A stretch of DNA of 64,000 nucleotides from Deltaproteobacteria bacterium. GTDB lineage: Bacteria; Myxococcota_A; UBA9160; UBA6930. The number at the start of each line of letters is the position of its first letter. Positions within the stretch are counted from its first letter, which is position 1. Below, piece after piece: positions 1 through 64,000 of this stretch. The translations under genes were made by a program, and so were the position numbers. The notes under the pieces were generated by a model. The model did not search any database and was not told the origin of the DNA. It saw nothing but the letters and a program-made list of their open reading frames with translations. The stretch lies in NCBI GenBank assembly GCA_029261795.1, contig JAJDAP010000079.1, positions 1 through 64,000 of the forward strand, written 5' to 3'.

Positions 1-102
1 CGCTGCAAGGTGGTCGACACCTTGATGCGCGACGTCGGGGTCTCCGAGAGCCTCGCCCGCACCACCCTCACCCTGGCCGACCAGATCCGGGGCCTGGCGT
101 GA
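1..102 (+). CDS. cofD: C-terminal fragment of probable 2-phospho-L-lactate transferase (CofD/FbiA), truncated by window start
   Basis: Open frame from base 1 translates RCKVVDTLMRDVGVSESLARTTLTLADQIRGLA*, overlapping the GTG start of cofC; VxDTLM tail and position before cofC/cofE. Confidence 0.6.
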   Translation, partial: RCKVVDTLMRDVGVSESLARTTLTLADQIRGLA

Positions 103-746
103 ACGTGGCCCTGGTCCCGGTCAAACGGCTCGGCGAGGGAAAATCCCGCTTGCTGGGCGCGCTCGATCGCCCTTCCCTCGACGCCCTGACGCTCGCGATG
201 TTAGGCGACGTCATCCAGGCGCTGAGCGAATCCGGACGGGTGGAACGGGTAGCCGTGGTCACCCCCGACGTGAACGTTGCGGAGGCGGCGCGCAAATGGG
301 GGGCAGAGGGACTGGTCCGGCTGGAGCGTGGTCTCAATCCATCACTCGAGGCAGCGGCGCCCGTGATCTGTGGAAGTGACGACACGCTGCTGGTCGTCCT
401 CGGCGACGTGGCCGGCGCTGCCGCCGCTGAGATCGCCGCGCTCTACCTTGCCCTCGACGAAGCGCAGACACCCGCTGCCGTGATCGCTCCGGCGCGAGAC
501 GGCGGTACCGCCGCCCTGCTGCGCTCGCCGCCCGAGGCCTTTACCGGTCGCTTCGGCGCGAAGAGTGCCGAAGCCCATCGCGCCGCGGCGCGAGAGGCGG
601 CCGTCCCGCTCGTGGAACTGACCCTGCCCTCGTTGGCCATCGATCTCGATCAGCGCGACGACCTCGACGCGCTCCTCGCGAGCGACGGCCCGGCGCCGCG
701 GACGCGCAACCTCCTGCGCCAGCTCGGCATCGGCGAAGCCCGATGA
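99..746 (+). CDS. cofC: 2-phospho-L-lactate guanylyltransferase (CofC)
   Basis: MNVALVPVKRLGEGKSRL nucleotidyltransferase N-terminus; overlaps flanking cofD fragment and cofE. Confidence 0.85.
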   Translation: MNVALVPVKRLGEGKSRLLGALDRPSLDALTLAMLGDVIQALSESGRVERVAVVTPDVNVAEAARKWGAEGLVRLERGLNPSLEAAAPVICGSDDTLLVVLGDVAGAAAAEIAALYLALDEAQTPAAVIAPARDGGTAALLRSPPEAFTGRFGAKSAEAHRAAAREAAVPLVELTLPSLAIDLDQRDDLDALLASDGPAPRTRNLLRQLGIGEAR

Positions 747-1504
747 GCGAAGGCATCCATCTGACGCCGCTGCTCGGGATTCCCCATGTGGCGCCCGGCG
801 ACGACCTGGCCGCGATCCACTGGGAAGCCGCCCAGCGGGCCGGCATCACGCTGCGAAACGGCGCCCTCGTCTTGTGTCAGAAGATCATCTCGAAGGCCGA
901 GAACCGGCTCGTCGAACTGCGCTCGGTCGAGCCGTCTGCGGAAGCGCTGGCTATCGCCGAGGAGTTCAAGGCCTTCGACAAGGACGCGCGTCAGATCGAG
1001 CTGGTGCTTCGCGAAACGAAACGGATCGTCCGCAAAGGCCATGGGGTGCTGATCTGCGAGACCCACCACGGCTTCGTCTGCGCCAACGCCGGGATCGATC
1101 TCTCGAACGCACCTGGCGACGACATCGCGGTACTCCTGCCCGTGGACCCGGATGCCTCGGCCCGCCGCCTGCGCTCGGACCTGCTGGCGTTGGGTGCCGA
1201 GGCGCCGCTCGCCGTCGTCGTTACCGACACCTTCGGCCGGCCGTGGCGCGAAGGCCTGGTCGATGTCTCGATCGGAAGCGCCGGCATCGCCCCCATCGAC
1301 GACCAACGCGGCAGCGCCGACATGCGCGGCCGCGAACTGGTCGTCACCACCCAGGCCACGACCGACGCCCTCGCAGCCGCCGCCGGCCTGCTGATGAAGA
1401 AGGACTCGGCGATCCCCTCGGTCTGGGTCGAAGGCGTCCCGATCGTGGGCGACGGCGGCTTGCCCGACCTGTTGCGGGATTCCTCGATCGACCTGTTCCG
1501 TTAG
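743..1504 (+). CDS. cofE: Coenzyme F420-0:L-glutamate ligase (CofE)
   Basis: LCQKIISKAENRLVEL, TDTFGRPWREG, VDVSIGSAGIAPIDDQRG motifs; ATGA overlap with cofC. Confidence 0.88.
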   Translation: MSEGIHLTPLLGIPHVAPGDDLAAIHWEAAQRAGITLRNGALVLCQKIISKAENRLVELRSVEPSAEALAIAEEFKAFDKDARQIELVLRETKRIVRKGHGVLICETHHGFVCANAGIDLSNAPGDDIAVLLPVDPDASARRLRSDLLALGAEAPLAVVVTDTFGRPWREGLVDVSIGSAGIAPIDDQRGSADMRGRELVVTTQATTDALAAAAGLLMKKDSAIPSVWVEGVPIVGDGGLPDLLRDSSIDLFR

Positions 1505-1565
1505 GGAAGCTCCGCACGAACGACCCTGTGCGCGTGCCGCTCGCTGCCAGGTGGATAGGGGCGTG

Positions 1566-1744
1566 ATCGAGGGTGCGAGCGGGCCTTGGGCGGCTCGAAC
1601 GGTGTCTCGAGGAGGGGACGTCGGTCCCTCTCGAGCGGAGTTGGGTCCCGGAGGGCTCTTGAGGGGGTGGTTCGCATGGATGTTAGGTGTTCGGGTCAGG
1701 GTCGAGGGCGCGGGCGGGCGTGGGGCGAGCCGAACGGTGTTTCG
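1566..1744 (+). repeat. Imperfect 44-bp direct repeat pair (1566-1609 and 1701-1744) with an intervening hairpin (1606-1635), upstream of RAYT-1
   Basis: atcgagggtgcgagcgggccttgggcggctcgaacggtgtctcg vs gtcgagggcgcgggcgggcgtggggcgagccgaacggtgtttcg (35/44 identical by hand); ctcgaggaggggac...gtccctctcgag inverted repeat. Confidence 0.6.
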
Positions 1745-1765
1745 CAGATGTGATGTCGATTTCTC

Positions 1766-1793
1766 TTGCTTGATACTCTAAGAGCGCTATATT
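1766..1793 (+). promoter_or_regulatory. Putative sigma70-type promoter of RAYT-1, -10 only 7 nt from ATG
   Basis: ttgctt-16 nt-tatatt; ATG at 1801. Confidence 0.4.
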
Positions 1794-1800
1794 CAATTCC

Positions 1801-2493
1801 ATGCCGCGTAAATCATCCGGAACCCAGCTCGAACTGCGACACTCCGGGTGGGGCGGGAAGCGGCCCGGTGCCGGCCGAAGGCCGCAAGCGGGGTCCGGCA
1901 TCCCGCATCTCCGCCGAACCGGTCTCGCTTCCCGGTATCCCTGCCACGTCACCCTGAAGGTGCGCGATGGCGTGCCGTCCCTTCGAACCGTGAAGCTCGT
2001 ACGAGAACTCGAACGATCCTGGGCAAAGGCCTGTGATCGCGGGGATTTCCGGCTCGCGCACTACTCGATCCAGGCCAATCACGTCCATCTGTTGGTGGAA
2101 GCGAAGGATGCGGACGCCCTGGGGCGTGGGATGAAGTCGCTGGGCGCGCGCCTCGCGCGTGCGGTGAATCGCGTGTTCGCGCGCTCTGGACCGGTCCTGA
2201 AGGACCGGTATCACCATGTGGTGTTGAAGACGCCGACGCAGGTTCGAAATGCACTGCGGTACGTCCTGATGAACGCCAGACGGCACATGAAGCGGCCGCC
2301 CAGGAGCGTGCGGATCGATCCCGCCTCTTCCGGTCGATGGTTCGGGGGCTGGCAGCGGTCCGCGCGCGACGTCGTGATCGCGGCAAGAGGAACGCCCGGA
2401 ACCCGGGCGGTCGCGTTCACGCACACCTGGCTCCTCAACGAGGGCTGGAAGAGGGCCGGTCCACTCCTGGACCCCGCTGCCGCTCCGGGCTGA
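1801..2493 (+). CDS. REP-associated tyrosine transposase (Y1/IS200-like, RAYT-1)
   Basis: HUH-like QANHVHLLVE, GPVLKDRYHHVVL, RNALRYVLMNARRH. Confidence 0.85.
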   Translation: MPRKSSGTQLELRHSGWGGKRPGAGRRPQAGSGIPHLRRTGLASRYPCHVTLKVRDGVPSLRTVKLVRELERSWAKACDRGDFRLAHYSIQANHVHLLVEAKDADALGRGMKSLGARLARAVNRVFARSGPVLKDRYHHVVLKTPTQVRNALRYVLMNARRHMKRPPRSVRIDPASSGRWFGGWQRSARDVVIAARGTPGTRAVAFTHTWLLNEGWKRAGPLLDPAAAPG

Positions 2494-2715
2494 ACCGTCC
2501 CCGCGGCCCCGGTCGGCATCCCCCCATTCCCGGCAACGCTAGGCAGCACGTACTCGACCCGAGAAGCCGCCCTCTCGAGCAACCGGCGTGAGCCCTCCTC
2601 GTGGGGTCAAGAGCCGCCCCCCTCCCTCAAGACCTTCCGGTCTTGCGGTCGACCGGCAAAAGAAGGCTGGAGACTCCTCTGTGCAAAGGTTCCCTAGACG
2701 GCGGAGCCGACCGAG

Positions 2716-3303
2716 CTAGAGCAGCGAGTCGATGGTCTTCCAGAGATCCTCGATGCCCTCGCCACTCTTCGCCGAGGTCGGGACGATCCAATCGCGCTGT
2801 ACCGGTAGGGCTTCACGCAGTTCGCCCAGTCGCTTGCCTTGTTGGCTGCGCTTCAGCTTGTCGAGCTTCGTAACGGCGAGCACGACCGGAACCTGGCGCG
2901 CGTGGAGCCACTCGACGAAGAGCGTCTCGTCCTCGCCGGGCTCGCGGCGGATATCCTGGAGCAGGACGGCGGCGCGCAGCGGCGCGCGGTCTTCCAGGTA
3001 GCCCTCGATCAGCTTCTGCCACTGGGCACGTTCCCGCTTCGGGACCTTGGCGTAGCCGTAGCCCGGCAGATCGACCAGCAACAGATCCCGGGCACTGCGG
3101 CGCACGTGGAAGAAGTGCACCAGCCGGGTCTTGCCCGGGGTCCCGCTGGTGCGTGCCAGCTGCTTGCGCGCCACCATCCGGTTCAGCAGGCTCGATTTTC
3201 CGACGTTCGAGCGGCCAAGGAAAGCGATCTCGGGGAGGCCGTCGCGGGGAAACTGGCTGGCTCCCGCCGCTGTGGCAACGATTTCGGCCGAGAGAATCTT
3301 CAC
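2716..3303 (-). CDS. engB: Ribosome biogenesis GTP-binding protein EngB/YsxC
   Basis: IAFLGRSNVGKSSLLN, TSGTPGKTR, VDLPGYGYAK, TKLDKLKRS. Confidence 0.93.
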   Translation of the reverse strand: MKILSAEIVATAAGASQFPRDGLPEIAFLGRSNVGKSSLLNRMVARKQLARTSGTPGKTRLVHFFHVRRSARDLLLVDLPGYGYAKVPKRERAQWQKLIEGYLEDRAPLRAAVLLQDIRREPGEDETLFVEWLHARQVPVVLAVTKLDKLKRSQQGKRLGELREALPVQRDWIVPTSAKSGEGIEDLWKTIDSLL

Positions 3304-3377
3304 GGAAGATCGAGTTTGACAGGCTTCGACCTCGTGCGCCCCTCGCTAAGCTCCGGCCCTTCGAGAGGAGACGTGCC

Positions 3378-4739
3378 ATGACGGTGCCCGTCCATATCAT
3401 TGCCGGGTTCCTCGGCACCGGGAAGACCACGGCGATCCGCGCGCAGCTCGAGGCGCGCCGGGACGAGAAGCTCGCCATCATCGTGAACGACTTCGGCGAG
3501 GCCTCCCTCGATGAAGCGACGCTGGCGAGTTCGGGCGACTATCAGATCCAGAACATTCCCGGCGGGTGCGTCTGCTGCACGGCACCCGAGGGTTTCGTCG
3601 ACGCGCTGGCGGCGGTTCTCGCCGAGGGGCCAGACCGGGTGATCATCGAGCCGACGGGTCTGGCGCGGCCCCAGGACATCGTGGACACACTGCGGCGCTG
3701 CCCGCAGAAGGATGCGCTCGAACTCGCCCCGGTCATGGTGTTGGTCGATCCGGCGCGACTCACGGCGACGAACGCCGACGAGCAGGAGCTGATCGAGCTG
3801 CAGGCCGGCGTTGCCGACGTGCTGATCGCGAACCGCACGGACCTGTGCGATCCGGAAACGCTGGCACGTTTCGACGCTTGGGCCGCCGCGCTCTGGCCGG
3901 AGCCCCTGGCCGTCCACAAGACGAGTTTCGGCCGAATCCCGAACGCGTTGATGGATTGGCCCGAGGGCGAAGGTGCCCGTCTCCGGGAAGCCAAGGCAGG
4001 GCACGATCACGCCCACGCCCACGGCGACTCTTCGGAAGGCTTCGATTCGCGCTCGTTCCGTTGGTCGCCGGACGTGGTCTTCTCGGCCGAGCGACTGGGC
4101 CGCGCGGTCCTGCGCATGCAGGAAGGACTGGCTGGCGCGGCCCTGGCCCGCTTCAAGGGAATCTTCCGCACCCAGGAAGGCTTCTTGCTATTCGAAGTCG
4201 CGAGCGGGACGGCCCACCAGGAGCGCAGCGCCCACCGCCGCGACAGCCGCGCCGACATCATCGTCAGCGGCGATGGGGATGGCGGCTTCGAACGCATCGG
4301 CAATTGGATCGACGGCGCAATCCTGACCTCGGACGAGATCCAGGCCACGACCCAGCAGATCGAGCTGGCACTGCCCGACGGTCGCGTGCGCATCGTTCAA
4401 CGCGCGGACCTGATCACGCTTCCCGGTGGCATCGATGACGTCGGCGAGTACTTCCCGAAACGCTCCGGCGCGGCCGCACGACTCGGCGCCCTCTGGGAGT
4501 CGATCGCACTGCCCGACACCGGAAGCGCCGTCATTTGCGCCTGGGACGGTTTCTCGAGCGAACCGGTCCCACTCGCCGCCCTGAAGCACGGCGTGCTGAT
4601 CCACTCGTTGGCAGGCGAAGCCCTCCCGAAGGAGAAAGGCGGGCCCTTCCGCTTGATGATCCCGGAGGGCGTCCCGGAGACACCTTCCTCCTGCGCCAAC
4701 GTCAAGGGCGTCGTCCGCATCGTGATCAAGGATGACTGA
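3378..4739 (+). CDS. CobW/COG0523 family GTP-binding metal chaperone-like protein
   Basis: HIIAGFLGTGKTTAI, IPGGCVCCT, IIEPTGLARP, His-rich GHDHAHAHGD linker; start trimmed from 3153. Confidence 0.85.
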   Translation: MTVPVHIIAGFLGTGKTTAIRAQLEARRDEKLAIIVNDFGEASLDEATLASSGDYQIQNIPGGCVCCTAPEGFVDALAAVLAEGPDRVIIEPTGLARPQDIVDTLRRCPQKDALELAPVMVLVDPARLTATNADEQELIELQAGVADVLIANRTDLCDPETLARFDAWAAALWPEPLAVHKTSFGRIPNALMDWPEGEGARLREAKAGHDHAHAHGDSSEGFDSRSFRWSPDVVFSAERLGRAVLRMQEGLAGAALARFKGIFRTQEGFLLFEVASGTAHQERSAHRRDSRADIIVSGDGDGGFERIGNWIDGAILTSDEIQATTQQIELALPDGRVRIVQRADLITLPGGIDDVGEYFPKRSGAAARLGALWESIALPDTGSAVICAWDGFSSEPVPLAALKHGVLIHSLAGEALPKEKGGPFRLMIPEGVPETPSSCANVKGVVRIVIKDD

Positions 4740-6411
4740 CGCCACCAAGCCCGAGAGCGAGGTGATCACCCGCTTCGCACCCTCTCCAACGGGACACCTG
4801 CACGTTGGCGGAGCGCGCACGGCCCTGTTCTCCTGGGCCCTCGCACGTGCCATGGGCGGTCGCTTCCTGGTCCGGATCGAGGACACCGACCAGGCGCGCT
4901 CCTCGATGGAGGCCGTAGAGGGCCTCCTCGAGGATCTCCATTGGCTCGGCATGGACTGGGACGAGGGACCGGCCCTCGGCGAGGTCGGCGGCGATCCGCG
5001 CGGCATCGGTCCCTTCTTCCAGAGCGAACGCACCGATCGCTACGACACCGCGATCCAGCAGCTCCTGGAAAGAGATCTCGCCTACCCGGCCTTCGAGACG
5101 CCGGAAGAACTCGACGCCCTGCGCGCCGAGGCGCAGCGCGAGAAGCGGAACTTCCGCTACTTGCGTCCCGACGGCTGGGACCGCGACGCCGCCCTCGAAC
5201 GCTGGCAAGCGGGCGAGCCCTGCGTGATCCGCTTCCGAATGCCTCGCTCCGACGTCACGGTGGAGGACGCGATCCTCGGCAGCGTCCCCTTCGAAGCGGA
5301 GCAACTCGACGATTTCGTGCTCCGAAAGCGCGACGGCTTCCCCACCTATCATCTGGCCGTCGTCGTCGACGATGAGCAGATGGGCGTCAGTCACGTGTTG
5401 CGCGGTCAGGAGCATCTGAACAACACGCCCAAGCACATGGCGCTGCAGCATGCGCTCGGATATCGGGTGCCCGTCTTCGGACATCTGCCGGTGATCCAGA
5501 ACGCCGACGGCTCGAAGATGTCGAAGCGCGACAAGGACAAGACCGCGCGCGCGTTCACGAAGGAAGCAGGCGTGGACCCGGTCACGCTTCCGATCGAATC
5601 CGATCGCTTGGCGCGTTGGCTCGGCGACAAGCGCGGCCAGCTCGAGACCTCCGAACTCGATGCCCTGGCGGCCGCGCTCGGCTTGGTGCTCCCCGAGATC
5701 ACGGTCGAGGACTTCCGACGCGGCGGTTATCTGCCCGAGGTCGTCGTCAATTTCCTGGCCCTGCTCGGCTGGAGCCCCGGCGAGAAGCTCGAGGACGGTC
5801 GAGATCTCGAACGCTTCGATCCCGGGTTCCTGGCCGAACGCTTCAGCCTCGATCGTGTCGGGCGCAGCAATGCCCGCTTCGACCGCGCCAAGCTCCTCGC
5901 CTTCAACCAGGAGACGATCGGAGCGATGGACGAAGACGCCTTCGCCGCGCGCTGGAGCGGTTGGCTTCGACGTTATGCCCCGGCCGCCGTCTCCACCGAA
6001 CTCGACGTGCCGCTGTTCCTGCGCGCGACCCGCCCGCGCAGCCGCACGCTGGCGGACCCCACCGCGCCGGACGGCCCCGGCGCCTTCGCGCTCAGCAGCG
6101 ACGAGGGCTTCGGCTACGACGATAAAGCTGTGACCAAGTGGCTCGCCAAGGGCGACCCCAGCGGTTTCGTCCGCTTGGCCGAGTTACGCCAGACCGTTGC
6201 CGAGATCGAACCCTTCTCACCCGACGCCATCGAAGCCAGCATCGCCAGCTGGTGCGAGGCCCGCGAGATCGGCATGGGAAAGGCCGCGCAGCCATTGCGG
6301 GTCGCCGTCACCGGAAGCGCTGCCAGCCCGGCCCTCGGAGACACCCTGGCGATCCTGGGCCGCGAATCGGTCCTGGCTCGGATCGACCGCTGCCTCGGCG
6401 AACAGGCCTGA
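4732..6411 (+). CDS. gltX: Glutamyl-tRNA synthetase
   Basis: TRFAPSPTGHLHVGGARTALF (HIGH region), DGSKMSKRDKDK (KMSKS). Confidence 0.93.
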   Translation: MTDATKPESEVITRFAPSPTGHLHVGGARTALFSWALARAMGGRFLVRIEDTDQARSSMEAVEGLLEDLHWLGMDWDEGPALGEVGGDPRGIGPFFQSERTDRYDTAIQQLLERDLAYPAFETPEELDALRAEAQREKRNFRYLRPDGWDRDAALERWQAGEPCVIRFRMPRSDVTVEDAILGSVPFEAEQLDDFVLRKRDGFPTYHLAVVVDDEQMGVSHVLRGQEHLNNTPKHMALQHALGYRVPVFGHLPVIQNADGSKMSKRDKDKTARAFTKEAGVDPVTLPIESDRLARWLGDKRGQLETSELDALAAALGLVLPEITVEDFRRGGYLPEVVVNFLALLGWSPGEKLEDGRDLERFDPGFLAERFSLDRVGRSNARFDRAKLLAFNQETIGAMDEDAFAARWSGWLRRYAPAAVSTELDVPLFLRATRPRSRTLADPTAPDGPGAFALSSDEGFGYDDKAVTKWLAKGDPSGFVRLAELRQTVAEIEPFSPDAIEASIASWCEAREIGMGKAAQPLRVAVTGSAASPALGDTLAILGRESVLARIDRCLGEQA

Positions 6412-6417
6412 CCTCGG

Positions 6418-7395
6418 CTACCAGCCGAGCACCAACCCGAACAGGAGCGGCGCCACGATCGTGGCGTCGCTCTCGATGATGAACTTGGGCGTATCGACCT
6501 CGAGCTTGCCCCAGCTGATCTTCTCGTTGGGAACGGCACCGGAGTAGGAGCCGTAGCTCGTGGTGGAGTCGCTGATCTGGCAGTAGTAGGCCCAGTAGCG
6601 GATGTCCTCGATCTTCAGATCCTGCTCGAGCATCGGCACGACGCAGATCGGGAAATCTCCCGCGATGCCGCCGCCAATCTGGAAGAAGCCGATCGGTCGC
6701 TCGGCCGAGACCTCCTGATACCAGCGGGCAAGCTCGATCATGTACTCCGCGCCACCCATGACGAGCTGCGTGGAGCCCAGGCTCCCCTTCATCACGTTCG
6801 CTACGAACACGTTGCCTAACGTCGAATCCTCCCAGCCCGGGACGAAGACCGGAAGGTCGGCTTCGGCGGCGGCGAGCATCCAAGAATCCCCGGGATCGAT
6901 CTGGTAGTGGGGCTCGAGTGCACCGGAGCGGAGCACGCGGTAGACGAACTCGTGGGGAAAGGCCCGATCGCCCTGGGCCTCGGCCTTCTGCCACTCCTCG
7001 AGGAGCACGTGCTCGACCCGGCGCATCGCTTCCTCTTCCGGGATGCAGGTATCGGTCACGCGATTGAGTTTGCGATCGAGAAGCTCCTGCTCCTGCTCCG
7101 GCGTGAGGTCGCGGTAGTTCGGCACGCGCACGTAGTGGTCGTGGGCCACCAGGTTGAAGACGTCCTCTTCCAGATTGGCTCCTGTGCACGTGATCGCCTG
7201 GACCATGCCGGCCCGGATCATCTCGGCGAGCGACAGCCCCAGTTCGGCCGTACTCATCGCGCCGGCAAGCGTGACCATCATGGCGCCCCCCTCCTCGATC
7301 AGGGCCGAATAACCATCGGCGGCATCGATGACGCTGGCGGCATTGAAGTGTCGATAGTGGTGCCGGAGGAAGCGCGAGAGAGGGGCGTCACTCAT
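6418..7395 (-). CDS. Deoxyhypusine synthase family protein
   Basis: LAGAMSTAELG, ITCTGANLEEDVFNL, QIGGGIAGDFPICVVP, SWGKLEVDTPKFIIESDATIVAPL; start trimmed to MSDAPL. Confidence 0.85.
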   Translation of the reverse strand: MSDAPLSRFLRHHYRHFNAASVIDAADGYSALIEEGGAMMVTLAGAMSTAELGLSLAEMIRAGMVQAITCTGANLEEDVFNLVAHDHYVRVPNYRDLTPEQEQELLDRKLNRVTDTCIPEEEAMRRVEHVLLEEWQKAEAQGDRAFPHEFVYRVLRSGALEPHYQIDPGDSWMLAAAEADLPVFVPGWEDSTLGNVFVANVMKGSLGSTQLVMGGAEYMIELARWYQEVSAERPIGFFQIGGGIAGDFPICVVPMLEQDLKIEDIRYWAYYCQISDSTTSYGSYSGAVPNEKISWGKLEVDTPKFIIESDATIVAPLLFGLVLGW

Positions 7396-7456
7396 CCCTT
7401 TGGAATCGCCAAGCAACCCTGGCCTGTCAAGCCGCCCGGCCATTGCCCAGCCCTCC

Positions 7457-9526
7457 CTAGAAGCGAAAGCGCAGACCGATACGGATGTCCCGGCCAGCAA
7501 CGGGAAGCCGCTCTTTCAGGAACGACACGTGATTGCGACCGCGCTGATCGCTGAGATTCCGGGCCTGGACGAAAAGCGAAAGGTCGCGGTCCTCGAAGGG
7601 ACGGAGCGTCGCGCTGGCGTTCACGAGCACGTGGCCATCGGTCGGCCGCTCGAGCGGCGCCACATCATCCTGATCCCCGACGAAGACGCCCTCGAGGCGG
7701 AGCTTCAACCGCTTGAACTCGAGCTCGCCGCCGAACCGTAGACGCGCCGGCGGGATCCGGGGGAGATCCCGGCCACTCGCCCGGCCGCGGACGAGGTCGT
7801 AGCCGAGGTCGAGCACTCCGCTTCCCCAGCCGGCCTCGTAGACCGTCCACGCCAGGTCCAGTTCCAACCCATAGAAATCCGCGTCGGCCTGCCGGTAGCG
7901 ACGTTCCGGAAGACCGTCCTGGAACGCGCCTGTCTCTCGCTGGAAGATGAAGTCGTCGAAGCGGGTGTAGAAGAGATTGAGGCCCCCGGTCAGCCGACCT
8001 TCGCGGCGCTTGAAAGTGAGTTCGACCGACGAGGCGGTCTCCGGATCCAGCGCAACATCGCCGATCTCGAAGCCCGCCGTCGCGAAATGGGGTCCGTCCG
8101 AATAGAGCTCTTCTCCGGTCGGCGGACGTTCGGTGCGGGCCACCGAGAGGCCCACCAACGTGTCGGCGTCGACCGCGTAGGAAGCGCCCAACGAGGCGCT
8201 CACCGTGGTGAAGCCGCGATCGCGAAGCGAGCCGGCTGCATCGATCGCCGTGCGCTCGATCCGCAAGCCCGCCTCCACCGTGACGGGGTCGAGATGGAGT
8301 TCCTCGACGACGAACAACGCCAACTGCCCGGCGTCGTGTTCGGGCAGGAAAGCCTCGGCCCCGATCGCGATGCGGTCTTCGAAACGCCACTGCAAGCCGA
8401 TCGAGCCATCCAGGTTTCCGAAGCTCGCCTGGGTGGCTTCCAGCCGCGCCTCATGGCCGCGGTTCAGGAAGGTCGTCACGATCTTTCCGCCCTCCCGTTC
8501 CGAGTGTTGATAGTCGCCATAGACGCCGCGGAACCCGACGGAATCGAAAGGACCGAAAGAACCGCGCAGACCGCCCCCGAGATCGATGCGGTTCTGCTTC
8601 AGATCGATGCGAATACCGGCAGCCGGCGGCTCCTCGGGAGGCACGGGCACGCCGTAGTCGGATTCGAGCCGCGCATAGGCCAGGCCGAAGAAGCCATCCT
8701 CGCCGACCCAGGAAGCACCGAGCGTTCCGCCATGGGATTCGACATCGGTCCCCGGAACGCGGCCGGACGCCGGCGCGAGCGGATCCTGGGCGTCGAAGTC
8801 GGATCGGGACCGGCTCGCGAGCGGGTCTCCCTTCACCTCCAGATCATGGCCCCGGCGCACGAAACCTTCGGCGTGGAACACCAGTGGGCCAGCCGCTGCG
8901 CGCAGCAAGCCCGCCGCGTTTGCATCGTCTGCGTTGGATCCGTAGTGGAGACCCACGGCGCCCTGATAGGGACCGTCCAATGGACGCTCGGCGATCCGGC
9001 CATCGATCACGTTTACGACGCCCCCGACCGCGTTGCTCCCGTAGCGAAGCGTTCCAGCGCCGCGCAACACTTCGATGCGTTCCGCCAGCAACGGGTCCGA
9101 GGCGACTTGATGATCGGGACTCGTGGTGCTGGCATCCACGACACTGACGCCGTTCTGCAGGACGCGGAGGCGCGGGCCGTCGAGTCCGCGAATCACCGGC
9201 CGGCTCGCACCGGGAGCGAAACCGGTGCTCACCACGCCGGGCTGACCCGCGAGGGTGTCACCCAGGGTCGTCTGGATCTCGCGCTGGAGTTCGTCTTCAG
9301 CCAGGACGCTGGTTCCCTGGATAACGTCGAACCGCCGACGTTCGTGTCCGGAGAAAGTGACGACGAGTTCGTCGAGCGCTTCGTCGTGCTGGTGACCGCG
9401 ATGCGCCGGGTCGGCGGCATGGTCGTCGGCGCCGGCGTTGTCGGCGTCGCTTGGCAATGGATTCAGGAACAAGAGAGCGAGGAAGGCAAGCATCCCCGGG
9501 AGAGAACGGGTGTTTGAAGACAGCAT
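7457..9526 (-). CDS. TonB-dependent receptor (ZnuD-like, His-rich N-terminus)
   Basis: Signal peptide, HAADPAHRGHQHDEALDELVVTFSG, plug domain RPVIRGLDGPRLRVLQNGV, RIEVLRGAGTLRYGSNAVGGVVNVID, C-terminal aromatic; start trimmed from 9934. Confidence 0.85.
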   Translation of the reverse strand: MLSSNTRSLPGMLAFLALLFLNPLPSDADNAGADDHAADPAHRGHQHDEALDELVVTFSGHERRRFDVIQGTSVLAEDELQREIQTTLGDTLAGQPGVVSTGFAPGASRPVIRGLDGPRLRVLQNGVSVVDASTTSPDHQVASDPLLAERIEVLRGAGTLRYGSNAVGGVVNVIDGRIAERPLDGPYQGAVGLHYGSNADDANAAGLLRAAAGPLVFHAEGFVRRGHDLEVKGDPLASRSRSDFDAQDPLAPASGRVPGTDVESHGGTLGASWVGEDGFFGLAYARLESDYGVPVPPEEPPAAGIRIDLKQNRIDLGGGLRGSFGPFDSVGFRGVYGDYQHSEREGGKIVTTFLNRGHEARLEATQASFGNLDGSIGLQWRFEDRIAIGAEAFLPEHDAGQLALFVVEELHLDPVTVEAGLRIERTAIDAAGSLRDRGFTTVSASLGASYAVDADTLVGLSVARTERPPTGEELYSDGPHFATAGFEIGDVALDPETASSVELTFKRREGRLTGGLNLFYTRFDDFIFQRETGAFQDGLPERRYRQADADFYGLELDLAWTVYEAGWGSGVLDLGYDLVRGRASGRDLPRIPPARLRFGGELEFKRLKLRLEGVFVGDQDDVAPLERPTDGHVLVNASATLRPFEDRDLSLFVQARNLSDQRGRNHVSFLKERLPVAGRDIRIGLRFRF

Positions 9527-9597
9527 GGCAGCCCTTTCGAAATTCGGTTGATTCGGGTGCGCGCGTCCGCTCGGCGGACACTGCGCGAAACCGGGAA

Positions 9598-9912
9598 TCA
9601 GCCGACCGAGGGCGGGCCGCGCGGCGCCAATCCGGCGAGCGTGCATACCCTCGCCGCGCGCCACGGCGTCGCGAACCCAAGACGCGTGCGCTGGCATGCC
9701 GACGACGGCGCTGACGGAACCGCTGCGACCGTATGTACGCGTGCGCCAGCGCAGACGGTGCAATCCGGGGCAGCCAGCGCCGCCGCGGCGGAACTGCCGG
9801 CCTGCACGCGGACATCGCCGCCAGCGATCCCGGCCGCATGGCCGTGAAGCTGGGCCAACGGGAGCGCGGCCAGCAGCGCGACGGCGAGGAAGGCATGGAG
9901 GCAACGATGCAT
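9598..9912 (-). CDS. Small secreted Cys/His-containing protein (DUF2946-like)
   Basis: MHRCLHAFLAVALLAALPLAQLHGHA signal peptide, APDCTVCAG motif; upstream of TonB receptor. Confidence 0.5.
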   Translation of the reverse strand: MHRCLHAFLAVALLAALPLAQLHGHAAGIAGGDVRVQAGSSAAAALAAPDCTVCAGARVHTVAAVPSAPSSACQRTRLGFATPWRAARVCTLAGLAPRGPPSVG

Positions 9913-9914
9913 CG

Positions 9915-9932
9915 GACTCACGGCTGTGAGTC
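9915..9932. promoter_or_regulatory. Palindromic candidate operator in the divergent metal-gene region
   Basis: gactcac-ggct-gtgagtc, perfect 7-bp inverted repeat. Confidence 0.35.
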
Positions 9933-10007
9933 AAACGAACCGACCTCCCTGCGTCAACTTGCAGCGTCTTGGTGGCGCTGGTCCGGCCAGAAGCGGATCA
10001 TCCCCGG

Positions 10008-10928
10008 ATGCACGACGCACACGCCGGCCACGCCCATGGGCACGCTGGGACGTCCGGTGGAGATCGCGCGGGACAGCGCCGGCGCCTCGCGATCACGTGC
10101 GGGCTCGCGGCGAGCTACCTCGTCGCCGAGGTCATCGGCGGGCTCTGGACCGGTTCGCTCGCCCTGCTCGCGGACGCGGGCCACATGTTCTCCGACGTGG
10201 CGGCGCTGATCCTCTCGCTCTTCGCGTTGTGGCTGTCGGAACGGCCGGCGCCGGCCGAGCGCACCTTCGGCTATCGCCGCATCGAGATCCTCGCGGCCCT
10301 CGCCAACGGCACCGCCCTGATCGTCGTCGCGATCTTCATCGTGTTCGAGGCCTTCGAGCGCTTCGAGGCGCCGCCCGAGATCCTGGGGCTGCCGATGTTG
10401 ACCATCGCTGGAGGTGGTTTGATCGTGAACCTGATCGGCCTCTGGGTCCTCCACGGAGGCAGGGACGACAGTCTCAATCTGCGCGGTGCCTGGCTTCATG
10501 TCGCGTCGGACGCCCTCGGCAGCGTGGGCGCCATGGCTGCCGGCGCGCTGGTCTGGGCCTTCGGTTGGAGCATCGCGGACCCGATCGCGTCGGTCCTGAT
10601 CGCGGTTCTGGTGCTCTACGCCTCCTGGTCACTCCTACGCGAAACCGTCGACGTGCTCCTCGAGGCGGCTCCAGCCGGCGTTGACGTAGGCGAGCTCGAA
10701 GGCGCCTTGATGGGCGTCGAGGGCGTCGGGGAAATCCACGATCTCCACGTCTGGACCATCACCAGCGGCATGACGTCGCTTTCCTGTCACGTGCACGCCG
10801 AAGGCACGATCGACCATCACGTCGTGCTCACTTCCCTCCAGCAAGTCCTGCGCGAACGTTATGCGATCCACCACGTCACGATCCAGGTAGAGCCCGAAGG
10901 CTTCGAGGAGCAGGTCGAAGTTTGCTAG
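10008..10928 (+). CDS. Cation diffusion facilitator (CzcD/ZitB-like) exporter
   Basis: MHDAHAGHAHGHAG His-rich N-terminus; AGHMFSDVAALILSLFALWLS, HVASDALGSVGAM CDF motifs. Confidence 0.92.
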   Translation: MHDAHAGHAHGHAGTSGGDRAGQRRRLAITCGLAASYLVAEVIGGLWTGSLALLADAGHMFSDVAALILSLFALWLSERPAPAERTFGYRRIEILAALANGTALIVVAIFIVFEAFERFEAPPEILGLPMLTIAGGGLIVNLIGLWVLHGGRDDSLNLRGAWLHVASDALGSVGAMAAGALVWAFGWSIADPIASVLIAVLVLYASWSLLRETVDVLLEAAPAGVDVGELEGALMGVEGVGEIHDLHVWTITSGMTSLSCHVHAEGTIDHHVVLTSLQQVLRERYAIHHVTIQVEPEGFEEQVEVC

Positions 10929-10935
10929 GCGTGCC

Positions 10936-12087
10936 TCAGCGCGCGATCCCGGCCAATACCGGCGCCATCCGCGCGAGCGCTTCACGAATCACGGCCTCAT
11001 CGACGGCGTAGCTGAAGCGAAGGAAGCCCTCCCCCTCCGACCCGAAATCGACGCCCGGGGTCACCCCGACGTGGGCTTCCTCGAGCAATCGGCTCGCCAG
11101 CGCCTTCGAATCCGACGCGAACGCGCGCGCATCCGCGAAGACGTAGAAGGCGCCCCGGGGTGGCGCGGGAATCCGAAACCCCAGTTCCCGCAAGCCCCCG
11201 ATCAACAACTCCCGCTTGGTCGCCAGCACGCCCCGGGCCAGCACGACACTCTCGGCTCCCTGCGCGAGCGCCGCCAATCCGGCGTGCTGCACGAACTCGC
11301 TCGCCGAGATGAAGAAGTTCTGCTGGAGGATCTGGAGGGTCCGAACGGCCGGCATTGGCGCGATTACATAACCGAGACGGAAACCCGTCATCGCATAACG
11401 TTTGGAGAAGCCGTCGAAGACAAAGGCATCATCTGATACCGCGAGGGCCGAGGTCACCTGCACATCGTCGTAGAGCAGCCCGTCGTAGATCTCGTCAGAG
11501 AGCAGCGGCGGGCCGACCGCGGCCAACGCCTCGACGACCTCGCGCGGTTGTACGGCCCCGGTCGGATTCGCCGGTGAGCCGTAGAGGATGGCGCGTGTCC
11601 GCGGAGTGACGGCACGCCGAACCGCATCCGCATCGATGGCCCAGCCTTGCTCGGGATCCCCCGCCACACTGACCGGTGTCGCACCACAGAAGCGCACGAA
11701 ATTCGGGTAGCAAGGGTAGTGCGGGGCCGGAACGATGACTTCGTCGCCGGATTCGAGGAGCGCACCCAAGGAGATCAACAGGGCGGGCGAAGTGCCACTG
11801 GTCACGATCACGCGCTCGAGATCGACGGAAACTCCGGTGCGCGCGGCCTTGTCGTTCGCGATCGCCTCGCGCAGCGCATGAAGCCCACGGCTGTCGGTGT
11901 AACGTGTGGCGCCACTCACCAAGCCGGCCCGCGCGGCTTCCGATGCGGCTTCAGGTGGTTCGAAGTCCGGTTCGCCCACTTCGAGGTGCATCACCGAAAC
12001 CCCGGCTCTCTCCATTTCGTATGCCCGCTCCATCACTTCCATGGCCAGGAATGGCTCGATCGACTGGACGTGGGCGGGGATCTTCAC
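10936..12087 (-). CDS. PLP-dependent aminotransferase class I/II (AspC-like)
   Basis: HLEVGEPDFEPP, SPANPTGAVQ, DGFSKRYAMTGFRLGY; GTG start VKIPAHVQSIEPF. Confidence 0.88.
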   Translation of the reverse strand: MKIPAHVQSIEPFLAMEVMERAYEMERAGVSVMHLEVGEPDFEPPEAASEAARAGLVSGATRYTDSRGLHALREAIANDKAARTGVSVDLERVIVTSGTSPALLISLGALLESGDEVIVPAPHYPCYPNFVRFCGATPVSVAGDPEQGWAIDADAVRRAVTPRTRAILYGSPANPTGAVQPREVVEALAAVGPPLLSDEIYDGLLYDDVQVTSALAVSDDAFVFDGFSKRYAMTGFRLGYVIAPMPAVRTLQILQQNFFISASEFVQHAGLAALAQGAESVVLARGVLATKRELLIGGLRELGFRIPAPPRGAFYVFADARAFASDSKALASRLLEEAHVGVTPGVDFGSEGEGFLRFSYAVDEAVIREALARMAPVLAGIAR

Positions 12088-12237
12088 GGTGCCTTCGGAG
12101 TAGCGGGCGCGCTTGACAGCGGTCAAGGGCACCTCGGACAAAGTAGCCACAAACCATTGAATTCCTGAAGGTTTCTGGCTTCCCTGCGTTTGACGCTGAA
12201 GAAGCCAATGCCTAATCTGCAAACGTTGAGGAGGCAC

Positions 12238-12690
12238 ATGTCAAAGGGCATCCAGATCGCGGTCGGAGCGGTTGCCATCGTTCTGCTGCTCGGATGGTAC
12301 GCATCCGGCAATCTCGGCGAGGCTTCGTTCGTCTACTACCAGACGCTCGAGGAATTCCGCTCCGGTTCGAGCAGCGGGCAGAACGCGCGCGTACACGGCT
12401 ACGTGACACCGGGCTCGATCGAGCGCGACGTCGACGGCCGCCAGGTGCGCTTCCACGTCCAGAACGTTGCGCCCCACGCCGGCGGTAGCTCGGACGGCAG
12501 CCTGCCGGTCGTATTCGCGAGCCTCGAAACGCCCGACCTCTTCAAGGACGGCGCAGAAGTCGTCGTCGAGGGACGCATGGCTGGCGAGGCCGGGGGTTCG
12601 TTCCAGGCCACCAACGTCCTGGCCAAATGCCCCTCCAAATTCGAGGCTGCCGCTGCCGCTGGCGAAACGCCGCCCGGCACGTCCCTCTAG
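12238..12690 (+). CDS. ccmE: Cytochrome c maturation protein CcmE
   Basis: Single TM + OB-fold-like VRFHVQN...LPVVFASLETPDLFKDGAEVVVEG; first gene of ccm cluster. Confidence 0.8.
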   Translation: MSKGIQIAVGAVAIVLLLGWYASGNLGEASFVYYQTLEEFRSGSSSGQNARVHGYVTPGSIERDVDGRQVRFHVQNVAPHAGGSSDGSLPVVFASLETPDLFKDGAEVVVEGRMAGEAGGSFQATNVLAKCPSKFEAAAAAGETPPGTSL

Positions 12691-12704
12691 CGGAGCCTCT
12701 CCAC

Positions 12705-14711
12705 ATGTCGGACCTCGGTTCCTTCGCGCTTCGGTTGGCGCTGCTCATCGCCGTTACGGGCACGGTCGCCGGCGTTCTGGCTGGCCTCCGCAAGCGCAGC
12801 GACTGGGCTGAAGTCGCACGCCGCTCGGTGCTCGCCGTCTTCGCACTCCTGTGCGTGGCCATGCTCGCGCTCTTCTTTGCCTTCTACAGCCACGACTACA
12901 GCCTGCTCTACGTCGCCAACCACTCGGCCCGGAGCATGTCCCTCGGCTACCGACTCGCCGCACTCTGGGGCGGGCAGGCCGGCTCGCTGATGCTCTGGTG
13001 TTGGATGCTCACCGCCTACGGTGCAGCCGCGGTCATCGTCAATCGTCGCCAGACGACGCTGTTGCCGTGGGTCTCGTCGGCGATGCTGACGAACGCGCTG
13101 TTCTTCCTGGTGCTGCTCAACCTCGACCTGATCAACCAGATCTCCCCGGGTGCCATGGACCTGCACACGCATCCCTTCGAACCGCTTCCCCCCGGAACCG
13201 TGATGTCCGACGGCACGGGCCTCAACCCGCTGCTCCAGCACCCGGCCATGATGATCCATCCGGTGATGCTCTATACGGGCCTGACCGGTTTCGCGGTGCC
13301 CTTTGCCTTCGCTTTCGCCGCGCTCGCCTCCGGCGAACTCGGCACCGCCTGGATGCGAATCACCCGCCGCTGGACGTTGTGGGCCTGGTTCTTCCTTTCG
13401 ATCGGCATCCTGCTCGGCGGGCACTGGGCCTATGAAGTCCTCGGCTGGGGTGGCTACTGGGCCTGGGATCCGGTGGAGAACTCCTCGCTGATGCCCTGGC
13501 TCGCGGCCACCGCCTACCTGCACTCCGTGATGGTGCAGGAAAAGCGCGACATGCTGAAGATCTGGAATCTGGTCCTGATTGGCCTCACCTATTCGCTCTG
13601 CCTGTTCGGCACGATGCTCACCCGCAGCGGCCTGGTCCGCAGCGTCCACGCCTTCGCGCAGACGGAGATCTTCGGCCAACTCTTCCTCGGATACGTCGTG
13701 CTGACCGTGGTGCTCTACTTCGGCGTGTTGTTCCTGCGGCGAAAGCGGCTGGGAGCGACCAACGAAATCGATTCGGTGCTCTCTCGCGAATCCGGTTTCG
13801 TGATCAACAACTGGTTGTTCATGGCGCTGCTCGGCATCGTCGTCACGGGAACACTCTGGCCGAAACTCACGGAATGGCTGCTCGGCGTGGAACAGAGCAT
13901 GGGGCCGAAGTTCTTCAACATGCTAGGCGCACCCATCGGGATCTTCCTGTTGTTCCTGACCGGTGTCGGGCCCCTGATCGCGTGGAGACGGGCAACTCCG
14001 GCCAACCTGCGCCGGCAGTTCTTCTGGCCCGCCATCATCGGGGTGGTGGCCTTCGCAGCGCTCGGCATCGCGACCCGGGACCAGTTCGTCGGCCTGGCCG
14101 TTCTCACCTGGGCCACCGGCGCCTTCGTCGTCGCCACGATCGCACAGGAGTACTGGCGCGCCGTCAGCGCGCGAATGCGACACGGCGAAAACGTGCTGGA
14201 AGCGCTCCGAACCCTGATGCGCAAGAACCAGCGACGCTACGGCGGCTATGTGGTTCACCTCGGCATGGTGTTCCTGTTCGTGGGCTTTGCCGGAGCTGCC
14301 TTCAACGAGGAGCATCTCGAGAACGTCAGCGTGGGCGGTAGTGTCGAACTGAATGGTTACCGCCTCGAGTACCGCACCGCGCGGCCGCTTCCGGCACAGC
14401 ACTATGGCGGCGCCGAGGCCCGAATCGCGCTGTTCAAGCACGACCGGCCGATCGCCACGATGCGACCCGAGCGGCGCATGTACTGGCTGGAAGAACAGCC
14501 GGTCTCGATCCCGGCGGTCTACTCGACGTTCCGCGAGGACCTCTACGTGGTCCTCACCGCCATCGAAGCGGATGGCTCGGCGACGCTGAAGATCTATCGC
14601 AATCCGCTCGTGAACTGGATCTGGGCCGGGGGCTACACCTTCGTCCTGGGCACGATCCTCGTGATGTGGCCTCACCCGGCCGCGCGGCCGAACCGCGGCG
14701 CCGAAGCTTGA
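12705..14711 (+). CDS. ccmF: Heme lyase CcmF
   Basis: WGGQAGSLMLW, HPAMMIHPVMLYTGL, WAYEVLGWGGYWAWDPVENSSLMPW (WWD-like) motifs. Confidence 0.92.
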   Translation: MSDLGSFALRLALLIAVTGTVAGVLAGLRKRSDWAEVARRSVLAVFALLCVAMLALFFAFYSHDYSLLYVANHSARSMSLGYRLAALWGGQAGSLMLWCWMLTAYGAAAVIVNRRQTTLLPWVSSAMLTNALFFLVLLNLDLINQISPGAMDLHTHPFEPLPPGTVMSDGTGLNPLLQHPAMMIHPVMLYTGLTGFAVPFAFAFAALASGELGTAWMRITRRWTLWAWFFLSIGILLGGHWAYEVLGWGGYWAWDPVENSSLMPWLAATAYLHSVMVQEKRDMLKIWNLVLIGLTYSLCLFGTMLTRSGLVRSVHAFAQTEIFGQLFLGYVVLTVVLYFGVLFLRRKRLGATNEIDSVLSRESGFVINNWLFMALLGIVVTGTLWPKLTEWLLGVEQSMGPKFFNMLGAPIGIFLLFLTGVGPLIAWRRATPANLRRQFFWPAIIGVVAFAALGIATRDQFVGLAVLTWATGAFVVATIAQEYWRAVSARMRHGENVLEALRTLMRKNQRRYGGYVVHLGMVFLFVGFAGAAFNEEHLENVSVGGSVELNGYRLEYRTARPLPAQHYGGAEARIALFKHDRPIATMRPERRMYWLEEQPVSIPAVYSTFREDLYVVLTAIEADGSATLKIYRNPLVNWIWAGGYTFVLGTILVMWPHPAARPNRGAEA

Positions 14712-16570
14712 GGCCGCGCCCTCAGCAGCCGGTGCGATACGGAGCCTTGGCCCTTTCGTTCCTGTACTTCGCGCTGGCCGCTGGCGCTTCGGCCCAGGGA
14801 GCGCCCGACCTTCCGCAAGGCCCCGGACGCATTACCGGCCAGGTCGTGCACGCGGCCACCGGCAATCCGGTAGCTGATGTCGAGGTTGCCCTCTACGCCC
14901 TGACCGCGGATGGCGTGCCCGGCTTGCGACGCGCAACGAGCGATGCCGACGGTCGCTTCGACTTTCCGGGAATCTCGAACGCCGCCGATATCTCATACCT
15001 GCTGGGCGGACGTTATTCGGGCGTGCCGTTTCCGGGCGCCCGCGTCAGATTCGCACCCGGCGAGACCGAAGTCAGCGCGGACGTTCGCCTCACGGACCTG
15101 ACCGACGACCCCACCGCGATCCGCCCGAACGGCGTAGAGCTGCGCGTCATGCGCGACGCCCAGGGCCTGCGTGTTCTCGAAGGGGTGAAGCTGATCAATG
15201 CCGGCACCACCACCTACGTGGTCCCGCCCGCCGATCAGGCGCGGGCCGTGCCCGCCTTCTCGGCCACCCTTCCCTCCGATGCCTTCGCATTCCAGATGCC
15301 CCTCGGTGTCGTTCCGGATGGCATCCGGCGCGATGGAGACGGGATCGAGTACTACGGACCGATCTACCCCGGGCCCCACGATCTCTCCTGGAGCTTCTCG
15401 ATTCCGGGTACGACCGATGACGAAGGCCGGCAACGCTTCCTCCTCGAAGGCGCCGTTCCCAACGGGACACCGCTCGTGCTGCTGGTTCCCGAAGGGCTGG
15501 GCCCGATCGTGGCATCCGGCTTCCGACGCGACGATGAGCCCACCATCGTCGACGGGCGCCCGCACACGCGGCTCTCGTCCGAATCCGGCAGCTTCCGCAT
15601 CGAGATCGCGCCGCCGCCGGCCCGCATCGACCCCGACGCCACGCGCATCACGGAAATCCAGACCGTGATCGATGCCGATGACGCCGCGCTCGCGGTCCGC
15701 GAGACCGTAACGGTCGAAGTCAGCGGCGACTCGGTCGTGCTGGGCACGGAGGCGTCGCCGCTCGTCAGGCTGCCGTTTCCGGAAGAGGCCCGCGACGTTC
15801 AGTTCGGCACCGATGCCGGCGGCGTGCGGCTGACCCCGCATCCCGAGGGAGGCCTGGCCGCCATCGGCACCGCCGGGCCCGGCAGCTGGCACATCGAGGT
15901 GCGTTACCAACTGCCGGTCGAAACGCTGCCGATCCGCTTCGAGCGGCACTACGCCGAGCGCATCCCCGACCTTTCGATCTTCATCGCGGACACCGGCGAG
16001 TGGGTGCCGAAGTCGCAGCGCCTGCACAAGCGTCGACCAGCGAGAACGCCCGACCTCGCGTACATGCATCTCCAGGCATTCGAGGTCGAGCCCCACGAAA
16101 CCGTGGCGCTTTCACTCGAGCGGTTGCCGCCGCGCAGCCGCAACGAGCGCACGATCGGCCTGGCCCTGGCCGGCGTTCTCGCCCTCGCCGCGATCTTCTG
16201 GCTTTCGGTCCCATTGCGCCGCTCCGGAGCGATCGACGAGGACGAAGAATCCATCTCCGCCCTGGCCCGCGAGCGCGAGGCCCTGATCTGGTCGATCCGC
16301 GATCTCGATCACGACTTCGAGACCGGCAAGATCTCCGAGGAGGATCACCGCGAGATGCGCGACAGCCTGCGCAGCCGCGCCGTCGCGCTGCTGCGCCAGG
16401 ATCGGGCCGAATCCAGCACGTCGGGGAGCCAGGGCGCGGTGCCGGCCGAGCCCGCCGAGGAGGCGCCCAGCGCGTGCACGGGTTGTGGCGCCGGGCTCGA
16501 GCGCAGCCACCGCTTCTGCCCGCAGTGCGGCAGCGCGCGTCCCGAGGCGGAGGGAGATTCTCCCTCGTGA
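14708..16570 (+). CDS. Membrane protein with carboxypeptidase-regulatory-like domain, CcmI-like segment and C-terminal zinc ribbon, within the ccm operon
   Basis: GRITGQVVHAATGNPVADVEVALY; EREALIWSIRDLDHDFETGKISEEDHREMRDSL; CTGCGAGLERSHRFCPQCG; TTG start overlaps ccmF stop. Confidence 0.7.
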   Translation: MRPRPQQPVRYGALALSFLYFALAAGASAQGAPDLPQGPGRITGQVVHAATGNPVADVEVALYALTADGVPGLRRATSDADGRFDFPGISNAADISYLLGGRYSGVPFPGARVRFAPGETEVSADVRLTDLTDDPTAIRPNGVELRVMRDAQGLRVLEGVKLINAGTTTYVVPPADQARAVPAFSATLPSDAFAFQMPLGVVPDGIRRDGDGIEYYGPIYPGPHDLSWSFSIPGTTDDEGRQRFLLEGAVPNGTPLVLLVPEGLGPIVASGFRRDDEPTIVDGRPHTRLSSESGSFRIEIAPPPARIDPDATRITEIQTVIDADDAALAVRETVTVEVSGDSVVLGTEASPLVRLPFPEEARDVQFGTDAGGVRLTPHPEGGLAAIGTAGPGSWHIEVRYQLPVETLPIRFERHYAERIPDLSIFIADTGEWVPKSQRLHKRRPARTPDLAYMHLQAFEVEPHETVALSLERLPPRSRNERTIGLALAGVLALAAIFWLSVPLRRSGAIDEDEESISALAREREALIWSIRDLDHDFETGKISEEDHREMRDSLRSRAVALLRQDRAESSTSGSQGAVPAEPAEEAPSACTGCGAGLERSHRFCPQCGSARPEAEGDSPS

Positions 16571-17286
16571 GCGGGGCGGCCGTGCGCGCGCGGGGCCTGA
16601 CGCGTCGCTTCGGGCCGCTGGTGGCGCTGCAGCCACTCGATCTGGATCTCGAGCCCGGCGAAACGATCGCCGTGCTCGGCCCCAACGGTGCCGGCAAGTC
16701 CACCCTGCTCCGGATGCTCGCAGGCCTGGCGCGCCCCTCGGGCGGTGAACTCCAGATCGGCGGTGAGAAGCAATCGCGGCCGGAGCAGCGGCGCCAGGTC
16801 GGTTTGATCGGGCACCAGACGTTCCTGTCTCCGGCCCTGACGGTGCGCGAGAACCTGTTCCTGGCAGCGCGGCTCCACGGGCTCGAGGACGCCTCGGAAC
16901 GCGCCGAGCGCGGCATCGCCGCCCTCGATCTCGAAGCCTTCGCCGAGCGACGTGCGGGCGCACTCTCGCGGGGCCTGGCACAGCGAACCGCGGTCGCTCG
17001 GGCCCTCGTCCACGATCCCAGCATCGTGCTGCTCGACGAGCCGTTCACGGGCCTCGATCCGCAGGCCGCGGTGCGCTTGGCCAGCCTGCTCGCGCGCCTG
17101 CCCGGCGAGGGCCGCACCACGCTGCTCGTCAGCCACGACCTCGCGCGTGCCGCGCAGCTCGCCGAGCGTGCACTGGTGCTGGTGCGGGGCCGCTCCGGCT
17201 GGCTCGGTGCTGCCGAACTCTCGACTGCCGACGAGCTGGAACGTGTCTACCCGGAGACCGTGCGAGATCTCGAGACCACGGCATGA
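16567..17286 (+). CDS. ccmA: Heme exporter ABC ATP-binding protein CcmA
   Basis: VLGPNGAGKSTLL, LSRGLAQRTAVARALVHDPSIVLLDEPFTGLD; in ccm operon. Confidence 0.85.
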   Translation: MSGAAVRARGLTRRFGPLVALQPLDLDLEPGETIAVLGPNGAGKSTLLRMLAGLARPSGGELQIGGEKQSRPEQRRQVGLIGHQTFLSPALTVRENLFLAARLHGLEDASERAERGIAALDLEAFAERRAGALSRGLAQRTAVARALVHDPSIVLLDEPFTGLDPQAAVRLASLLARLPGEGRTTLLVSHDLARAAQLAERALVLVRGRSGWLGAAELSTADELERVYPETVRDLETTA

Positions 17287-17948
17287 ACCTGCTGCGAGCC
17301 GTCTTGTGGAAGGATCTCGTGACCGAGTGGCGCCAGCGCGATCGCGTCGTCGCGATGGCCGTCTTCGCGCTGCTCGTCGTCGTGATCCTCTACATGGCCG
17401 CGCCGCCCGGGATCGGGGCCGAGTCGCAACAGCACGTTCCGGGCCTGCTCTGGGTGGCCTTCACCTTCGCATCGATCCTGGGCCTCAATCGCTCCTTCGC
17501 GCTCGAGCTCGAGAACGACGCGCTCGCCGCACTGTCGATGGCTTCCGGCGACCGCGGCTTCATCTTCCTCGGCAAGGCCATCGCCAACTTCGTGCTGCTG
17601 TTCGGCGTCCAGGCGTTCACCACTGGCGCTTTCGGTATGGCCTTCGGGATCGATTTCTGGCCCATCCTGCACCAGTTCGCGGCGGTCGCCGCCCTGGGCG
17701 CGCTGGGTCTCAGCGCTGTCGGCACCTTGTTCTCGGCGATGGCGGTTCGAACCAGCTACCGCGAAGTGATGCTGCCGTTGTTGATGCTTCCCTTGATGGT
17801 TCCGGTGCTACTCGGCGCCGTCCGCGCCACCGAGGGATTGCTCCTCGATGGCGTGATTCCCGGCTCCGCGCTGCAATTGTTGGTGGTGACCAACGCGGTT
17901 TTCGGGATCATCTCGTACCTCGGCTTCGAGGCCGTGCTCGACGAATAG
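17283..17948 (+). CDS. ccmB: Heme exporter protein CcmB
   Basis: LWKDLVTEWRQRDRV, FASILGLNRSFALELENDALAAL; operon context. Confidence 0.85.
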   Translation: MNLLRAVLWKDLVTEWRQRDRVVAMAVFALLVVVILYMAAPPGIGAESQQHVPGLLWVAFTFASILGLNRSFALELENDALAALSMASGDRGFIFLGKAIANFVLLFGVQAFTTGAFGMAFGIDFWPILHQFAAVAALGALGLSAVGTLFSAMAVRTSYREVMLPLLMLPLMVPVLLGAVRATEGLLLDGVIPGSALQLLVVTNAVFGIISYLGFEAVLDE

Positions 17949-17956
17949 GAGTCGAC

Positions 17957-18658
17957 TTGAACGTTCCCAGCGCCCCCGGTCGTCGGCTGACGGCCGGGCT
18001 CTTCTACACCGTCCTCGCTGCCTGGGCGTTCGCCGTCTGGAGCGCGCCCATCGATAGCGTCCAGGGCGTGATCCAGAAGATCCTCTACGTCCACCCGCCA
18101 CTGGCCTTCGGTGCCTACCTGGGCTTCTTCTGTACGGCCCTCTTCGGCGGCCTCTACCTGTGGAAGGGGGACGATCGCTGGGATCGCTGGTCGCTCTCGT
18201 CCGCTGAGGTGGGCGTGCTGCTCTGCACGCTGATGCTGCTGACCGGGCCGATCTGGGCCAAGGGGACCTGGGGCAAGTGGTGGTCCTGGGATACCCGGCT
18301 GACCATCACCCTGCTCCAATACCTGGTCTACCTGGCCTATCTGCTACTACGCGGCTTCACCGAAGGCAGTGAGCGCACTGCCCGCTTCGGCGCCGTCTAC
18401 GCGATCGCCGGTGTGGTGCTGATCCCGCTCAACTATTTCGCCATCGAGATGGCCGCCGGCCGTGCCATCCACCCAGAGAATCTGGGCGATGGCAGCCTGG
18501 GCGCCGGAATGGGCATGCCGTTCCTGCTCGGGATCGTGGTGGTGCTGAGCGCGTTCGCCTACCTGGTGGTGCGCCGCTATGAGGTCGCCTGCCTTCGCGA
18601 CGAGGCGGCACGCCGCGAAGTCGAGGCCACCGGATCGGAGGGTGCATGGGCTACATGA
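17957..18658 (+). CDS. ccmC: Heme exporter/cytochrome c assembly protein CcmC
   Basis: KILYVHPPLAF, GTWGKWWSWDTRLT (WWD domain); TTG start inside longer ORF 16952-18658. Confidence 0.88.
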   Translation: MNVPSAPGRRLTAGLFYTVLAAWAFAVWSAPIDSVQGVIQKILYVHPPLAFGAYLGFFCTALFGGLYLWKGDDRWDRWSLSSAEVGVLLCTLMLLTGPIWAKGTWGKWWSWDTRLTITLLQYLVYLAYLLLRGFTEGSERTARFGAVYAIAGVVLIPLNYFAIEMAAGRAIHPENLGDGSLGAGMGMPFLLGIVVVLSAFAYLVVRRYEVACLRDEAARREVEATGSEGAWAT

Positions 18659-18777
18659 TCGCGGCATACGTCATTTCGGTGGGCAGTGTGGCGGCCTATG
18701 CCAGCTACCTCGCGCTGGAACGCGCTCGGCTGCGCAAGCAGCTCGACGAAACAGGCTCGGATCCTTCGTCGTCCTGA
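18646..18777 (+). CDS. ccmD: CcmD-like small membrane protein (43 aa, absent from ORF track)
   Basis: MGYMIAAYVISVGSVAAYASYLALERARLRKQLDETGSDPSSS*; single TM then charged tail, overlapping the ccmC 3' end. Confidence 0.7.
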   Translation: MGYMIAAYVISVGSVAAYASYLALERARLRKQLDETGSDPSSS

Positions 18778-18818
18778 GAATCCCGGGCCTCGGAATGCGT
18801 CCCAGAAGCAAATCCTGG

Positions 18819-18848
18819 TTGACAATCGGCAGGCTCGCGAAGTATAAG
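18819..18848 (+). promoter_or_regulatory. Strong putative sigma70-type promoter
   Basis: ttgaca-18 nt-tataag. Confidence 0.55.
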
Positions 18849-19239
18849 CACAGAAGGCTCGTAAGCCATTGCAGGGCTTCGGGTTTTCCGCGCATCTCGC
18901 GGACACGGACGCGCTTCGCGAAGCTGCTCGTGTGTGCTGGGTGAGGGGAATTGCGGACCTGGCGGCGAAGGGAAGCCGAGTTCCCAAGCTGGGTCATCGG
19001 CGACCGAATCGGCACCCGAACGACGGGGCCGAATACGTGCAATCGAATCGCAAGGAAACGGCAACAAGCCCATCCAACTATTCGGATCTACGCCGCGGTG
19101 CTCCCCCCCTCGCCGCATGGCACACGACTTGCCATAGAGAAGGCCAATGGGCCCGGGAGACCGGAGCGAACCGGACACTGGAAACGGTACGCTGCGAACG
19201 TCCTGGATGACGACGGGCTCGGAGGCAAGAGAAGAACAG

Positions 19240-19737
19240 ATGGCAAGCATGAAGCGCGGTGTCGGGTACTGCGAGAACACCGACTGTGAGGACTACGCCA
19301 AGGGCGTCTTCCTCCTCAACCACGGCGATACCTTCTACTGCCCACGCTGCCGCCAGCTGGGCAAGGTCGAGAAGGAGCGCGGCTTCTACACCGGAAACTC
19401 CGACATCTTCAAGGAGGTCCGGGTCGAGTACAACTTCGATCCCATCAATGGCGTCTACCGCGAGATCGCGATCGTTCGAGACGAGAGCCTCTGGGGCCGA
19501 AACAACGTCTACACCCTGCAGTCGCCGCTGATCAAGACCGAGAAGCGCGCGCTCAAGGTCGCCGAGGCGATCCTGGCCAACCTGAACCGCTACCGCGGCC
19601 TGTTGAACGGCGACGAGATCCCGCGCACCACCGAGATCATCCTCTCCTTCGATGACCCCTTCGACGAATTCCAGCGCAAGGTCCAGCAGCTCGGCAAGGA
19701 ACTCGAGCAGAGCGGCCTGCGCGAGACCCGCGCCTAG
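19240..19737 (+). CDS. Conserved-looking protein with N-terminal zinc ribbon, unknown function
   Basis: YCENTDCEDYAKGVFLLNHGDTFYCPRCRQLG Cys-rich motif; start MASMKRG. Confidence 0.7.
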   Translation: MASMKRGVGYCENTDCEDYAKGVFLLNHGDTFYCPRCRQLGKVEKERGFYTGNSDIFKEVRVEYNFDPINGVYREIAIVRDESLWGRNNVYTLQSPLIKTEKRALKVAEAILANLNRYRGLLNGDEIPRTTEIILSFDDPFDEFQRKVQQLGKELEQSGLRETRA

Positions 19738-19784
19738 GTTTCGCACTACCCGTTTTCTCACTTCCATTCGCATGGTGTGAGTCT

Positions 19785-19825
19785 GACCCTCCGGAGATCG
19801 GCGTCTCCGGGGGGTCGTTTCTTTT
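19785..19825 (+). terminator. Rho-independent terminator
   Basis: gaccctccggaga-tcggcg-tctccggggggtc followed by gtttctttt. Confidence 0.7.
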
Positions 19826-19832
19826 GGGGCCG

Positions 19833-19920
19833 CCAGAGCGGGGACGGACTCCTCATGTTTCAAGTTTGCAAGTTGTGAAACTTGCAAACTTGAAACATGA
19901 GGAGTCCGTCCCCGCTCTGG
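19833..19920. repeat. Head-to-head REP-like dimer: perfect 42-bp inverted repeat with 4-nt loop
   Basis: ccagagcggggacggactcctcatgtttcaagtttgcaagtt-gtga-aacttgcaaacttgaaacatgaggagtccgtccccgctctgg. Confidence 0.9.
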
Positions 19921-19997
19921 GGCAGCACGTGTGGCAGAATGGGAAACTGGCGGAGTTTTCGCGAGCGAACGAGACCCACTTCCAGAGGGAACCATCC

Positions 19998-20300
19998 ATG
20001 GGAATGCTCAAGGAACTGCTGAAGGATCAGGGGGGCGACCTCCTGCAAACGCTGACCGGTGCCGGCTTCAGTGGCGATGAGGCCGAGAGCTTCCTGCCCG
20101 GCGCCCTGGTGGGAGAGACCGGCGTCGATGAGGGCAAGGCGCGCGGCGGACTCGAGGCGTTGATTCCGGTGGTGCTTTCCCTGCTTCAGGACAAGGCCGG
20201 CGGGGCAGAGGGTCTTCTCGGCATGCTTGGCGGCGGCAAGGAAGGCGGCGCTCCGAATCCTCTGGATCCCTTGGCGGATCGCGGCCGACGGAACGAGTGA
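19998..20300 (+). CDS. Small hypothetical protein (100 aa)
   Basis: MGMLKELLKDQGGDLLQTLTGAGFSGDEAESFLPGAL; trimmed from ORF start 19824, which lies upstream of and reads through the palindrome. Confidence 0.55.
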   Translation: MGMLKELLKDQGGDLLQTLTGAGFSGDEAESFLPGALVGETGVDEGKARGGLEALIPVVLSLLQDKAGGAEGLLGMLGGGKEGGAPNPLDPLADRGRRNE

Positions 20301-20327
20301 GCCCGCCCATTGTCTCGAGGAGAACGC

Positions 20328-21056
20328 ATGAGTCGAAGCGCGATCGTTGTCGGTGTCGGGCCCTACCCCGGCGTAGGTGCCGCCCTTTGCCGGCGCCTCG
20401 CGGCGGAAGGACTCCATGTATTCATGGGAGCCCGCAAGGAAGAGAATCTGGCGAACGTCGCGGCCGAGATCGCCGAGAGCGGCGGACACGCGACGCCGGT
20501 GCCGATGGACACGACGCTGACGGCGGACGTCGAGCGCATCTTCGATGTCACGGAATCGGAAGCCGGCGTCCCCGAACTCGTCGTGTTCAACGCCGGCAAC
20601 AACCAATTCTCGCCTCTCCTCGAGATGAGCGACGAGTTCTTCGAGAACCTCTGGCGAGTCTGTGCGCTGGGCGGCTTCAAGGTCGGCCGGGAATCCGCCA
20701 AACGCATGATCCCGAATGGCGGCGGCACGCTGCTCTTCACCGGCGCCACCGCCTCGGTTCGAGCGCGCCCGCCCTTCACCGCCTTCGCCGCCGCGAAGGC
20801 CGCCGAACGCGCCGTGGCCCACGGGATGGCGCGCGAGTTCGGCAAGGAGGGCCTTCACGTCGCTCACGTCGTGATCGATGGCGTCATCGACGGAGACGTC
20901 GTCAACGGCCGGTTCCCCGGCATCAAGGACCGCCTCGGCGACGACGGAATGCTGCAGGTCGACGACATCGCCGCCGCCTTCTGGCAGCTCCACACCCAGC
21001 CCAGATCCACCTGGACCCTAGAACTCGACATCCGCCCCCACAAAGAACAATTCTGA
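20328..21056 (+). CDS. Short-chain dehydrogenase/reductase
   Basis: AIVVGVGPYPGVGAALCRRLAAEG, NAGNNQFSPL, FAAAKAAERAVAHGMAREFG. Confidence 0.8.
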   Translation: MSRSAIVVGVGPYPGVGAALCRRLAAEGLHVFMGARKEENLANVAAEIAESGGHATPVPMDTTLTADVERIFDVTESEAGVPELVVFNAGNNQFSPLLEMSDEFFENLWRVCALGGFKVGRESAKRMIPNGGGTLLFTGATASVRARPPFTAFAAAKAAERAVAHGMAREFGKEGLHVAHVVIDGVIDGDVVNGRFPGIKDRLGDDGMLQVDDIAAAFWQLHTQPRSTWTLELDIRPHKEQF

Positions 21057-21068
21057 TCGGGGAATCCT

Positions 21069-21112
21069 GAGCGGGGACGGACTCCTCACCTTTCAAGTTT
21101 GCAGGTTTCGCC
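21069..21112 (+). repeat. REP-like repeat, left end of RAYT-2 element
   Basis: gagcggggacggactcctcacctttcaagtttgcaggtttcgcc. Confidence 0.85.
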
Positions 21113-22013
21113 GGAGTCGCCTCATCTCTTCCTCGCCCGCGGTCCCCAGCCCAGCGAGTGTACGGCTCCCGCGAGATCGCATGCGGCTGACCGTTGCGGC
21201 ACTCATCCTGAGCCGGTCGCGGATCCTCTCGGCCGGAACGCCGAGGTCGACGGCAGTTGCCACTGCGAGCCCTCGCGCTTTCACGGCAATCCGTGTCTGC
21301 GAGCCGAAACCGCCATCGATGACCTCGACTCCGACGCCGGTGTGATCAGCGGCCCAGGAGACCGCGGTCTCGAGTGCAGCGTCGGGGTCCAAAGGCACAG
21401 CCTCGATCTCGAGCTTCGACGCCGAATCCGCAGCAGGAGCCGAGGGCGGATCCCCGCCGGGCTCTCCAGCTATGACGAACCGCCGCAACGCCCGGCGCGC
21501 GTCGCGGTGAGAGGCACCGAACAACTCGAGCACGCCGTCGACATCCTCGAACGCGAAGGCGGGGCGCCCTGCAAGGTGAGCCGAATGCCCGCTCCAGCGG
21601 TACGCGCTCAGATCGGCGCGCCGGACGAGCCCCGCACCCACCGGGTTCAGGTGCACATAGCGTATCAGGCGACGGAGATCGGAAGCATCCGTCGCCGATC
21701 GCGAACCGAATCGGCTCTGGAACAGGTACCCGACGCGATCATGGCGATCGTTGAATCGACGAGCATATCCCGTGTTCACCCTGCGCATCACGTGGGAGAC
21801 CGAAGTCCGACCGGTCCTCAGCAGGAGGTGGGCGTGATTGGTCAGGAGCGCCCATGCCAGACCCTTCGTCCCTGCGTCGGGGAGAATGATCGAAAGGCGC
21901 CGGATGAAGTCCTCGCGGTCTTCATCGTCCAAGAAGATCGTCTGACCTTCGACTCCCCGGATCCAGATGTGATGGACCATTCCCGGTTCGTCCGCGCGGC
22001 GTAGACGAGGCAT
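21093..22013 (-). CDS. REP-associated tyrosine transposase with C-terminal DnaA-like/HTH extension (RAYT-2)
   Basis: MVHHIWIRGVEGQTIFLDDEDREDF, LLTNHAHLLLRTG, VNTGYARRFN, GYLFQSRFGS, LIRYVHLNPVGAGLV; stop lies within the left repeat. Confidence 0.88.
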   Translation of the reverse strand: MPRLRRADEPGMVHHIWIRGVEGQTIFLDDEDREDFIRRLSIILPDAGTKGLAWALLTNHAHLLLRTGRTSVSHVMRRVNTGYARRFNDRHDRVGYLFQSRFGSRSATDASDLRRLIRYVHLNPVGAGLVRRADLSAYRWSGHSAHLAGRPAFAFEDVDGVLELFGASHRDARRALRRFVIAGEPGGDPPSAPAADSASKLEIEAVPLDPDAALETAVSWAADHTGVGVEVIDGGFGSQTRIAVKARGLAVATAVDLGVPAERIRDRLRMSAATVSRMRSRGSRTLAGLGTAGEEEMRRLRRNLQT

Positions 22014-22084
22014 CGTTTCACCATCAGGACCTGCGGGGTGACGCTGTATCCATGTAGCCAGCCTGCGAACGGGGCGCCACGCCT

Positions 22085-22127
22085 GGCGAAACTTTGCAAA
22101 CTTGCAACTTGAGGAGTCCGTCCCCGT
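22085..22127 (-). repeat. REP-like repeat, right end of RAYT-2 element (inverted)
   Basis: ggcgaaactttgcaaacttgcaacttgaggagtccgtccccg. Confidence 0.85.
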
Positions 22128-22128
22128 T

Positions 22129-22698
22129 TTAGGGGGCTTTGTCGTCGGTCCAGCGCATGCGGAGGTCGATGGTGAAGCCTGTGTAGATGGCGTGGAGGCC
22201 ATGGTGTTCGTGGCGCTCTACGGGGGGGGCGTGGCGGGCGGCGTCTTCGATCGGGGCGCGGTACCAGGGGAAGAGCGTGCTGGGAAGGGTGTCGGGAGCG
22301 AACCAACGCAGCACCGGGGTTTCGGCACTTGGTGTCAGCGCGCCGCCGAGGACCGTGCAGCGGTAGACGCGGGCCCGGTGCGGCAGGAAGCCGGTGCGGC
22401 GGTACTCGCCGACCAGGCTGCCGACCGCAACCTCGAGGCCGGTCTCTTCCCGGACTTCGCGCCGGAGGCCGGCCTCCTCGGCCTCTCCCGGGTCGAGGTT
22501 CCCGCCCGGGAGTTCCCAACCGCGGAGATCCACCCGCACCGAGAGCAACACGCCCTCGGGCCCTTCGATGACGCCCTGGACGACGACGCGATCTCGTGTG
22601 CCGCGCGGACCGCGGTGGCCGAAGAAGCCCCACAGCGCCGTGCGTGCGTGGTCGGGAAACAAGCGCAACAGACGAGCGAGCCGCCCGGTGCGGCTCAC
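22129..22698 (-). CDS. NUDIX hydrolase
   Basis: GGNLDPGEAEEAGLRREVREETGLEV Nudix box; GTG start overlapping hisG stop; stop codon abuts REP repeat. Confidence 0.85.
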   Translation of the reverse strand: MSRTGRLARLLRLFPDHARTALWGFFGHRGPRGTRDRVVVQGVIEGPEGVLLSVRVDLRGWELPGGNLDPGEAEEAGLRREVREETGLEVAVGSLVGEYRRTGFLPHRARVYRCTVLGGALTPSAETPVLRWFAPDTLPSTLFPWYRAPIEDAARHAPPVERHEHHGLHAIYTGFTIDLRMRWTDDKAP

Positions 22699-23582
22699 CC
22701 CACGATCTTCGAGAGGGGGAACTCGACGATACCCGTCGCGCCCTTCTCGACCAGCTCCGGCAGGAGTTCTCGCACCACGGCCTCTTCGACAACGGTGTTG
22801 AGTGCGACCCACTCGTCGTCGGCGAGAGCCGAGATCGTTGGGCTACCGAGAGCGGGCAGGACGTTCAGGATCGCGTCGAGGTCCTTGCGCCGGACGTTCA
22901 GCATCAACCCGACCCTGCCTGCGGCGTCGATCGCACCCTTCAGCAGGAGCAGGACACGCTCGATCTTGCGGCGCTTCCAATCGTCCTCCCAGGATTTCCT
23001 GTTGGCAATCAAGCGCGGCGTCGTCTCGACGACGGTGTCGAGGATCTTCAGATTGTTGGCGCGGATCGAAGAGCCGGTTTCCGAAACGTCGACGATTGCG
23101 TCGGCGAGCACCGGCGGCTTCACTTCCGTCGCGCCCCAGGAGAATTCGACGTCCGCCTTGACGCCATGTTCCTTCAAGTACCGCTTCGTCATTCCCACCG
23201 CTTCGGTGGCGATGCGCTTGCCGTCGAGATCCTTGACCGACTTGATCTTCGACCCTTCCTTCACGCACAGGAGCCAGCGGATCTGTCGATAGTTGGGCCA
23301 GGGCGCGCGCAGGTCGGCGACTTCCTTGACCTTGGCGCCGGTCTCCTTCACCCAGTCGAGGCCGGTAATGCCGACGTCGAGTACGCCCTGCTCGACATAA
23401 CGTGCCATCTCCTGGGCACGGATCAGCATGCACTCGATCTCCGAATCGTCGATCCCGGGGTAGTAGGAGCGCCCGTCGATACGCAGGTTGTAGCCGGCGA
23501 GTCCGAAGAGCCGAACGGTCGTCTCCTGGAGGCTTCCCTTCGGAATCCCGACGATCAGCTTGTTGGATTTCTTGGCACTCAC
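22695..23582 (-). CDS. hisG: ATP phosphoribosyltransferase
   Basis: KLIVGIPKGSLQETTVRLF, LDVGITGLDWV, IATEAVGMTKRYLKEHG, IVDVSETGSSIRANNL; followed in the same direction by partner hisI. Confidence 0.9.
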   Translation of the reverse strand: MSAKKSNKLIVGIPKGSLQETTVRLFGLAGYNLRIDGRSYYPGIDDSEIECMLIRAQEMARYVEQGVLDVGITGLDWVKETGAKVKEVADLRAPWPNYRQIRWLLCVKEGSKIKSVKDLDGKRIATEAVGMTKRYLKEHGVKADVEFSWGATEVKPPVLADAIVDVSETGSSIRANNLKILDTVVETTPRLIANRKSWEDDWKRRKIERVLLLLKGAIDAAGRVGLMLNVRRKDLDAILNVLPALGSPTISALADDEWVALNTVVEEAVVRELLPELVEKGATGIVEFPLSKIVG

Positions 23583-23977
23583 TTCTTTCCGTAGACCTCA
23601 TCGGGATCGAACACCTGGACGCCGACATCCTTCCAATCGTCGCCCGCGCGCACGCGGTAGAAACAGCTGCGGCGGCCGGTGTGGCAGGCCGCATCGCCCT
23701 TCTGATCGACCTTCGCGAGCACCACGTCGGCGTCGCAGTCGACGTAGAGTTCCTTCAGCGTCTGCGTGTTGCCGCTGCTCTCGCCCTTGTGCCAGAGCTC
23801 GTCCCGCGACGTGCTCCAGTAGACGACCTCTCCGAGTTCGAGCGTCTTCCGGTAGGCCTCTTCGTTCATGTAGGCGACCATCAGGATCTCACCGGTCTGG
23901 TGGTCCTGGGCAATCGCCGTGACGAGGCCGCCGCGTTTCGCGAAATCGGGAACGGGAGTCGGTGTGGGGTCCGCCAT
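23579..23977 (-). CDS. hisI: Phosphoribosyl-AMP cyclohydrolase
   Basis: LMVAYMNEEAYRKTLELGEVVYWSTSRDELWHKGESSGN, DCDADVVL, CHTGRRSCFYR. Confidence 0.93.
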   Translation of the reverse strand: MADPTPTPVPDFAKRGGLVTAIAQDHQTGEILMVAYMNEEAYRKTLELGEVVYWSTSRDELWHKGESSGNTQTLKELYVDCDADVVLAKVDQKGDAACHTGRRSCFYRVRAGDDWKDVGVQVFDPDEVYGKK

Positions 23978-23990
23978 GGGGCGGGAGACC

Positions 23991-26603
23991 CTACCCGGAG
24001 GCCAGAGCGGCCGCCAGCCGTTCGCGCAGTGCTGCGAGGCCATCTGCCCGCACACCGGGTACGTAACGTTTCTCGCGCCCTTCCCCCGACACGCGCTCGA
24101 CCAACCCTCGGCGCTCCAGCAGATCGAGGACGGCACGGAAGCCCGTCGGATTCCACGCTTCAGCCCGCCGGACTTCGCCGACGAGGTGAAGCCGGCGGAA
24201 GTGCACTTCGACGGCCTTGGCCAGTTCCTTCTCGCCGATCGACCCGTCGATCTCCGAGACCGCGGCCAGCGTCACGTGATACGCCTCGAGCAGGGCCTGG
24301 GTCTGTTCCGCCAGGAACGCGAAATCTGCGCGCCCCTTCTCGGTGGCGCGAAGCTCCGACCCCTCCGCCTCGAGCGCGCCAATCGCGATGAAGTGGTCCA
24401 GGAATCCATCCACGTAGGCGGCTCGCAGCAACTCCTGGGGGGCGAACAGCTCCTCGTAGAAGAGTTCGAGCCAGAAACCCAGATCCGCTTGGACTTCTGC
24501 GCGGGTGGCCCCCCGCAGCAGCCGGCGCGCCATCCAACTCGGCACGGCCAGATAGTGGAGGATGACATTTCGATAGACGTCGAGGGCACGCCATTGGCTC
24601 TCGTCGTAGAAGAGGATCTCACCGCGAGGGTCGTCGTCGCGGGAAACCAGCCCCGAACTCACCATGAAGTCGATCGACTCTCGGAACTCGGGTTCGTCGC
24701 GTTCGAGGGCGGGCGTGAACTGAACATCCTGGAGACGCAGCAAGGCCACGATCTCGGACATCCGCTGCACCAGCTCCTGACGGAACAGCCCCTGACGCTG
24801 CTCGCCCAACACTGCGCAGGCCACCACCGAGGTGGAGTTCGCAACGACCGACCAGTTGATGCGCTCGACGATCTCGTTCCCGAGCCGTTCCGTGAATTCC
24901 CTGCGTTCGTCGGTTTCTTCGCCGATGAAGAGCTCGCGACGCCCGACGAGTTCGCGGCTCAACGAAACGGGCTCGCCGAAATTCACGAACACCGAGCCGA
25001 ACCGCAGGCGCAGCAACTTCCGCGCCCGCACCAGGCCCAACATGCTCTCGTCCTGCTTCGCCTCTCCCTCGGCCTCGGAGACCATGGCGCCCTCTTCGAC
25101 GAGACGTTCGTAGGTGATCGCGATCGGCACGAAGTACAGCTCGCGGCGGCCGCTATCCACGAAGCCCTGGATGTTCCACGACAGCATGCCGAGCCGCGGC
25201 GCCAGGCTCTTTCCCGTCCGCGATCGTCCGCCCTCGATGAAGAACTCCTGGGGAAATCCCTCCTTCACCAGGTAGGCGACATAGCTTCGGAACACGGACT
25301 TGTAGAGCCCGTCGTCGAACGACTTGCGCAGGAAGAAGGCGCCGACCCTGCGAAACAGGAAGCCGAAGGGGCCGAATGCCATGTTCTCGCGCGCTGCGAT
25401 GTGCGGCGGGATCACGTAGTTCTGGTACAGCAGCCAGGAGAGCAGAAGGAAATCGAAGTAGGAGCGATGGCTCGGCACCAGCACCACCGGATGACGCTTC
25501 GAGAGCTCGGCGACACGCTCCAGGCCGCGTGTTTCGATCCGCACGAAGAGCTTGCGGAAGAGCCAGCCGACGATCGCCGCCAGTGCGGCCAGGGTCGTCG
25601 GGTTCATGTTCGCCGAGATCTCATCGAAGATGCGCTCGGCCCGGGCCCGCGATGCCTCGATCGTGCCCCGCCCCTCGGAGTCTTGTGCGACGGCAGCCAC
25701 GACGTTGCGATCGGCCATCACGGCCTCGCGAACCCGGTGCTGCGGCCGCAACGTCGGCCCTTCGACCGCGCGTTCTTCGCGGAACAGGAACAACAGGATC
25801 GAGCGCCGCACCTTTCGCGTCACGCTCAACAGGCCTTCCGAGCGACGAGTCTCGATGAAGCCGGCCAGATCGATCGGTTTCCCGACCTTGATCGCGAGAT
25901 CGTGGTAGGCGAGCAAGAACGAGGAAACCTTGGCCAGGTCCGACGGTCGGGTCGCGGAGCCGTAGGTCAAGTTCAGGAAACGCCGTTGGGTGCGGGGACC
26001 CTTGCGCCAGAAGAGCGCGAGCGGCACCAGCGTGGCTTCGCCCTTGCCCTCCCAGGTCGAACCCACCACGGCGCGCAACAGATCCAGCTCCTGGCGGCCC
26101 TGTTCGATCGCAGCGTCTCGGCCGCGCACGATGGTCGAGAAGCGAGCGGTCCGCAGGAACAGGAACATCGACTCGCCCGCTTCGACGACCGCGCGTGCCC
26201 GTTCGAGAGAGGCGGCTCGATCCGCCTCGCGACGTTCCTTCCCGAACAATCGGCGTCGCGCGAACCAGGTTCGCAGGCCGCCTAGCAACGGCTGGTAGTA
26301 ATAGAACGAAAGCCCATTGGCGAAGGCGGAGAGCCGCAGGCCCTCCCGCGCCAGCAGCGCATTGAACAGGAAGTAGTCCAGCCGACTCGCGTAGCGCATC
26401 ACGTAGACGACGGGACCCTTCGCTTCGAGTTCCTTCAGCTTCGCGACAGTGGCATCGTCGAGATCGAAGTGGCCGAAGAAGCGCTTCGCGAACCAGCGGA
26501 AGAACAGGTTGAAGCGCGGCACCATGGCCGACTTCGGATCCGCTACCCCGACCGCGGGAAGGCGCGGCTGATCAGCGCTCGCGGTCTTCGACTCCTCCAC
26601 CAT
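23991..26603 (-). CDS. plsB: Glycerol-3-phosphate 1-O-acyltransferase PlsB
   Basis: VLVPSHRSYFDFLLLSW (HX4D), EFFIEGGRSRTGK, YFVPIAITYERLVE; ~870 aa. Confidence 0.9.
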   Translation of the reverse strand: MVEESKTASADQPRLPAVGVADPKSAMVPRFNLFFRWFAKRFFGHFDLDDATVAKLKELEAKGPVVYVMRYASRLDYFLFNALLAREGLRLSAFANGLSFYYYQPLLGGLRTWFARRRLFGKERREADRAASLERARAVVEAGESMFLFLRTARFSTIVRGRDAAIEQGRQELDLLRAVVGSTWEGKGEATLVPLALFWRKGPRTQRRFLNLTYGSATRPSDLAKVSSFLLAYHDLAIKVGKPIDLAGFIETRRSEGLLSVTRKVRRSILLFLFREERAVEGPTLRPQHRVREAVMADRNVVAAVAQDSEGRGTIEASRARAERIFDEISANMNPTTLAALAAIVGWLFRKLFVRIETRGLERVAELSKRHPVVLVPSHRSYFDFLLLSWLLYQNYVIPPHIAARENMAFGPFGFLFRRVGAFFLRKSFDDGLYKSVFRSYVAYLVKEGFPQEFFIEGGRSRTGKSLAPRLGMLSWNIQGFVDSGRRELYFVPIAITYERLVEEGAMVSEAEGEAKQDESMLGLVRARKLLRLRFGSVFVNFGEPVSLSRELVGRRELFIGEETDERREFTERLGNEIVERINWSVVANSTSVVACAVLGEQRQGLFRQELVQRMSEIVALLRLQDVQFTPALERDEPEFRESIDFMVSSGLVSRDDDPRGEILFYDESQWRALDVYRNVILHYLAVPSWMARRLLRGATRAEVQADLGFWLELFYEELFAPQELLRAAYVDGFLDHFIAIGALEAEGSELRATEKGRADFAFLAEQTQALLEAYHVTLAAVSEIDGSIGEKELAKAVEVHFRRLHLVGEVRRAEAWNPTGFRAVLDLLERRGLVERVSGEGREKRYVPGVRADGLAALRERLAAALASG

Positions 26604-26846
26604 GGCTTCAGTATGGCAGATCGTCTCGCGGTCTTTGACTCCCACGAAACCGGGTCCCCGGGAGTCCCCAGCGGCCGGCTGGAATCGAGATTCCGGCCGT
26701 GCCCCGCTGGTCGCCGATGATCCGGGTACAGCCGACCCCCCTGCTTGGACACCGCGACGTGATCCTGGTGCCAAGGGACTCTTCTTCGTGCGCGAAGCGA
26801 TGGTCAGGCACGACCCGGGTCCACGCTACGCCACACAGAGCCGCAG

Positions 26847-26885
26847 AACTTGCAAACTTGAAACTTGAGGAGTCCGTCCCCGCTC
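26847..26885 (-). repeat. Solo REP-like repeat, same family as RAYT-2 ends
   Basis: aacttgcaaacttgaaacttgaggagtccgtccccgctc, one mismatch to the 19833-19920 arm over this span. Confidence 0.85.
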
Positions 26886-26896
26886 AGGTTGGGATG

Positions 26897-27754
26897 CTAG
26901 TCGAGCAGGATCTCGGGCATTCGGGCTGCGATCTCCTCTGGGCTCCAGAGACCGCCTTCGTCCTTCTTCTGCACGCCGTCGGCCGTTACGACCCGCATTT
27001 CGGCGATGCGGCCTCCGCCCACGTAGAAGGTCTTGTTGGTCATCTCGCCCGAGAGCTCGCTCGCCAGGAACACCACCAGAGGCGAAACCAGGCCCGGCGC
27101 GATGCGCTCCTTCAATGAGTCGTCCTGCATGCCCGGCAGGTCATCGGTCAGCCGGGTCAGCGCGACCGGCGCCAGGCTGAAGCAGCGGATGCCATGACGC
27201 TTGCCTTCGAGGGCCAGGCAGCGCGTGAAGCCTGCGATCCCGGCCTTGGCGGCACCGTAATTCGACTGACCGAAGTTCCCGTTCAGGCCCGAGGTCGATG
27301 AGGTATTGATGATCACGCCACCCTCGCCGCGCTCCTTCATGTGCGCGAAGGCCGGCCGCGACACTGCGTAGGTTCCCTTGAGGTGGACCGCGATGACGGG
27401 GTCCCAGAGATCCTCGGTCGTCTTCACGATCGTCTTGTCGCGAAGGATGCCCGCGTTGTTCACACAGATGTCGAGCTTGCCGAAACCATCGATGGCGGCG
27501 TTGACGATCGCCTCGCCACCCTCGACGCTGGCGACGCTGTCGTAGTTCGCGATGGCCTTGCCACCCGCGGCATTGACCTCTTCAGCGACCAGGTCGGCCA
27601 TCGAAACCGAACCCGCGCCACTGCCGTCGCGGGCGCCGCCGAGATCGTTCACGACCACGCTGGCACCTTCCTTCGCCAATGCCAGGACGTGCTCGCGGCC
27701 GAGGCCACCGCCCGCGCCCGTCACCAACGCAACCTTGCCGTCCAACAGACCCAT
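26897..27754 (-). CDS. Short-chain dehydrogenase (MFE/FabG-like SDR)
   Basis: KVALVTGAGGGLGREHVLALAKEGASVVVNDLGG, NNAGILRDKT, NYGAAKAGIAGFTR. Confidence 0.9.
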   Translation of the reverse strand: MGLLDGKVALVTGAGGGLGREHVLALAKEGASVVVNDLGGARDGSGAGSVSMADLVAEEVNAAGGKAIANYDSVASVEGGEAIVNAAIDGFGKLDICVNNAGILRDKTIVKTTEDLWDPVIAVHLKGTYAVSRPAFAHMKERGEGGVIINTSSTSGLNGNFGQSNYGAAKAGIAGFTRCLALEGKRHGIRCFSLAPVALTRLTDDLPGMQDDSLKERIAPGLVSPLVVFLASELSGEMTNKTFYVGGGRIAEMRVVTADGVQKKDEGGLWSPEEIAARMPEILLD

Positions 27755-27789
27755 CTCGTCTCCTTCGTTCTGGGAACGGGCAGGCTAGC

Positions 27790-28635
27790 TCAGCCGAACA
27801 GCAGCGTGCGCAATCGTGCGAAGCGAACGAAACCGAGCCGCTCGTAGAGCTGTTCCGCGGCGACATTTCCGTCGACCACGGCCAGTTGGACGTGGTCCGC
27901 GGAACCGGCGAACGCGCGCTGGCAGAGCTGGCTGACGCCGGCGGCCGCGATCCCGCGGCGCCTGGCGTCCTTCCAGGAGAAGATCCCCTGGAGCAGCCAG
28001 CCCCGGTCGCATTGCACATCGGCGTAGCCCACGAAAACGACGCGAGCGGCTTCGGTTCCGACCAGGGCCCGCGGGATCCGGCTTCGCACCCAACGCCGGA
28101 AGCCGCCCGGATCCTGCACGGACGGGTCCGGGCGGGACTCTTCCAGCAGGCTCTCGCGCGCAGCCTCGATCAGGGCATCCAGATCCTCGAGCCTGGCCGG
28201 GCGGAATTCGAGGCCCGTGAGCGGCGGAGCGGGGAGCAGCGCATCCCTCTCGAGGGCGTAGGCGTTCTCGATGCGGTCGAGGATGGCGCGCCGTCCGCGC
28301 TCGGCCAGACACTCCCAAAGCGGCTCGACGACATCCTCGTGGCTCTTCAACAAGCCGGCGCCGACGCTGCCCAGGTACGGCATGAACGCCTCGACGACCG
28401 CACGATCGGCACCGGCATCGAGCACCACCGAGGGCTGGATGCCGAGGATTCCGACCAGTTCGCTCGCCCGCCACGCGCCCAACAACTCGGATCGACCGTC
28501 GCCACGCCGGGGCGCGCCGCCAAGTCGCAGCACCTGATCGGTGAGGTGAAGGTTGAGCCGGGGCGTCCGCCCGAGACAAACGAGGGCGTCCTCGCGGTCG
28601 GCCGGTTGAAGGGATCGGACACGCAGCCGAGTCAC
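27790..28635 (-). CDS. GNAT-family N-acetyltransferase
   Basis: RRRGIAAAGVSQLCQRAF, VQLAVVDGNVAAEQLYERLGF. Confidence 0.75.
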   Translation of the reverse strand: MTRLRVRSLQPADREDALVCLGRTPRLNLHLTDQVLRLGGAPRRGDGRSELLGAWRASELVGILGIQPSVVLDAGADRAVVEAFMPYLGSVGAGLLKSHEDVVEPLWECLAERGRRAILDRIENAYALERDALLPAPPLTGLEFRPARLEDLDALIEAARESLLEESRPDPSVQDPGGFRRWVRSRIPRALVGTEAARVVFVGYADVQCDRGWLLQGIFSWKDARRRGIAAAGVSQLCQRAFAGSADHVQLAVVDGNVAAEQLYERLGFVRFARLRTLLFG

Positions 28636-28642
28636 CCCCGCG

Positions 28643-28858
28643 TCACTCGATCACGGCCAGCACGTGCCCCTCTTCGACGTTCTCACCCTCGGCCACCTTG
28701 ATCTCGAGCAGGGTTCCCGCGCACGGAGCTTCCACGGGGATCTCCATCTTCATCGATTCGAGGATCATGATGACATCCTCCTCCTCGACGCTTTCCCCCG
28801 GCTGTTTCTCGATCTTCCAGACGTTTCCGGTGATCTCGGCTTCCACATCGGTCGGCAT
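28643..28858 (-). CDS. Stand-alone biotin/lipoyl attachment domain protein
   Basis: MILESMKMEIPVEAPCAGTLLEIKVAEGENVEEG biotinylation motif; 71 aa after trimming. Confidence 0.88.
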   Translation of the reverse strand: MPTDVEAEITGNVWKIEKQPGESVEEEDVIMILESMKMEIPVEAPCAGTLLEIKVAEGENVEEGHVLAVIE

Positions 28859-28956
28859 GTCTGATGGCTCCCAGCGGCGTCGGTCCCTTGGGGACGAGTC
28901 GGCCGCCGAGCATACCGTCTCGATCGACACTCGGCGCTCCCCTATGTTCCTCGGCC

Positions 28957-30471
<1,515 letters not shown>

Positions 30472-30671
30472 CCGCGTCGCGGGAACCGAAGCAGGGCGCC
30501 GGTCATCGAAACACCCACAAGGGTCGTGACCCCACAATCGGGTAGGTGTCGTGGGTAGACGGGGTTAGTATGGGTGACTGGGTCAACGGCGACGCGAGCG
30601 GCCATCCCCCGCGGGGCCGGCGTCGCCGGGATTCTGGTGGGACCGCTTCATGTCGAGCGGCCTTTCATCCG

Positions 30672-32405
30672 ATGGGTGAGCGGTACATGTGGCGCAATCG
30701 ATTCCTCCGGATCCCGGTCGTACTGGCCGTTCTCTTCGCGGCCTCGGAGGTCGCGGGGGCGCCAGAAGACTTCCCGATCTCGCCAACCCTCGAGCCGAAG
30801 GTCGCCTTCTGGAAGCAGGTCTACACCCAGGCCAGCACTAGCCAGGGGCTGCTGCATGACTCTCGCGATCTCGGCGTCGTCTATGGACTCGTCGATCTGC
30901 CGGGCGGCCTCAGTCGACGCGCCCGCGATCGCTTCCTCGAAAAGAAACGCAAGCCCTACAAGGCGATTCTCGCGAAGCTCGCCAAGGGCAAGCGAACCGG
31001 CCTGAGTGCGGAAGAGCAGCGCGTCCTCGCGCTGTTCCCGAGCAACGTTTCGAATGCGACGCTGCGCGCGGCCGCGGGTCGCATCCGTTTCCAGCTCGGC
31101 CAGGCGAACCGCTTCCGAGAGGGCGTGATCCGGATGGGTCGTTGGGAGCCCCACATTCGCAGCGTCCTCGCCGAGCGCGGGCTGCCCGCGGAACTCGTCG
31201 CCCTTCCCCACGTCGAGTCGTCGTTCAATCCGAACGCGCGCTCCCATGTGGGCGCTTCGGGGATCTGGCAGTTCACGCGCTCGACCGGCCGGCTCTTCAT
31301 GCACGTCGACCACGTCCTCGACGAACGCAACGACCCGTTCATGGCCACGGTGGCAGCGGCGCGGCTGCTCGAGAAGAACCACGAGCGGGTCGATAGCTGG
31401 CCGTTGGCCCTCACCGGCTACAACCACGGAATCGCCGGGATGCAACGGGCGGCACGACGCCTCGGCACCAAGGACATGGGCGTCATCATCGAGAAGTACA
31501 AGAGCCGCACCTTCGGTTTCGCTTCACGGAACTTCTACGTCTCCTTCCTCGCCGCGTCGGCGATCAACGCGGACCCGGTGGCCTACTTCGGACCGATCAC
31601 CAAGGATCCGCCGGAAAATCCGGAGATCGTAGAGCTCCCGCACTTCTACAAGGTCTCGACCCTGGCGCGCGCGTTCGGCGTCCCGACGAGCGCCCTCGCA
31701 GAAACCAATCCCGCCCTGCGTGAGCCGGTCTGGAGCGAACAGAAGTACGTTCCCAAGGGCTATCCGCTGCGCGTTCCCCGCGATCCGCTGCGTGCAGCTC
31801 CGCGCGTGATCCTCGCCTCGATCGACGATGGCCGACGTTATGCCCAGCAGGTTCCCGACGTTCGCTACAAGGTTCGCCGCGGCGACACGATCGGTGCCAT
31901 CGCGCGCAAGTTCGGAGTGCGACAAAGTGAGATCGTCGCGTTGAACGGACTCCGGAGCGCACACCGGATCCGCGTGGGCCAGACGCTCGAGCTACCCGTA
32001 CGCGGCCGCCAGCTGGCGCGCCGACGGGTCCAGACCGCCAGGACGGCCCCGGACCCGCTCCCCAGCGATGGTGTGTATCGGGTGCGACGCGGCGACTCGG
32101 TCCATTCGATCGCCTCCCGCTTCGGCCTCAGCGCGGCCGCGGTTGCCGACGAGAACCGCATCACGAATCCGCACCGGATCCAGGTCGGACAGCTCTTGAA
32201 GCTGTCCGGCGCTGGTACGACAGCGTCGGCGGCTACCGACAGCACCGAGACGACCAGCGTCTACACCGTCAAACGCGGCGATACGCTCGACGCCATCGCG
32301 CGCCGGCTCGGAACCACCTCGACCGCGCTCGTTGCCAAGAACGGCATCCGCAACCCCCGGAAGATCCGCCCCGGTCAGCGCCTCGTGGTTCCGGCCGCGG
32401 ACTGA
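30672..32405 (+). CDS. MltD-type lytic transglycosylase with three C-terminal LysM repeats
   Basis: ALPHVESSFNPNARSHVGASGIWQFTRSTGR; YKVRRGDTIGAIARKFG, YRVRRGDSVHSIASRFG, YTVKRGDTLDAIARRLG. Confidence 0.9.
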   Translation: MGERYMWRNRFLRIPVVLAVLFAASEVAGAPEDFPISPTLEPKVAFWKQVYTQASTSQGLLHDSRDLGVVYGLVDLPGGLSRRARDRFLEKKRKPYKAILAKLAKGKRTGLSAEEQRVLALFPSNVSNATLRAAAGRIRFQLGQANRFREGVIRMGRWEPHIRSVLAERGLPAELVALPHVESSFNPNARSHVGASGIWQFTRSTGRLFMHVDHVLDERNDPFMATVAAARLLEKNHERVDSWPLALTGYNHGIAGMQRAARRLGTKDMGVIIEKYKSRTFGFASRNFYVSFLAASAINADPVAYFGPITKDPPENPEIVELPHFYKVSTLARAFGVPTSALAETNPALREPVWSEQKYVPKGYPLRVPRDPLRAAPRVILASIDDGRRYAQQVPDVRYKVRRGDTIGAIARKFGVRQSEIVALNGLRSAHRIRVGQTLELPVRGRQLARRRVQTARTAPDPLPSDGVYRVRRGDSVHSIASRFGLSAAAVADENRITNPHRIQVGQLLKLSGAGTTASAATDSTETTSVYTVKRGDTLDAIARRLGTTSTALVAKNGIRNPRKIRPGQRLVVPAAD

Positions 32406-32427
32406 CGCGAGCCGAAGGCGCCGCTCC

Positions 32428-33108
32428 TCAGGGAACGCTGTAGAGGGCCTCGTCGGGCAACCGGATCGCGGTCAACGGGCCCCCGTAAGCCGCGCCCGTA
32501 TCGATACCGATGCTGAAAGGCTCGTTGTGTCGGACGGCGAAGTCCGAACGCGGCGTGTGCCCGTAGATGATCGTGATGCCGAGATCGTGGGGCATCTCGA
32601 TCGTGTTGCGATTCCAGAGCAGGTCTTCCGGGCGCGACGCGCGCAACGCGTAGTGCACGTCGCCGGACTGGATCCCCTTCTCTCCGAGGCCGGCATGAAC
32701 GAACAGGTAGTCGCCTTCGATGTGGGAGATTTCCAGGTTCTCGTAGAACTTCATGTGGCTAGGCGGTAGGCCGAACTTGGTCGGTTCCGGGTCTTCCTGA
32801 CCGAAATAGCCATAGCTCGAGAGCGTCCGGTCGCCGCCGTTCATCAAGAACGCATCGCCGCCGAAGTACCAACTCTTCCGCCATCCCAGGAAATCGAGGA
32901 ACATCGACTCGTGGTTTCCGATCAGGAAACGGCACTCGTAGTGGCGCGACAGATCGATGAGTCGGGCGACGACGCCGGCCGCATCCGGACCCCGATCGAT
33001 GTAATCGCCGAGGAAGATCAACCGATCCCCGCGCTCGAGGGGCAGCTCCTCGATCAGTCGATCGAGCTTGGTGAGCTCACCGTGGATGTCACCGATGGCG
33101 TACAGCAT
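32428..33108 (-). CDS. Metallophosphoesterase (PrpA/ApaH-like)
   Basis: AIGDIHGE, GDYIDRGPDA, GNHES, YGHTP motifs. Confidence 0.88.
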   Translation of the reverse strand: MLYAIGDIHGELTKLDRLIEELPLERGDRLIFLGDYIDRGPDAAGVVARLIDLSRHYECRFLIGNHESMFLDFLGWRKSWYFGGDAFLMNGGDRTLSSYGYFGQEDPEPTKFGLPPSHMKFYENLEISHIEGDYLFVHAGLGEKGIQSGDVHYALRASRPEDLLWNRNTIEMPHDLGITIIYGHTPRSDFAVRHNEPFSIGIDTGAAYGGPLTAIRLPDEALYSVP

Positions 33109-33154
33109 GGCTCATGGGTCCTTCGGCAAACCCCCTTCCGGACCTGACCGCGCT

Positions 33155-34258
33155 TCAGGCCGCCGGCTTGGTCGGCGCTTCGGTCGGATCGCCGATTTCG
33201 GCCTTCCGGCTCAGCTGGTCGTGCGCCTCACGTAGCGCCAACTGGCCGCAAGCCGCATCGATGTCCGAACCTCGTGCTCGCCGCAGGGTGCTGACCATGC
33301 CGCCTCTCACCAGCACCCCCATGAAACGGCTGGCCACCTCGGCCGAGGGCGGCCGGTAGGGCGCGTCGGGGTGGGCGTTCATCGGGATCACGTTCAGCTT
33401 CGCGGGAATCCCTGCCAGGATCTTCAGCAGCCGACGGGCATCGGCGACGGAATCGTTGACGCCCTCCATCAGCGTGTACTCGAAGAAGATCGGGTGGCGA
33501 CGCGAGAGCCGCGGCAGTTTCCGCAAGGCGCCGAGCAGCTCCGACAACGGGAACTTCTTGTTGAGCGGCACCAACACGTCGCGGACCTCGTCGGTCGCGG
33601 CATGGAGCGAGACGGCCAGGTTCACCGGCACCTCCTCGAGCAATTCGGCGATCCGCGGAACCACGCCCGAGGTCGAGACCGTCACCCGTCGCGGAGCGAT
33701 GCCGAAGGCTTTCGGGTCCACCAGGGTTCGAACCGCCGGAATCACGTTGGGCAGGTTGAGTAGCGGCTCGCCCATTCCCATGAACACGAGATTCGTGATG
33801 CTGCGTCCTTCCGGCAGCGCCTCTCGCATCCGGATGAACTGATCGAGAATCTCCCCGGTCGTCAGGTTTCGCGTGAGCCCCATGGCCCCTGTCGCACAGA
33901 ACGAGCAGGCGAGAGGGCAACCCACCTGTGTCGATACGCAGAGCGTGGTCCGGTCTTCTTCCGGGATCACCACCGCCTCGAGAACGGCGCCATCCCGGGC
34001 TCGCAGGGTTCCCTTGCTGGTACCGTCGATCGAGTGCTGCACGGTCTCGAGTTCGAGCGCACGGGTCTCGAACATGTCCGCGAGGGTTCGGCGCAGATCC
34101 TGGCCGAGATCCGTCATCTCCTCCCAATCCTCGACACCACGGGCGTAGAGCCAGCCGACGATCTGATCGGCTCGGTAGCCCGGCAAACCCTCCTGCTTCA
34201 AGCGCTCCCGGAGGGCGGCCGGCTCGAAATCCTTGATGTTAGGCCGTAGTTCCGTCAC
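33155..34258 (-). CDS. rlmN: 23S rRNA/tRNA adenine-C2 methyltransferase RlmN
   Basis: CVSTQVGCPLACSFCATGAMG radical-SAM motif, GMGEPLLN; GTG start overlaps trmB stop. Confidence 0.92.
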   Translation of the reverse strand: MTELRPNIKDFEPAALRERLKQEGLPGYRADQIVGWLYARGVEDWEEMTDLGQDLRRTLADMFETRALELETVQHSIDGTSKGTLRARDGAVLEAVVIPEEDRTTLCVSTQVGCPLACSFCATGAMGLTRNLTTGEILDQFIRMREALPEGRSITNLVFMGMGEPLLNLPNVIPAVRTLVDPKAFGIAPRRVTVSTSGVVPRIAELLEEVPVNLAVSLHAATDEVRDVLVPLNKKFPLSELLGALRKLPRLSRRHPIFFEYTLMEGVNDSVADARRLLKILAGIPAKLNVIPMNAHPDAPYRPPSAEVASRFMGVLVRGGMVSTLRRARGSDIDAACGQLALREAHDQLSRKAEIGDPTEAPTKPAA

Positions 34259-34911
34259 GCCGGCATGCGCCCCGCTCTGCGGCGATAGGAAAAGAAGTGA
34301 AGCGCGCGACCTTCCTCGCGCCACATCTCCTCGTAGGCGGTGTGCATACGACCGGGCACTTCGTCGAGCCACGCCTCGGGCGCGTTCAGGTTTTCGAGGC
34401 CGGCGTCGGCGCGCAGCACTTCGTGAATGTGCTCCGCGTAGTCGGCGTGATCGGTGGCCACCTGGAGCACGCCGCCAGGCCTCAGGCGCTTCGTCATTTG
34501 ACGCAGGATCGGGGCCTGGAGCAGCCGGTTCTTGTGATGGCGCTTCTTGGGCCACGGGTCGGGAAAGTTGACCCAGAAACCCTCGACGCTGCTCTCCGCC
34601 AGCGCGTCGGCCAGAACCTTCTCGCCGGGTTCGCAGAGGAGTCGCACATTGCGCACGTCCTCCCGAGCCAGGCGCCGGGCCAGCTTCAGGATGCGCTTTC
34701 GCGAGACTTCGATGCCGAGGTGAGCGACCTCGGGCGCATCGGCCGCGAGCTGGCGCAGGAACTCACCGCGGCCGAATCCGATCTCGACGACCATGCGCAG
34801 GGGCGCTTCGAGCTCGGGCGAGAACAGTGCCTCCCAGCCCTTCTCGGCCACTTCCTCGAGGCTCACCCGGCGGTCGACGCCGGGGATGTCGGTCTTTCGA
34901 TTGCGCGGCAT
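34255..34911 (-). CDS. trmB: tRNA (guanine-N7-)-methyltransferase
   Basis: VEIGFGRGEFL, GIEVSRKRI, NFPDPWPKKRHHKNRLL. Confidence 0.92.
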   Translation of the reverse strand: MPRNRKTDIPGVDRRVSLEEVAEKGWEALFSPELEAPLRMVVEIGFGRGEFLRQLAADAPEVAHLGIEVSRKRILKLARRLAREDVRNVRLLCEPGEKVLADALAESSVEGFWVNFPDPWPKKRHHKNRLLQAPILRQMTKRLRPGGVLQVATDHADYAEHIHEVLRADAGLENLNAPEAWLDEVPGRMHTAYEEMWREEGRALHFFSYRRRAGRMPA

Positions 34912-34920
34912 CCGCGGACC

Positions 34921-36516
34921 TTAGCCGGCAGCGCGCAAGAGCTCCCGAAGCCCACCGAATGCCGACGCCCGCGGGTGGACCTCGAGCGCCACACGCTCCT
35001 CGCCGGAAAGGCCTGCGGCATGGCGCGCCAGAGCCAGCGCTTCGAGGGGGCCACCCAACGAATCCACCAGGCCCTGCTGAATGGCAGCGGAACCGCTCCA
35101 GACGCGACCCTGGGCGACGGCGTGAACCGCTTCGCGCGGCATCCCGCGCCCCTCTGCCACGCGAGCCAGGAAACGATCGTAGGCGCTCTCCATTCCGGCA
35201 CGAACGATCTCGCGCTCCTGCGCCGTGAACCCCCGGGTTGCCGTCGCGAGCCCGGCTCGCTGGCCGCGCTCGACCTGATCGACCGCGATCCCGAGCCGTC
35301 CGAGCAACCCGGACAGATCGACCTTGCCGCCAACGACACCGATCGAGCCGGTCAAGGTGCCAGCCTCGGCCACGATGGTGCCCGCCGCCGCGGCGAGGTA
35401 GTAGGCGCCGGACGCCGCGGTATCTCCGAAGCAGGCGACCACGGGCTTCTCGGCGGCGAGCCGCGCGACCCCGCGCCAGAGCAGGTCCGAGGCCACGACC
35501 TCACCGCCGCCGCTATCGATCCGCAAGACGACGGCGCGTACCGCTTCGTCTTCTTCGAGGACACGCAACGTTCGCAACAACGTTTCCGAGTGGATGCCAC
35601 GATTGCCGCGCCCCCGCGAGACGGTGCCTTGTGCAATTTGATAGGCGATGCGAGGTAGCGCCTTGCCAAGCGGAACGGGGCCGGGCAAAGCGTGTCGCCA
35701 CGCGTAGGCCACGGAATCCAGCAGCGGCAGTGGATCCTGATTGGCGAGTTCGGGCACCCACGCGCGGACGCGATCCTCGATCTCGTCCGGATAGGCGGTA
35801 CCGTCGATCAAGCCGACTTCGCATGCCGCCTCCGAGGTGAAGGGCCCCTCGTCGGCAAGGGCCGAGACCGTTTCAGCGCCGAGCCCGCGCGCTGCTGCGA
35901 TGGCCCCGCACAAGGCCTGCCAGGCCTCCTCCGCGATCGCGTCGAGCTGCGCACGATGTTCTGGCGAATAACCTTCCCGGGTGAACATCTCGGCCGCGCT
36001 CTTGAAGGCACCCACCCGCACCACATCCGGCGCCACACCCCACTTTTCGAGTAGCTCGCGCAGGAAGAGACCTTCCAGGCGAAGGCCGGTCCAGCCCACG
36101 CCGCCGGCTTCGGCGATCAGCACATGGGAGGCTGCCGCCGCGACGACGTAATCGTTGGTGTCGTAGCTCTCGCTCCAGGCGATCACGGGCTTCCCGGCCG
36201 CGCGCAGCGCGGCAACGGCCCGGTGCAGGGTCAAGGCGCGAGACCAGCCGCCCGGGGAGCCCTCCAGGCGCAGCAGCACGCAGGCAACCTGATCGTCGCG
36301 CGCGGCACGCTCGAGCACGCGCAAGACATCGAGCAGCGGCAGCCCGGCGTCTCGTCGCGGCGGCCAGGAGGGGGGCGCCAGTTCCGGAACCGGTGAAGCC
36401 AACCGCACCCGTAGCACGAAGGAACCGCGCGGCGAGGCCGCCCCGGACCAGAGTCGGCGCGTCCCCCATCGCAGGTTGGCGCCGATTCGCAGCAGTGGCG
36501 CGGCCGGACTCTCCAT
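34921..36516 (-). CDS. sppA: Signal peptide peptidase SppA / protease IV
   Basis: VLRIDSGGGEVVASDLLWR, ACFGDTAASGAYYLAAAAGTIVAEAGTLTGSIGV. Confidence 0.88.
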   Translation of the reverse strand: MESPAAPLLRIGANLRWGTRRLWSGAASPRGSFVLRVRLASPVPELAPPSWPPRRDAGLPLLDVLRVLERAARDDQVACVLLRLEGSPGGWSRALTLHRAVAALRAAGKPVIAWSESYDTNDYVVAAAASHVLIAEAGGVGWTGLRLEGLFLRELLEKWGVAPDVVRVGAFKSAAEMFTREGYSPEHRAQLDAIAEEAWQALCGAIAAARGLGAETVSALADEGPFTSEAACEVGLIDGTAYPDEIEDRVRAWVPELANQDPLPLLDSVAYAWRHALPGPVPLGKALPRIAYQIAQGTVSRGRGNRGIHSETLLRTLRVLEEDEAVRAVVLRIDSGGGEVVASDLLWRGVARLAAEKPVVACFGDTAASGAYYLAAAAGTIVAEAGTLTGSIGVVGGKVDLSGLLGRLGIAVDQVERGQRAGLATATRGFTAQEREIVRAGMESAYDRFLARVAEGRGMPREAVHAVAQGRVWSGSAAIQQGLVDSLGGPLEALALARHAAGLSGEERVALEVHPRASAFGGLRELLRAAG

Positions 36517-38141
36517 CAGCGGAACTTCGTCCTCCGCTGGTTCAGATAATCGACGGTCAGGAACGAACCCAGGGCCGTCGGCGAGGTAAAGAAAGCGCGG
36601 CCCTTGTTGATCTCGGTCATGCGCTCGACGAAGCCGACCAACTCCGGTGCGTCATCGAGCATGAAGGTATTGATGGTGATGCCACGTCGCGTGATCCGCC
36701 GCACGGTGCCGAGGGTTTCTGCAACGGCATGGGGCGAGACGCCACCAAAGCCCATCGGCCACTCCACCCGCAGTTCGCGGCCTTCGAAGTACGCGGTGGG
36801 CTGACCGTCGGTGACGACCAGGATCTGGGGGCTCGGGCTCGGGTGTTGGCTGATCAGCTTCTCCGCAACCAGCAGGCCCTCCTGCAGGTTCGTGAACGGG
36901 TCTCCCATGTCCCAGGTCGCGAGCGGCAGCTTGGCGATCGGAAGCTCCCGGGCCCGCGTCGAGAAGCCGACCACGAAGAAATCGTCGCGCGGGAACTGGG
37001 TCCGGATCAGGTGGTCGAGCGCCAGGGCCACGCGCTTGGCGGCCGGGAAGCGGCCGGCCCAGGACATCGACCAGCTCATGTCGAGCAACAACACCGTCGT
37101 GGTCTGGGTGGCGTAGTCGCATTCGTAGATCTCGAGGTCGTCGCGTTCGAGCCGGATCGGCGGACCGAACCCTTCGCCCGCTGCGGCGGTGCGAAGCATG
37201 CCGTTCATCAGCGTCTTCACGACGTGGAGGTCGAGCGAATCCCCGAATTCCCAGCTCCGCGTCTCGTCCGGCCGACGCGTGGCGACCCCGTGGTGAACCG
37301 TCTCATGGCTACCGGGACGACCTTTTCGCAGGCTCGAGTAGACGGCGGCCAGCGCCTGCGCGCCGATTCGGCGAATCGCACGGGGCGTCAGTTCGGGGCC
37401 CTGCTCGCCGTCCCGGAGGAAGCCGGCCTCGCGCATGTTCTCTTCGAGGTCGCGCAGCATGACGAGTGACTGGAGGCCGTCTTCGGAAAGCAGCTCGCGC
37501 AACTCCTCCGGCGTCAGCGACTCGAAGTTCCCGTCGCGCAGGTCCTGTGCCAGCTGCTGCAAGCGCTCGAGCTGCTCACGAATCTGCTGGGCGGTCTCGT
37601 AGTCGGCGGCTTCCGAACCCTGGAATTGCTGGCCGTGTTGCTGTTGGAAATCCTCGAGCGCACGCATTCGTTCGAGTTCGTCGAGCAGCTCCTGGAAGTC
37701 GCTGCCGGCTTCGCCATCCTCGAACTCGTGATCGCGGAACGCCTCGATGGCGTCGGAGAGCCGCTCGTGATCGCCGTAACGGCGCTCCATGAAATCGTTG
37801 ACCGCGCTCGACTCCATGCCATTCGCCTCGCGCTGGGCGTGTTCCTCACGGTCGAGAATCTCGTCGAGCTTGCGCGCCATCTCCTGCATCGACTGATCGA
37901 GGTTGTATTGCTCCATCAGCTCGCGGGCCTGTTGGCGTAGCTCGTCGATCAGCTCGTCCACGCCCATCACGCGGAAGTTCATGCCGGCCATCTCGAAGCC
38001 GGAGCGTCGCATCCACACGAGCGCCTCCTCGACGCTCATCCCTTCCATCAGGAGATCCGAGAGCGAATCGAGGACTTGACGCGGATCGAGCGAGAACTCG
38101 TCCTGGGTCCCGTCCCAGCGGCTATAGCGCCAGACGCTCAT
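36516..38141 (-). CDS. VWA (von Willebrand factor A) domain protein
   Basis: VLLLDMSWSMSW MIDAS-like motif; start MSVWRYSRWDG; overlaps AAA+ partner. Confidence 0.85.
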   Translation of the reverse strand: MSVWRYSRWDGTQDEFSLDPRQVLDSLSDLLMEGMSVEEALVWMRRSGFEMAGMNFRVMGVDELIDELRQQARELMEQYNLDQSMQEMARKLDEILDREEHAQREANGMESSAVNDFMERRYGDHERLSDAIEAFRDHEFEDGEAGSDFQELLDELERMRALEDFQQQHGQQFQGSEAADYETAQQIREQLERLQQLAQDLRDGNFESLTPEELRELLSEDGLQSLVMLRDLEENMREAGFLRDGEQGPELTPRAIRRIGAQALAAVYSSLRKGRPGSHETVHHGVATRRPDETRSWEFGDSLDLHVVKTLMNGMLRTAAAGEGFGPPIRLERDDLEIYECDYATQTTTVLLLDMSWSMSWAGRFPAAKRVALALDHLIRTQFPRDDFFVVGFSTRARELPIAKLPLATWDMGDPFTNLQEGLLVAEKLISQHPSPSPQILVVTDGQPTAYFEGRELRVEWPMGFGGVSPHAVAETLGTVRRITRRGITINTFMLDDAPELVGFVERMTEINKGRAFFTSPTALGSFLTVDYLNQRRTKFR

Positions 38142-39541
38142 GCGCCGTAGCGAGCGCCCGACTCGCCAGCGGCCTTGTTGAGCTGATTGCCGAGGTGGAG
38201 ACCTTCGAGCAGGAACTCGATGGCGGACGCCAACCGTGCGGGTGAGTCTCCTCCGGCCATCTCCGCTGCCGCCTCGCGCAGGCCCTTGATCGCATCGAGG
38301 CCATCCAGGTAGTCGACCGACGCCATCGCGGCAGAGACTTCGACGTTCCATCCCTGGTTGAAACTCTCGACCACCGAAGCCACGCCCTCTCCGGGCTCGA
38401 GCGCCTCGAAAACCGCACGCGTGGCACGCCGGGTCAGGTCGAGAACCACGTCGGTCTCGCTGCGGTCCTCACCGGCGTATTCCATCTCGATCTTGCCGGC
38501 AGTACCGGTGACCAGAGCCTCGAAATCCGTGATGCGCGGGACCGCTTCCGTTTCTCCGAGGCGAAGCGCGCGGCGCAGTGCATTGGCCACGAGCGTCTCG
38601 TAGTTGGCGATCGACATCCGCACCGAAACCCCCGAGGACTGGTTCACGTCCGGCGAGCTGCGCGCTTGCATCGTGATCTCACCGAGGATCTGCTCCATGA
38701 AGTCGGGAACGAAGACTTCGATGCCCTCGGCGCTGGGCGGACGCGCCTCCTGCCGAACCACATCGAGTTCGAGCGCACGTGTCTCCGGGTAGTGCGTTCG
38801 CACCTGCGCCGCATAACGATCCTTCAGCGGCGTGATGATGCGGCCACGGCTCGTGTAGTCCTCGGGGTTCGCGCTCGCCACCACGAGCAGGTCGAGGGGC
38901 AGGCGGACGTTGTAGCCCTTGATCTGGACATCGCGTTCCTGCATCACGTTGAACAAGCCGACCTGAACCTTCTCCGTGAGGTCGGGCAGCTCGTTGATAC
39001 AGAACACCCCACGGTTCGTGCGCGGCAACATGCCGAAATGGATCGTCAGCTCGTCACCGAGGGAGCGCCCTTCCGCCACCTTGATCGGATCGACGTCGCC
39101 GATCAGGTCCGCGATGGAGACGTCCGGCGTCGCGAGCTTCTCCGCATAACGATCGTCCCGATGCACCCATTCGATCGGGGTCGCGTCTCCCTTCTCCGCA
39201 ACGAGCGCCTTGCCGGCGACCGAAATCGGCGCGAAGGGATCGTCGTTCACTTCGCTGCCCATGATCTTCGGCAACCACTCGTCGAGTAGCCCGACCATGG
39301 CGCGGATCATCCGGCTCTTCGCCTGGCCTCGTTCGCCGAGGAAGATCAGGTCGTGGCCACAGAGGAGGGCATTCTCGACGGCAGGAACGACGGTGTCCTC
39401 ATAGCCGATGATCCCCGGGAACAGCTCGTCGCCGGCACTGAGCTTTGCCAGCAGGTTGGCGCGGATCTCTTCGCGCAGGGTTCGAGGGCCGACCCCGGAG
39501 GCCTTCAGCTCTCCGAGGGTTGCGGGCGCCGGTTGCGTCAT
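38138..39541 (-). CDS. MoxR/ChlI-type AAA+ ATPase
   Basis: LIFLGERGQAKSRMIR, GVFCINELPDLTEKVQVGLFNVMQE, ASANPEDYTSRGRI. Confidence 0.85.
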   Translation of the reverse strand: MTQPAPATLGELKASGVGPRTLREEIRANLLAKLSAGDELFPGIIGYEDTVVPAVENALLCGHDLIFLGERGQAKSRMIRAMVGLLDEWLPKIMGSEVNDDPFAPISVAGKALVAEKGDATPIEWVHRDDRYAEKLATPDVSIADLIGDVDPIKVAEGRSLGDELTIHFGMLPRTNRGVFCINELPDLTEKVQVGLFNVMQERDVQIKGYNVRLPLDLLVVASANPEDYTSRGRIITPLKDRYAAQVRTHYPETRALELDVVRQEARPPSAEGIEVFVPDFMEQILGEITMQARSSPDVNQSSGVSVRMSIANYETLVANALRRALRLGETEAVPRITDFEALVTGTAGKIEMEYAGEDRSETDVVLDLTRRATRAVFEALEPGEGVASVVESFNQGWNVEVSAAMASVDYLDGLDAIKGLREAAAEMAGGDSPARLASAIEFLLEGLHLGNQLNKAAGESGARYGA

Positions 39542-39554
39542 CTTGCAGAATCCT

Positions 39555-40430
39555 TCAGTTGCGGCGGTCCCGAGGGTCGTCTTCGGTCACGCCGGTGAGC
39601 AGGCGGATACGGTGCTGGATGATCTCGAGTCGCCCGCCGTCGTTCTTGCGAAGCCCGGGCGGCAGATCCGCCGCCTCGACGAGGGCCCGGGTCACGTCCA
39701 TCCGTTCCTGGGGCGCCGGATGGGACGACTGCCAGCTGGTGCTCTGGATCCCGGTCTCGTTGCGCAGCGTCTCGAACATGTTGACGATGCCCATCGGGTC
39801 GTAGCCGGCCCTCGGCAGGAGTTCGACGCCATAGACGTCGGCCTGACTCTCGGCTTCGCGACCGAAACGATTGATGTAGGCGAGCGCCGAAACCCCCGTC
39901 AGGATGTTCGCGGCGTTCGCCGCGCCCCCGCCGAGCAGGATCGCGGCCGCCACGGTGGCGGCTTTGTTCAGGTAGCCGGCATTCTGCGCACGCACCTGGT
40001 TGTCGGCCGAATGGCGATGCACGATGTGGCCGATCTCGTGGCCCAGCACACCCGCCAGCTCGCTGACGTTGCGGACATTCAGGATCATGCCCGTCGTGAT
40101 GAAGATCGAGCCTCCCGGCGCCGCCAGGGCGTTCAGGGTCTCGTCGTCGACGACCGTGAAGGTGTAGTCGAAGGCCTGCGGGCCGGCGGCGGCCAGAAGC
40201 TCTTCGCCGACGGCGTCGATGTACTGGTCGACGACGCGATCGTGGAGGATGTCGAACTCCATCCGCGCCTGGCGCGCAACCTCGCCGGCGCGCGCTCGCT
40301 CCTCCTGGACGGTGGGCTTCGAGGCGCAACCGGACACGACGAGCGCGGCAACCGCGAGGGCCACCACGAAGCGACGCAACCCATCGAGGCCTCGTTCGTG
40401 TCGGACGGAACTACGCTTCTCGGGAGCCAT
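39555..40430 (-). CDS. M48-family metalloprotease lipoprotein
   Basis: VLGHEIGHIVHRHS zinc motif; lipobox-like VSGC. Confidence 0.88.
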   Translation of the reverse strand: MAPEKRSSVRHERGLDGLRRFVVALAVAALVVSGCASKPTVQEERARAGEVARQARMEFDILHDRVVDQYIDAVGEELLAAAGPQAFDYTFTVVDDETLNALAAPGGSIFITTGMILNVRNVSELAGVLGHEIGHIVHRHSADNQVRAQNAGYLNKAATVAAAILLGGGAANAANILTGVSALAYINRFGREAESQADVYGVELLPRAGYDPMGIVNMFETLRNETGIQSTSWQSSHPAPQERMDVTRALVEAADLPPGLRKNDGGRLEIIQHRIRLLTGVTEDDPRDRRN

Positions 40431-41580
40431 CGGTTGCCTCTCCCTCTTTGCGGAGCGACTCGGTCACGTGTCGGAGAATCGACAGGACGGAGCCGTCGAA
40501 GGAATCGTTGTCGACGATCGGAAGCCCGTAGTGGTCTGCGAGTTCCAGGATGTGATCTTGGATGCGTAGGATCGAATCGAGGTTCTCGAGGTAGCGGTGC
40601 TTGAGCCGGCGCCCGCCTGCGCGCTCACGTTTCTCGAAGCGCCCTTCGAAGGCCTCGTCCTCGAGGGTGGCGACCGCCAGGAAGATGACGTGAGCCGAGC
40701 CGCGCCAGGCCTCCGGATCGATCAGCCCGGGAAGGATCGAAACGCCCTCCAGGATCATGCTCGTGTTCTCTTCGACGGCGCGATCCATCATCGCCTTCAC
40801 CCCGATCGAAACCGTGGTCGCCTGCTGTCGGAAAGCATCGATCGCGGGGTCCTCGGATTGATCGAGACCGGCCACCTCTCGATAGGCATCGTAGGAAGAG
40901 GCGTGGATCGCGGGGGCCAGTTCCTTCGACAGCATGATGCGCATGACCTGGCGGATCGCGTCGGTCGACACGACCCTGGAGATCCCGAGGCGGTGGGAAA
41001 CCTCCTGGGCCAGGGCGGTCTTGCCCACGCCGGCGGCACCCACGAGCAGCAAGATCATCGGCTTGTCCGATTCCTGGAATTGCCGCCAGACCTGATAGCG
41101 CCCGGCCACCCGATCGCTGGTGCGCTCGAGGTTCTGGTAGACCAGGTTTCGCAGGTCGCCGCGATCGATCTCGCGAATCAGACGCGAATGCAGCGTCGCC
41201 TCGATGGCCTGGGCGGAGCGAAAGGCTTCATCGGGCGCCATCGCGGCGGCAAGCAGGCTCTGCGCCAGCACCCCCTTCGAGAATGGCGTTCGTTTGCGCC
41301 CGTCGATGACGTCGATGGTCCGCGGCATTTCGACCGGGCGGGCTTCGATGCTGTCCCCGAGCAACTCGTCGACCATCGCCGCGATCTCATCGCGCTGAAC
41401 CACCGCTCGGCCGCGGATCTTGTCGCGGATCGCGGTGGCAGACCGGTAGGCGTCGTCGAAGCCGGCGCCCCGCGACATCAGCGAATGGACGATGATGCCG
41501 CGCATGAAGGGCCGCTGGGTGGCGCCGTCATCGACCATGGTGCGCGGGTTCTTCGGGTCGCGTCCCCGCTTTTCGGCCAT
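40411..41580 (-). CDS. 2-phosphoglycerate-kinase-like protein with N-terminal ATP-cone-like repeats
   Basis: Two RxPFxRGI/KRTPFSKGVLAQSL repeats; LLVGAAGVGKTALAQEVSHRLGI; ILEGVSILPGLID. Confidence 0.7.
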   Translation of the reverse strand: MAEKRGRDPKNPRTMVDDGATQRPFMRGIIVHSLMSRGAGFDDAYRSATAIRDKIRGRAVVQRDEIAAMVDELLGDSIEARPVEMPRTIDVIDGRKRTPFSKGVLAQSLLAAAMAPDEAFRSAQAIEATLHSRLIREIDRGDLRNLVYQNLERTSDRVAGRYQVWRQFQESDKPMILLLVGAAGVGKTALAQEVSHRLGISRVVSTDAIRQVMRIMLSKELAPAIHASSYDAYREVAGLDQSEDPAIDAFRQQATTVSIGVKAMMDRAVEENTSMILEGVSILPGLIDPEAWRGSAHVIFLAVATLEDEAFEGRFEKRERAGGRRLKHRYLENLDSILRIQDHILELADHYGLPIVDNDSFDGSVLSILRHVTESLRKEGEATDGSREA

Positions 41581-41958
41581 GGGGGCCAGCCTACCCCACG
41601 CACGCCCCGAGGGCCGGCGAGAGAGCCCCTGGCGACTCGCAATTCCCTCCGCAACTTATGGGAAAGAAAGACGTTTCTATTGACGATCGAAGCGCGTGGG
41701 ATAGCCTCCGGGGAGAGTGACGACCGAGGGGGGATCGTCGAGTGGCTGGACGCGTCATCCGGAGCGCCGTTTTACGTCGTGGGGATACCTGGCGACGGGT
41801 GGATCGATGTGCCCCGGGGATGGCTGACGCGCGGTCACTTCAGGCCGCTGGCCCGCTGCGGCGAACCGGACCCCGCTGCATCAGGGCTGGGCCATCCGGG
41901 CCAACCCGCTCACGGCCGGCCGTCGTCGTCCCTCATCGATGTCAAGGAGGAACGTGTC

Positions 41959-43053
41959 ATGCGAACCATCGCCATCGTCAACCAGAAGGGAGGCTGCGGG
42001 AAGACCACGACCACCGTGAATCTCGCCGGCTGCCTCGCGGTCGCGGGCTCCCGCGTGCTCGTGGTGGATATGGATCCTCAGGCCCATTCGACGCTCGCCC
42101 TCGGCTTCGATCCCGAGACCATCGACGAGAACCTCTACGAAGTCCTCTGCGAACCGGCGGGGCATGAAGCGGCGACGCCGCTCGAGGAAGTGATCCTCGC
42201 CTGGGACGAACGGCTTCACATTGCGCCCTCGGGAATCGTCCTGTCTGCCCTCGAGCAGAAGCTCTCCGCCGACCGGGCCGAGGACCGCATGGAGCGACTC
42301 TGGCGCGCGCTCGAGAGCGTCGCGGAGCGCTATGACTATGCGATCATCGACTGCCCGCCTAACGTCGGTGTACTGACCTTCAACGCGTTGCGTGCCGCCC
42401 GCGAGGTGATCGTTCCGTTGGAGACCAGCGATTTCGCGATCCACGGCGTACAGAAGCTGCTCGAGACCATCGCCTTGCTGTCGGATCGGATCGGCCACGA
42501 GCTCGCAGTGCGCATCCTGCCCACGCTCTATGACGGCCGCACCCGCTACGCCCGCGAGACTCTGGGTGAGATTCGGAGTCTGTTCGGCGACCTCTGCTTC
42601 GATACCGTCGTGCGCTCGAATATCAAGCTGCGCGAGGCCGCACGGCGCGGCCGGCCGATCGTCAGCTATGCCCGCTCGGCAAACGGTGCCCAGGACTACG
42701 GTGCCCTCGCCATCGAGTTGGCGCTGACGCTGAGCCCCGACGAGATAGGGGAACAGGTACCGGACTTCGCGCCCGGCGGACCCGCGCGCGAGGTCGTCAT
42801 CCAGTTCCGCGATCTCGGCGCGACGGACGTCCGGCTCGCCGGCGACTTCAACGGCTGGGTTCCCGACAAGGATGTTCGCTCGTTGGTCCAGGCCGAGGCG
42901 GGAGACCGGATCTGGACCAAGATCCTGACGCTCCCGCCGGGCACCTATCATTATCGTTATGTCGTCGACGGCGAATGGCGGGAAGACCCCGTGAATCCGG
43001 TCTCGGCGCCGGGACCGGTCGGCGGTCGCAACTCCGTTCTGGTGGTGCGGTAG
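41959..43053 (+). CDS. ParA-family ATPase with C-terminal AMPK-CBM/CBM48-like domain
   Basis: IAIVNQKGGCGKTTTTVNLAG, VDMDPQAHSTLALG, IIDCPPNVGVLT; C-terminus VRLAGDFNGWVPD...GTYHYRYVVDGEWREDPVNP; SD aaggagg. Confidence 0.85.
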   Translation: MRTIAIVNQKGGCGKTTTTVNLAGCLAVAGSRVLVVDMDPQAHSTLALGFDPETIDENLYEVLCEPAGHEAATPLEEVILAWDERLHIAPSGIVLSALEQKLSADRAEDRMERLWRALESVAERYDYAIIDCPPNVGVLTFNALRAAREVIVPLETSDFAIHGVQKLLETIALLSDRIGHELAVRILPTLYDGRTRYARETLGEIRSLFGDLCFDTVVRSNIKLREAARRGRPIVSYARSANGAQDYGALAIELALTLSPDEIGEQVPDFAPGGPAREVVIQFRDLGATDVRLAGDFNGWVPDKDVRSLVQAEAGDRIWTKILTLPPGTYHYRYVVDGEWREDPVNPVSAPGPVGGRNSVLVVR

Positions 43054-43060
43054 GTCCCGG

Positions 43061-43855
43061 TTGGCGCGCAAGCTCGGCGACGTCCTTCACCTCATGCTCG
43101 GCGAGCAGGAACCGGCTGCGACTATGGCCAGACCCGCCAGCCGGGATCCCGACCCGGCGGATACCCGCGTGCCGGGCACGGGCGTGCCGGGCACGGGCGT
43201 GCGAGGCACGGGCGTGCCAGCCACGGGCGTGGTCACCTGTCGGCTCGGCCCCTTCGACCAGCTCGAGGCCTCGGCGGCGTGGAATCTGGCCGCCGCTCAC
43301 GCCGTGGTGGCTGGGCCTACCACCTGGATCTCGGATTCCCCATGGGCAGGCGCGCGGCCATCGCCACCCGAGAGTGAGTTCCAACAGATCGTCCTCGCCG
43401 GCCCCGATCTCGAGAACGGGGTCGTTTCCGCCGAGAGCCCGTCGGTCTGGCTAGGCCTTCCGGAAGGTTCTCCAGAACGCGAGGAGTGGCTCGGCGCGAC
43501 CCTCCAGTTCGTCTCCCGCGAGCCCGGTTCCCGAAGCCGCTGTTTTCGCCGACTCGAAGAAACCGCCGGGGGGAAGGCCGCAACGGGCAGCCACTGGGTC
43601 GTCGCATTGGCTTCCAGCCCCTCATGCGGGGCGACGGACGGGGCCACGTTGGCGGCCGAAATCCGCGATCGGTTCGGCGATCTGGCCCAGGTGTTTCCTC
43701 GAGCCCTGGCCTGCGAGGCGGCCCTCTACCGCTCCTGGGTGACCCGGCTGCCGATCGCCCAGTTCCGGCCTGAATCGCGCGAGACGGTGGCACTGTTCCA
43801 GATCGCGCGCGCCATTTCGGTTGGCGCCTCGGAACCCGCCGCCTCGGGTCGCTAG
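43061..43855 (+). CDS. Hypothetical protein containing VPGTG-like pentapeptide tandem repeat
   Basis: Open frame closely downstream of ParA-CBM; VPGTGVPGTGVRGTGVPATG. Confidence 0.5.
   Translation: MARKLGDVLHLMLGEQEPAATMARPASRDPDPADTRVPGTGVPGTGVRGTGVPATGVVTCRLGPFDQLEASAAWNLAAAHAVVAGPTTWISDSPWAGARPSPPESEFQQIVLAGPDLENGVVSAESPSVWLGLPEGSPEREEWLGATLQFVSREPGSRSRCFRRLEETAGGKAATGSHWVVALASSPSCGATDGATLAAEIRDRFGDLAQVFPRALACEAALYRSWVTRLPIAQFRPESRETVALFQIARAISVGASEPAASGR
43167..43226 (+). repeat. 4 x 15-bp tandem repeat (gcgtgccgggcacgg) inside CDS
   Basis: gcgtgccgggcacgg x2, gcgtgcgaggcacgg, gcgtgccagccacgg. Confidence 0.85.
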
Positions 43856-44092
43856 CCGCAGGTCCCCATCCGCCATCGTTTCCGACGGTGCCTGGCGGAG
43901 CGGGCGCTCTCTGCGGGTCTCAAACAGCGTTTGTACCCCGCGGGATCCGGACTTTGTCCGCGGGGGGCATTCCCTGCGACGAAATTCGTCCAGGGGTGAC
44001 GAAAATTGACACCTCCTTCCACTCCGAGGCCACTCATCAGCCTGGGGGGATGCATCGTTGCTTCGGCGGCGGGACCTTGGGGAAGGGGAGAC

Positions 44093-44683
44093 ATGGCAGC
44101 TCGGGAAGCGGATGAAGCAGCAGCTGTAGAAAGCCTCGAGATTGCGGATGAGGTTCTCGTCCAGAGAATCATCGAAGGGAAGACCAACGAGTTCGACGTC
44201 CTGTACGAGCGGTACTTCAAACGAATCCATCGCTTCGTATCCCGCCGAATGGCCAACGCGGCCGACGTCGAGGAGACCGTGCAGGAGGTCTTCATCAACG
44301 TGCTCCGCTCGCTCGAGTCGTTCCGCGGCGAAGCGCCATTCGCGGCCTGGGTCTTCGGACTCACCCGCCGCACCATCGCGAACCGCTACAAGCGCAAGCG
44401 TGCCGAGACGATCCCACTCCCGACCGACGAGCAGGAGGCCGCACTCGGCCTGGGCGAGGACGTACCCGGCGAGGCCGACCCGTTGGCCAGCTACGAGCGC
44501 AACGAACGCCTCAAGCAGTTACAACGCGGCGCGGAGCGGTTATCGAACGACCAATGGGAGCTCTTCCGCCTCCACCACCTCGAGCACCGATCGATCGAGG
44601 ACATCGCCTCGCAAACGCACAAGACCCGGGACGCGGTGAAATCGCACTTATACCGGGCGCGCAAGTTATTGCTGGCGCCCTGA
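44093..44683 (+). CDS. ECF-type RNA polymerase sigma factor
   Basis: FDVLYERYFKRIHRFVSRRM, DVEETVQEVFINVLRSL, SIEDIASQTHKTRDAVKSHLYRARKLL. Confidence 0.9.
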   Translation: MAAREADEAAAVESLEIADEVLVQRIIEGKTNEFDVLYERYFKRIHRFVSRRMANAADVEETVQEVFINVLRSLESFRGEAPFAAWVFGLTRRTIANRYKRKRAETIPLPTDEQEAALGLGEDVPGEADPLASYERNERLKQLQRGAERLSNDQWELFRLHHLEHRSIEDIASQTHKTRDAVKSHLYRARKLLLAP

Positions 44684-44761
44684 CGCCGACCCGGCAGATC
44701 GTGCGCTGCTACAGGGGCAGGACTCGCTTACCGCTGGCGGGGTCGCCTAGACTGCTTCGCC

Positions 44762-45535
44762 ATGCGTGAGCTGCAGTTCGACGTAGGCACCGAGGCGCTG
44801 GCGGTCTTTGGCGGCCGGCCGGTCTCCCATCATCAGGGCGTCATCGAATCCGCACTCGAATATTCGAGCCGGGGCGATCGGGTTCCCGCCCGGATCCTGG
44901 TCCCTGGCGACCGGGACCAGGCCTCTCCGCTGGTCGTCGTCGGCCACGGTCTCGGTGGCGACAAGAACGCCGCCTACATCGACGCGGCCACACACCATTG
45001 GGTGCGCGCGGGTGCTGCCGTCGCCGTGATCGATTTTCCGCTCCACGGCGGGCGCGCCAGCGCGAAGCTGAGTGAACGCGTGACGGATCGGGACCGGCTG
45101 GACCCCGAGCTCTGGGTCGATCTCGTCGAGCAGGCGGTCGTCGACCTGCGACGGCTCGTGCTCGCGCTCGACGCCGACCAGCGGATCGACACCGAGCGAA
45201 TCGGCTATGCCGGCTTCAGTCTGGGTACCATCCTTGGCTCGATCTTCTGCGCGGAAGAGCCGCGCGTCCGCGCCGCCGCGCTCGCGATCGGCGGTGCGGG
45301 TCTGGGGCCCGCAGTCTCCGATCCCGCCCGCTGGGTCGGCCGGATTGCACCGCGCCCGGTGCTGTTCGTGCAGGCCGAACGCGACGAGACGATCCCCAGG
45401 GCGGCTGCCCTGGCACTTCACGCTGCGGCCGGCGAGCCCCACGAAGTGCACTGGGTCGACGCCGGACACACGGACCTTCCCGGTACAGCACTCAAGGCGA
45501 TGTGGACTTTTCTCGCCCAGAGCCTGGACGTCTAG
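44762..45535 (+). CDS. Alpha/beta hydrolase (dienelactone hydrolase-like)
   Basis: VVVGHGLGGDKNAAY, IGYAGFSLGTILGSIF (GxSxG), DAGHTDLP. Confidence 0.85.
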   Translation: MRELQFDVGTEALAVFGGRPVSHHQGVIESALEYSSRGDRVPARILVPGDRDQASPLVVVGHGLGGDKNAAYIDAATHHWVRAGAAVAVIDFPLHGGRASAKLSERVTDRDRLDPELWVDLVEQAVVDLRRLVLALDADQRIDTERIGYAGFSLGTILGSIFCAEEPRVRAAALAIGGAGLGPAVSDPARWVGRIAPRPVLFVQAERDETIPRAAALALHAAAGEPHEVHWVDAGHTDLPGTALKAMWTFLAQSLDV

Positions 45536-46011
45536 CCAGCTTCGCGGGCTCGGGAAGCCGCAGGGCCAACAGCGTCCCGGCGACCACCAAGACCGGCGTC
45601 GCGAACAGGTTCACGCCTGGGAGCACGCACAGTGCGAAGCTCGTGGCGCCGAAGCCTGCGATGACACCGCGGTGCGCCAGCAGCCAATCTCGTTTGCGTA
45701 CGAACGTCAGCTTCCGGCGGTCGAGCGTGTAGCTCGCGTAGTCGAGGGGCAGAAAGAAGATCGTAAAGCGGGTCAGAACGGGCGCTACCAGCAGCTGCCC
45801 GCCCGGGATCAGCAGACCCAGCGCGGAGACCGCGAGCCAGACGGCCACGAAGAAGGCCAGCCGGCGCAGCCGGCACTGCTGCAAGAGGCCACAGCGTGCG
45901 CTGGTGACGCAACACACCAAGCGCCTCACGGAACAAGCCGAAACCGTAGGCGGCTGCCCCGAACGACGCCGTATCGGTAGCCGGCAGTTTGGCGTGGCCC
46001 GGATTGGTCAC
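45492..46011 (-). pseudogene. Degraded EI24/CysZ-like membrane protein gene (frameshift and probable internal deletion)
   Basis: N-terminus FGAAAYGFGLFREALGVLRHQRTLWPLAAVP in one frame; C-terminus VLTRFTIFFLPLDYASYTLDRRKLTFVRKRDWLLAHRGVIAGFGATSFALCVLPGVNLFATP in another. Confidence 0.6.
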
Positions 46012-46065
46012 GAGCGCCGCCGCCTGTTAACTATCCGCGGCAACGCCGTCTCTGAGGAGAACTTC

Positions 46066-47130
46066 ATGAACAGCCGTCAGTTTATTCGTGCCTCTCGTTC
46101 GTTCGCGGTCTCGATCGCGCTCGCCACATTCGTCGTGGCATGCGCCGCCGAGGATTCGGCACCCGCCGCAAACGCTACGGATGACGCGTCTCCCGCGGCT
46201 GCGCGCGTTGGCGGCGACGACATTACGCTGACCGAGCTCGACGCGTTCATCAAGGATCAGCTGCTGGAGCAGCAGACCCAGGGCGATCCGGCCGCGCTCC
46301 ACGAGTTGCGGGTGACACAGATCGAGAACCTGATCGGACGCCGCCTGCTCGAAGCCGAGGCCGAGCGTCGGGGCATCAGCGCGGACGAGGTGCTCGACCA
46401 GGAAGCCGCGGCTCGCGTGGCCGTGAGCGACGAAGAGGTCAAGACCTTCTTCGACGGGAACCAGGGCCGGATCCAGGGCGATTTCGCAGTGCTGGCCCCC
46501 CAGATCCGCGACTATCTTTCTCGACAGGCCGGGGCCACCGCCGCCCGCGAGTTCGTCGACGAGTTACGCACCCAGGCAGGGGTCGAAGTCCTGCTCGAGA
46601 CACCGCGGGTCGAGGTCTCGAGTACGGGGTCGGCCATCGGGCCGGTCGACGCGCCGGTCACGATCGTCGAGTTCAGCGACTATCAATGCCCGTACTGCCA
46701 GCGCGCCGAACCCACCGTCAAGCAGGTGCTGCAGCAGTTCGAGGGCAAGATTCGCTTCGTCTACAAGCACTTCCCGTTGGAATCGATTCACCCGTTGGCA
46801 CGTGCGGCTTCCGAAGCTGCCGGTTGCGCAGAGGATCAGGGTCGCTTCTGGGACTATCACGAGCGCGTCTTCGCGGCAGCCAACGGGCTCGAGGCGGCCG
46901 CGCTCGAAGGTTATGCAACGGAACTCGAACTCGATCTCGAGGCTTTCCGCAGTTGCGTGGCGGAGCGTCGCCACGCAGACCGAATCACGACCGACCTCGC
47001 CGACGGCCAGGGCGCCGGCGTCAACTCGACCCCGACCTTCTTCGTCAACGGTGTAAAGATCAAGGGCGCGCAGCCCTTCAGCGAGTTCCAGCGCCTCATC
47101 GAGGCAGAGCTGGCGGCGGCATCCAGTTAG
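46066..47130 (+). CDS. DsbA-family thioredoxin-like lipoprotein with SurA-like N-terminal region
   Basis: Lipobox ATFVVAC; VTIVEFSDYQCPYCQRAEP, VYKHFPLESIHPLA, NSTPTFFVNG. Confidence 0.9.
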   Translation: MNSRQFIRASRSFAVSIALATFVVACAAEDSAPAANATDDASPAAARVGGDDITLTELDAFIKDQLLEQQTQGDPAALHELRVTQIENLIGRRLLEAEAERRGISADEVLDQEAAARVAVSDEEVKTFFDGNQGRIQGDFAVLAPQIRDYLSRQAGATAAREFVDELRTQAGVEVLLETPRVEVSSTGSAIGPVDAPVTIVEFSDYQCPYCQRAEPTVKQVLQQFEGKIRFVYKHFPLESIHPLARAASEAAGCAEDQGRFWDYHERVFAAANGLEAAALEGYATELELDLEAFRSCVAERRHADRITTDLADGQGAGVNSTPTFFVNGVKIKGAQPFSEFQRLIEAELAAASS

Positions 47131-47169
47131 GCCGATAGCTGAGCCCGCGGCTCAGAACGGCCGGGCGGC

Positions 47170-48510
47170 TCAGCGCATCCGTGCGACGAGACGATCCCGT
47201 TCTTCGATCATGCGCGCCTTCGTCTTCGCCTCGAGGTTCAGGCGGAGCAGCGGCTCGGTATTCGAGGGACGCAGATTGAACCACCAGTCCTCGTAGCGAA
47301 CCAGCAGACCATCCATCCAGGAGACCTCGTCGGCGCCGGCGTGTTCGGCGGCCACCTGCTCCATGATCGCGGTCATTCGTTCGCGACTGCCGGCATCCTC
47401 GCTGATCTCACCGCTTGCGAAGTAGCGTCGGAGCGGCGCGATCAACGCGGAGAGCGGACACTTCGCTTCGGCCAGGACGTCGAGCAACGCGATGAATGCG
47501 GCCAGGCCGTCATCCGCCACCAACGTCGGTGAGAAGCGGAAGTAGAAATGCCCGGAGAGTTCGCCAGCGAAGATGGCGTCTTCCCGCCGCATGTCGGCCT
47601 TGACGAACGAGTGCCCCACCCTGCACATGCGGGCGGAACCACCGGCGGCTTCGATCTCTTCGGCCGTGGCCCAGCTCGAGCGGAGGTCATAGAGCACGGT
47701 GCCACCGGGTGCGTGCCGCAGCTGGGAACGCGCGAGCACTGCGGTCATCAGATCGGACGGGACCGGGTTGCCGGTTTCATCGATGAAAACGGCACGGTCC
47801 GCATCGCCGTCGAAGGCCACTCCGAAGGCGGCCCCGGTCTTGCGCACGGCTGCGCAGACGTCGGCCAGATTCTCGATCTTCAGCGGATCCGCCGGATGAT
47901 TCGGGAACGTGCCGTCGGGCTCGAAGTAGAGGCGCGTCACGTCGAGGGGTAGGCGCTCGAGAAGCGGTTCGAGTGCGACGGCGGCCATCCCGTTGCCGCA
48001 ATCGATGGCGGCGCGCACCTCCGGACAGCGGCCGCCCACCGCCAGGACATGCTCGACATAGCCCGCCACCGCGTCGTATTCCGTCCGCTTGCCCAGCGGT
48101 TCCGCGACGGGTTCCGTGGTGACGCTTGCGGTCAGCGCCTCGATCTCGGCCAGGCCCGTCTCGCCACCGACCGGGATCGCATTCTCCCGGCAGATCTTGA
48201 AGCCATTGTATTCGGCGGGATTGTGGGACGCGGTCAACATGATCCCACCGCAGGCACCGAGGTGGTCGACGGCGTAGTAGACCATGGGCGTCGCGGCCAG
48301 GCCCAGATCGACGACCTCGACGCCCTCCTCCCGGATTCCCCGAATCAGTTGCTCCATCAGCAGAGGGGAATGCGCGCGGGCGTCGCGGCCCACCACAATG
48401 CTTCGCGCGCCCAGGAAACGGGCCGTGGCGCGTCCCACCTGATGCGCCGTCGTCGCGTCGAGCTGATCGGGAACGATGCCACGGATGTCGTAGGCCTTGA
48501 AGATGGACAT
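47170..48510 (-). CDS. Phosphomannomutase/phosphoglucomutase
   Basis: FKAYDIRGIVPDQL, VGRDARAHSPLL, GIMLTASHNPAEYNGFK, VAFDGDADRAVFID, RPSNTEPLLR. Confidence 0.92.
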   Translation of the reverse strand: MSIFKAYDIRGIVPDQLDATTAHQVGRATARFLGARSIVVGRDARAHSPLLMEQLIRGIREEGVEVVDLGLAATPMVYYAVDHLGACGGIMLTASHNPAEYNGFKICRENAIPVGGETGLAEIEALTASVTTEPVAEPLGKRTEYDAVAGYVEHVLAVGGRCPEVRAAIDCGNGMAAVALEPLLERLPLDVTRLYFEPDGTFPNHPADPLKIENLADVCAAVRKTGAAFGVAFDGDADRAVFIDETGNPVPSDLMTAVLARSQLRHAPGGTVLYDLRSSWATAEEIEAAGGSARMCRVGHSFVKADMRREDAIFAGELSGHFYFRFSPTLVADDGLAAFIALLDVLAEAKCPLSALIAPLRRYFASGEISEDAGSRERMTAIMEQVAAEHAGADEVSWMDGLLVRYEDWWFNLRPSNTEPLLRLNLEAKTKARMIEERDRLVARMR

Positions 48511-48582
48511 GGCGGGGGATCCTAGCGGCCGCGAGCCGAGGGGGAACTTGACCCTTCGCGAGTCGCCCGGCACCTTCTGGTC

Positions 48583-48777
48583 ATGTTCGGTCTCGGCGTC
48601 ACGGAACTCCTCCTCATTCTTGGTGTGGTCATCGTCATCTTCGGCGCACGGCGACTGCCCGAGGTCGGCTCTGGTCTCGGGAAGGCCATCCGCGGCTTCA
48701 AGACCGGCCTGACCGAGCCGGACGAAATCGACGTCACGCCCAAGAAGGACGAGGTCGAAGACGGCGAGAAGCCCTAG
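48583..48777 (+). CDS. tatA: Sec-independent translocase TatA/TatE
   Basis: [40 protein letters not shown]. Confidence 0.9.
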
Positions 48778-48940
48778 CAGGCTGCGGAAAAACCCACTCC
48801 CGTCGCCAGGCACGCATCTTTCCGGCCCAATCTGCGTTGCGAAGCCTTGCTGGGGCTCGCCCCAGCGGCGGCTCCGCGCCTTGATTGGACCGAAAATCTG
48901 CGCACCGGGCTCGGTCCGGGGTTCTTCCGCAACCTGCTAG
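48774..48940. mobile_element. MITE/ERIC-like imperfect palindromic element (~167 bp)
   Basis: Ends ctagcaggctgcggaaaaaccc / gggttcttccgcaacctgctag (2 mismatches in 22); arms align imperfectly along their whole length. Confidence 0.7.
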
Positions 48941-48947
48941 CCCCTGG

Positions 48948-50411
48948 CTAGAGCGCATCCCCATCCGCCGACGGATCTGCAACGGGAAGCGGCGTCGGCC
49001 GCACGTCGAGTACCAACTCGAAATCTGTGGCGGCGTCGGGCACCGCGTCTGGAATCACCGAGAAGCGGCCACCGAAGCGGAAATCAGGCGAGTGACGCGC
49101 CAGTAGCGCACTTGCCGCTTCCGGTTTCAGTTCATGGAGCTGGTCCGCTTCGAGGGCGGCGCCGGCAATCGCCTCGCCGGTGCCCGCGAGCGGGTGTCCT
49201 TCGGCATCCAGCCATCGGAGCCTCAGCGTCGTCGGTCCGCTCGGGACTTCCTCGGGTTCGTAGAAACCCTCCACCACGAAGATCGGGCCGGACCAGGCGT
49301 TGTCGATGAAGCGACCACGCACGAGCCTCGCTTCGCCGAGCGACAGCTCGAACGAACGCGGCTCGGCGACCGAGAGACCGCTTGGCTGCGATGGAGCCAG
49401 CGCCTGGACGAAGCCGAACATCAGCAGCGCACTGGCCAGCAGCCAGCCGATCCTGTTTCCTGCACCGGCTAGCACGGGACCTTGCCAGGGCCGTGGGTCG
49501 GCGCCCTGGCGTTCGCCGGCGGATTCGACCACGACGGCAGCCGCGATCGGCTCTCCCACGGGTTCCTCGGAGTCACGCTGCGCGAAGATGTCGGGTTCCG
49601 AGGGCGCTTCTGCCAGCCCCTGCGGCGCGCTGATCGGCGGCGCTGCTTCTTCCTCAAAGGTGGCAGCCTCGGCGATCGCCTCGCTCGACTCTGCCAGGAA
49701 GTCCCAGTCTTCGGGTCGGCCGAGTTCGCCGAAATCATCGTCGTCGTCGATCACGGACGTCGGAGCCGGCGACGGTTCCACCTCGCCCGGACCGGAACCG
49801 GGCGTCGGGTCTAGTTCGGCATCGGCGGGATCGAGCGTCGCTGAATCGTGCAAAGCGGCGGCATCAGAGGCACCCTCGAGCTCGAGACCCTCCGCGTTCG
49901 ATCCGGGTTCGCCGACTTCCGAATCCGACTCGTCGATCAGCGGCTCCGGCGGATCCGCTTCCAGCGAAGCCGGCGTTGCCGAAGCAAGCTCGGTTTGGGC
50001 CTGTGGCGGGTCCGCAACCACGGGCTCAGGAGCTGGTTGCGGCGGGGCAGCGGGCGCCGGCTCGGGGACTTGCGATTCCGCCGCCTGGGGCGCCGGTTCG
50101 GAATCTTCGAACTCCCAGAGTTCGTCGTCATCATCATCGGGGGCCAGCGTCGTGTCGCCGCCTACAGCCGAGTTTCCGAGATCCGAGCCTCCCCGATCGA
50201 AGAGATCCTGGGTGGCCGCCGGCCCGAGCGCGCCGCCGGGATCCGTCGACTCGGCTACGACCTCGTCGAGAGCCTCCTGCTCACTGGCACCAGAATTGGC
50301 TACGAAGAACGCCTTCTTGCAGCGCGAGCAGCGAACCCGGGCTCCCTGAGCCGGAATTCGCGAATCGTCGAGCCGAAATCGCGTCTCGCAGCTCTCGCAC
50401 TGAATGATCAA
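48948..50411 (-). CDS. Zinc-ribbon (MJ0042-type) / DUF3426-like protein with acidic low-complexity linker
   Basis: MIIQCESCETRFRLDDSRIPAQGARVRCSRCKKAFFV; TM; C-terminal DUF3426-like region. Confidence 0.8.
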   Translation of the reverse strand: MIIQCESCETRFRLDDSRIPAQGARVRCSRCKKAFFVANSGASEQEALDEVVAESTDPGGALGPAATQDLFDRGGSDLGNSAVGGDTTLAPDDDDDELWEFEDSEPAPQAAESQVPEPAPAAPPQPAPEPVVADPPQAQTELASATPASLEADPPEPLIDESDSEVGEPGSNAEGLELEGASDAAALHDSATLDPADAELDPTPGSGPGEVEPSPAPTSVIDDDDDFGELGRPEDWDFLAESSEAIAEAATFEEEAAPPISAPQGLAEAPSEPDIFAQRDSEEPVGEPIAAAVVVESAGERQGADPRPWQGPVLAGAGNRIGWLLASALLMFGFVQALAPSQPSGLSVAEPRSFELSLGEARLVRGRFIDNAWSGPIFVVEGFYEPEEVPSGPTTLRLRWLDAEGHPLAGTGEAIAGAALEADQLHELKPEAASALLARHSPDFRFGGRFSVIPDAVPDAATDFELVLDVRPTPLPVADPSADGDAL

Positions 50412-50560
50412 ACGGTCATACCTCTTCTACCCCGGGGGCCATCCGCTAGCTTCGCTAGCGAAAGTCCCTCGGAGTTCGTTTCGGACGAGCTGAATGCCCG
50501 CTTGAGAGCCTTGCTGACCGGGGCCTCGAAGTCGTTGCCCGAGATTGGTCCGGAGTAGAG

Positions 50561-51505
50561 ATGACTTCGATCTTCGAGCGCCGCCTGATCGTGGTCACCG
50601 GCAAGGGCGGGACCGGCAAGACGACGCTCTCGGCGAGCCTGGCACTCGCCGCTGCGGAGCGCGGGCTGCGCGTGGCGGTGGCGGAGACCGGTCGGGATGG
50701 CGCCATGGCGCGCCTGTTCGGTGATCCGCAGCCGGCCGGATATCCCGGCCGCGAGGTCCGGCCGGGCCTTCACGTACTCCACCTCGATCCATTCGAGGCC
50801 CTCGCCGAGTACCTCGATCTCGAGCTTCCACTGCCCGGGCTGAGCCGACGTCTGTTGGCCAACCGGTCCTTCCGCAGCTGGCTCGAAGCCGTCCCGGGCT
50901 GGCGCGAGCTGATCACGCTGGGGAAGTTGTGGCACCTCGAGCAACAGGAAGATCAGGGCCGACCGCGCTTCGACTGCATCGTGGTCGATGCGCCGGCCAC
51001 CGGCCATGGCTTGACGTTCCTCGATGTGCCGCGCGTGGTGGTCTCGGCAGTTCGGAGCGGGCCGCTGCGACGCCGCGCCGCGGCGGTGGAGGCGCTCGTG
51101 CTCGACCCGGCGCGTACGGTCATCCTGCCGGTCACCCTGGCGGAAGAACTCCCGGTGTCGGAAACACTCGAACTCGTCGATCGCCTGGTTCGGGAACGCG
51201 GCGTTTCCGTCGATCGGGTCGTCGTGAACGCCCTCGAACCGCAACCCGCGATCGATCTATCGGAGCTCGCCGCGCGGCTCGAGGCGCTGCCGGCGGAGCT
51301 CGCGGGCGCGCCCTCCCCTCACGGGATCGCGGCCTGCGCGCGCCATCTGAAGCAGCGCACGGACCGCCAGCAGGAGCAACTGAAGCGCTTGCGGGAGGAT
51401 CTCGACCTCCCACTGGTGTGTCTCCCGCGGCTCGCGGGCGGCGTCTCCGGCCTCGACGATCTCCGACAACTAACCATTCACCTTCTGCCCGGAATCGACG
51501 CATGA
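50561..51505 (+). CDS. ArsA/GET3-like anion-transporting ATPase (copy 1)
   Basis: LIVVTGKGGTGKTTLSASLALAAAERG, VVDAPATGHGLTFLD. Confidence 0.85.
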   Translation: MTSIFERRLIVVTGKGGTGKTTLSASLALAAAERGLRVAVAETGRDGAMARLFGDPQPAGYPGREVRPGLHVLHLDPFEALAEYLDLELPLPGLSRRLLANRSFRSWLEAVPGWRELITLGKLWHLEQQEDQGRPRFDCIVVDAPATGHGLTFLDVPRVVVSAVRSGPLRRRAAAVEALVLDPARTVILPVTLAEELPVSETLELVDRLVRERGVSVDRVVVNALEPQPAIDLSELAARLEALPAELAGAPSPHGIAACARHLKQRTDRQQEQLKRLREDLDLPLVCLPRLAGGVSGLDDLRQLTIHLLPGIDA

Positions 51506-52671
51506 GCGGGCTCGAAGCGCTCTTCTCGAGGCGTCTCGTCGTCTGTGTCGGCCCGGGTGGCGTCGGCAAGACCACGGTCGCGGCCGCCATCGCCATCGCC
51601 GCTGCGCGCCGTGGCGTGCGGACCGCCGTCGTGACGATCGACCCCGCGCGACGGCTCGCGGAAGCCCTGGGGCTCGCTCCGGGCAGCGACGACCTGGTGC
51701 CCGTGGACGTCCCCGGCGTCGAACCCGGCTCGTTGCGGGCGGCGCTCCTCGAACCCAAGCGCGCCTTCGATGCGCTCGTCGATCAACTCGCCCCGGACGA
51801 AGCCACGCGAGATTCGATTCATGCCAACGCGATCTATCAGCATGTCTCCGATCAGCTGGCCGGGAGCGCCGAGTACGCCGCCATGGCGCGGGTGCACGAG
51901 CTCAGTGCGCGGAGCGACATCGACCTGCTCGTGGTCGACACGCCACCTTCCGCCCACGCATTGGATTTCCTGGACGCGCCGGCTCGGCTGATGGGGCTCC
52001 TCGACAGCACCTTCCTCCAGTGGCTGATCCACCCGGCCGCGAGCGCCGGGCGGCTGGGATGGCGGATCTTCCAGCGCGGCACCCAGAGCGCGCTCCACGC
52101 GATGGAACGCATCACCGGGCTCGGCTTCCTGGAAGAAATCTCGGAGTTCCTGCTGGCGTTCGAGAGCATGGCCGGCGGCTTCCGCGAGAGAGCCCACGAG
52201 ATCGAAGCACTCCTCTTCGGCCCTCGTTGCGCGTTCGTGCTCATCACGGGCGCGAGCGCGGCGAGTCTGGCGCAGACCGAGGCCTTTCGAGCCCGACTCG
52301 GGGACCGGGGCATCGAACCCGCCGCCGTGATCGCCAATCGCGTGCGCGTCTGGCCGAATGACCGGGTCCTGACCGACCCGTCAGAATCCGCCGATTCCAA
52401 GGCCTCTTGGAACGCGATCCTGAGCCAGGCACTGCGCCCGAGCCTGGGCGCCGATGCCGAGCGCCATGCGAACGCGGCACTCGACCTGCTCGATGGCTAC
52501 GCTTTCGGCGTGGCAAGCGACCGAGCGGCCCTGGGTCCGATCTTCGAGCGCGCGCGAAGAACCGGCGCCATCGGTCGCGTGGTGCCCGAGTTTGCCTCCG
52601 ATGTCCACGACCTCGACGGGCTCGCAGCCGTCGAGGCGGCCCTGTTCAACGAGGACCCCGAACGACCGTGA
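51502..52671 (+). CDS. ArsA/GET3-like anion-transporting ATPase (copy 2)
   Basis: LVVCVGPGGVGKTTVAAAIAIAAARRG, VTIDPARRLAEALGL, VVDTPPSAHALDFLDAP; ATGA overlap with copy 1. Confidence 0.88.
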   Translation: MSGLEALFSRRLVVCVGPGGVGKTTVAAAIAIAAARRGVRTAVVTIDPARRLAEALGLAPGSDDLVPVDVPGVEPGSLRAALLEPKRAFDALVDQLAPDEATRDSIHANAIYQHVSDQLAGSAEYAAMARVHELSARSDIDLLVVDTPPSAHALDFLDAPARLMGLLDSTFLQWLIHPAASAGRLGWRIFQRGTQSALHAMERITGLGFLEEISEFLLAFESMAGGFRERAHEIEALLFGPRCAFVLITGASAASLAQTEAFRARLGDRGIEPAAVIANRVRVWPNDRVLTDPSESADSKASWNAILSQALRPSLGADAERHANAALDLLDGYAFGVASDRAALGPIFERARRTGAIGRVVPEFASDVHDLDGLAAVEAALFNEDPERP

Positions 52672-53105
52672 ACGAGAACGCTCCCGACACCGTCGAAGAA
52701 GCCCTGGCCCGGGCCCAGCGCCATGGCCGCGCGGCCGGCGCCGAAACACTGGCGGCACTGCAGGCGCTCGTCGAGGCCGGCGGGCTCGCAGCCGGCAGCC
52801 CGCTCGATGAAGGGGCGCTTGCGACCTTGCGGGAGACCGTGGTGCACTTGCGGCGCTGGCTCGACCCGGAAGGCGGCCGTGATGCGGCCTCGGTGCTGGC
52901 GGGCGTCTCCCAGGCACTCGATGAAGAGATCCAGCGCTGGGAAGAAAAGAGCAAGGACGATTCTGACGCGCGGACGATCCTGCGGGCGTTTCTCGCAGTG
53001 CGCGAGGTCGTCTGGGAGTTCAGCAGCCGCGCTGGGGCGGCAGGCCTCGAGCGAAGCCCGGCGCCGAGCCAGACTGCACCCCGGCGCGTCCCTGTCGAGG
53101 GCTGA
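52668..53105 (+). CDS. Hypothetical protein
   Basis: GTG-start open frame overlapping copy 2 stop; VNENAPDTVEEALARAQRHGRAAGAETL. Confidence 0.6.
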   Translation: MNENAPDTVEEALARAQRHGRAAGAETLAALQALVEAGGLAAGSPLDEGALATLRETVVHLRRWLDPEGGRDAASVLAGVSQALDEEIQRWEEKSKDDSDARTILRAFLAVREVVWEFSSRAGAAGLERSPAPSQTAPRRVPVEG

Positions 53106-53189
53106 CACCCCACCCCCTTCCCGCTAGTTTCGGCGCCCGCCGGCAAGCCCTTCGCACAACGCGAAGGTGCTCCGAGCGAGATGCGCTGC

Positions 53190-53708
53190 ATGGCTGTCTT
53201 GATCAAGCGGTACGCGAACCGCAAGCTGTATAACACCGAGACCAGCCGCTACATCACGTTGCGCGGAATCGCCTCGCTCCTGGAAGACGACCAGGAAGTG
53301 CAGGTGATCGACAACGAGTCCGGCGAGGACATCACCTCGGTCACGCTGTCGCAGATCCTGGTGGATACCGAGCGTGACGGCCGGGCGGTCCCGGGCGGCC
53401 TGCTGACCGAGCTCTTCCAGAAGGGCGGAGACGCGATCTACGACGCCTGGCGCAAAGGTGCCCGGGACGCCACGGACGGCATCGAAGAGCTGCAGCGCAA
53501 CGTGCGCCGCATCGTTCAGCCTGGCGACGAGCGCCGGGAGTGGGTGGCCTTTGCACCGCCGGATCTGGAGAAGCTGATCCAGGGAGCCTTCGAGCGAGTG
53601 GCCGAACTCCTGGACCTGCCGCGCCAGTCGGATATCGACGCGCTCAGCAAGAAGCTCGACCGACTGAGTGAGCAGCTCGAATCGCAGCGCAAGGACGACG
53701 AGTCCTAG
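53190..53708 (+). CDS. phaR: Polyhydroxyalkanoate synthesis regulator PhaR
   Basis: MAVLIKRYANRKLYNTETSRYITLRGIASLLEDDQEVQVIDNESGEDIT. Confidence 0.88.
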   Translation: MAVLIKRYANRKLYNTETSRYITLRGIASLLEDDQEVQVIDNESGEDITSVTLSQILVDTERDGRAVPGGLLTELFQKGGDAIYDAWRKGARDATDGIEELQRNVRRIVQPGDERREWVAFAPPDLEKLIQGAFERVAELLDLPRQSDIDALSKKLDRLSEQLESQRKDDES

Positions 53709-53808
53709 TCTCGGAGCCCTGAGCGCCGACGGGCGCTCCCTTTGCCCGGAACCCATCTCGAGCGCCCGCTTCGAGCGCCCGCTCGGCCGGGGATTCCAGA
53801 GACGGGTT

Positions 53809-54777
53809 CTAGCCGAATGCGCCGACGCGGCGGCTCAAGCCGACCTGCACGCGGCGCTGGATCTCCTGGCGCAGCTCCTCGTTCAAGCGCGCCACGCCGA
53901 TCTCATTCTCCGCAAGATCCGCGGCGAGTTCGGCAGGATCGATCGGCTCGCCGAAGCAGATGCGCCACTGCGAAGGCAATGGCACCAGCCCCAGCGGACC
54001 GAGCAGCGGAAATGTCGGCGTCACGGGAACGAACGGAAGACCCAGCGGCCGCACCGCGCGCTCGACCTTGAACAGGATCGGATGGGTTTCCTCTGCACCC
54101 ACGATGCCGACCGGAACCATCGGCACGCCGAGTTCGAGCGCCAACCGCACGACGCCGCCGCGACCGAAGCGCTGCACGCGGTAGCGCTCGCGGTAGACCT
54201 TGGTCGCGCCCTTCGCGCCTTCGGGAAACGCCACGACCGAACGACCCGTCGAGAGCAGACGCTCGGCGTTCTCGCGGCACGCACGCACGCCCCCGAGCCG
54301 CGCCAGCGCCGGCTGCACCCAGGGCAACGTGATCAGCCAGTCCGCGATCAGGAAACGCGGACGGTCCTGGGCCTCCGCGCCGCGCTGCCGCGCGACTTCT
54401 CCCGCTAGCATCAAGCCGTCCCACGGGAGCAACCCCGAACGATTGGCCACGTAGAGGACCGGACCCTCGCGGGGGATCCCCTCCGCCCCGTCGACTTCGA
54501 CGCTCCACCAACGGGTGCGCAGCAGCTCGAGGAGCGGCTCGGCGGCACGCAGGAACTCCGGGTCCATCCCGAAATCGTCGACCTCGCCGCTGCGTTCGCG
54601 CACGCCGAGGGAACCGGCTCGTCGGCGCAGTTCTTCGAAGAGTTCGAGCAGGTCGTCGTCGTCGGACTCCGGGGCAACGCGCTCCCGGATCCGTTGGACC
54701 AGCGTATCGAGCGCCCCTTCGAGGAGCGGAGAACCCGTGGGAGCAGCCTCCTCGGGCGGATCGAAGGGTTCGCTCAC
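53809..54777 (-). CDS. Lysophospholipid acyltransferase (PlsC-like)
   Basis: VLYVANRSGLLPWDG, VVAFPEGAKGATK, MVPVGIVGAEETHP; GTG start. Confidence 0.82.
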   Translation of the reverse strand: MSEPFDPPEEAAPTGSPLLEGALDTLVQRIRERVAPESDDDDLLELFEELRRRAGSLGVRERSGEVDDFGMDPEFLRAAEPLLELLRTRWWSVEVDGAEGIPREGPVLYVANRSGLLPWDGLMLAGEVARQRGAEAQDRPRFLIADWLITLPWVQPALARLGGVRACRENAERLLSTGRSVVAFPEGAKGATKVYRERYRVQRFGRGGVVRLALELGVPMVPVGIVGAEETHPILFKVERAVRPLGLPFVPVTPTFPLLGPLGLVPLPSQWRICFGEPIDPAELAADLAENEIGVARLNEELRQEIQRRVQVGLSRRVGAFG

Positions 54778-55733
54778 AACCGGCTCCTGAGGCGCCTGGC
54801 GGCAACAAAGGACGCCCAGGTCTCGCGCGTGGTGTAGGTCGGGCGGCCGAACTCGGCCCAACCCTTCGCACCGTCGGCGACCCACAGATAGCGAAGGAAA
54901 TCGTAGAAGGCGGCCGGCGCATCCCCGCTCAACACCTGCGAGGGAAACTCGCGCAGTCGATGCAGGAAGGGATGGGGTACCGGCAGCAGCCGCTTCCCCC
55001 CAGAACGCAACAAGACGGACAGCGGCACGACCCCGGGCGCGACGACGTTGAAGGTGCCTGGATGCGGCGCCAACGCGGCCTGTTCGAAGACGGCGAGCAG
55101 ATCTTCCTCGTGGACCAGCTGTACGAGCGGGTCATAACCCATCAACGTCGGCACGACGCGGCGCGCGAAGTAACGGGCCATGCCGTGATCGGCCTCGGGA
55201 CCGAAACGCCAACAGGGCCGCAGTACCGTCAACCCGATCTCGGGATGACCGGCGCGCAGCTCGTCGACCAGCGCTTCCATCGCGATCCGATCTTGAATCG
55301 CGTGGGCTTGGGGATGACCGCGCAGCGGGTGGTCCTCGCTCAGGAAGTTCGGATTGTCCGCACGCGCCCCATAACATTGCGTCGAAGACTCGACCACGAT
55401 GCGACGCACACCCGCCGCCGCCGCGCCGTGCAGTACGTGCATGCTGCCGATGGTGTCGAGCTCGTGGTCGGCCTCGACGTCGGCTGACGGCTGCTGGCGA
55501 AAGGCCAGATGCACCACGGTCTCGACGGACTCCTTGTGCAGGCACTCGGCCAGGATCGAACCGGCAGCCGGCTCCGTCAGATCGACCAGTTGGCAATCCA
55601 CCGTCGCAGGCAGGCGATGCGGCCGGACGCGATCGATCCCGATCACGCGAACGCCCGCGATCCGCGCGAGACGCTCGCTCAGACGACGCCCCAGGAAGGT
55701 GCGTACGCCGGTAATGGCAATTGTGCCGGACAT
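54774..55733 (-). CDS. NAD-dependent epimerase/dehydratase
   Basis: IAITGVRTFLGRRLSERLARI; VDLTEPAAGS; SDR-extended architecture. Confidence 0.82.
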   Translation of the reverse strand: MSGTIAITGVRTFLGRRLSERLARIAGVRVIGIDRVRPHRLPATVDCQLVDLTEPAAGSILAECLHKESVETVVHLAFRQQPSADVEADHELDTIGSMHVLHGAAAAGVRRIVVESSTQCYGARADNPNFLSEDHPLRGHPQAHAIQDRIAMEALVDELRAGHPEIGLTVLRPCWRFGPEADHGMARYFARRVVPTLMGYDPLVQLVHEEDLLAVFEQAALAPHPGTFNVVAPGVVPLSVLLRSGGKRLLPVPHPFLHRLREFPSQVLSGDAPAAFYDFLRYLWVADGAKGWAEFGRPTYTTRETWASFVAARRLRSRL

Positions 55734-55856
55734 GGGAGGTTCTTAGCGGCCTCGACGGCGCCGCGCGATCAGGCGATCCCGAGCGATCGAGCGATCCCGA
55801 GCGACCGGGTGACGCGGGCGCGGGAGGATTCGGCGGACCTGACCTAGCCTCCTCGC

Positions 55857-56921
55857 GTGTCGCACCAACGCCGCTTCGCCCTGGTCGAGGATCCCCGCTA
55901 CCAGACCCACCGTGGCCCCGAAGGCCACCCGGAGCGGCCGGAACGGCTCGTCGCCGTCGGCGAGGCCGTCGACCGCATGCGCGACCAGGTGGTGCCGCTA
56001 CCCGCCCGCGAGGCCAGCGACGAGGAATTGTTGCGGGTCCACGAGCGCGACCATCTGGGCGCGGTCGTGGCCGCCGTCGAGGCGGTCGATGGGCCGCCGG
56101 GCCAACTCGACCCCGACACCTACGTCTCGGCCGAGAGTCTGTCAGTGGCGCGTCTCGCCGCCGGTGGAACGATCGACCTCTGCCGTGCCGTCGCACGCGG
56201 GGAGTTCGCTTCGGGTCTCGCCGCCGTACGGCCTCCGGGCCATCACGCCGAAGCGGATCGTGCGATGGGCTTCTGCCTGTTCAACAACGTGGCGATCGCG
56301 GCCCGCGCACTCCAGGTCGAAGACGGTGTCGACAAGGTGCTGATCCTCGATTGGGATGTGCACCACGGCAACGGCACCCAGCACTTCTTCGAGGCCGACC
56401 CGTCGGTGCTCTATTTCTCGACCCACCAGTTCCCGTACTACCCGGGGACCGGGAGCTTTGGCGAAATCGGCATCGGTCGCGGAGAGGGCACCACCGTGAA
56501 TGTCCCGATGCCGGCGGGTTGTGGTGATGCCGAATATCTCGGCGTGTTGCAGCACGTTCTGGCGCCGGTTGCGGCCCAGTTCAAACCGGACGCGATCCTG
56601 GTCTCAGCCGGCTTCGATGCCCACGCCGACGATCCGCTCGCTGCCATGGAGATCAGCGCCACGGGCTTCCTGGCGATGGCCACGTTCGTGCGCGCGCTGG
56701 CCGAGGATCTCTGCGACGGACGGCTGGCCTTCGTCCTCGAGGGCGGATACTCCCTCTCGGGGCTGCGGGAGGGGATCTCTGGCTGTCTGGTGGCCGCGCT
56801 GGCGCCGGAGCTCGCAAAACTGCCGCCGCTGGTCCCGCTCGCCGATGGGACCGCGCTAGCGCACATCGTCGCCCAGGCCGGAGAGGCGCAGCGCCCATTC
56901 GTCGCTGTGGGGGCGCGCTAG
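55857..56921 (+). CDS. Histone deacetylase family protein (acetoin utilization/HDAC superfamily)
   Basis: RPPGHHAEADRAMGFCLFNNVAIAA, LDWDVHHGNGTQHFF, VSAGFDAHADDPLA. Confidence 0.92.
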   Translation: MSHQRRFALVEDPRYQTHRGPEGHPERPERLVAVGEAVDRMRDQVVPLPAREASDEELLRVHERDHLGAVVAAVEAVDGPPGQLDPDTYVSAESLSVARLAAGGTIDLCRAVARGEFASGLAAVRPPGHHAEADRAMGFCLFNNVAIAARALQVEDGVDKVLILDWDVHHGNGTQHFFEADPSVLYFSTHQFPYYPGTGSFGEIGIGRGEGTTVNVPMPAGCGDAEYLGVLQHVLAPVAAQFKPDAILVSAGFDAHADDPLAAMEISATGFLAMATFVRALAEDLCDGRLAFVLEGGYSLSGLREGISGCLVAALAPELAKLPPLVPLADGTALAHIVAQAGEAQRPFVAVGAR

Positions 56922-57099
56922 CAGCCAGGGGCGCCAAGTGGGGATCGCGCCAGCTGTACAGCGCGCGAACCCCCGAAATCTGTGACCCGCCCGGGAACTT
57001 CCCGCCCAGCTGCGAACCCCCTATCTGGGGGATCGGCGCCCGAGCCACCACAAGATCTGGTGTGCCTCAAAAAAGATCAATGAAGACCGCATTTTTCGG

Positions 57100-57128
57100 T
57101 TGGAGTTGCGGGTGGATGTGAGTATAAG
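57100..57128 (+). promoter_or_regulatory. Putative sigma70-type promoter of mraZ/dcw cluster
   Basis: ttggag-17 nt-tataag. Confidence 0.55.
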
Positions 57129-57163
57129 TGGATCTCGGTGGGGCTGAGTGGGGAAAAGTGGTG
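57118..57163 (+). promoter_or_regulatory. MraZ-box array: GTGNNN hexamers with exact 10-bp spacing
   Basis: gtgagt 57118, gtggat 57128, gtgggg 57138, gtgggg 57148, gtggtg 57158. Confidence 0.65.
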
Positions 57164-57211
57164 AACCCCTCCCCGAGCTGAGAGTCAGCGCAACAAGGTC
57201 AGGATCCACCG

Positions 57212-57655
57212 ATGGCACGCGGCCGATTCGCACACAACATGGATTCGAAAGGCCGCCTCGCCATCCCACAGGCACTTCGCATGGAACTCCAAATGCAAGA
57301 AAAGCCGCCGATCCTGACCAGCTGCATCGATGCTTCGGCCGTCGGCATCTACACCCAGGACCGCTGGGTCGAAATCGAACAGCGTCTCGCCAACATGAGC
57401 CAGGTCCAGCCGGAAGTCCAGAAGATCCGTCGCCTCATCGTCTCGGGGGCTGAAGAATGCCCGATCGACGCGCAGGGACGGATCCGGGTGCCCCAGCACC
57501 TGCGCGACTACGCGGGCCTCACCAAGCAGTGCCTCATCGCGGGCATGGGCGAACGCGTCGAAATTTGGGATCGCGCTCGATTCGATCAGGAGATTGCCTC
57601 GATCCGTGAGAACGGAGAGGACGTCTCCCGGATCGCGGCGGATCTGGGGTTGTAA
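57212..57655 (+). CDS. mraZ: Transcriptional regulator MraZ
   Basis: ARGRFAHNMDSKGRLAIPQALR; DAQGRIRVPQHLRDYAGL; first gene of dcw cluster. Confidence 0.9.
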   Translation: MARGRFAHNMDSKGRLAIPQALRMELQMQEKPPILTSCIDASAVGIYTQDRWVEIEQRLANMSQVQPEVQKIRRLIVSGAEECPIDAQGRIRVPQHLRDYAGLTKQCLIAGMGERVEIWDRARFDQEIASIRENGEDVSRIAADLGL

Positions 57656-57670
57656 CGGGAGATGATGGGG

Positions 57671-57884
57671 GGTGTTGAGGGTTCAACCCTTGACCAGTGA
57701 GAGGGACCGGGGCGCCTCCGGCGTCCGACATCAGCTGCGGGAAGCGTTGGGGGGCGTGACTCGCAGCTGAGATGGAAGCCGGAGGGCCCCAGTCCCAATC
57801 TCACCGGGGCGGCCGGGGGGCCGCCCTCTCCCCTCCTTCCGAGCAGATCGCATCGCTTCGGCTGCCGCGGATGTCGCAGCCGAA
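57671..57884 (+). ncRNA. Candidate structured leader between mraZ and rsmH (several hairpins)
   Basis: tcagctgcg...cgcagctga (57731-57770 region); gggcggcc-gggg-ggccgccc (57807-57826); ttcggctgc-N10-gcagccgaa (57857-57884). Confidence 0.35.
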
Positions 57885-57980
57885 AACCGGGGACCGGGGG
57901 GTCTTCGGGAATGGGCGGAGCCGCGGCGGCGGTTCCCACGAGAGAGCGGGCCTCGAGCGGATGCCGGGCCTGAACGAGCG

Positions 57981-58958
57981 TTGCAGCAGATCAATCTTCA
58001 CCAGCCGGTCCTCTTGGAGTCGTGCCTCGAGCACATGGGGCTCCATCCCGACGTCGGACACTCCGACGCTCCCATCGTCGTCGATGGAACCCTGGGCGAC
58101 GGCGGACACGCCGAGGCGATCCTCGAGCGGACCGCTCCCGGTGGACGCCTGATCGGTCTCGACCGCGACCCCGATGCTCTCTCCATCGCGGGCAAGCGAC
58201 TCGAGCGGTTCGGCGAACGCGCGGAAATCGTCCACGCATCGTTCCGGGACCTCGGGGAAGTTCTCTTGCGGCTCGGCATTCCCGCCGTCCATGCGGTGCT
58301 GCTCGACCTCGGCGTTTCGTCCCGCCAGATCGACGACCCGGATCGCGGCTTTCGTTTCGGCGAGGACACGGCAGAGGTCTGCCCCCTCGACATGCGCATG
58401 GATCCCAGCGCGGGCCTGTCTGCCGCAGAGCTACTGGCCTCCTATTCCTCGCCCGCACTCGAGCAGGTCCTCCGGGAGTATGGTGAGTTTCCAGGAGCCC
58501 GGCGGCTGGCCCGCGCCATCATCGACGCCAGGCGCGAGGAACCGCTGCGAACCGCCGCGGACCTGCGCCGGGTGATTCGCGCCGCCGGAATCGGTCGCGG
58601 CCGGAAGCACGATCCGGCGACCCTGGTGTTCCAGGCACTCCGCATCGCCGTGAACGACGAACTCGGTGCCCTCGATGCCGGCCTGATCGCGGCCGTGGAC
58701 GCGCTCGCGCCCGGGGGTCGGATCTGCGTGCTCGCCTATCACTCGCTCGAAGACCGTCGCGTCAAGCGTTGCTTCGTCGCCGAAGAAAAGGGCTGCGTCT
58801 GTCCGCCGGCCCAACCGGTCTGCAACTGCGGCCGGCTGCCGCGTCTGCGGCGCCTGACCAGGCGGCCGATCAGCGCCGACGACGACGAGATCCGCCGCAA
58901 TCCGCGAGCACGCTCCGCGCGCCTGCGCGCCGCGATACGACTGCCGGAGGCCGCGTGA
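57981..58958 (+). CDS. rsmH: 16S rRNA (cytosine1402-N4)-methyltransferase RsmH
   Basis: HQPVLLESCLEHM, VDGTLGDGGHAEAIL, LLDLGVSSRQIDDPDRGFRFGED. Confidence 0.93.
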   Translation: MQQINLHQPVLLESCLEHMGLHPDVGHSDAPIVVDGTLGDGGHAEAILERTAPGGRLIGLDRDPDALSIAGKRLERFGERAEIVHASFRDLGEVLLRLGIPAVHAVLLDLGVSSRQIDDPDRGFRFGEDTAEVCPLDMRMDPSAGLSAAELLASYSSPALEQVLREYGEFPGARRLARAIIDARREEPLRTAADLRRVIRAAGIGRGRKHDPATLVFQALRIAVNDELGALDAGLIAAVDALAPGGRICVLAYHSLEDRRVKRCFVAEEKGCVCPPAQPVCNCGRLPRLRRLTRRPISADDDEIRRNPRARSARLRAAIRLPEAA

Positions 58959-59356
58959 GCGCACGCACCAAGAAACCGCGGCGAATCCGTCGTGAGAGCG
59001 ACCCGAAGGACCTGGTCGGCCGGGACTTCGCGGGCCGCGGCTCGACGGCAAACCGCTGGCGCCATCGCGCAGCCGCTGTGGTGATCGGCCTCGTGCTCGG
59101 AGGGCTCCTGTTGGCTTCGCTGCGCATGGAGATCGTGCGCACACGTTATGCACTGGCCGATGCCCTGGCCCAGGAGACCCGATTGCTGAGCCTGGAGCGA
59201 GAGGCCAGCGTCGCCCTGCGCGAACTCCGCGACCCGCGTCGTCTGCGCCGTCTCGCCAACCAGCTGGGTTTCGTGCGACCCGAACGCGTCATCGAACTCG
59301 GCACCGACCTTGCCGCACGCGGGGGCGCGGCGCCGAGCGCGGTCGTGATGCCATGA
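58955..59356 (+). CDS. ftsL: FtsL-like cell division protein
   Basis: Single TM, coiled coil, position between rsmH and ftsI; GTG start. Confidence 0.7.
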   Translation: MSARTKKPRRIRRESDPKDLVGRDFAGRGSTANRWRHRAAAVVIGLVLGGLLLASLRMEIVRTRYALADALAQETRLLSLEREASVALRELRDPRRLRRLANQLGFVRPERVIELGTDLAARGGAAPSAVVMP

Positions 59357-61488
59357 GCCGCTCGGACCTGCGCGGTGCCGGCGCACGCCTTCGCTTCCTC
59401 GGGAGCTTGTTGGGTCTGTGCTTCCTGCTCCTCGCGGTCCGAGCCGCGCACTTGACGATCACGGATCCCCGCGGCGCCGAGCGGGGACGCGCCCAGACCG
59501 GCACGGTGCTGCGTGTCGCTACCGCACGAGGCGCCATCGTCGACCGACTCGGTGCCGAGTTGGCGGTAACGATGCCAGCGCCGTCGGTCTACGCAGTGCC
59601 CTCCGAAATCACCGACCTCGATGCCGCTGCAGCCGGCCTCGCGAAAGCACTCGGCCGCGATGCCAGCGGGATTCGCAAACGCCTGACGGAGGCCAGCTCA
59701 TTCGTCTTCGTGGCCCGTTGGTTGCCCGAGAAGGAAGCCCGCGCCGTCGAGGCCCTCGGTCTCTCCGGCGTCGGCATCGTCGCAGAACCGCGGCGCACCT
59801 ACCCCCTCGGCGAAATGGCCGGACGCTTGCTGGGCTTCGCGAATATCGATGGCGAAGGCATCCGCGGCATCGAGCAGGGCGAAGACGAATGGTTGCGCGG
59901 CCAGGACCGGAGAATCGCGCTGGAGCGTGACGCGCGGGGCCGCCTGCTCGCGCCCGGTGGCGTCGACCCGCGCGCGACGGCCGGAGGCGATGTCGCGCTC
60001 ACCATCGATAGCGCGCTCCAGGCCGAGACCGAGCACGCGCTTGCAGATGTGGTGAAGATGACGGGCGCGGCCGGCGGGGTCGTCGTGGCGATGGATCCGG
60101 CCACCGGTGACATCCTCGCCGTCGCTGAATCCCCGGTGCTGGACCCGGCGAGTTTTCGCACGACGCCCTACCCGCTCACCGGCTCCCGGGCGTTCCTCGA
60201 AGCGGACGAGCCGGGTTCCGTCCTGAAGCTCGCCGTGGTGGGCGCCGCGCTCCAAGCCGACGTCCTCGCAGCCGACGAGTTGATCGATTGTGAGGAGGGC
60301 TCCTACCGCGTCCCCGGCAAGACACTTCACGACGCGAAGCCCCACGGGCTTCTCGACCCCGCTGGCATCCTGCGCGTCTCGTCGAACATTGGCGCCGCCA
60401 AGATCGGCGAACGCCTGACACCAGAGCGCCATCATGCGGCCCTACGAGCGCTCGGCTTCGGCGCACCCACGGGCAGTGGCTTCCCCAGCGAATCCGCCGG
60501 CCTGTTGCGGGCGCCCGAGGGTTGGCGACCCCTCGATCAGGCCACGATCTCGTTTGGCCAGGGCATCAACGTGACGCCTGTACAGCTGGCCGCCGCCGGG
60601 GTGGCGGTCGCCAACGGCGGAACCTGGCGGACACCCCGCCTCATCTCTGCACGGCGCCGGCCCGGCGAGGACTGGGTTCCCGAGCCGACTGGCGCCACCC
60701 ACAGCGCCCTGTCTCGGAAGGTCGCCGATCAGCTTCGCGAGATGCTCGTGACCGTGACCCAGGACGATGGCACGGCCAGCCACGCCACCCTCGACAACGT
60801 CGCGGTGGCCGGCAAGACCGGCACCGCCCAGAAGTTCGACCCGATCGCGGGCGCCTATTCGAACAGCGACTATCAAGGCTGGTTTCTGGGCATGGCTCCT
60901 GCCGCGGACCCGCAGGTCGTGATCGTTGCCATGATCGACGAGCCGCGCGGGCGCTCCCACGGCGGTGGTGCCACGGCCGCGCCCCTGTTCGCCCGGGTCG
61001 CCACAGCCGCTCTCGCGCGGAACGCGATCGTGACGACCCCGCGACACGACGTGCCAGCCATGGCGCGGGTCGATGGCAGTGAGCCGACGAGGTCGGCCGC
61101 CGTCAGCACGGCGCCTCCGGTGGAGCCGGAGCCCGCGGCGGCGCCGGAGCCGGCGGCCATCGTGGAGACGACGACCCCTGCGCCCGTCGTGCCCGACCGG
61201 CCCGCTAGCGGCAACATCGAAGTCATCCTCGCCAGGCCCGAGAAGGCCCCTGCTGCGAGTCCTTCGGCGTTGCGGCCCACGCCCGAAATCAGCTGGCTCG
61301 GCGACCGCGTGCTGCTTCCGGACTTGCGGGGTCTAACCCCGAAACAGGTGAAGGAGATCACGGACACGGTGCCCTTCTCGCTGGAGATTCGAGGGGACGG
61401 CAGAGTGGTTTCGCAGGTTCCGGCACCCGGGACCATCCTCGGCGTAGATGCACCGTTGCGACTGACGCTCGGAGGAGACGAAGGGTGA
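59353..61488 (+). CDS. ftsI: Penicillin-binding protein FtsI/PBP with C-terminal PASTA domain
   Basis: RGAIVDRLGAELA, SSNIGAAKIG, AGKTGTAQKFDP; LLPDLRGLTPKQVKE PASTA. Confidence 0.92.
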   Translation: MSRSDLRGAGARLRFLGSLLGLCFLLLAVRAAHLTITDPRGAERGRAQTGTVLRVATARGAIVDRLGAELAVTMPAPSVYAVPSEITDLDAAAAGLAKALGRDASGIRKRLTEASSFVFVARWLPEKEARAVEALGLSGVGIVAEPRRTYPLGEMAGRLLGFANIDGEGIRGIEQGEDEWLRGQDRRIALERDARGRLLAPGGVDPRATAGGDVALTIDSALQAETEHALADVVKMTGAAGGVVVAMDPATGDILAVAESPVLDPASFRTTPYPLTGSRAFLEADEPGSVLKLAVVGAALQADVLAADELIDCEEGSYRVPGKTLHDAKPHGLLDPAGILRVSSNIGAAKIGERLTPERHHAALRALGFGAPTGSGFPSESAGLLRAPEGWRPLDQATISFGQGINVTPVQLAAAGVAVANGGTWRTPRLISARRRPGEDWVPEPTGATHSALSRKVADQLREMLVTVTQDDGTASHATLDNVAVAGKTGTAQKFDPIAGAYSNSDYQGWFLGMAPAADPQVVIVAMIDEPRGRSHGGGATAAPLFARVATAALARNAIVTTPRHDVPAMARVDGSEPTRSAAVSTAPPVEPEPAAAPEPAAIVETTTPAPVVPDRPASGNIEVILARPEKAPAASPSALRPTPEISWLGDRVLLPDLRGLTPKQVKEITDTVPFSLEIRGDGRVVSQVPAPGTILGVDAPLRLTLGGDEG

Positions 61489-62993
61489 AGTGGTCCAGAC
61501 TCCTCGAAGGACTCGGCGCGGAATTGCACGGCGCCGACGATCCGATCATCCGCGGCATCGCCTACGACTCGCGAGCCGTTTCTCCGGGTGACTGCTTCGT
61601 CGCCTTGCGCGGCGAGTTGGCCGACGGACATGACTACGTCGACACGGCACTTCGTCTGGGCGCGGTCGCGCTGCTGCTCGAGGAGCCGCGCGAAGCGCCG
61701 GTACCGGTTGCCATCGCCGCGGACAGCCGACGCATGCTGGCTCCCCTGGCTGCGCGTTTCTTCGGCTCCCCGGCCAGCGAGCTGTCCTTGCTGGGCGTCA
61801 CCGGCACCAATGGCAAGACCAGCACGACCTACCTGGTCGAGGCGATCCTGCGCGCAGCGGGCCGGAATCCGGGATTGATCGGAACCGTCGAGATTCGTTA
61901 TGCGGACGAGCACGAGCGCGCGGTGAACACGACACCGGAGAGTCTCGACCTGCAGCGCACCCTGCGCGCCATGCGGACTGCCGGCGTCGACGCGGTCGCG
62001 ATGGAAGTTTCCTCCCATGGCCTCGCCCTGGGTCGCGTCGAGGGCTGCCGATTCGCCGTCGCCGCGGTCACCAACGTGACCCAGGACCATCTCGACTTTC
62101 ACGAGACGATGGAGGGCTACCGCGATGCCAAGGCGCGCCTGTTCGATGCGTACCTCACCGAGGGCGGCTGCGCGGTGATCAATATCGACGATCCATCGGC
62201 GCCCACCTTCCTCGCCGCCGCCGAGCGCCGAGGCGCGCGCATCCTCCGCGTGAGTCGGGCTCCGGGCTCGGACGCCGAGATCCGGCTCCTCACTGCCGAG
62301 TACACCTTGACTGGGACGCGGGCCAGGGTCGCTGTCGGCGCGGACGAGTTCGAGATTTCGCTGCCCTTGCTAGGCGACTTCAACGTCGAGAACGCGCTCG
62401 TGGCCATCGGCGTCGGCGCTGCACTCGGGCTGTCGGGCGACGTCTTGGCGCGGGGAGTCGACGCCTGCCCGCAGGTTCCGGGGCGCATGGAGCGCGTCGG
62501 AGCCGAGATCGAAGGAGCACCCACGTTGCTGGTCGACTACGCCCACACGCCCGATGCGGTGGACAAGTTGCTGCGCGCCGTGCGGCCACTCGCCAAGGGT
62601 CGCTTGATCACCGTGTTCGGCTGTGGCGGCGATCGCGACCGAACCAAGCGACCGCTGATGGCCGAAGCCGCCGCGTTCTCCAGCGATCGCGCCATTGCCA
62701 CCAGCGACAACCCGCGCACGGAGGATCCCGCGCGCATTCTCGCCGATGTCGAGGCCGGACTCGGCTCGATGAGCGCGGTGTCGGCCGAAGCACTCGACAG
62801 CACCGAACGCGGCTGCACCACGATCCTGGATCGCCGCGAAGCCATCGACCTGGCCGTCAGGATTGCCGGGCCCGACGACGCGGTCGTGATCGCGGGCAAG
62901 GGGCACGAGGACTATCAGATCATCGGACGGGAGAAGCTCCCCTTCGATGATCGCGAAGAAGCGGCCCGTGCCCTGCGGAGGCACCGCTCGTGA
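61485..62993 (+). CDS. murE: UDP-N-acetylmuramyl-tripeptide synthetase MurE
   Basis: LLGVTGTNGKTSTTYLVEAIL, MEVSSHGLALGRV, SDNPRTEDPARIL. Confidence 0.93.
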   Translation: MKWSRLLEGLGAELHGADDPIIRGIAYDSRAVSPGDCFVALRGELADGHDYVDTALRLGAVALLLEEPREAPVPVAIAADSRRMLAPLAARFFGSPASELSLLGVTGTNGKTSTTYLVEAILRAAGRNPGLIGTVEIRYADEHERAVNTTPESLDLQRTLRAMRTAGVDAVAMEVSSHGLALGRVEGCRFAVAAVTNVTQDHLDFHETMEGYRDAKARLFDAYLTEGGCAVINIDDPSAPTFLAAAERRGARILRVSRAPGSDAEIRLLTAEYTLTGTRARVAVGADEFEISLPLLGDFNVENALVAIGVGAALGLSGDVLARGVDACPQVPGRMERVGAEIEGAPTLLVDYAHTPDAVDKLLRAVRPLAKGRLITVFGCGGDRDRTKRPLMAEAAAFSSDRAIATSDNPRTEDPARILADVEAGLGSMSAVSAEALDSTERGCTTILDRREAIDLAVRIAGPDDAVVIAGKGHEDYQIIGREKLPFDDREEAARALRRHRS

Positions 62994-64000
62994 GCGTGCG
63001 ATTCGACGTGGCAGCGTTGATGCGCTGGGTCGGCGGTCGACTCGATCGCGGCACCCCCGGGACCCGCCTCTCGGGTGTCTCGACCGACACCCGAGCAGAT
63101 CTGCGGGAATTGTTGTTCGTCGCGATCCGGGGGCCCAACCATGACGCCCACGCCTACCTGGCAGATGCCATCGCCGGCGGTGCTGGCGCGCTGCTGGTGG
63201 AGTCGGTGGCCACGGTACCCGAGGGCGCGACGCTGCCGATTCTGCAGGTTCCGGATACGACCCTGGCGTTGGGCTCCGCCGCGGCTGGCCATCGCGGCGA
63301 CTTCGACGGGCCCGTCATCGCCATCACCGGCAGCAACGGCAAGACGACGACCAAGGAGATGTGCGCCGCGATCCTCTCGGTGAGCCGGGTGACGCACAAG
63401 AACCGCGGCAACCTGAACAATGCCTACGGCCTGCCGCTGACGTTGCTGGGCCGGGAATCCGAACATCAGGTGCTGGTCGTCGAGATCGGCATGAACCACC
63501 GAGGCGAGATCGCTCCGCTGGCAAGCATTGCAGCGCCCACGGTCGGCGTGATCACGAACGTGGGCACCGCACACATCGAACACCTGGGAAGCCGCGAGGA
63601 GATCGCGCTCGAGAAAGGCGACCTGGTCGCCGCGCTCTCCGCGGAAGCGACCGCGGTCCTGAATGCCGACGACGCCCTCGTCTCCGAACAGGCCGCGCGC
63701 ACGAATGCACAGGTCGTGACGTTCGGCATCGATGCCGATGCGACGGTGCGTGCCGAGCAGATCGTCGACCACGGCGGTGACTTCAGCTTCCGACTGGTCG
63801 CGCCCGAAGGCTCGACGGACATCCGGATCGCCGGACTCGGCGTTCCGACCGTCAGCAACGCACTCGCTGCCGCCGCTGCGGCGCTGGCTGCGGGCACGTC
63901 GCTCGGCGATCTCGGCCCGGGCCTCGCGGCCTATCAACCCGAGTCCGGCCGCATGGCGATGCGCGTCCTCGCGAACGGCATCACGCTCGTCGACGATTCC
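62990..64000 (+). CDS. murF: UDP-N-acetylmuramoyl-tripeptide--D-alanyl-D-alanine ligase MurF, truncated by window end
   Basis: Manual translation from GTG 62990: VSVRFDVAALMRWVGG...VIAITGSNGKTTTKEM; no stop before window end, so absent from ORF track. Confidence 0.9.
   Translation, partial: MSVRFDVAALMRWVGGRLDRGTPGTRLSGVSTDTRADLRELLFVAIRGPNHDAHAYLADAIAGGAGALLVESVATVPEGATLPILQVPDTTLALGSAAAGHRGDFDGPVIAITGSNGKTTTKEMCAAILSVSRVTHKNRGNLNNAYGLPLTLLGRESEHQVLVVEIGMNHRGEIAPLASIAAPTVGVITNVGTAHIEHLGSREEIALEKGDLVAALSAEATAVLNADDALVSEQAARTNAQVVTFGIDADATVRAEQIVDHGGDFSFRLVAPEGSTDIRIAGLGVPTVSNALAAAAAALAAGTSLGDLGPGLAAYQPESGRMAMRVLANGITLVDDS

Follow-up and report, generated by a model that had tools for sequence, protein, structure and literature searches.

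A Y1 transposase gene with long inverted ends and a dispersed population of gene-less hairpin dimers in a Deltaproteobacteria bacterium: a probable TIRtron

In a 64,000-nucleotide stretch of DNA from a Deltaproteobacteria bacterium (here called the window), the gene of a Y1 transposase lies between inverted copies of a repeat that is scattered through the genome (G000) as gene-less hairpins. We regard this system as very probably a TIRtron of the TIRYT type, a relative of the RAYTs, in which a Y1 HUH transposase with inverted ends of ~42 nt is accompanied by a REPIN-like population of dimers without the gene. The system belongs to a known, little-studied kind of bacterial mobile DNA, of which it is a well-documented new case. 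TIRtrons and TIRYTs were described by Di Nocera et al. 2013 (PMC3733652).

The transposase-bearing unit spans ~1.05 kb in the window genome. Its inverted arms (21072-21103 and 22095-22126) comprise 32 nt and are 91% complementary over the ungapped part; when an indel of 1 nt is allowed, the match extends to GTTTCGCC, giving ~42 nt per end. The left, gene-distal terminal inverted repeat, CGGGGACGGACTCCTCACCTTTCAAGTTTGCAGGTTTCGCC, occupies 21072-21113 on the plus strand and the right, gene-proximal one 22085-22126 on the minus strand, and the repeat starts with C/GGGGACGG at 21072 and 22126. On the minus strand, a Y1 (HUH) transposase of 306 aa is encoded (21093-22013, ATG at 22013; PF01797, 31.2 bits). 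Its C-terminus NLQT and the minus-strand stop codon TGA (21095-21093) are contained within the left repeat. Both the inverted ends, proposed at ~43-44 bp in the initial annotation, and the supply of the transposase stop by the left repeat could thus be confirmed. Two genes converge on the unit, a short-chain dehydrogenase (20310-21056, plus strand) and a NUDIX protein (22129-22812, minus strand), the latter with its stop 6 nt from the right end. No GTAG is present at either end of the unit.

The transposase displays the HUH motif NHAH (H60, H62), FQ at positions 98-99 and Y119 within YVHLNP. H60, H62 and Y119 are invariant across 15 homologs, and sequence identity among transposase homologs ranges from 26 to 47%. 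The NCBIfam model for REP-associated tyrosine transposases scores 63.4 bits, under its cut-off of 80. A C-terminal HTH is weakly indicated in the window protein (HTH_23, E 0.0085, below the Pfam cut-off) and exceeds the cut-off in the homolog L077 (26.6 bits); both Bac_DnaA_C and HTH_23 are matched in the homologs. With profile A1, DnaA chains were hit over profile positions 159-272 (2z4r, E 5e-4), and TnpA_REP 4er8 as well (E 0.0017). Because NHAH, FQ and YVHLNP occur together with a C-terminal HTH and GGGG-type TIRs, we place the transposase, by sequence, in TnpA_Y1 subclass 2.1/TIRYT (PMC6006769; PMC3733652); catalysis and transposition by the protein are putative. The motifs NH-x-H, FQ and YVHLNP, the DnaA_C/HTH-like C-terminal extension and the long protein are shared with subclass 2.1 of Quentin et al. 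2018 (PMC6006769), corresponding to Bertels group 1 RAYTs, although NHAH has A where NH-x-H of the subclass has V, Y or F.

Three other classes were considered and rejected. The missing GTAG foot and the different protein subclass rule out a gammaproteobacterial GTAG-REP RAYT. Consequently, the initial description as a RAYT with its cognate REPs stands for the RAYT-type gene and for the cognate inverted ends, but not for the nature of these ends, which are long TIRs with a GGGGAC core. An IS200/IS605 insertion sequence is ruled out, as this transposase gene is single copy. The outer end reads CGTCCCC, but agrees with CGTC-tagged REPs in letters only, since the known ones differ in stem and gene content: they have short stems of 8-9 bp and are said in PMC3733652 to be without transposase genes.

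Dispersal of the repeat, whose absence elsewhere would have spoken against a mobile reading, was borne out by the genome, an assembly of 5.74 Mb in 139 contigs for which copy counts are therefore lower bounds. The 15-mer GGGGACGGACTCCTC has 5 exact copies in the window and 130 (66+64) in the genome, far more than chance would give, against 0 matches in the whole genome for the same pattern read backwards, and 146 matches are obtained when one mismatch is allowed. Among 134 repeat sites collected with up to two mismatches, 123 are held in head-to-head dimers of 72-101 bp, while 11 are solitary, some of them truncated by contig ends. The genome contains ~60 such gene-less hairpin dimers, tight against gene ends. 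They measure mainly 75 or 82 bp (62 in all), and each folds as one long hairpin; the exact-ended dimers fall into two length classes with 23 and ~31 members. In the window, the one complete dimer (19833-19920) is a perfect palindrome of 88 bp with 42-nt arms and a 4-nt loop, and a solitary half copy is located at 26844-26888 on the minus strand. A dimer is what joining the two ends of the unit without the gene would give. The gene-bearing unit, by contrast, is single copy, and so is its transposase gene. It is the gene-less dimer, rather than the gene-bearing unit, that has multiplied, and the earlier notion of an autonomous unit is accordingly only partly supported.

For comparison, 14 genomes of the family were analyzed, the window genome included, with G001 from the same genus. 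A homologous transposase was found in 8 of the 14 genomes (E 1e-10, window genome counted). G001 contains neither a copy of GGGGACGGACTCCTC nor a homologous transposase at E 1e-10. Of the 13 family relatives, 12 have no exact GGGGACGGACTCCTC and G002 has 1 copy; the shorter-class dimer pattern does not occur in any of the remaining 79 genomes of the order. Inverted ends were seen for each family homolog examined except L082, for which no clear inverted-end pair was found, and mostly start with GGGGAC, GGGGTC or GGGGCC. The transposases of G003 and G005 (L077 and L078), whose gene occupies one common locus, have the end GGGGACGTTCTTTCCGC, which is present at 77 and 44 copies in those genomes, again arranged as dimers, and at 0-1 copies in each of the other twelve. 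Given this distribution, the repeat matches the transposase in three genomes, namely the window genome, G003 and G005. The TIR motif GGGGWSAS, a majority rather than a universal motif according to PMC3733652, is fitted by GGGGACGG at 7 of 8 positions (seventh base G, not A); end motifs of the relatives are GGGGACGT, GGGGTCAG (full fit to GGGGWSAS), GGGGTCGG and GGGGCCGG. The orthologous transposases L079 and L080, which two congeneric species (G004 and G006) carry at a shared locus, are 52% identical and their flanking inverted repeats have diverged (GGGGTCGG versus GGGGCCGG), which makes them a case for co-divergence of repeat and transposase.

An empty orthologous site was looked for in the same-genus relative and found. 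The dehydrogenase and NUDIX genes directly face each other in G001, their stops 24 bp apart, at the position where the window genome has the unit. Relatives that always carry the gene at this locus with decayed flanks, which would have spoken against mobility, are therefore not what is seen. G001 is 89% complete and might appear to be without the transposase through incompleteness, yet the orthologous site is present and empty. In addition, for 20 dimers with both flanks matched in G001, the element is absent at all 20. In G002, G005, G008 and G010, the gene corresponding to 19147-19737 lies close to the NUDIX gene, and this neighbourhood is hence without the transposase. The dehydrogenase between these two genes (window 19740-21060 compared) is found elsewhere in these four genomes, so the neighbourhood has been rearranged in the genus of the window genome. 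At 16 collinear loci, the unit included, the gap in G001 exceeds the host sequence in the window genome by a median of ~10 bp (range -23 to +90). No target-site duplication is visible at the sites compared with G001, where DNA identity of only ~70-85% blurs the exact insertion points. For the same reason, we suggest only tentatively that host bases may be lost upon insertion.

The two arms of the dimers change together. In the 75-, 82-, 84- and 73-bp classes, there are 61 two-arm departures from the consensus, 60 of which are complementary, and 31 one-arm departures; for the two large classes, 0 of 10000 permutations reach the observed co-variation. Dimers of G003 and G005 (L250-L289) have nearly constant outer 26 nt and a centre that differs in nearly every copy, and their inner arms are 97% complementary within an element versus 56% between elements. 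The hypervariable centres often close with GC-NNNN-GC. Compensatory changes have likewise been reported for REPINs (PMC3116915). Either hairpin-templated correction or selection for pairing would account for the co-variation.

Outside the GGGG, a conserved GAGC borders the elements (n=118 ends; G in 96 at -4, A in 107 at -3, G in 109 at -2 and C in 117 at -1), preceded by CT at -6/-5 in 47 of 118 ends (40% versus 6.7% background). The outer foot in the window genome is therefore (CT)GAGC, which has the AG in common with GTAG, but not the GT. A coding frame enters the element from 99 flanks, and in 57 of these it terminates at -7 to -4, mostly as TGA-GC/GGGG at -5, compared with an expectation of ~7 under a uniform distribution across -60 to -4. 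For the TGA-GC class, 16 genes were compared with well-matched G001 orthologs in alignments read by hand: 9 end at the same residue, 7 are shorter in the window genome by 1-14 residues and 0 are longer (sign test p 0.016; Fisher test against the non-flush class 0.057). As the shifts are all in this direction, the element edge can take the place of a gene's final codons and provide its stop. In G003 and G005, most stops are spread over -4 to -26 with no sharp peak, as expected if the peak in the window genome stems from its TGAGC edge. GTAG REPs, too, are known to supply stop codons from their ends and to crowd where genes converge with their 3' ends (PMC3733652). The present ends resemble them in often giving the flanking stop and in lying within 20 bp of convergent 3' ends, but (C)TGAGC mostly yields TGA as the stop instead of the TAG of the REPs.

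A mobile origin would account for these observations as follows. The transposase would recognize the hairpin foot C/GGGGAC on single-stranded DNA, probably at replication forks, with the AG just outside the foot sitting in place of the AG of REP GTAG, and would cut near the CT beside the foot. A hairpin dimer carrying the transposase's own ends would be pasted into new sites, and copies would persist mainly in very short gaps next to the 3' ends of genes; there the outer (CT)GAGC would often form the stop codon of the neighbouring gene. TnpA_REP of E. coli and S. maltophilia cut at a CT dinucleotide, and the last two bases of GTAG (AG) matter most for cleavage by the S. maltophilia enzyme (PMC8266576); by analogy, the role of the AG and the CT cut site may carry over to this transposase, and cleavage, strand transfer and the cut position are predicted in this sense. 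That this protein moved these dimers is suggested by the co-occurrence of cognate repeats and transposases. The gene-bearing unit may itself have jumped to its present site rather than having been acquired in another way. Mobility is well supported for the dimers, but more weakly for the gene-bearing unit.

It is unlikely, in our view, that the palindromes are instead host elements under selection, such as bidirectional transcription terminators or hairpins at mRNA 3' ends, and that the transposase gene only landed between two of them or borrowed their sequence. Their location next to the 3' ends of genes, frequently in convergent pairs (a rough codon-score call gives 20 convergent, 15 unidirectional and 7 divergent contexts), a very high predicted hairpin stability of about -77 kcal/mol and stop codons flush with the element edge would all suit such a role. 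However, the palindromes are species-specific: G001 has none, and its orthologous gene ends function in their absence. Another transposase clade is paired with another repeat family, and the hairpin is not followed by a U-run. The dimers may still influence transcription termination as a side effect.

A spread of the dimers by replication slippage, inter-repeat recombination or another transposase, with a secondary association to the gene, is highly improbable: template switching in palindromes does let arms correct each other without a transposase, and another Y1-type element is present in the genome in ~33 copies, but among the Y1 genes fetched no other has the repeat within 1.5 kb, only the ends of this one are the repeat, and the match of repeat and transposase is seen again in G003/G005.

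A TIRtron of the TIRYT type remains the preferred reading, and the system shares with those of PMC3733652 a RAYT-like Y1 gene, long inverted repeats unrelated to GTAG REPs, a GGGG core, one end that may overlap the gene and TIR copies elsewhere in the genome, often as dimers. The core GGGGACGG does not quite correspond to the published GGGGWSAS, and the empty sites and the one-to-one pairing of repeat and transposase across relatives, shown here, may be additional to the published description. For subclass 2.1, no REP-like sequences were found in PMC6006769, where the TIRYT link was said to need confirmation, whereas the 2.1-type gene described here has a large dispersed dimer family. As in REPINs with group 2/3 RAYTs (Bertels and Rainey 2011, PMC3116915), inverted doublets are the main dispersed unit with few singlets, hairpin changes are compensatory, there is one cognate transposase gene and the location is intergenic. 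In contrast to REPINs, a GTAG-tagged REP is missing, the element as a whole forms a single near-perfect palindrome with the foot C/GGGGAC, and the transposase is of a different subclass than group 2/3 RAYTs, with an added HTH. As a tentative generalization, which we consider rather doubtful, subclass 2.1 transposases as a class might drive REPIN-like palindromes; on insertion, these would take the place of the short gap at a gene 3' end, bring a ready-made stop codon with either edge and maintain perfect arms through hairpin-templated correction, leaving the centre free to evolve.

TIRYTs were named in 2013 (PMC3733652) and their link was left needing confirmation in 2018 (PMC6006769); in the open literature searched, the terms TIRYT and TIRtron occur in these two papers only. 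The present case adds to evidence that was previously thin: the dimers form a dispersed family, each transposase among the relatives has its own repeat, and the corresponding sites are empty in a sister species. The maintenance of repeat populations by domesticated-looking Y1 transposases becomes directly testable outside the GTAG-REP models.

Two further Y1 types are present in the genome. The window contains, at 1535-2639 on the plus strand, one of the ~33 copies of a ~1.1-kb element that are mostly 84-93% identical in DNA. It codes for a Y1-type protein of 239 aa (NHVHLL; Y1_Tnp, 24.9 bits), and many copies are located at contig ends. No GGGGACGG repeat lies nearby, and this family was rejected as the driver of the dimers, as the copies fetched all lack the repeat within 1.5 kb. 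Its copy number is unusually high for RAYT-like proteins. A single canonical IS200-like transposase (G000:C39:760-1113, 138.7 bits) is distinct from the other two Y1 types of the genome.

Follow-up and report, generated by a model that had tools for sequence, protein, structure and literature searches.

A ParA-type ATPase fused to an AMPK/CBM48-like domain and encoded beside a degenerate MinD-like protein: a candidate two-gene positioning module

The DNA analysed here (the window) is a 64,000-nucleotide stretch from a Deltaproteobacteria bacterium. Positions 41959-43053 translate, from an ATG at 41959 and with zero internal stops, into a 364-amino acid protein that we call ParA-CBM. A second gene, which we call the partner, starts 7 nt past the parA-CBM stop, and an ECF sigma factor gene follows on the same strand. 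The features, with the evidence for each, are:

41959..42723, + strand: ParA/MinD-type ATPase domain, residues 1-255 (Pfam AAA_31, ParA/Soj structures in the PDB, invariant motifs, structural model)
42724..42786, + strand: variable linker of 21 amino acids, residues 256-276 (low identity, dN/dS, pLDDT)
42787..43053, + strand: AMPK-beta/CBM48-type carbohydrate-binding domain, residues 277-364 plus stop (PF16561, AMPK-beta PDB chains, invariance, dN/dS)
43061..43855, + strand: partner, 264 amino acids from a TTG start, a predicted FlhG/FleN-fold pseudo-ATPase without Walker A (HMM, profile, model of a class member)
43061..43105, + strand: N-terminal basic/amphipathic peptide of the partner, MARKLGDVLHLMLGE, proposed to activate ParA (conservation of R3, L5 and V8, likeness to ParB)
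44006..44683, + strand: ECF sigma factor, whose true start may be nearer 44096 (Sigma70_r2, 1.7e-14; r4_2, 2e-11)

A preliminary description of this DNA had read 41959-43053 as a complete ParA/MinD ATPase continuing in frame into an AMPK/CBM48-like domain, and both the coordinates and the domain call proved right. Pfam assigned residues 1-183 to AAA_31 (2e-50) and recognised the C-terminus, at residues 279-350, as AMPK1_CBM (PF16561; 45.7 bits against a cut-off of 26.8). Sequence searches of the PDB returned ParA/Soj proteins for the first part (down to 4.9e-44) and solved AMPK-beta carbohydrate-binding modules (CBMs) for the last 97 residues (1.4e-8); the NCBIfam matches on the ATPase half were of the ParA type and all sub-threshold. 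In the AlphaFold2 model of the window protein, based on 48 homologues (mean pLDDT 90.8), a beta-sandwich comes after a ParA fold predicted with confidence; only the surroundings of the linker are weak, with pLDDT near 55 at about residues 261-270. The ATPase half carries a deviant Walker A motif (K10-GGCGK15-TT), a Walker A' motif (D37-D39) and a Walker B motif (D131-CPPN); K10, K15, D37, D39 and D131 are invariant in 48/48 fusions, and the basic residues near 219-225 are mostly conserved in the fusion alignment. By its motifs, then, ParA-CBM is a ParA/MinD (A/D) ATPase.

The two domains are equally constrained. In comparison with the congeneric copy, dN/dS values for the ParA part, the CBM and the linker are 0.063, 0.061 and 0.57, and the corresponding identities to the window protein across 48 fusions are 64%, 63% and 8%. 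Because of these values we conclude that the CBM is kept as strictly as the ATPase, both parts evidently being under equally strong purifying selection. A profile search of the window's genome found PF16561 in ParA-CBM and nowhere else. The domain was matched in 11/14 genomes of the family, each time (11/11) as the same fusion, and in 80/91 genomes of the class, where ParA lies in frame upstream of the CBM at 56/57 named loci examined; at the remaining one, L068, Ns in the assembly interrupt the locus. Judged by the names of these relatives, the class is probably Myxococcota-type (UBA9160-like), L068 coming from a UBA9160 isolate. The architecture also turns up beyond the class, in MAGs labelled Nitrospirota, Acidobacteria, Zixibacteriota, Muproteobacteria/Gammaproteobacteria, Rokubacteria, Phycisphaerae/Sedimentisphaerales and Omnitrophota, and the carriers found are uncultured MAGs. 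Since independent assemblies carry the same fusion, a frameshift, chimaerism or a misassembly joining two genes is excluded, as it is by the intact reading frame and by dN/dS. In place of the 21-residue linker of the window protein, the fusions of L098, L104 and L108 have a strongly acidic, partly repetitive tether of about 330 amino acids between ParA and CBM, giving 698-718-amino acid forms.

The fusion is not the chromosome-partitioning ParA of its host, because the same genome encodes, at C127, a separate canonical ParA, 42% identical to the ParA domain of the fusion, with ParB directly after it. In a maximum-likelihood tree, a branch with 100/99 support split the 48 fusion ParAs from eight unfused ParAs, the host's own chromosomal ParA among them. 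C13 is present in all fusions, in place of the KGGVGK of unfused ParAs, and H43 is likewise diagnostic, being seen in none of the eight. The fusion ParAs thus appear to form one clade, apparently of single origin, which is supported but not proven because eight outgroups are few. A plasmid origin was also considered and rejected: tblastn against PLSDB gave no closely related ParA, the best 5000 records all falling below 60% identity, and the ten matches listed cover only about 70-74% of the query and end by residue 272.

Most of the functional information at the locus sits in the partner gene, which the preliminary description had missed. A family HMM found the partner directly downstream of parA-CBM at 54/57 class loci as well as in the window, where the protein scores E 5e-36 against an HMM that includes it, and, in other phyla, at L098, L103, L104, L108, L113 and L116. 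Several loci outside the class (L094-L097, L099-L102, L111 and L115) show no partner by HMM in the flanking DNA covered, so the pair does not occur everywhere. No Pfam family matches the partner, and hence no ParB domain. A profile of 52 partners matches FleN (5e-16) and FlhG (1e-15) over the whole body; in this alignment, FleN's Walker A sequence GGKGGVGKT stands opposite pIGERDVVRA and the P-loop is absent. Since Walker A is replaced, the partner cannot be a normal ATPase. The AlphaFold2 model of a class member (L053; mean pLDDT 89.4, with the first 40-55 residues or so at low confidence) has FlhG as its nearest PDB fold (4rz2, E 3.2e-13). As modelled, the partner represents a new family, one without a Pfam entry, with a degenerate MinD-like/FlhG fold. 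Compared with most class members, the copy in the window has diverged further, and its linker holds a short repeat, PGTGVPGTGVRGTGVPATGV.

The most conserved short motif of the partner is its first residues, with the class consensus MPRDLxDVLHYFLPE; L5 is invariant in 52 partners, and R3 and V8 are nearly so. The host's own ParB begins MMAQRRNALGRGLGALL, and the partners of L116 and L106 carry LGRGL, as that ParB does; the resemblance between the partner N-terminus and the ParB peptide is short. That the body behind the LGRGL peptide is a different one at L106 points to the peptide as a portable tag for binding ParA. According to PMC10241942, the partners of ParA/MinD ATPases use a charged N-terminal stretch to bind and stimulate the ATPase and the remainder to bind cargo; the N-terminal sequence of the partner described here fits this rule. 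In McdA/McdB and other A/D ATPase positioning systems, too, a ParA-type ATPase comes first and is succeeded by a partner that has a charged peptide at its N-terminus and, apart from it, a body that faces the cargo (PMC10241942, PMC13052382). They differ in that here the ATPase itself bears a CBM48 and the partner body is a degenerate MinD/FlhG fold; moreover, McdB has an invariant C-terminal Trp, whereas none is conserved in the 52 partners. Chromosomal ParA-ParB is related through its ParA and through the LGRGL peptide, but it is set apart by the ParB domain that our partner lacks and by C13 and H43, which mark a separate clade.

FlhG/FleN, which shares the MinD-like fold and profile similarity of the partner but retains Walker A, brings in a different reading, in which the pseudo-FlhG partner and ParA-CBM form a transcription-regulatory module controlling the neighbouring ECF sigma factor. 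FleN controls FleQ, and FlhG works with the flagellar sigma factor FliA. FliA is also given as an FlhG partner in PMC10241942. Because the ECF sigma gene is a conserved downstream neighbour in 48 class loci (and follows in the CBM-less genome G034 as well), this reading stays in play; it gains something, too, from a MerR-like gene that immediately precedes the ParA gene in at least two phyla (L098, L103, L108 and L132, the last from G034). In other phyla, however, the ECF gene is not beside the pair; in the window it is at least 150 bp apart, and no anti-sigma motif was identified. We infer that the ECF factor might be linked to the module, and we regard transcriptional control as its function as distinctly unlikely.

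The carbohydrate-binding half was compared with AMPK-beta1, in which we take the glucan-contact residues to be W100, K126, W133 and N150. In a pairwise alignment, W300, R333, W340 and N358 of the window protein align with the AMPK-beta contacts. Among the 48 fusions, both tryptophans are kept in 48/48, R/K at 333 in 48/48 and N358 in 41/48, which argues that the ligand face is retained. With the CBM48s of the AMPK beta-subunit and the glucan phosphatases SEX4/LSF1, the CBM of the fusion shares the domain family and the contact residues; the difference is that here the CBM is fused to ParA, in bacteria without detectable glycogen enzymes. The same residues bear on whether the CBM48 fold was co-opted for protein-protein contacts or dimerisation and binds no sugar. 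E-set/CBM48 folds do serve as interaction modules, and the host is without standard alpha-glucan enzymes, both of which would suit such reuse. Structural reuse should nevertheless let the ligand face drift, and across several phyla it has not, so that we consider this explanation unlikely.

The preliminary description had proposed that a positioning-type ATPase coupled to a glycan-binding fold serves the positioning of glycogen granules or else a partitioning that responds to carbohydrate. The coupling stands, with both the architecture and the contact residues kept; glycogen granules as the cargo are not supported here, and carbohydrate-responsive partitioning may apply. In detail, that proposal has the CBM tether ParA to glycogen while ParA spaces the granules or secures their inheritance. 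It draws on the retained glucan contacts of an AMPK-beta-type CBM and on the fact that some class members do possess GT5 glycogen synthase and phosphorylase. Against it, a search that covered four families (GT5 glycogen synthase, phosphorylase, CBM_48 and GH13) found none of them in the window's genome (90.7% complete) or in the congeneric genome G007. The family searches matched in 10 to 13 of 14 reference genomes used as controls. With the fusion's own CBM_48 rows set aside, 38/80 carriers are without all four families, 15 of them within a set of 36 genomes that are about 90% complete or more and low in contamination. Across the class, no association was seen between the fusion and any of the four families (Fisher p 0.69-1.0, with only 11 negatives). 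A link to the glycogen pathway was thus unsupported. Because the host is without detectable glycogen-making enzymes, glycogen as the obvious cargo is probably wrong, and the ligand in this host is, as far as gene content tells, probably not glycogen. Granule positioning now seems to us very improbable.

Natural relatives without the CBM separate the core of the system from its accessory. PF16561 has no match in 11 genomes of the class. Two of these, G025 and G034, keep the specific ParA, at 62% and 71% identity, respectively, with the partner directly after it, and in the DNA of both the CBM is missing. The end of the G025 ParA, SAPGPNGSGGRSGSVVPAR, looks like the tail of a CBM whose middle was deleted; G025 is a single contig at only 68% completeness, so an assembly error is possible there, and G034 is independent. 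Because these two genomes keep the pair without the CBM, ParA and partner appear to be the core and the CBM a losable accessory. Such relatives are ready controls.

This loss pattern is also what would be expected of a regulatory add-on. The CBM could be an allosteric sensor, through which a soluble oligosaccharide or another metabolite acts as a switch on the ParA ATPase or on how tightly it binds the partner, with no large glycan cargo. AMPK is modulated by glycogen through its beta subunit. The conserved binding platform and the long acidic tethers of L098, L104 and L108 agree with a sensor, yet a tethering role accounts for the same facts, and we judge a purely sensory function improbable.

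The interpretation we favour, and hold to be somewhat probable, is that the two proteins encoded at 41959-43855 work as a ParA-type module for positioning or partitioning, with the CBM as an accessory domain that binds or senses a glycan. With ATP, ParA-CBM would form a dimer and attach to a matrix, for which the nucleoid is the likeliest candidate. Like ParB and McdB, the partner would promote ATP hydrolysis and release, here through its basic N-terminal peptide, and it would connect the system with cargo through its degenerate MinD-like body. A glycan or a glycan-coated structure would be bound or sensed by ParA's CBM, which would thereby target or gate the ATPase, so that specificity would come from the pseudo-FlhG body of the partner and from the CBM. 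No cargo gene conserved beside the pair across phyla was seen. A bolder form of this module is possible and decidedly tentative: an undescribed class of ParA positioning systems, spread over approximately eight phyla, in which the ATPase itself recognises a glycan other than glycogen or a body coated with glycan, and a pseudo-FlhG has evolved into a ParB-like activator and adaptor.

The structures placed by ParA/MinD ATPases include chromosomes, plasmids, carboxysomes, flagella and chemoreceptor arrays, but many of these ATPases are orphans as to partner and cargo. The fusions described here are a conserved family whose partner, a dead MinD-like protein, is of a novel type and whose ATPase bears a glycan-binding-type domain. 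Our literature searches found no publication on a ParA-CBM48 or ParA-isoamylase protein, wider word searches giving unrelated papers only, and neither a review nor a survey of ParA/MinD positioning mentions glycogen or carbohydrate. If the glycan link is true, bacteria could in this way place a polysaccharide-bearing body or pass it on, or could tie partitioning to their carbohydrate state, and ParA/MinD positioning would gain a new class of cargo or signal.

Several further genes were noted around the pair. In other phyla, a third protein of about 200 amino acids follows the partner (L098, 1127-1741; L108, 1080-1673; L103, 1119-1709; L116, 1252-1878; coordinates are offsets from the CBM start). 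Pfam has no family for it; by eye, its DLLGVD...ITIGTKD segment suggests a degenerate PD-(D/E)XK-type fold, and at L106 a similar-looking domain lies behind the LGRGL peptide. In the window, a gene for a 2-phosphoglycerate kinase-like protein with an ATP-cone (40411-41580, - strand) is divergent from parA-CBM and kept in class synteny; it adjoins genes for an M48 BepA-like peptidase, a MoxR-type AAA protein and a VWA protein. Near the pair we noticed a single gene for sugar precursors, encoding a phosphoglucomutase/phosphomannomutase (47170-48813, - strand); it lies 4 kb away in conserved class synteny. Within 20 kb of the pair are also an ArsA/GET3-like ATPase (50561-51505, + strand) and an FtsI-type PBP with a PASTA domain (59353-61488, + strand), the latter probably the start of a division/cell-wall cluster.
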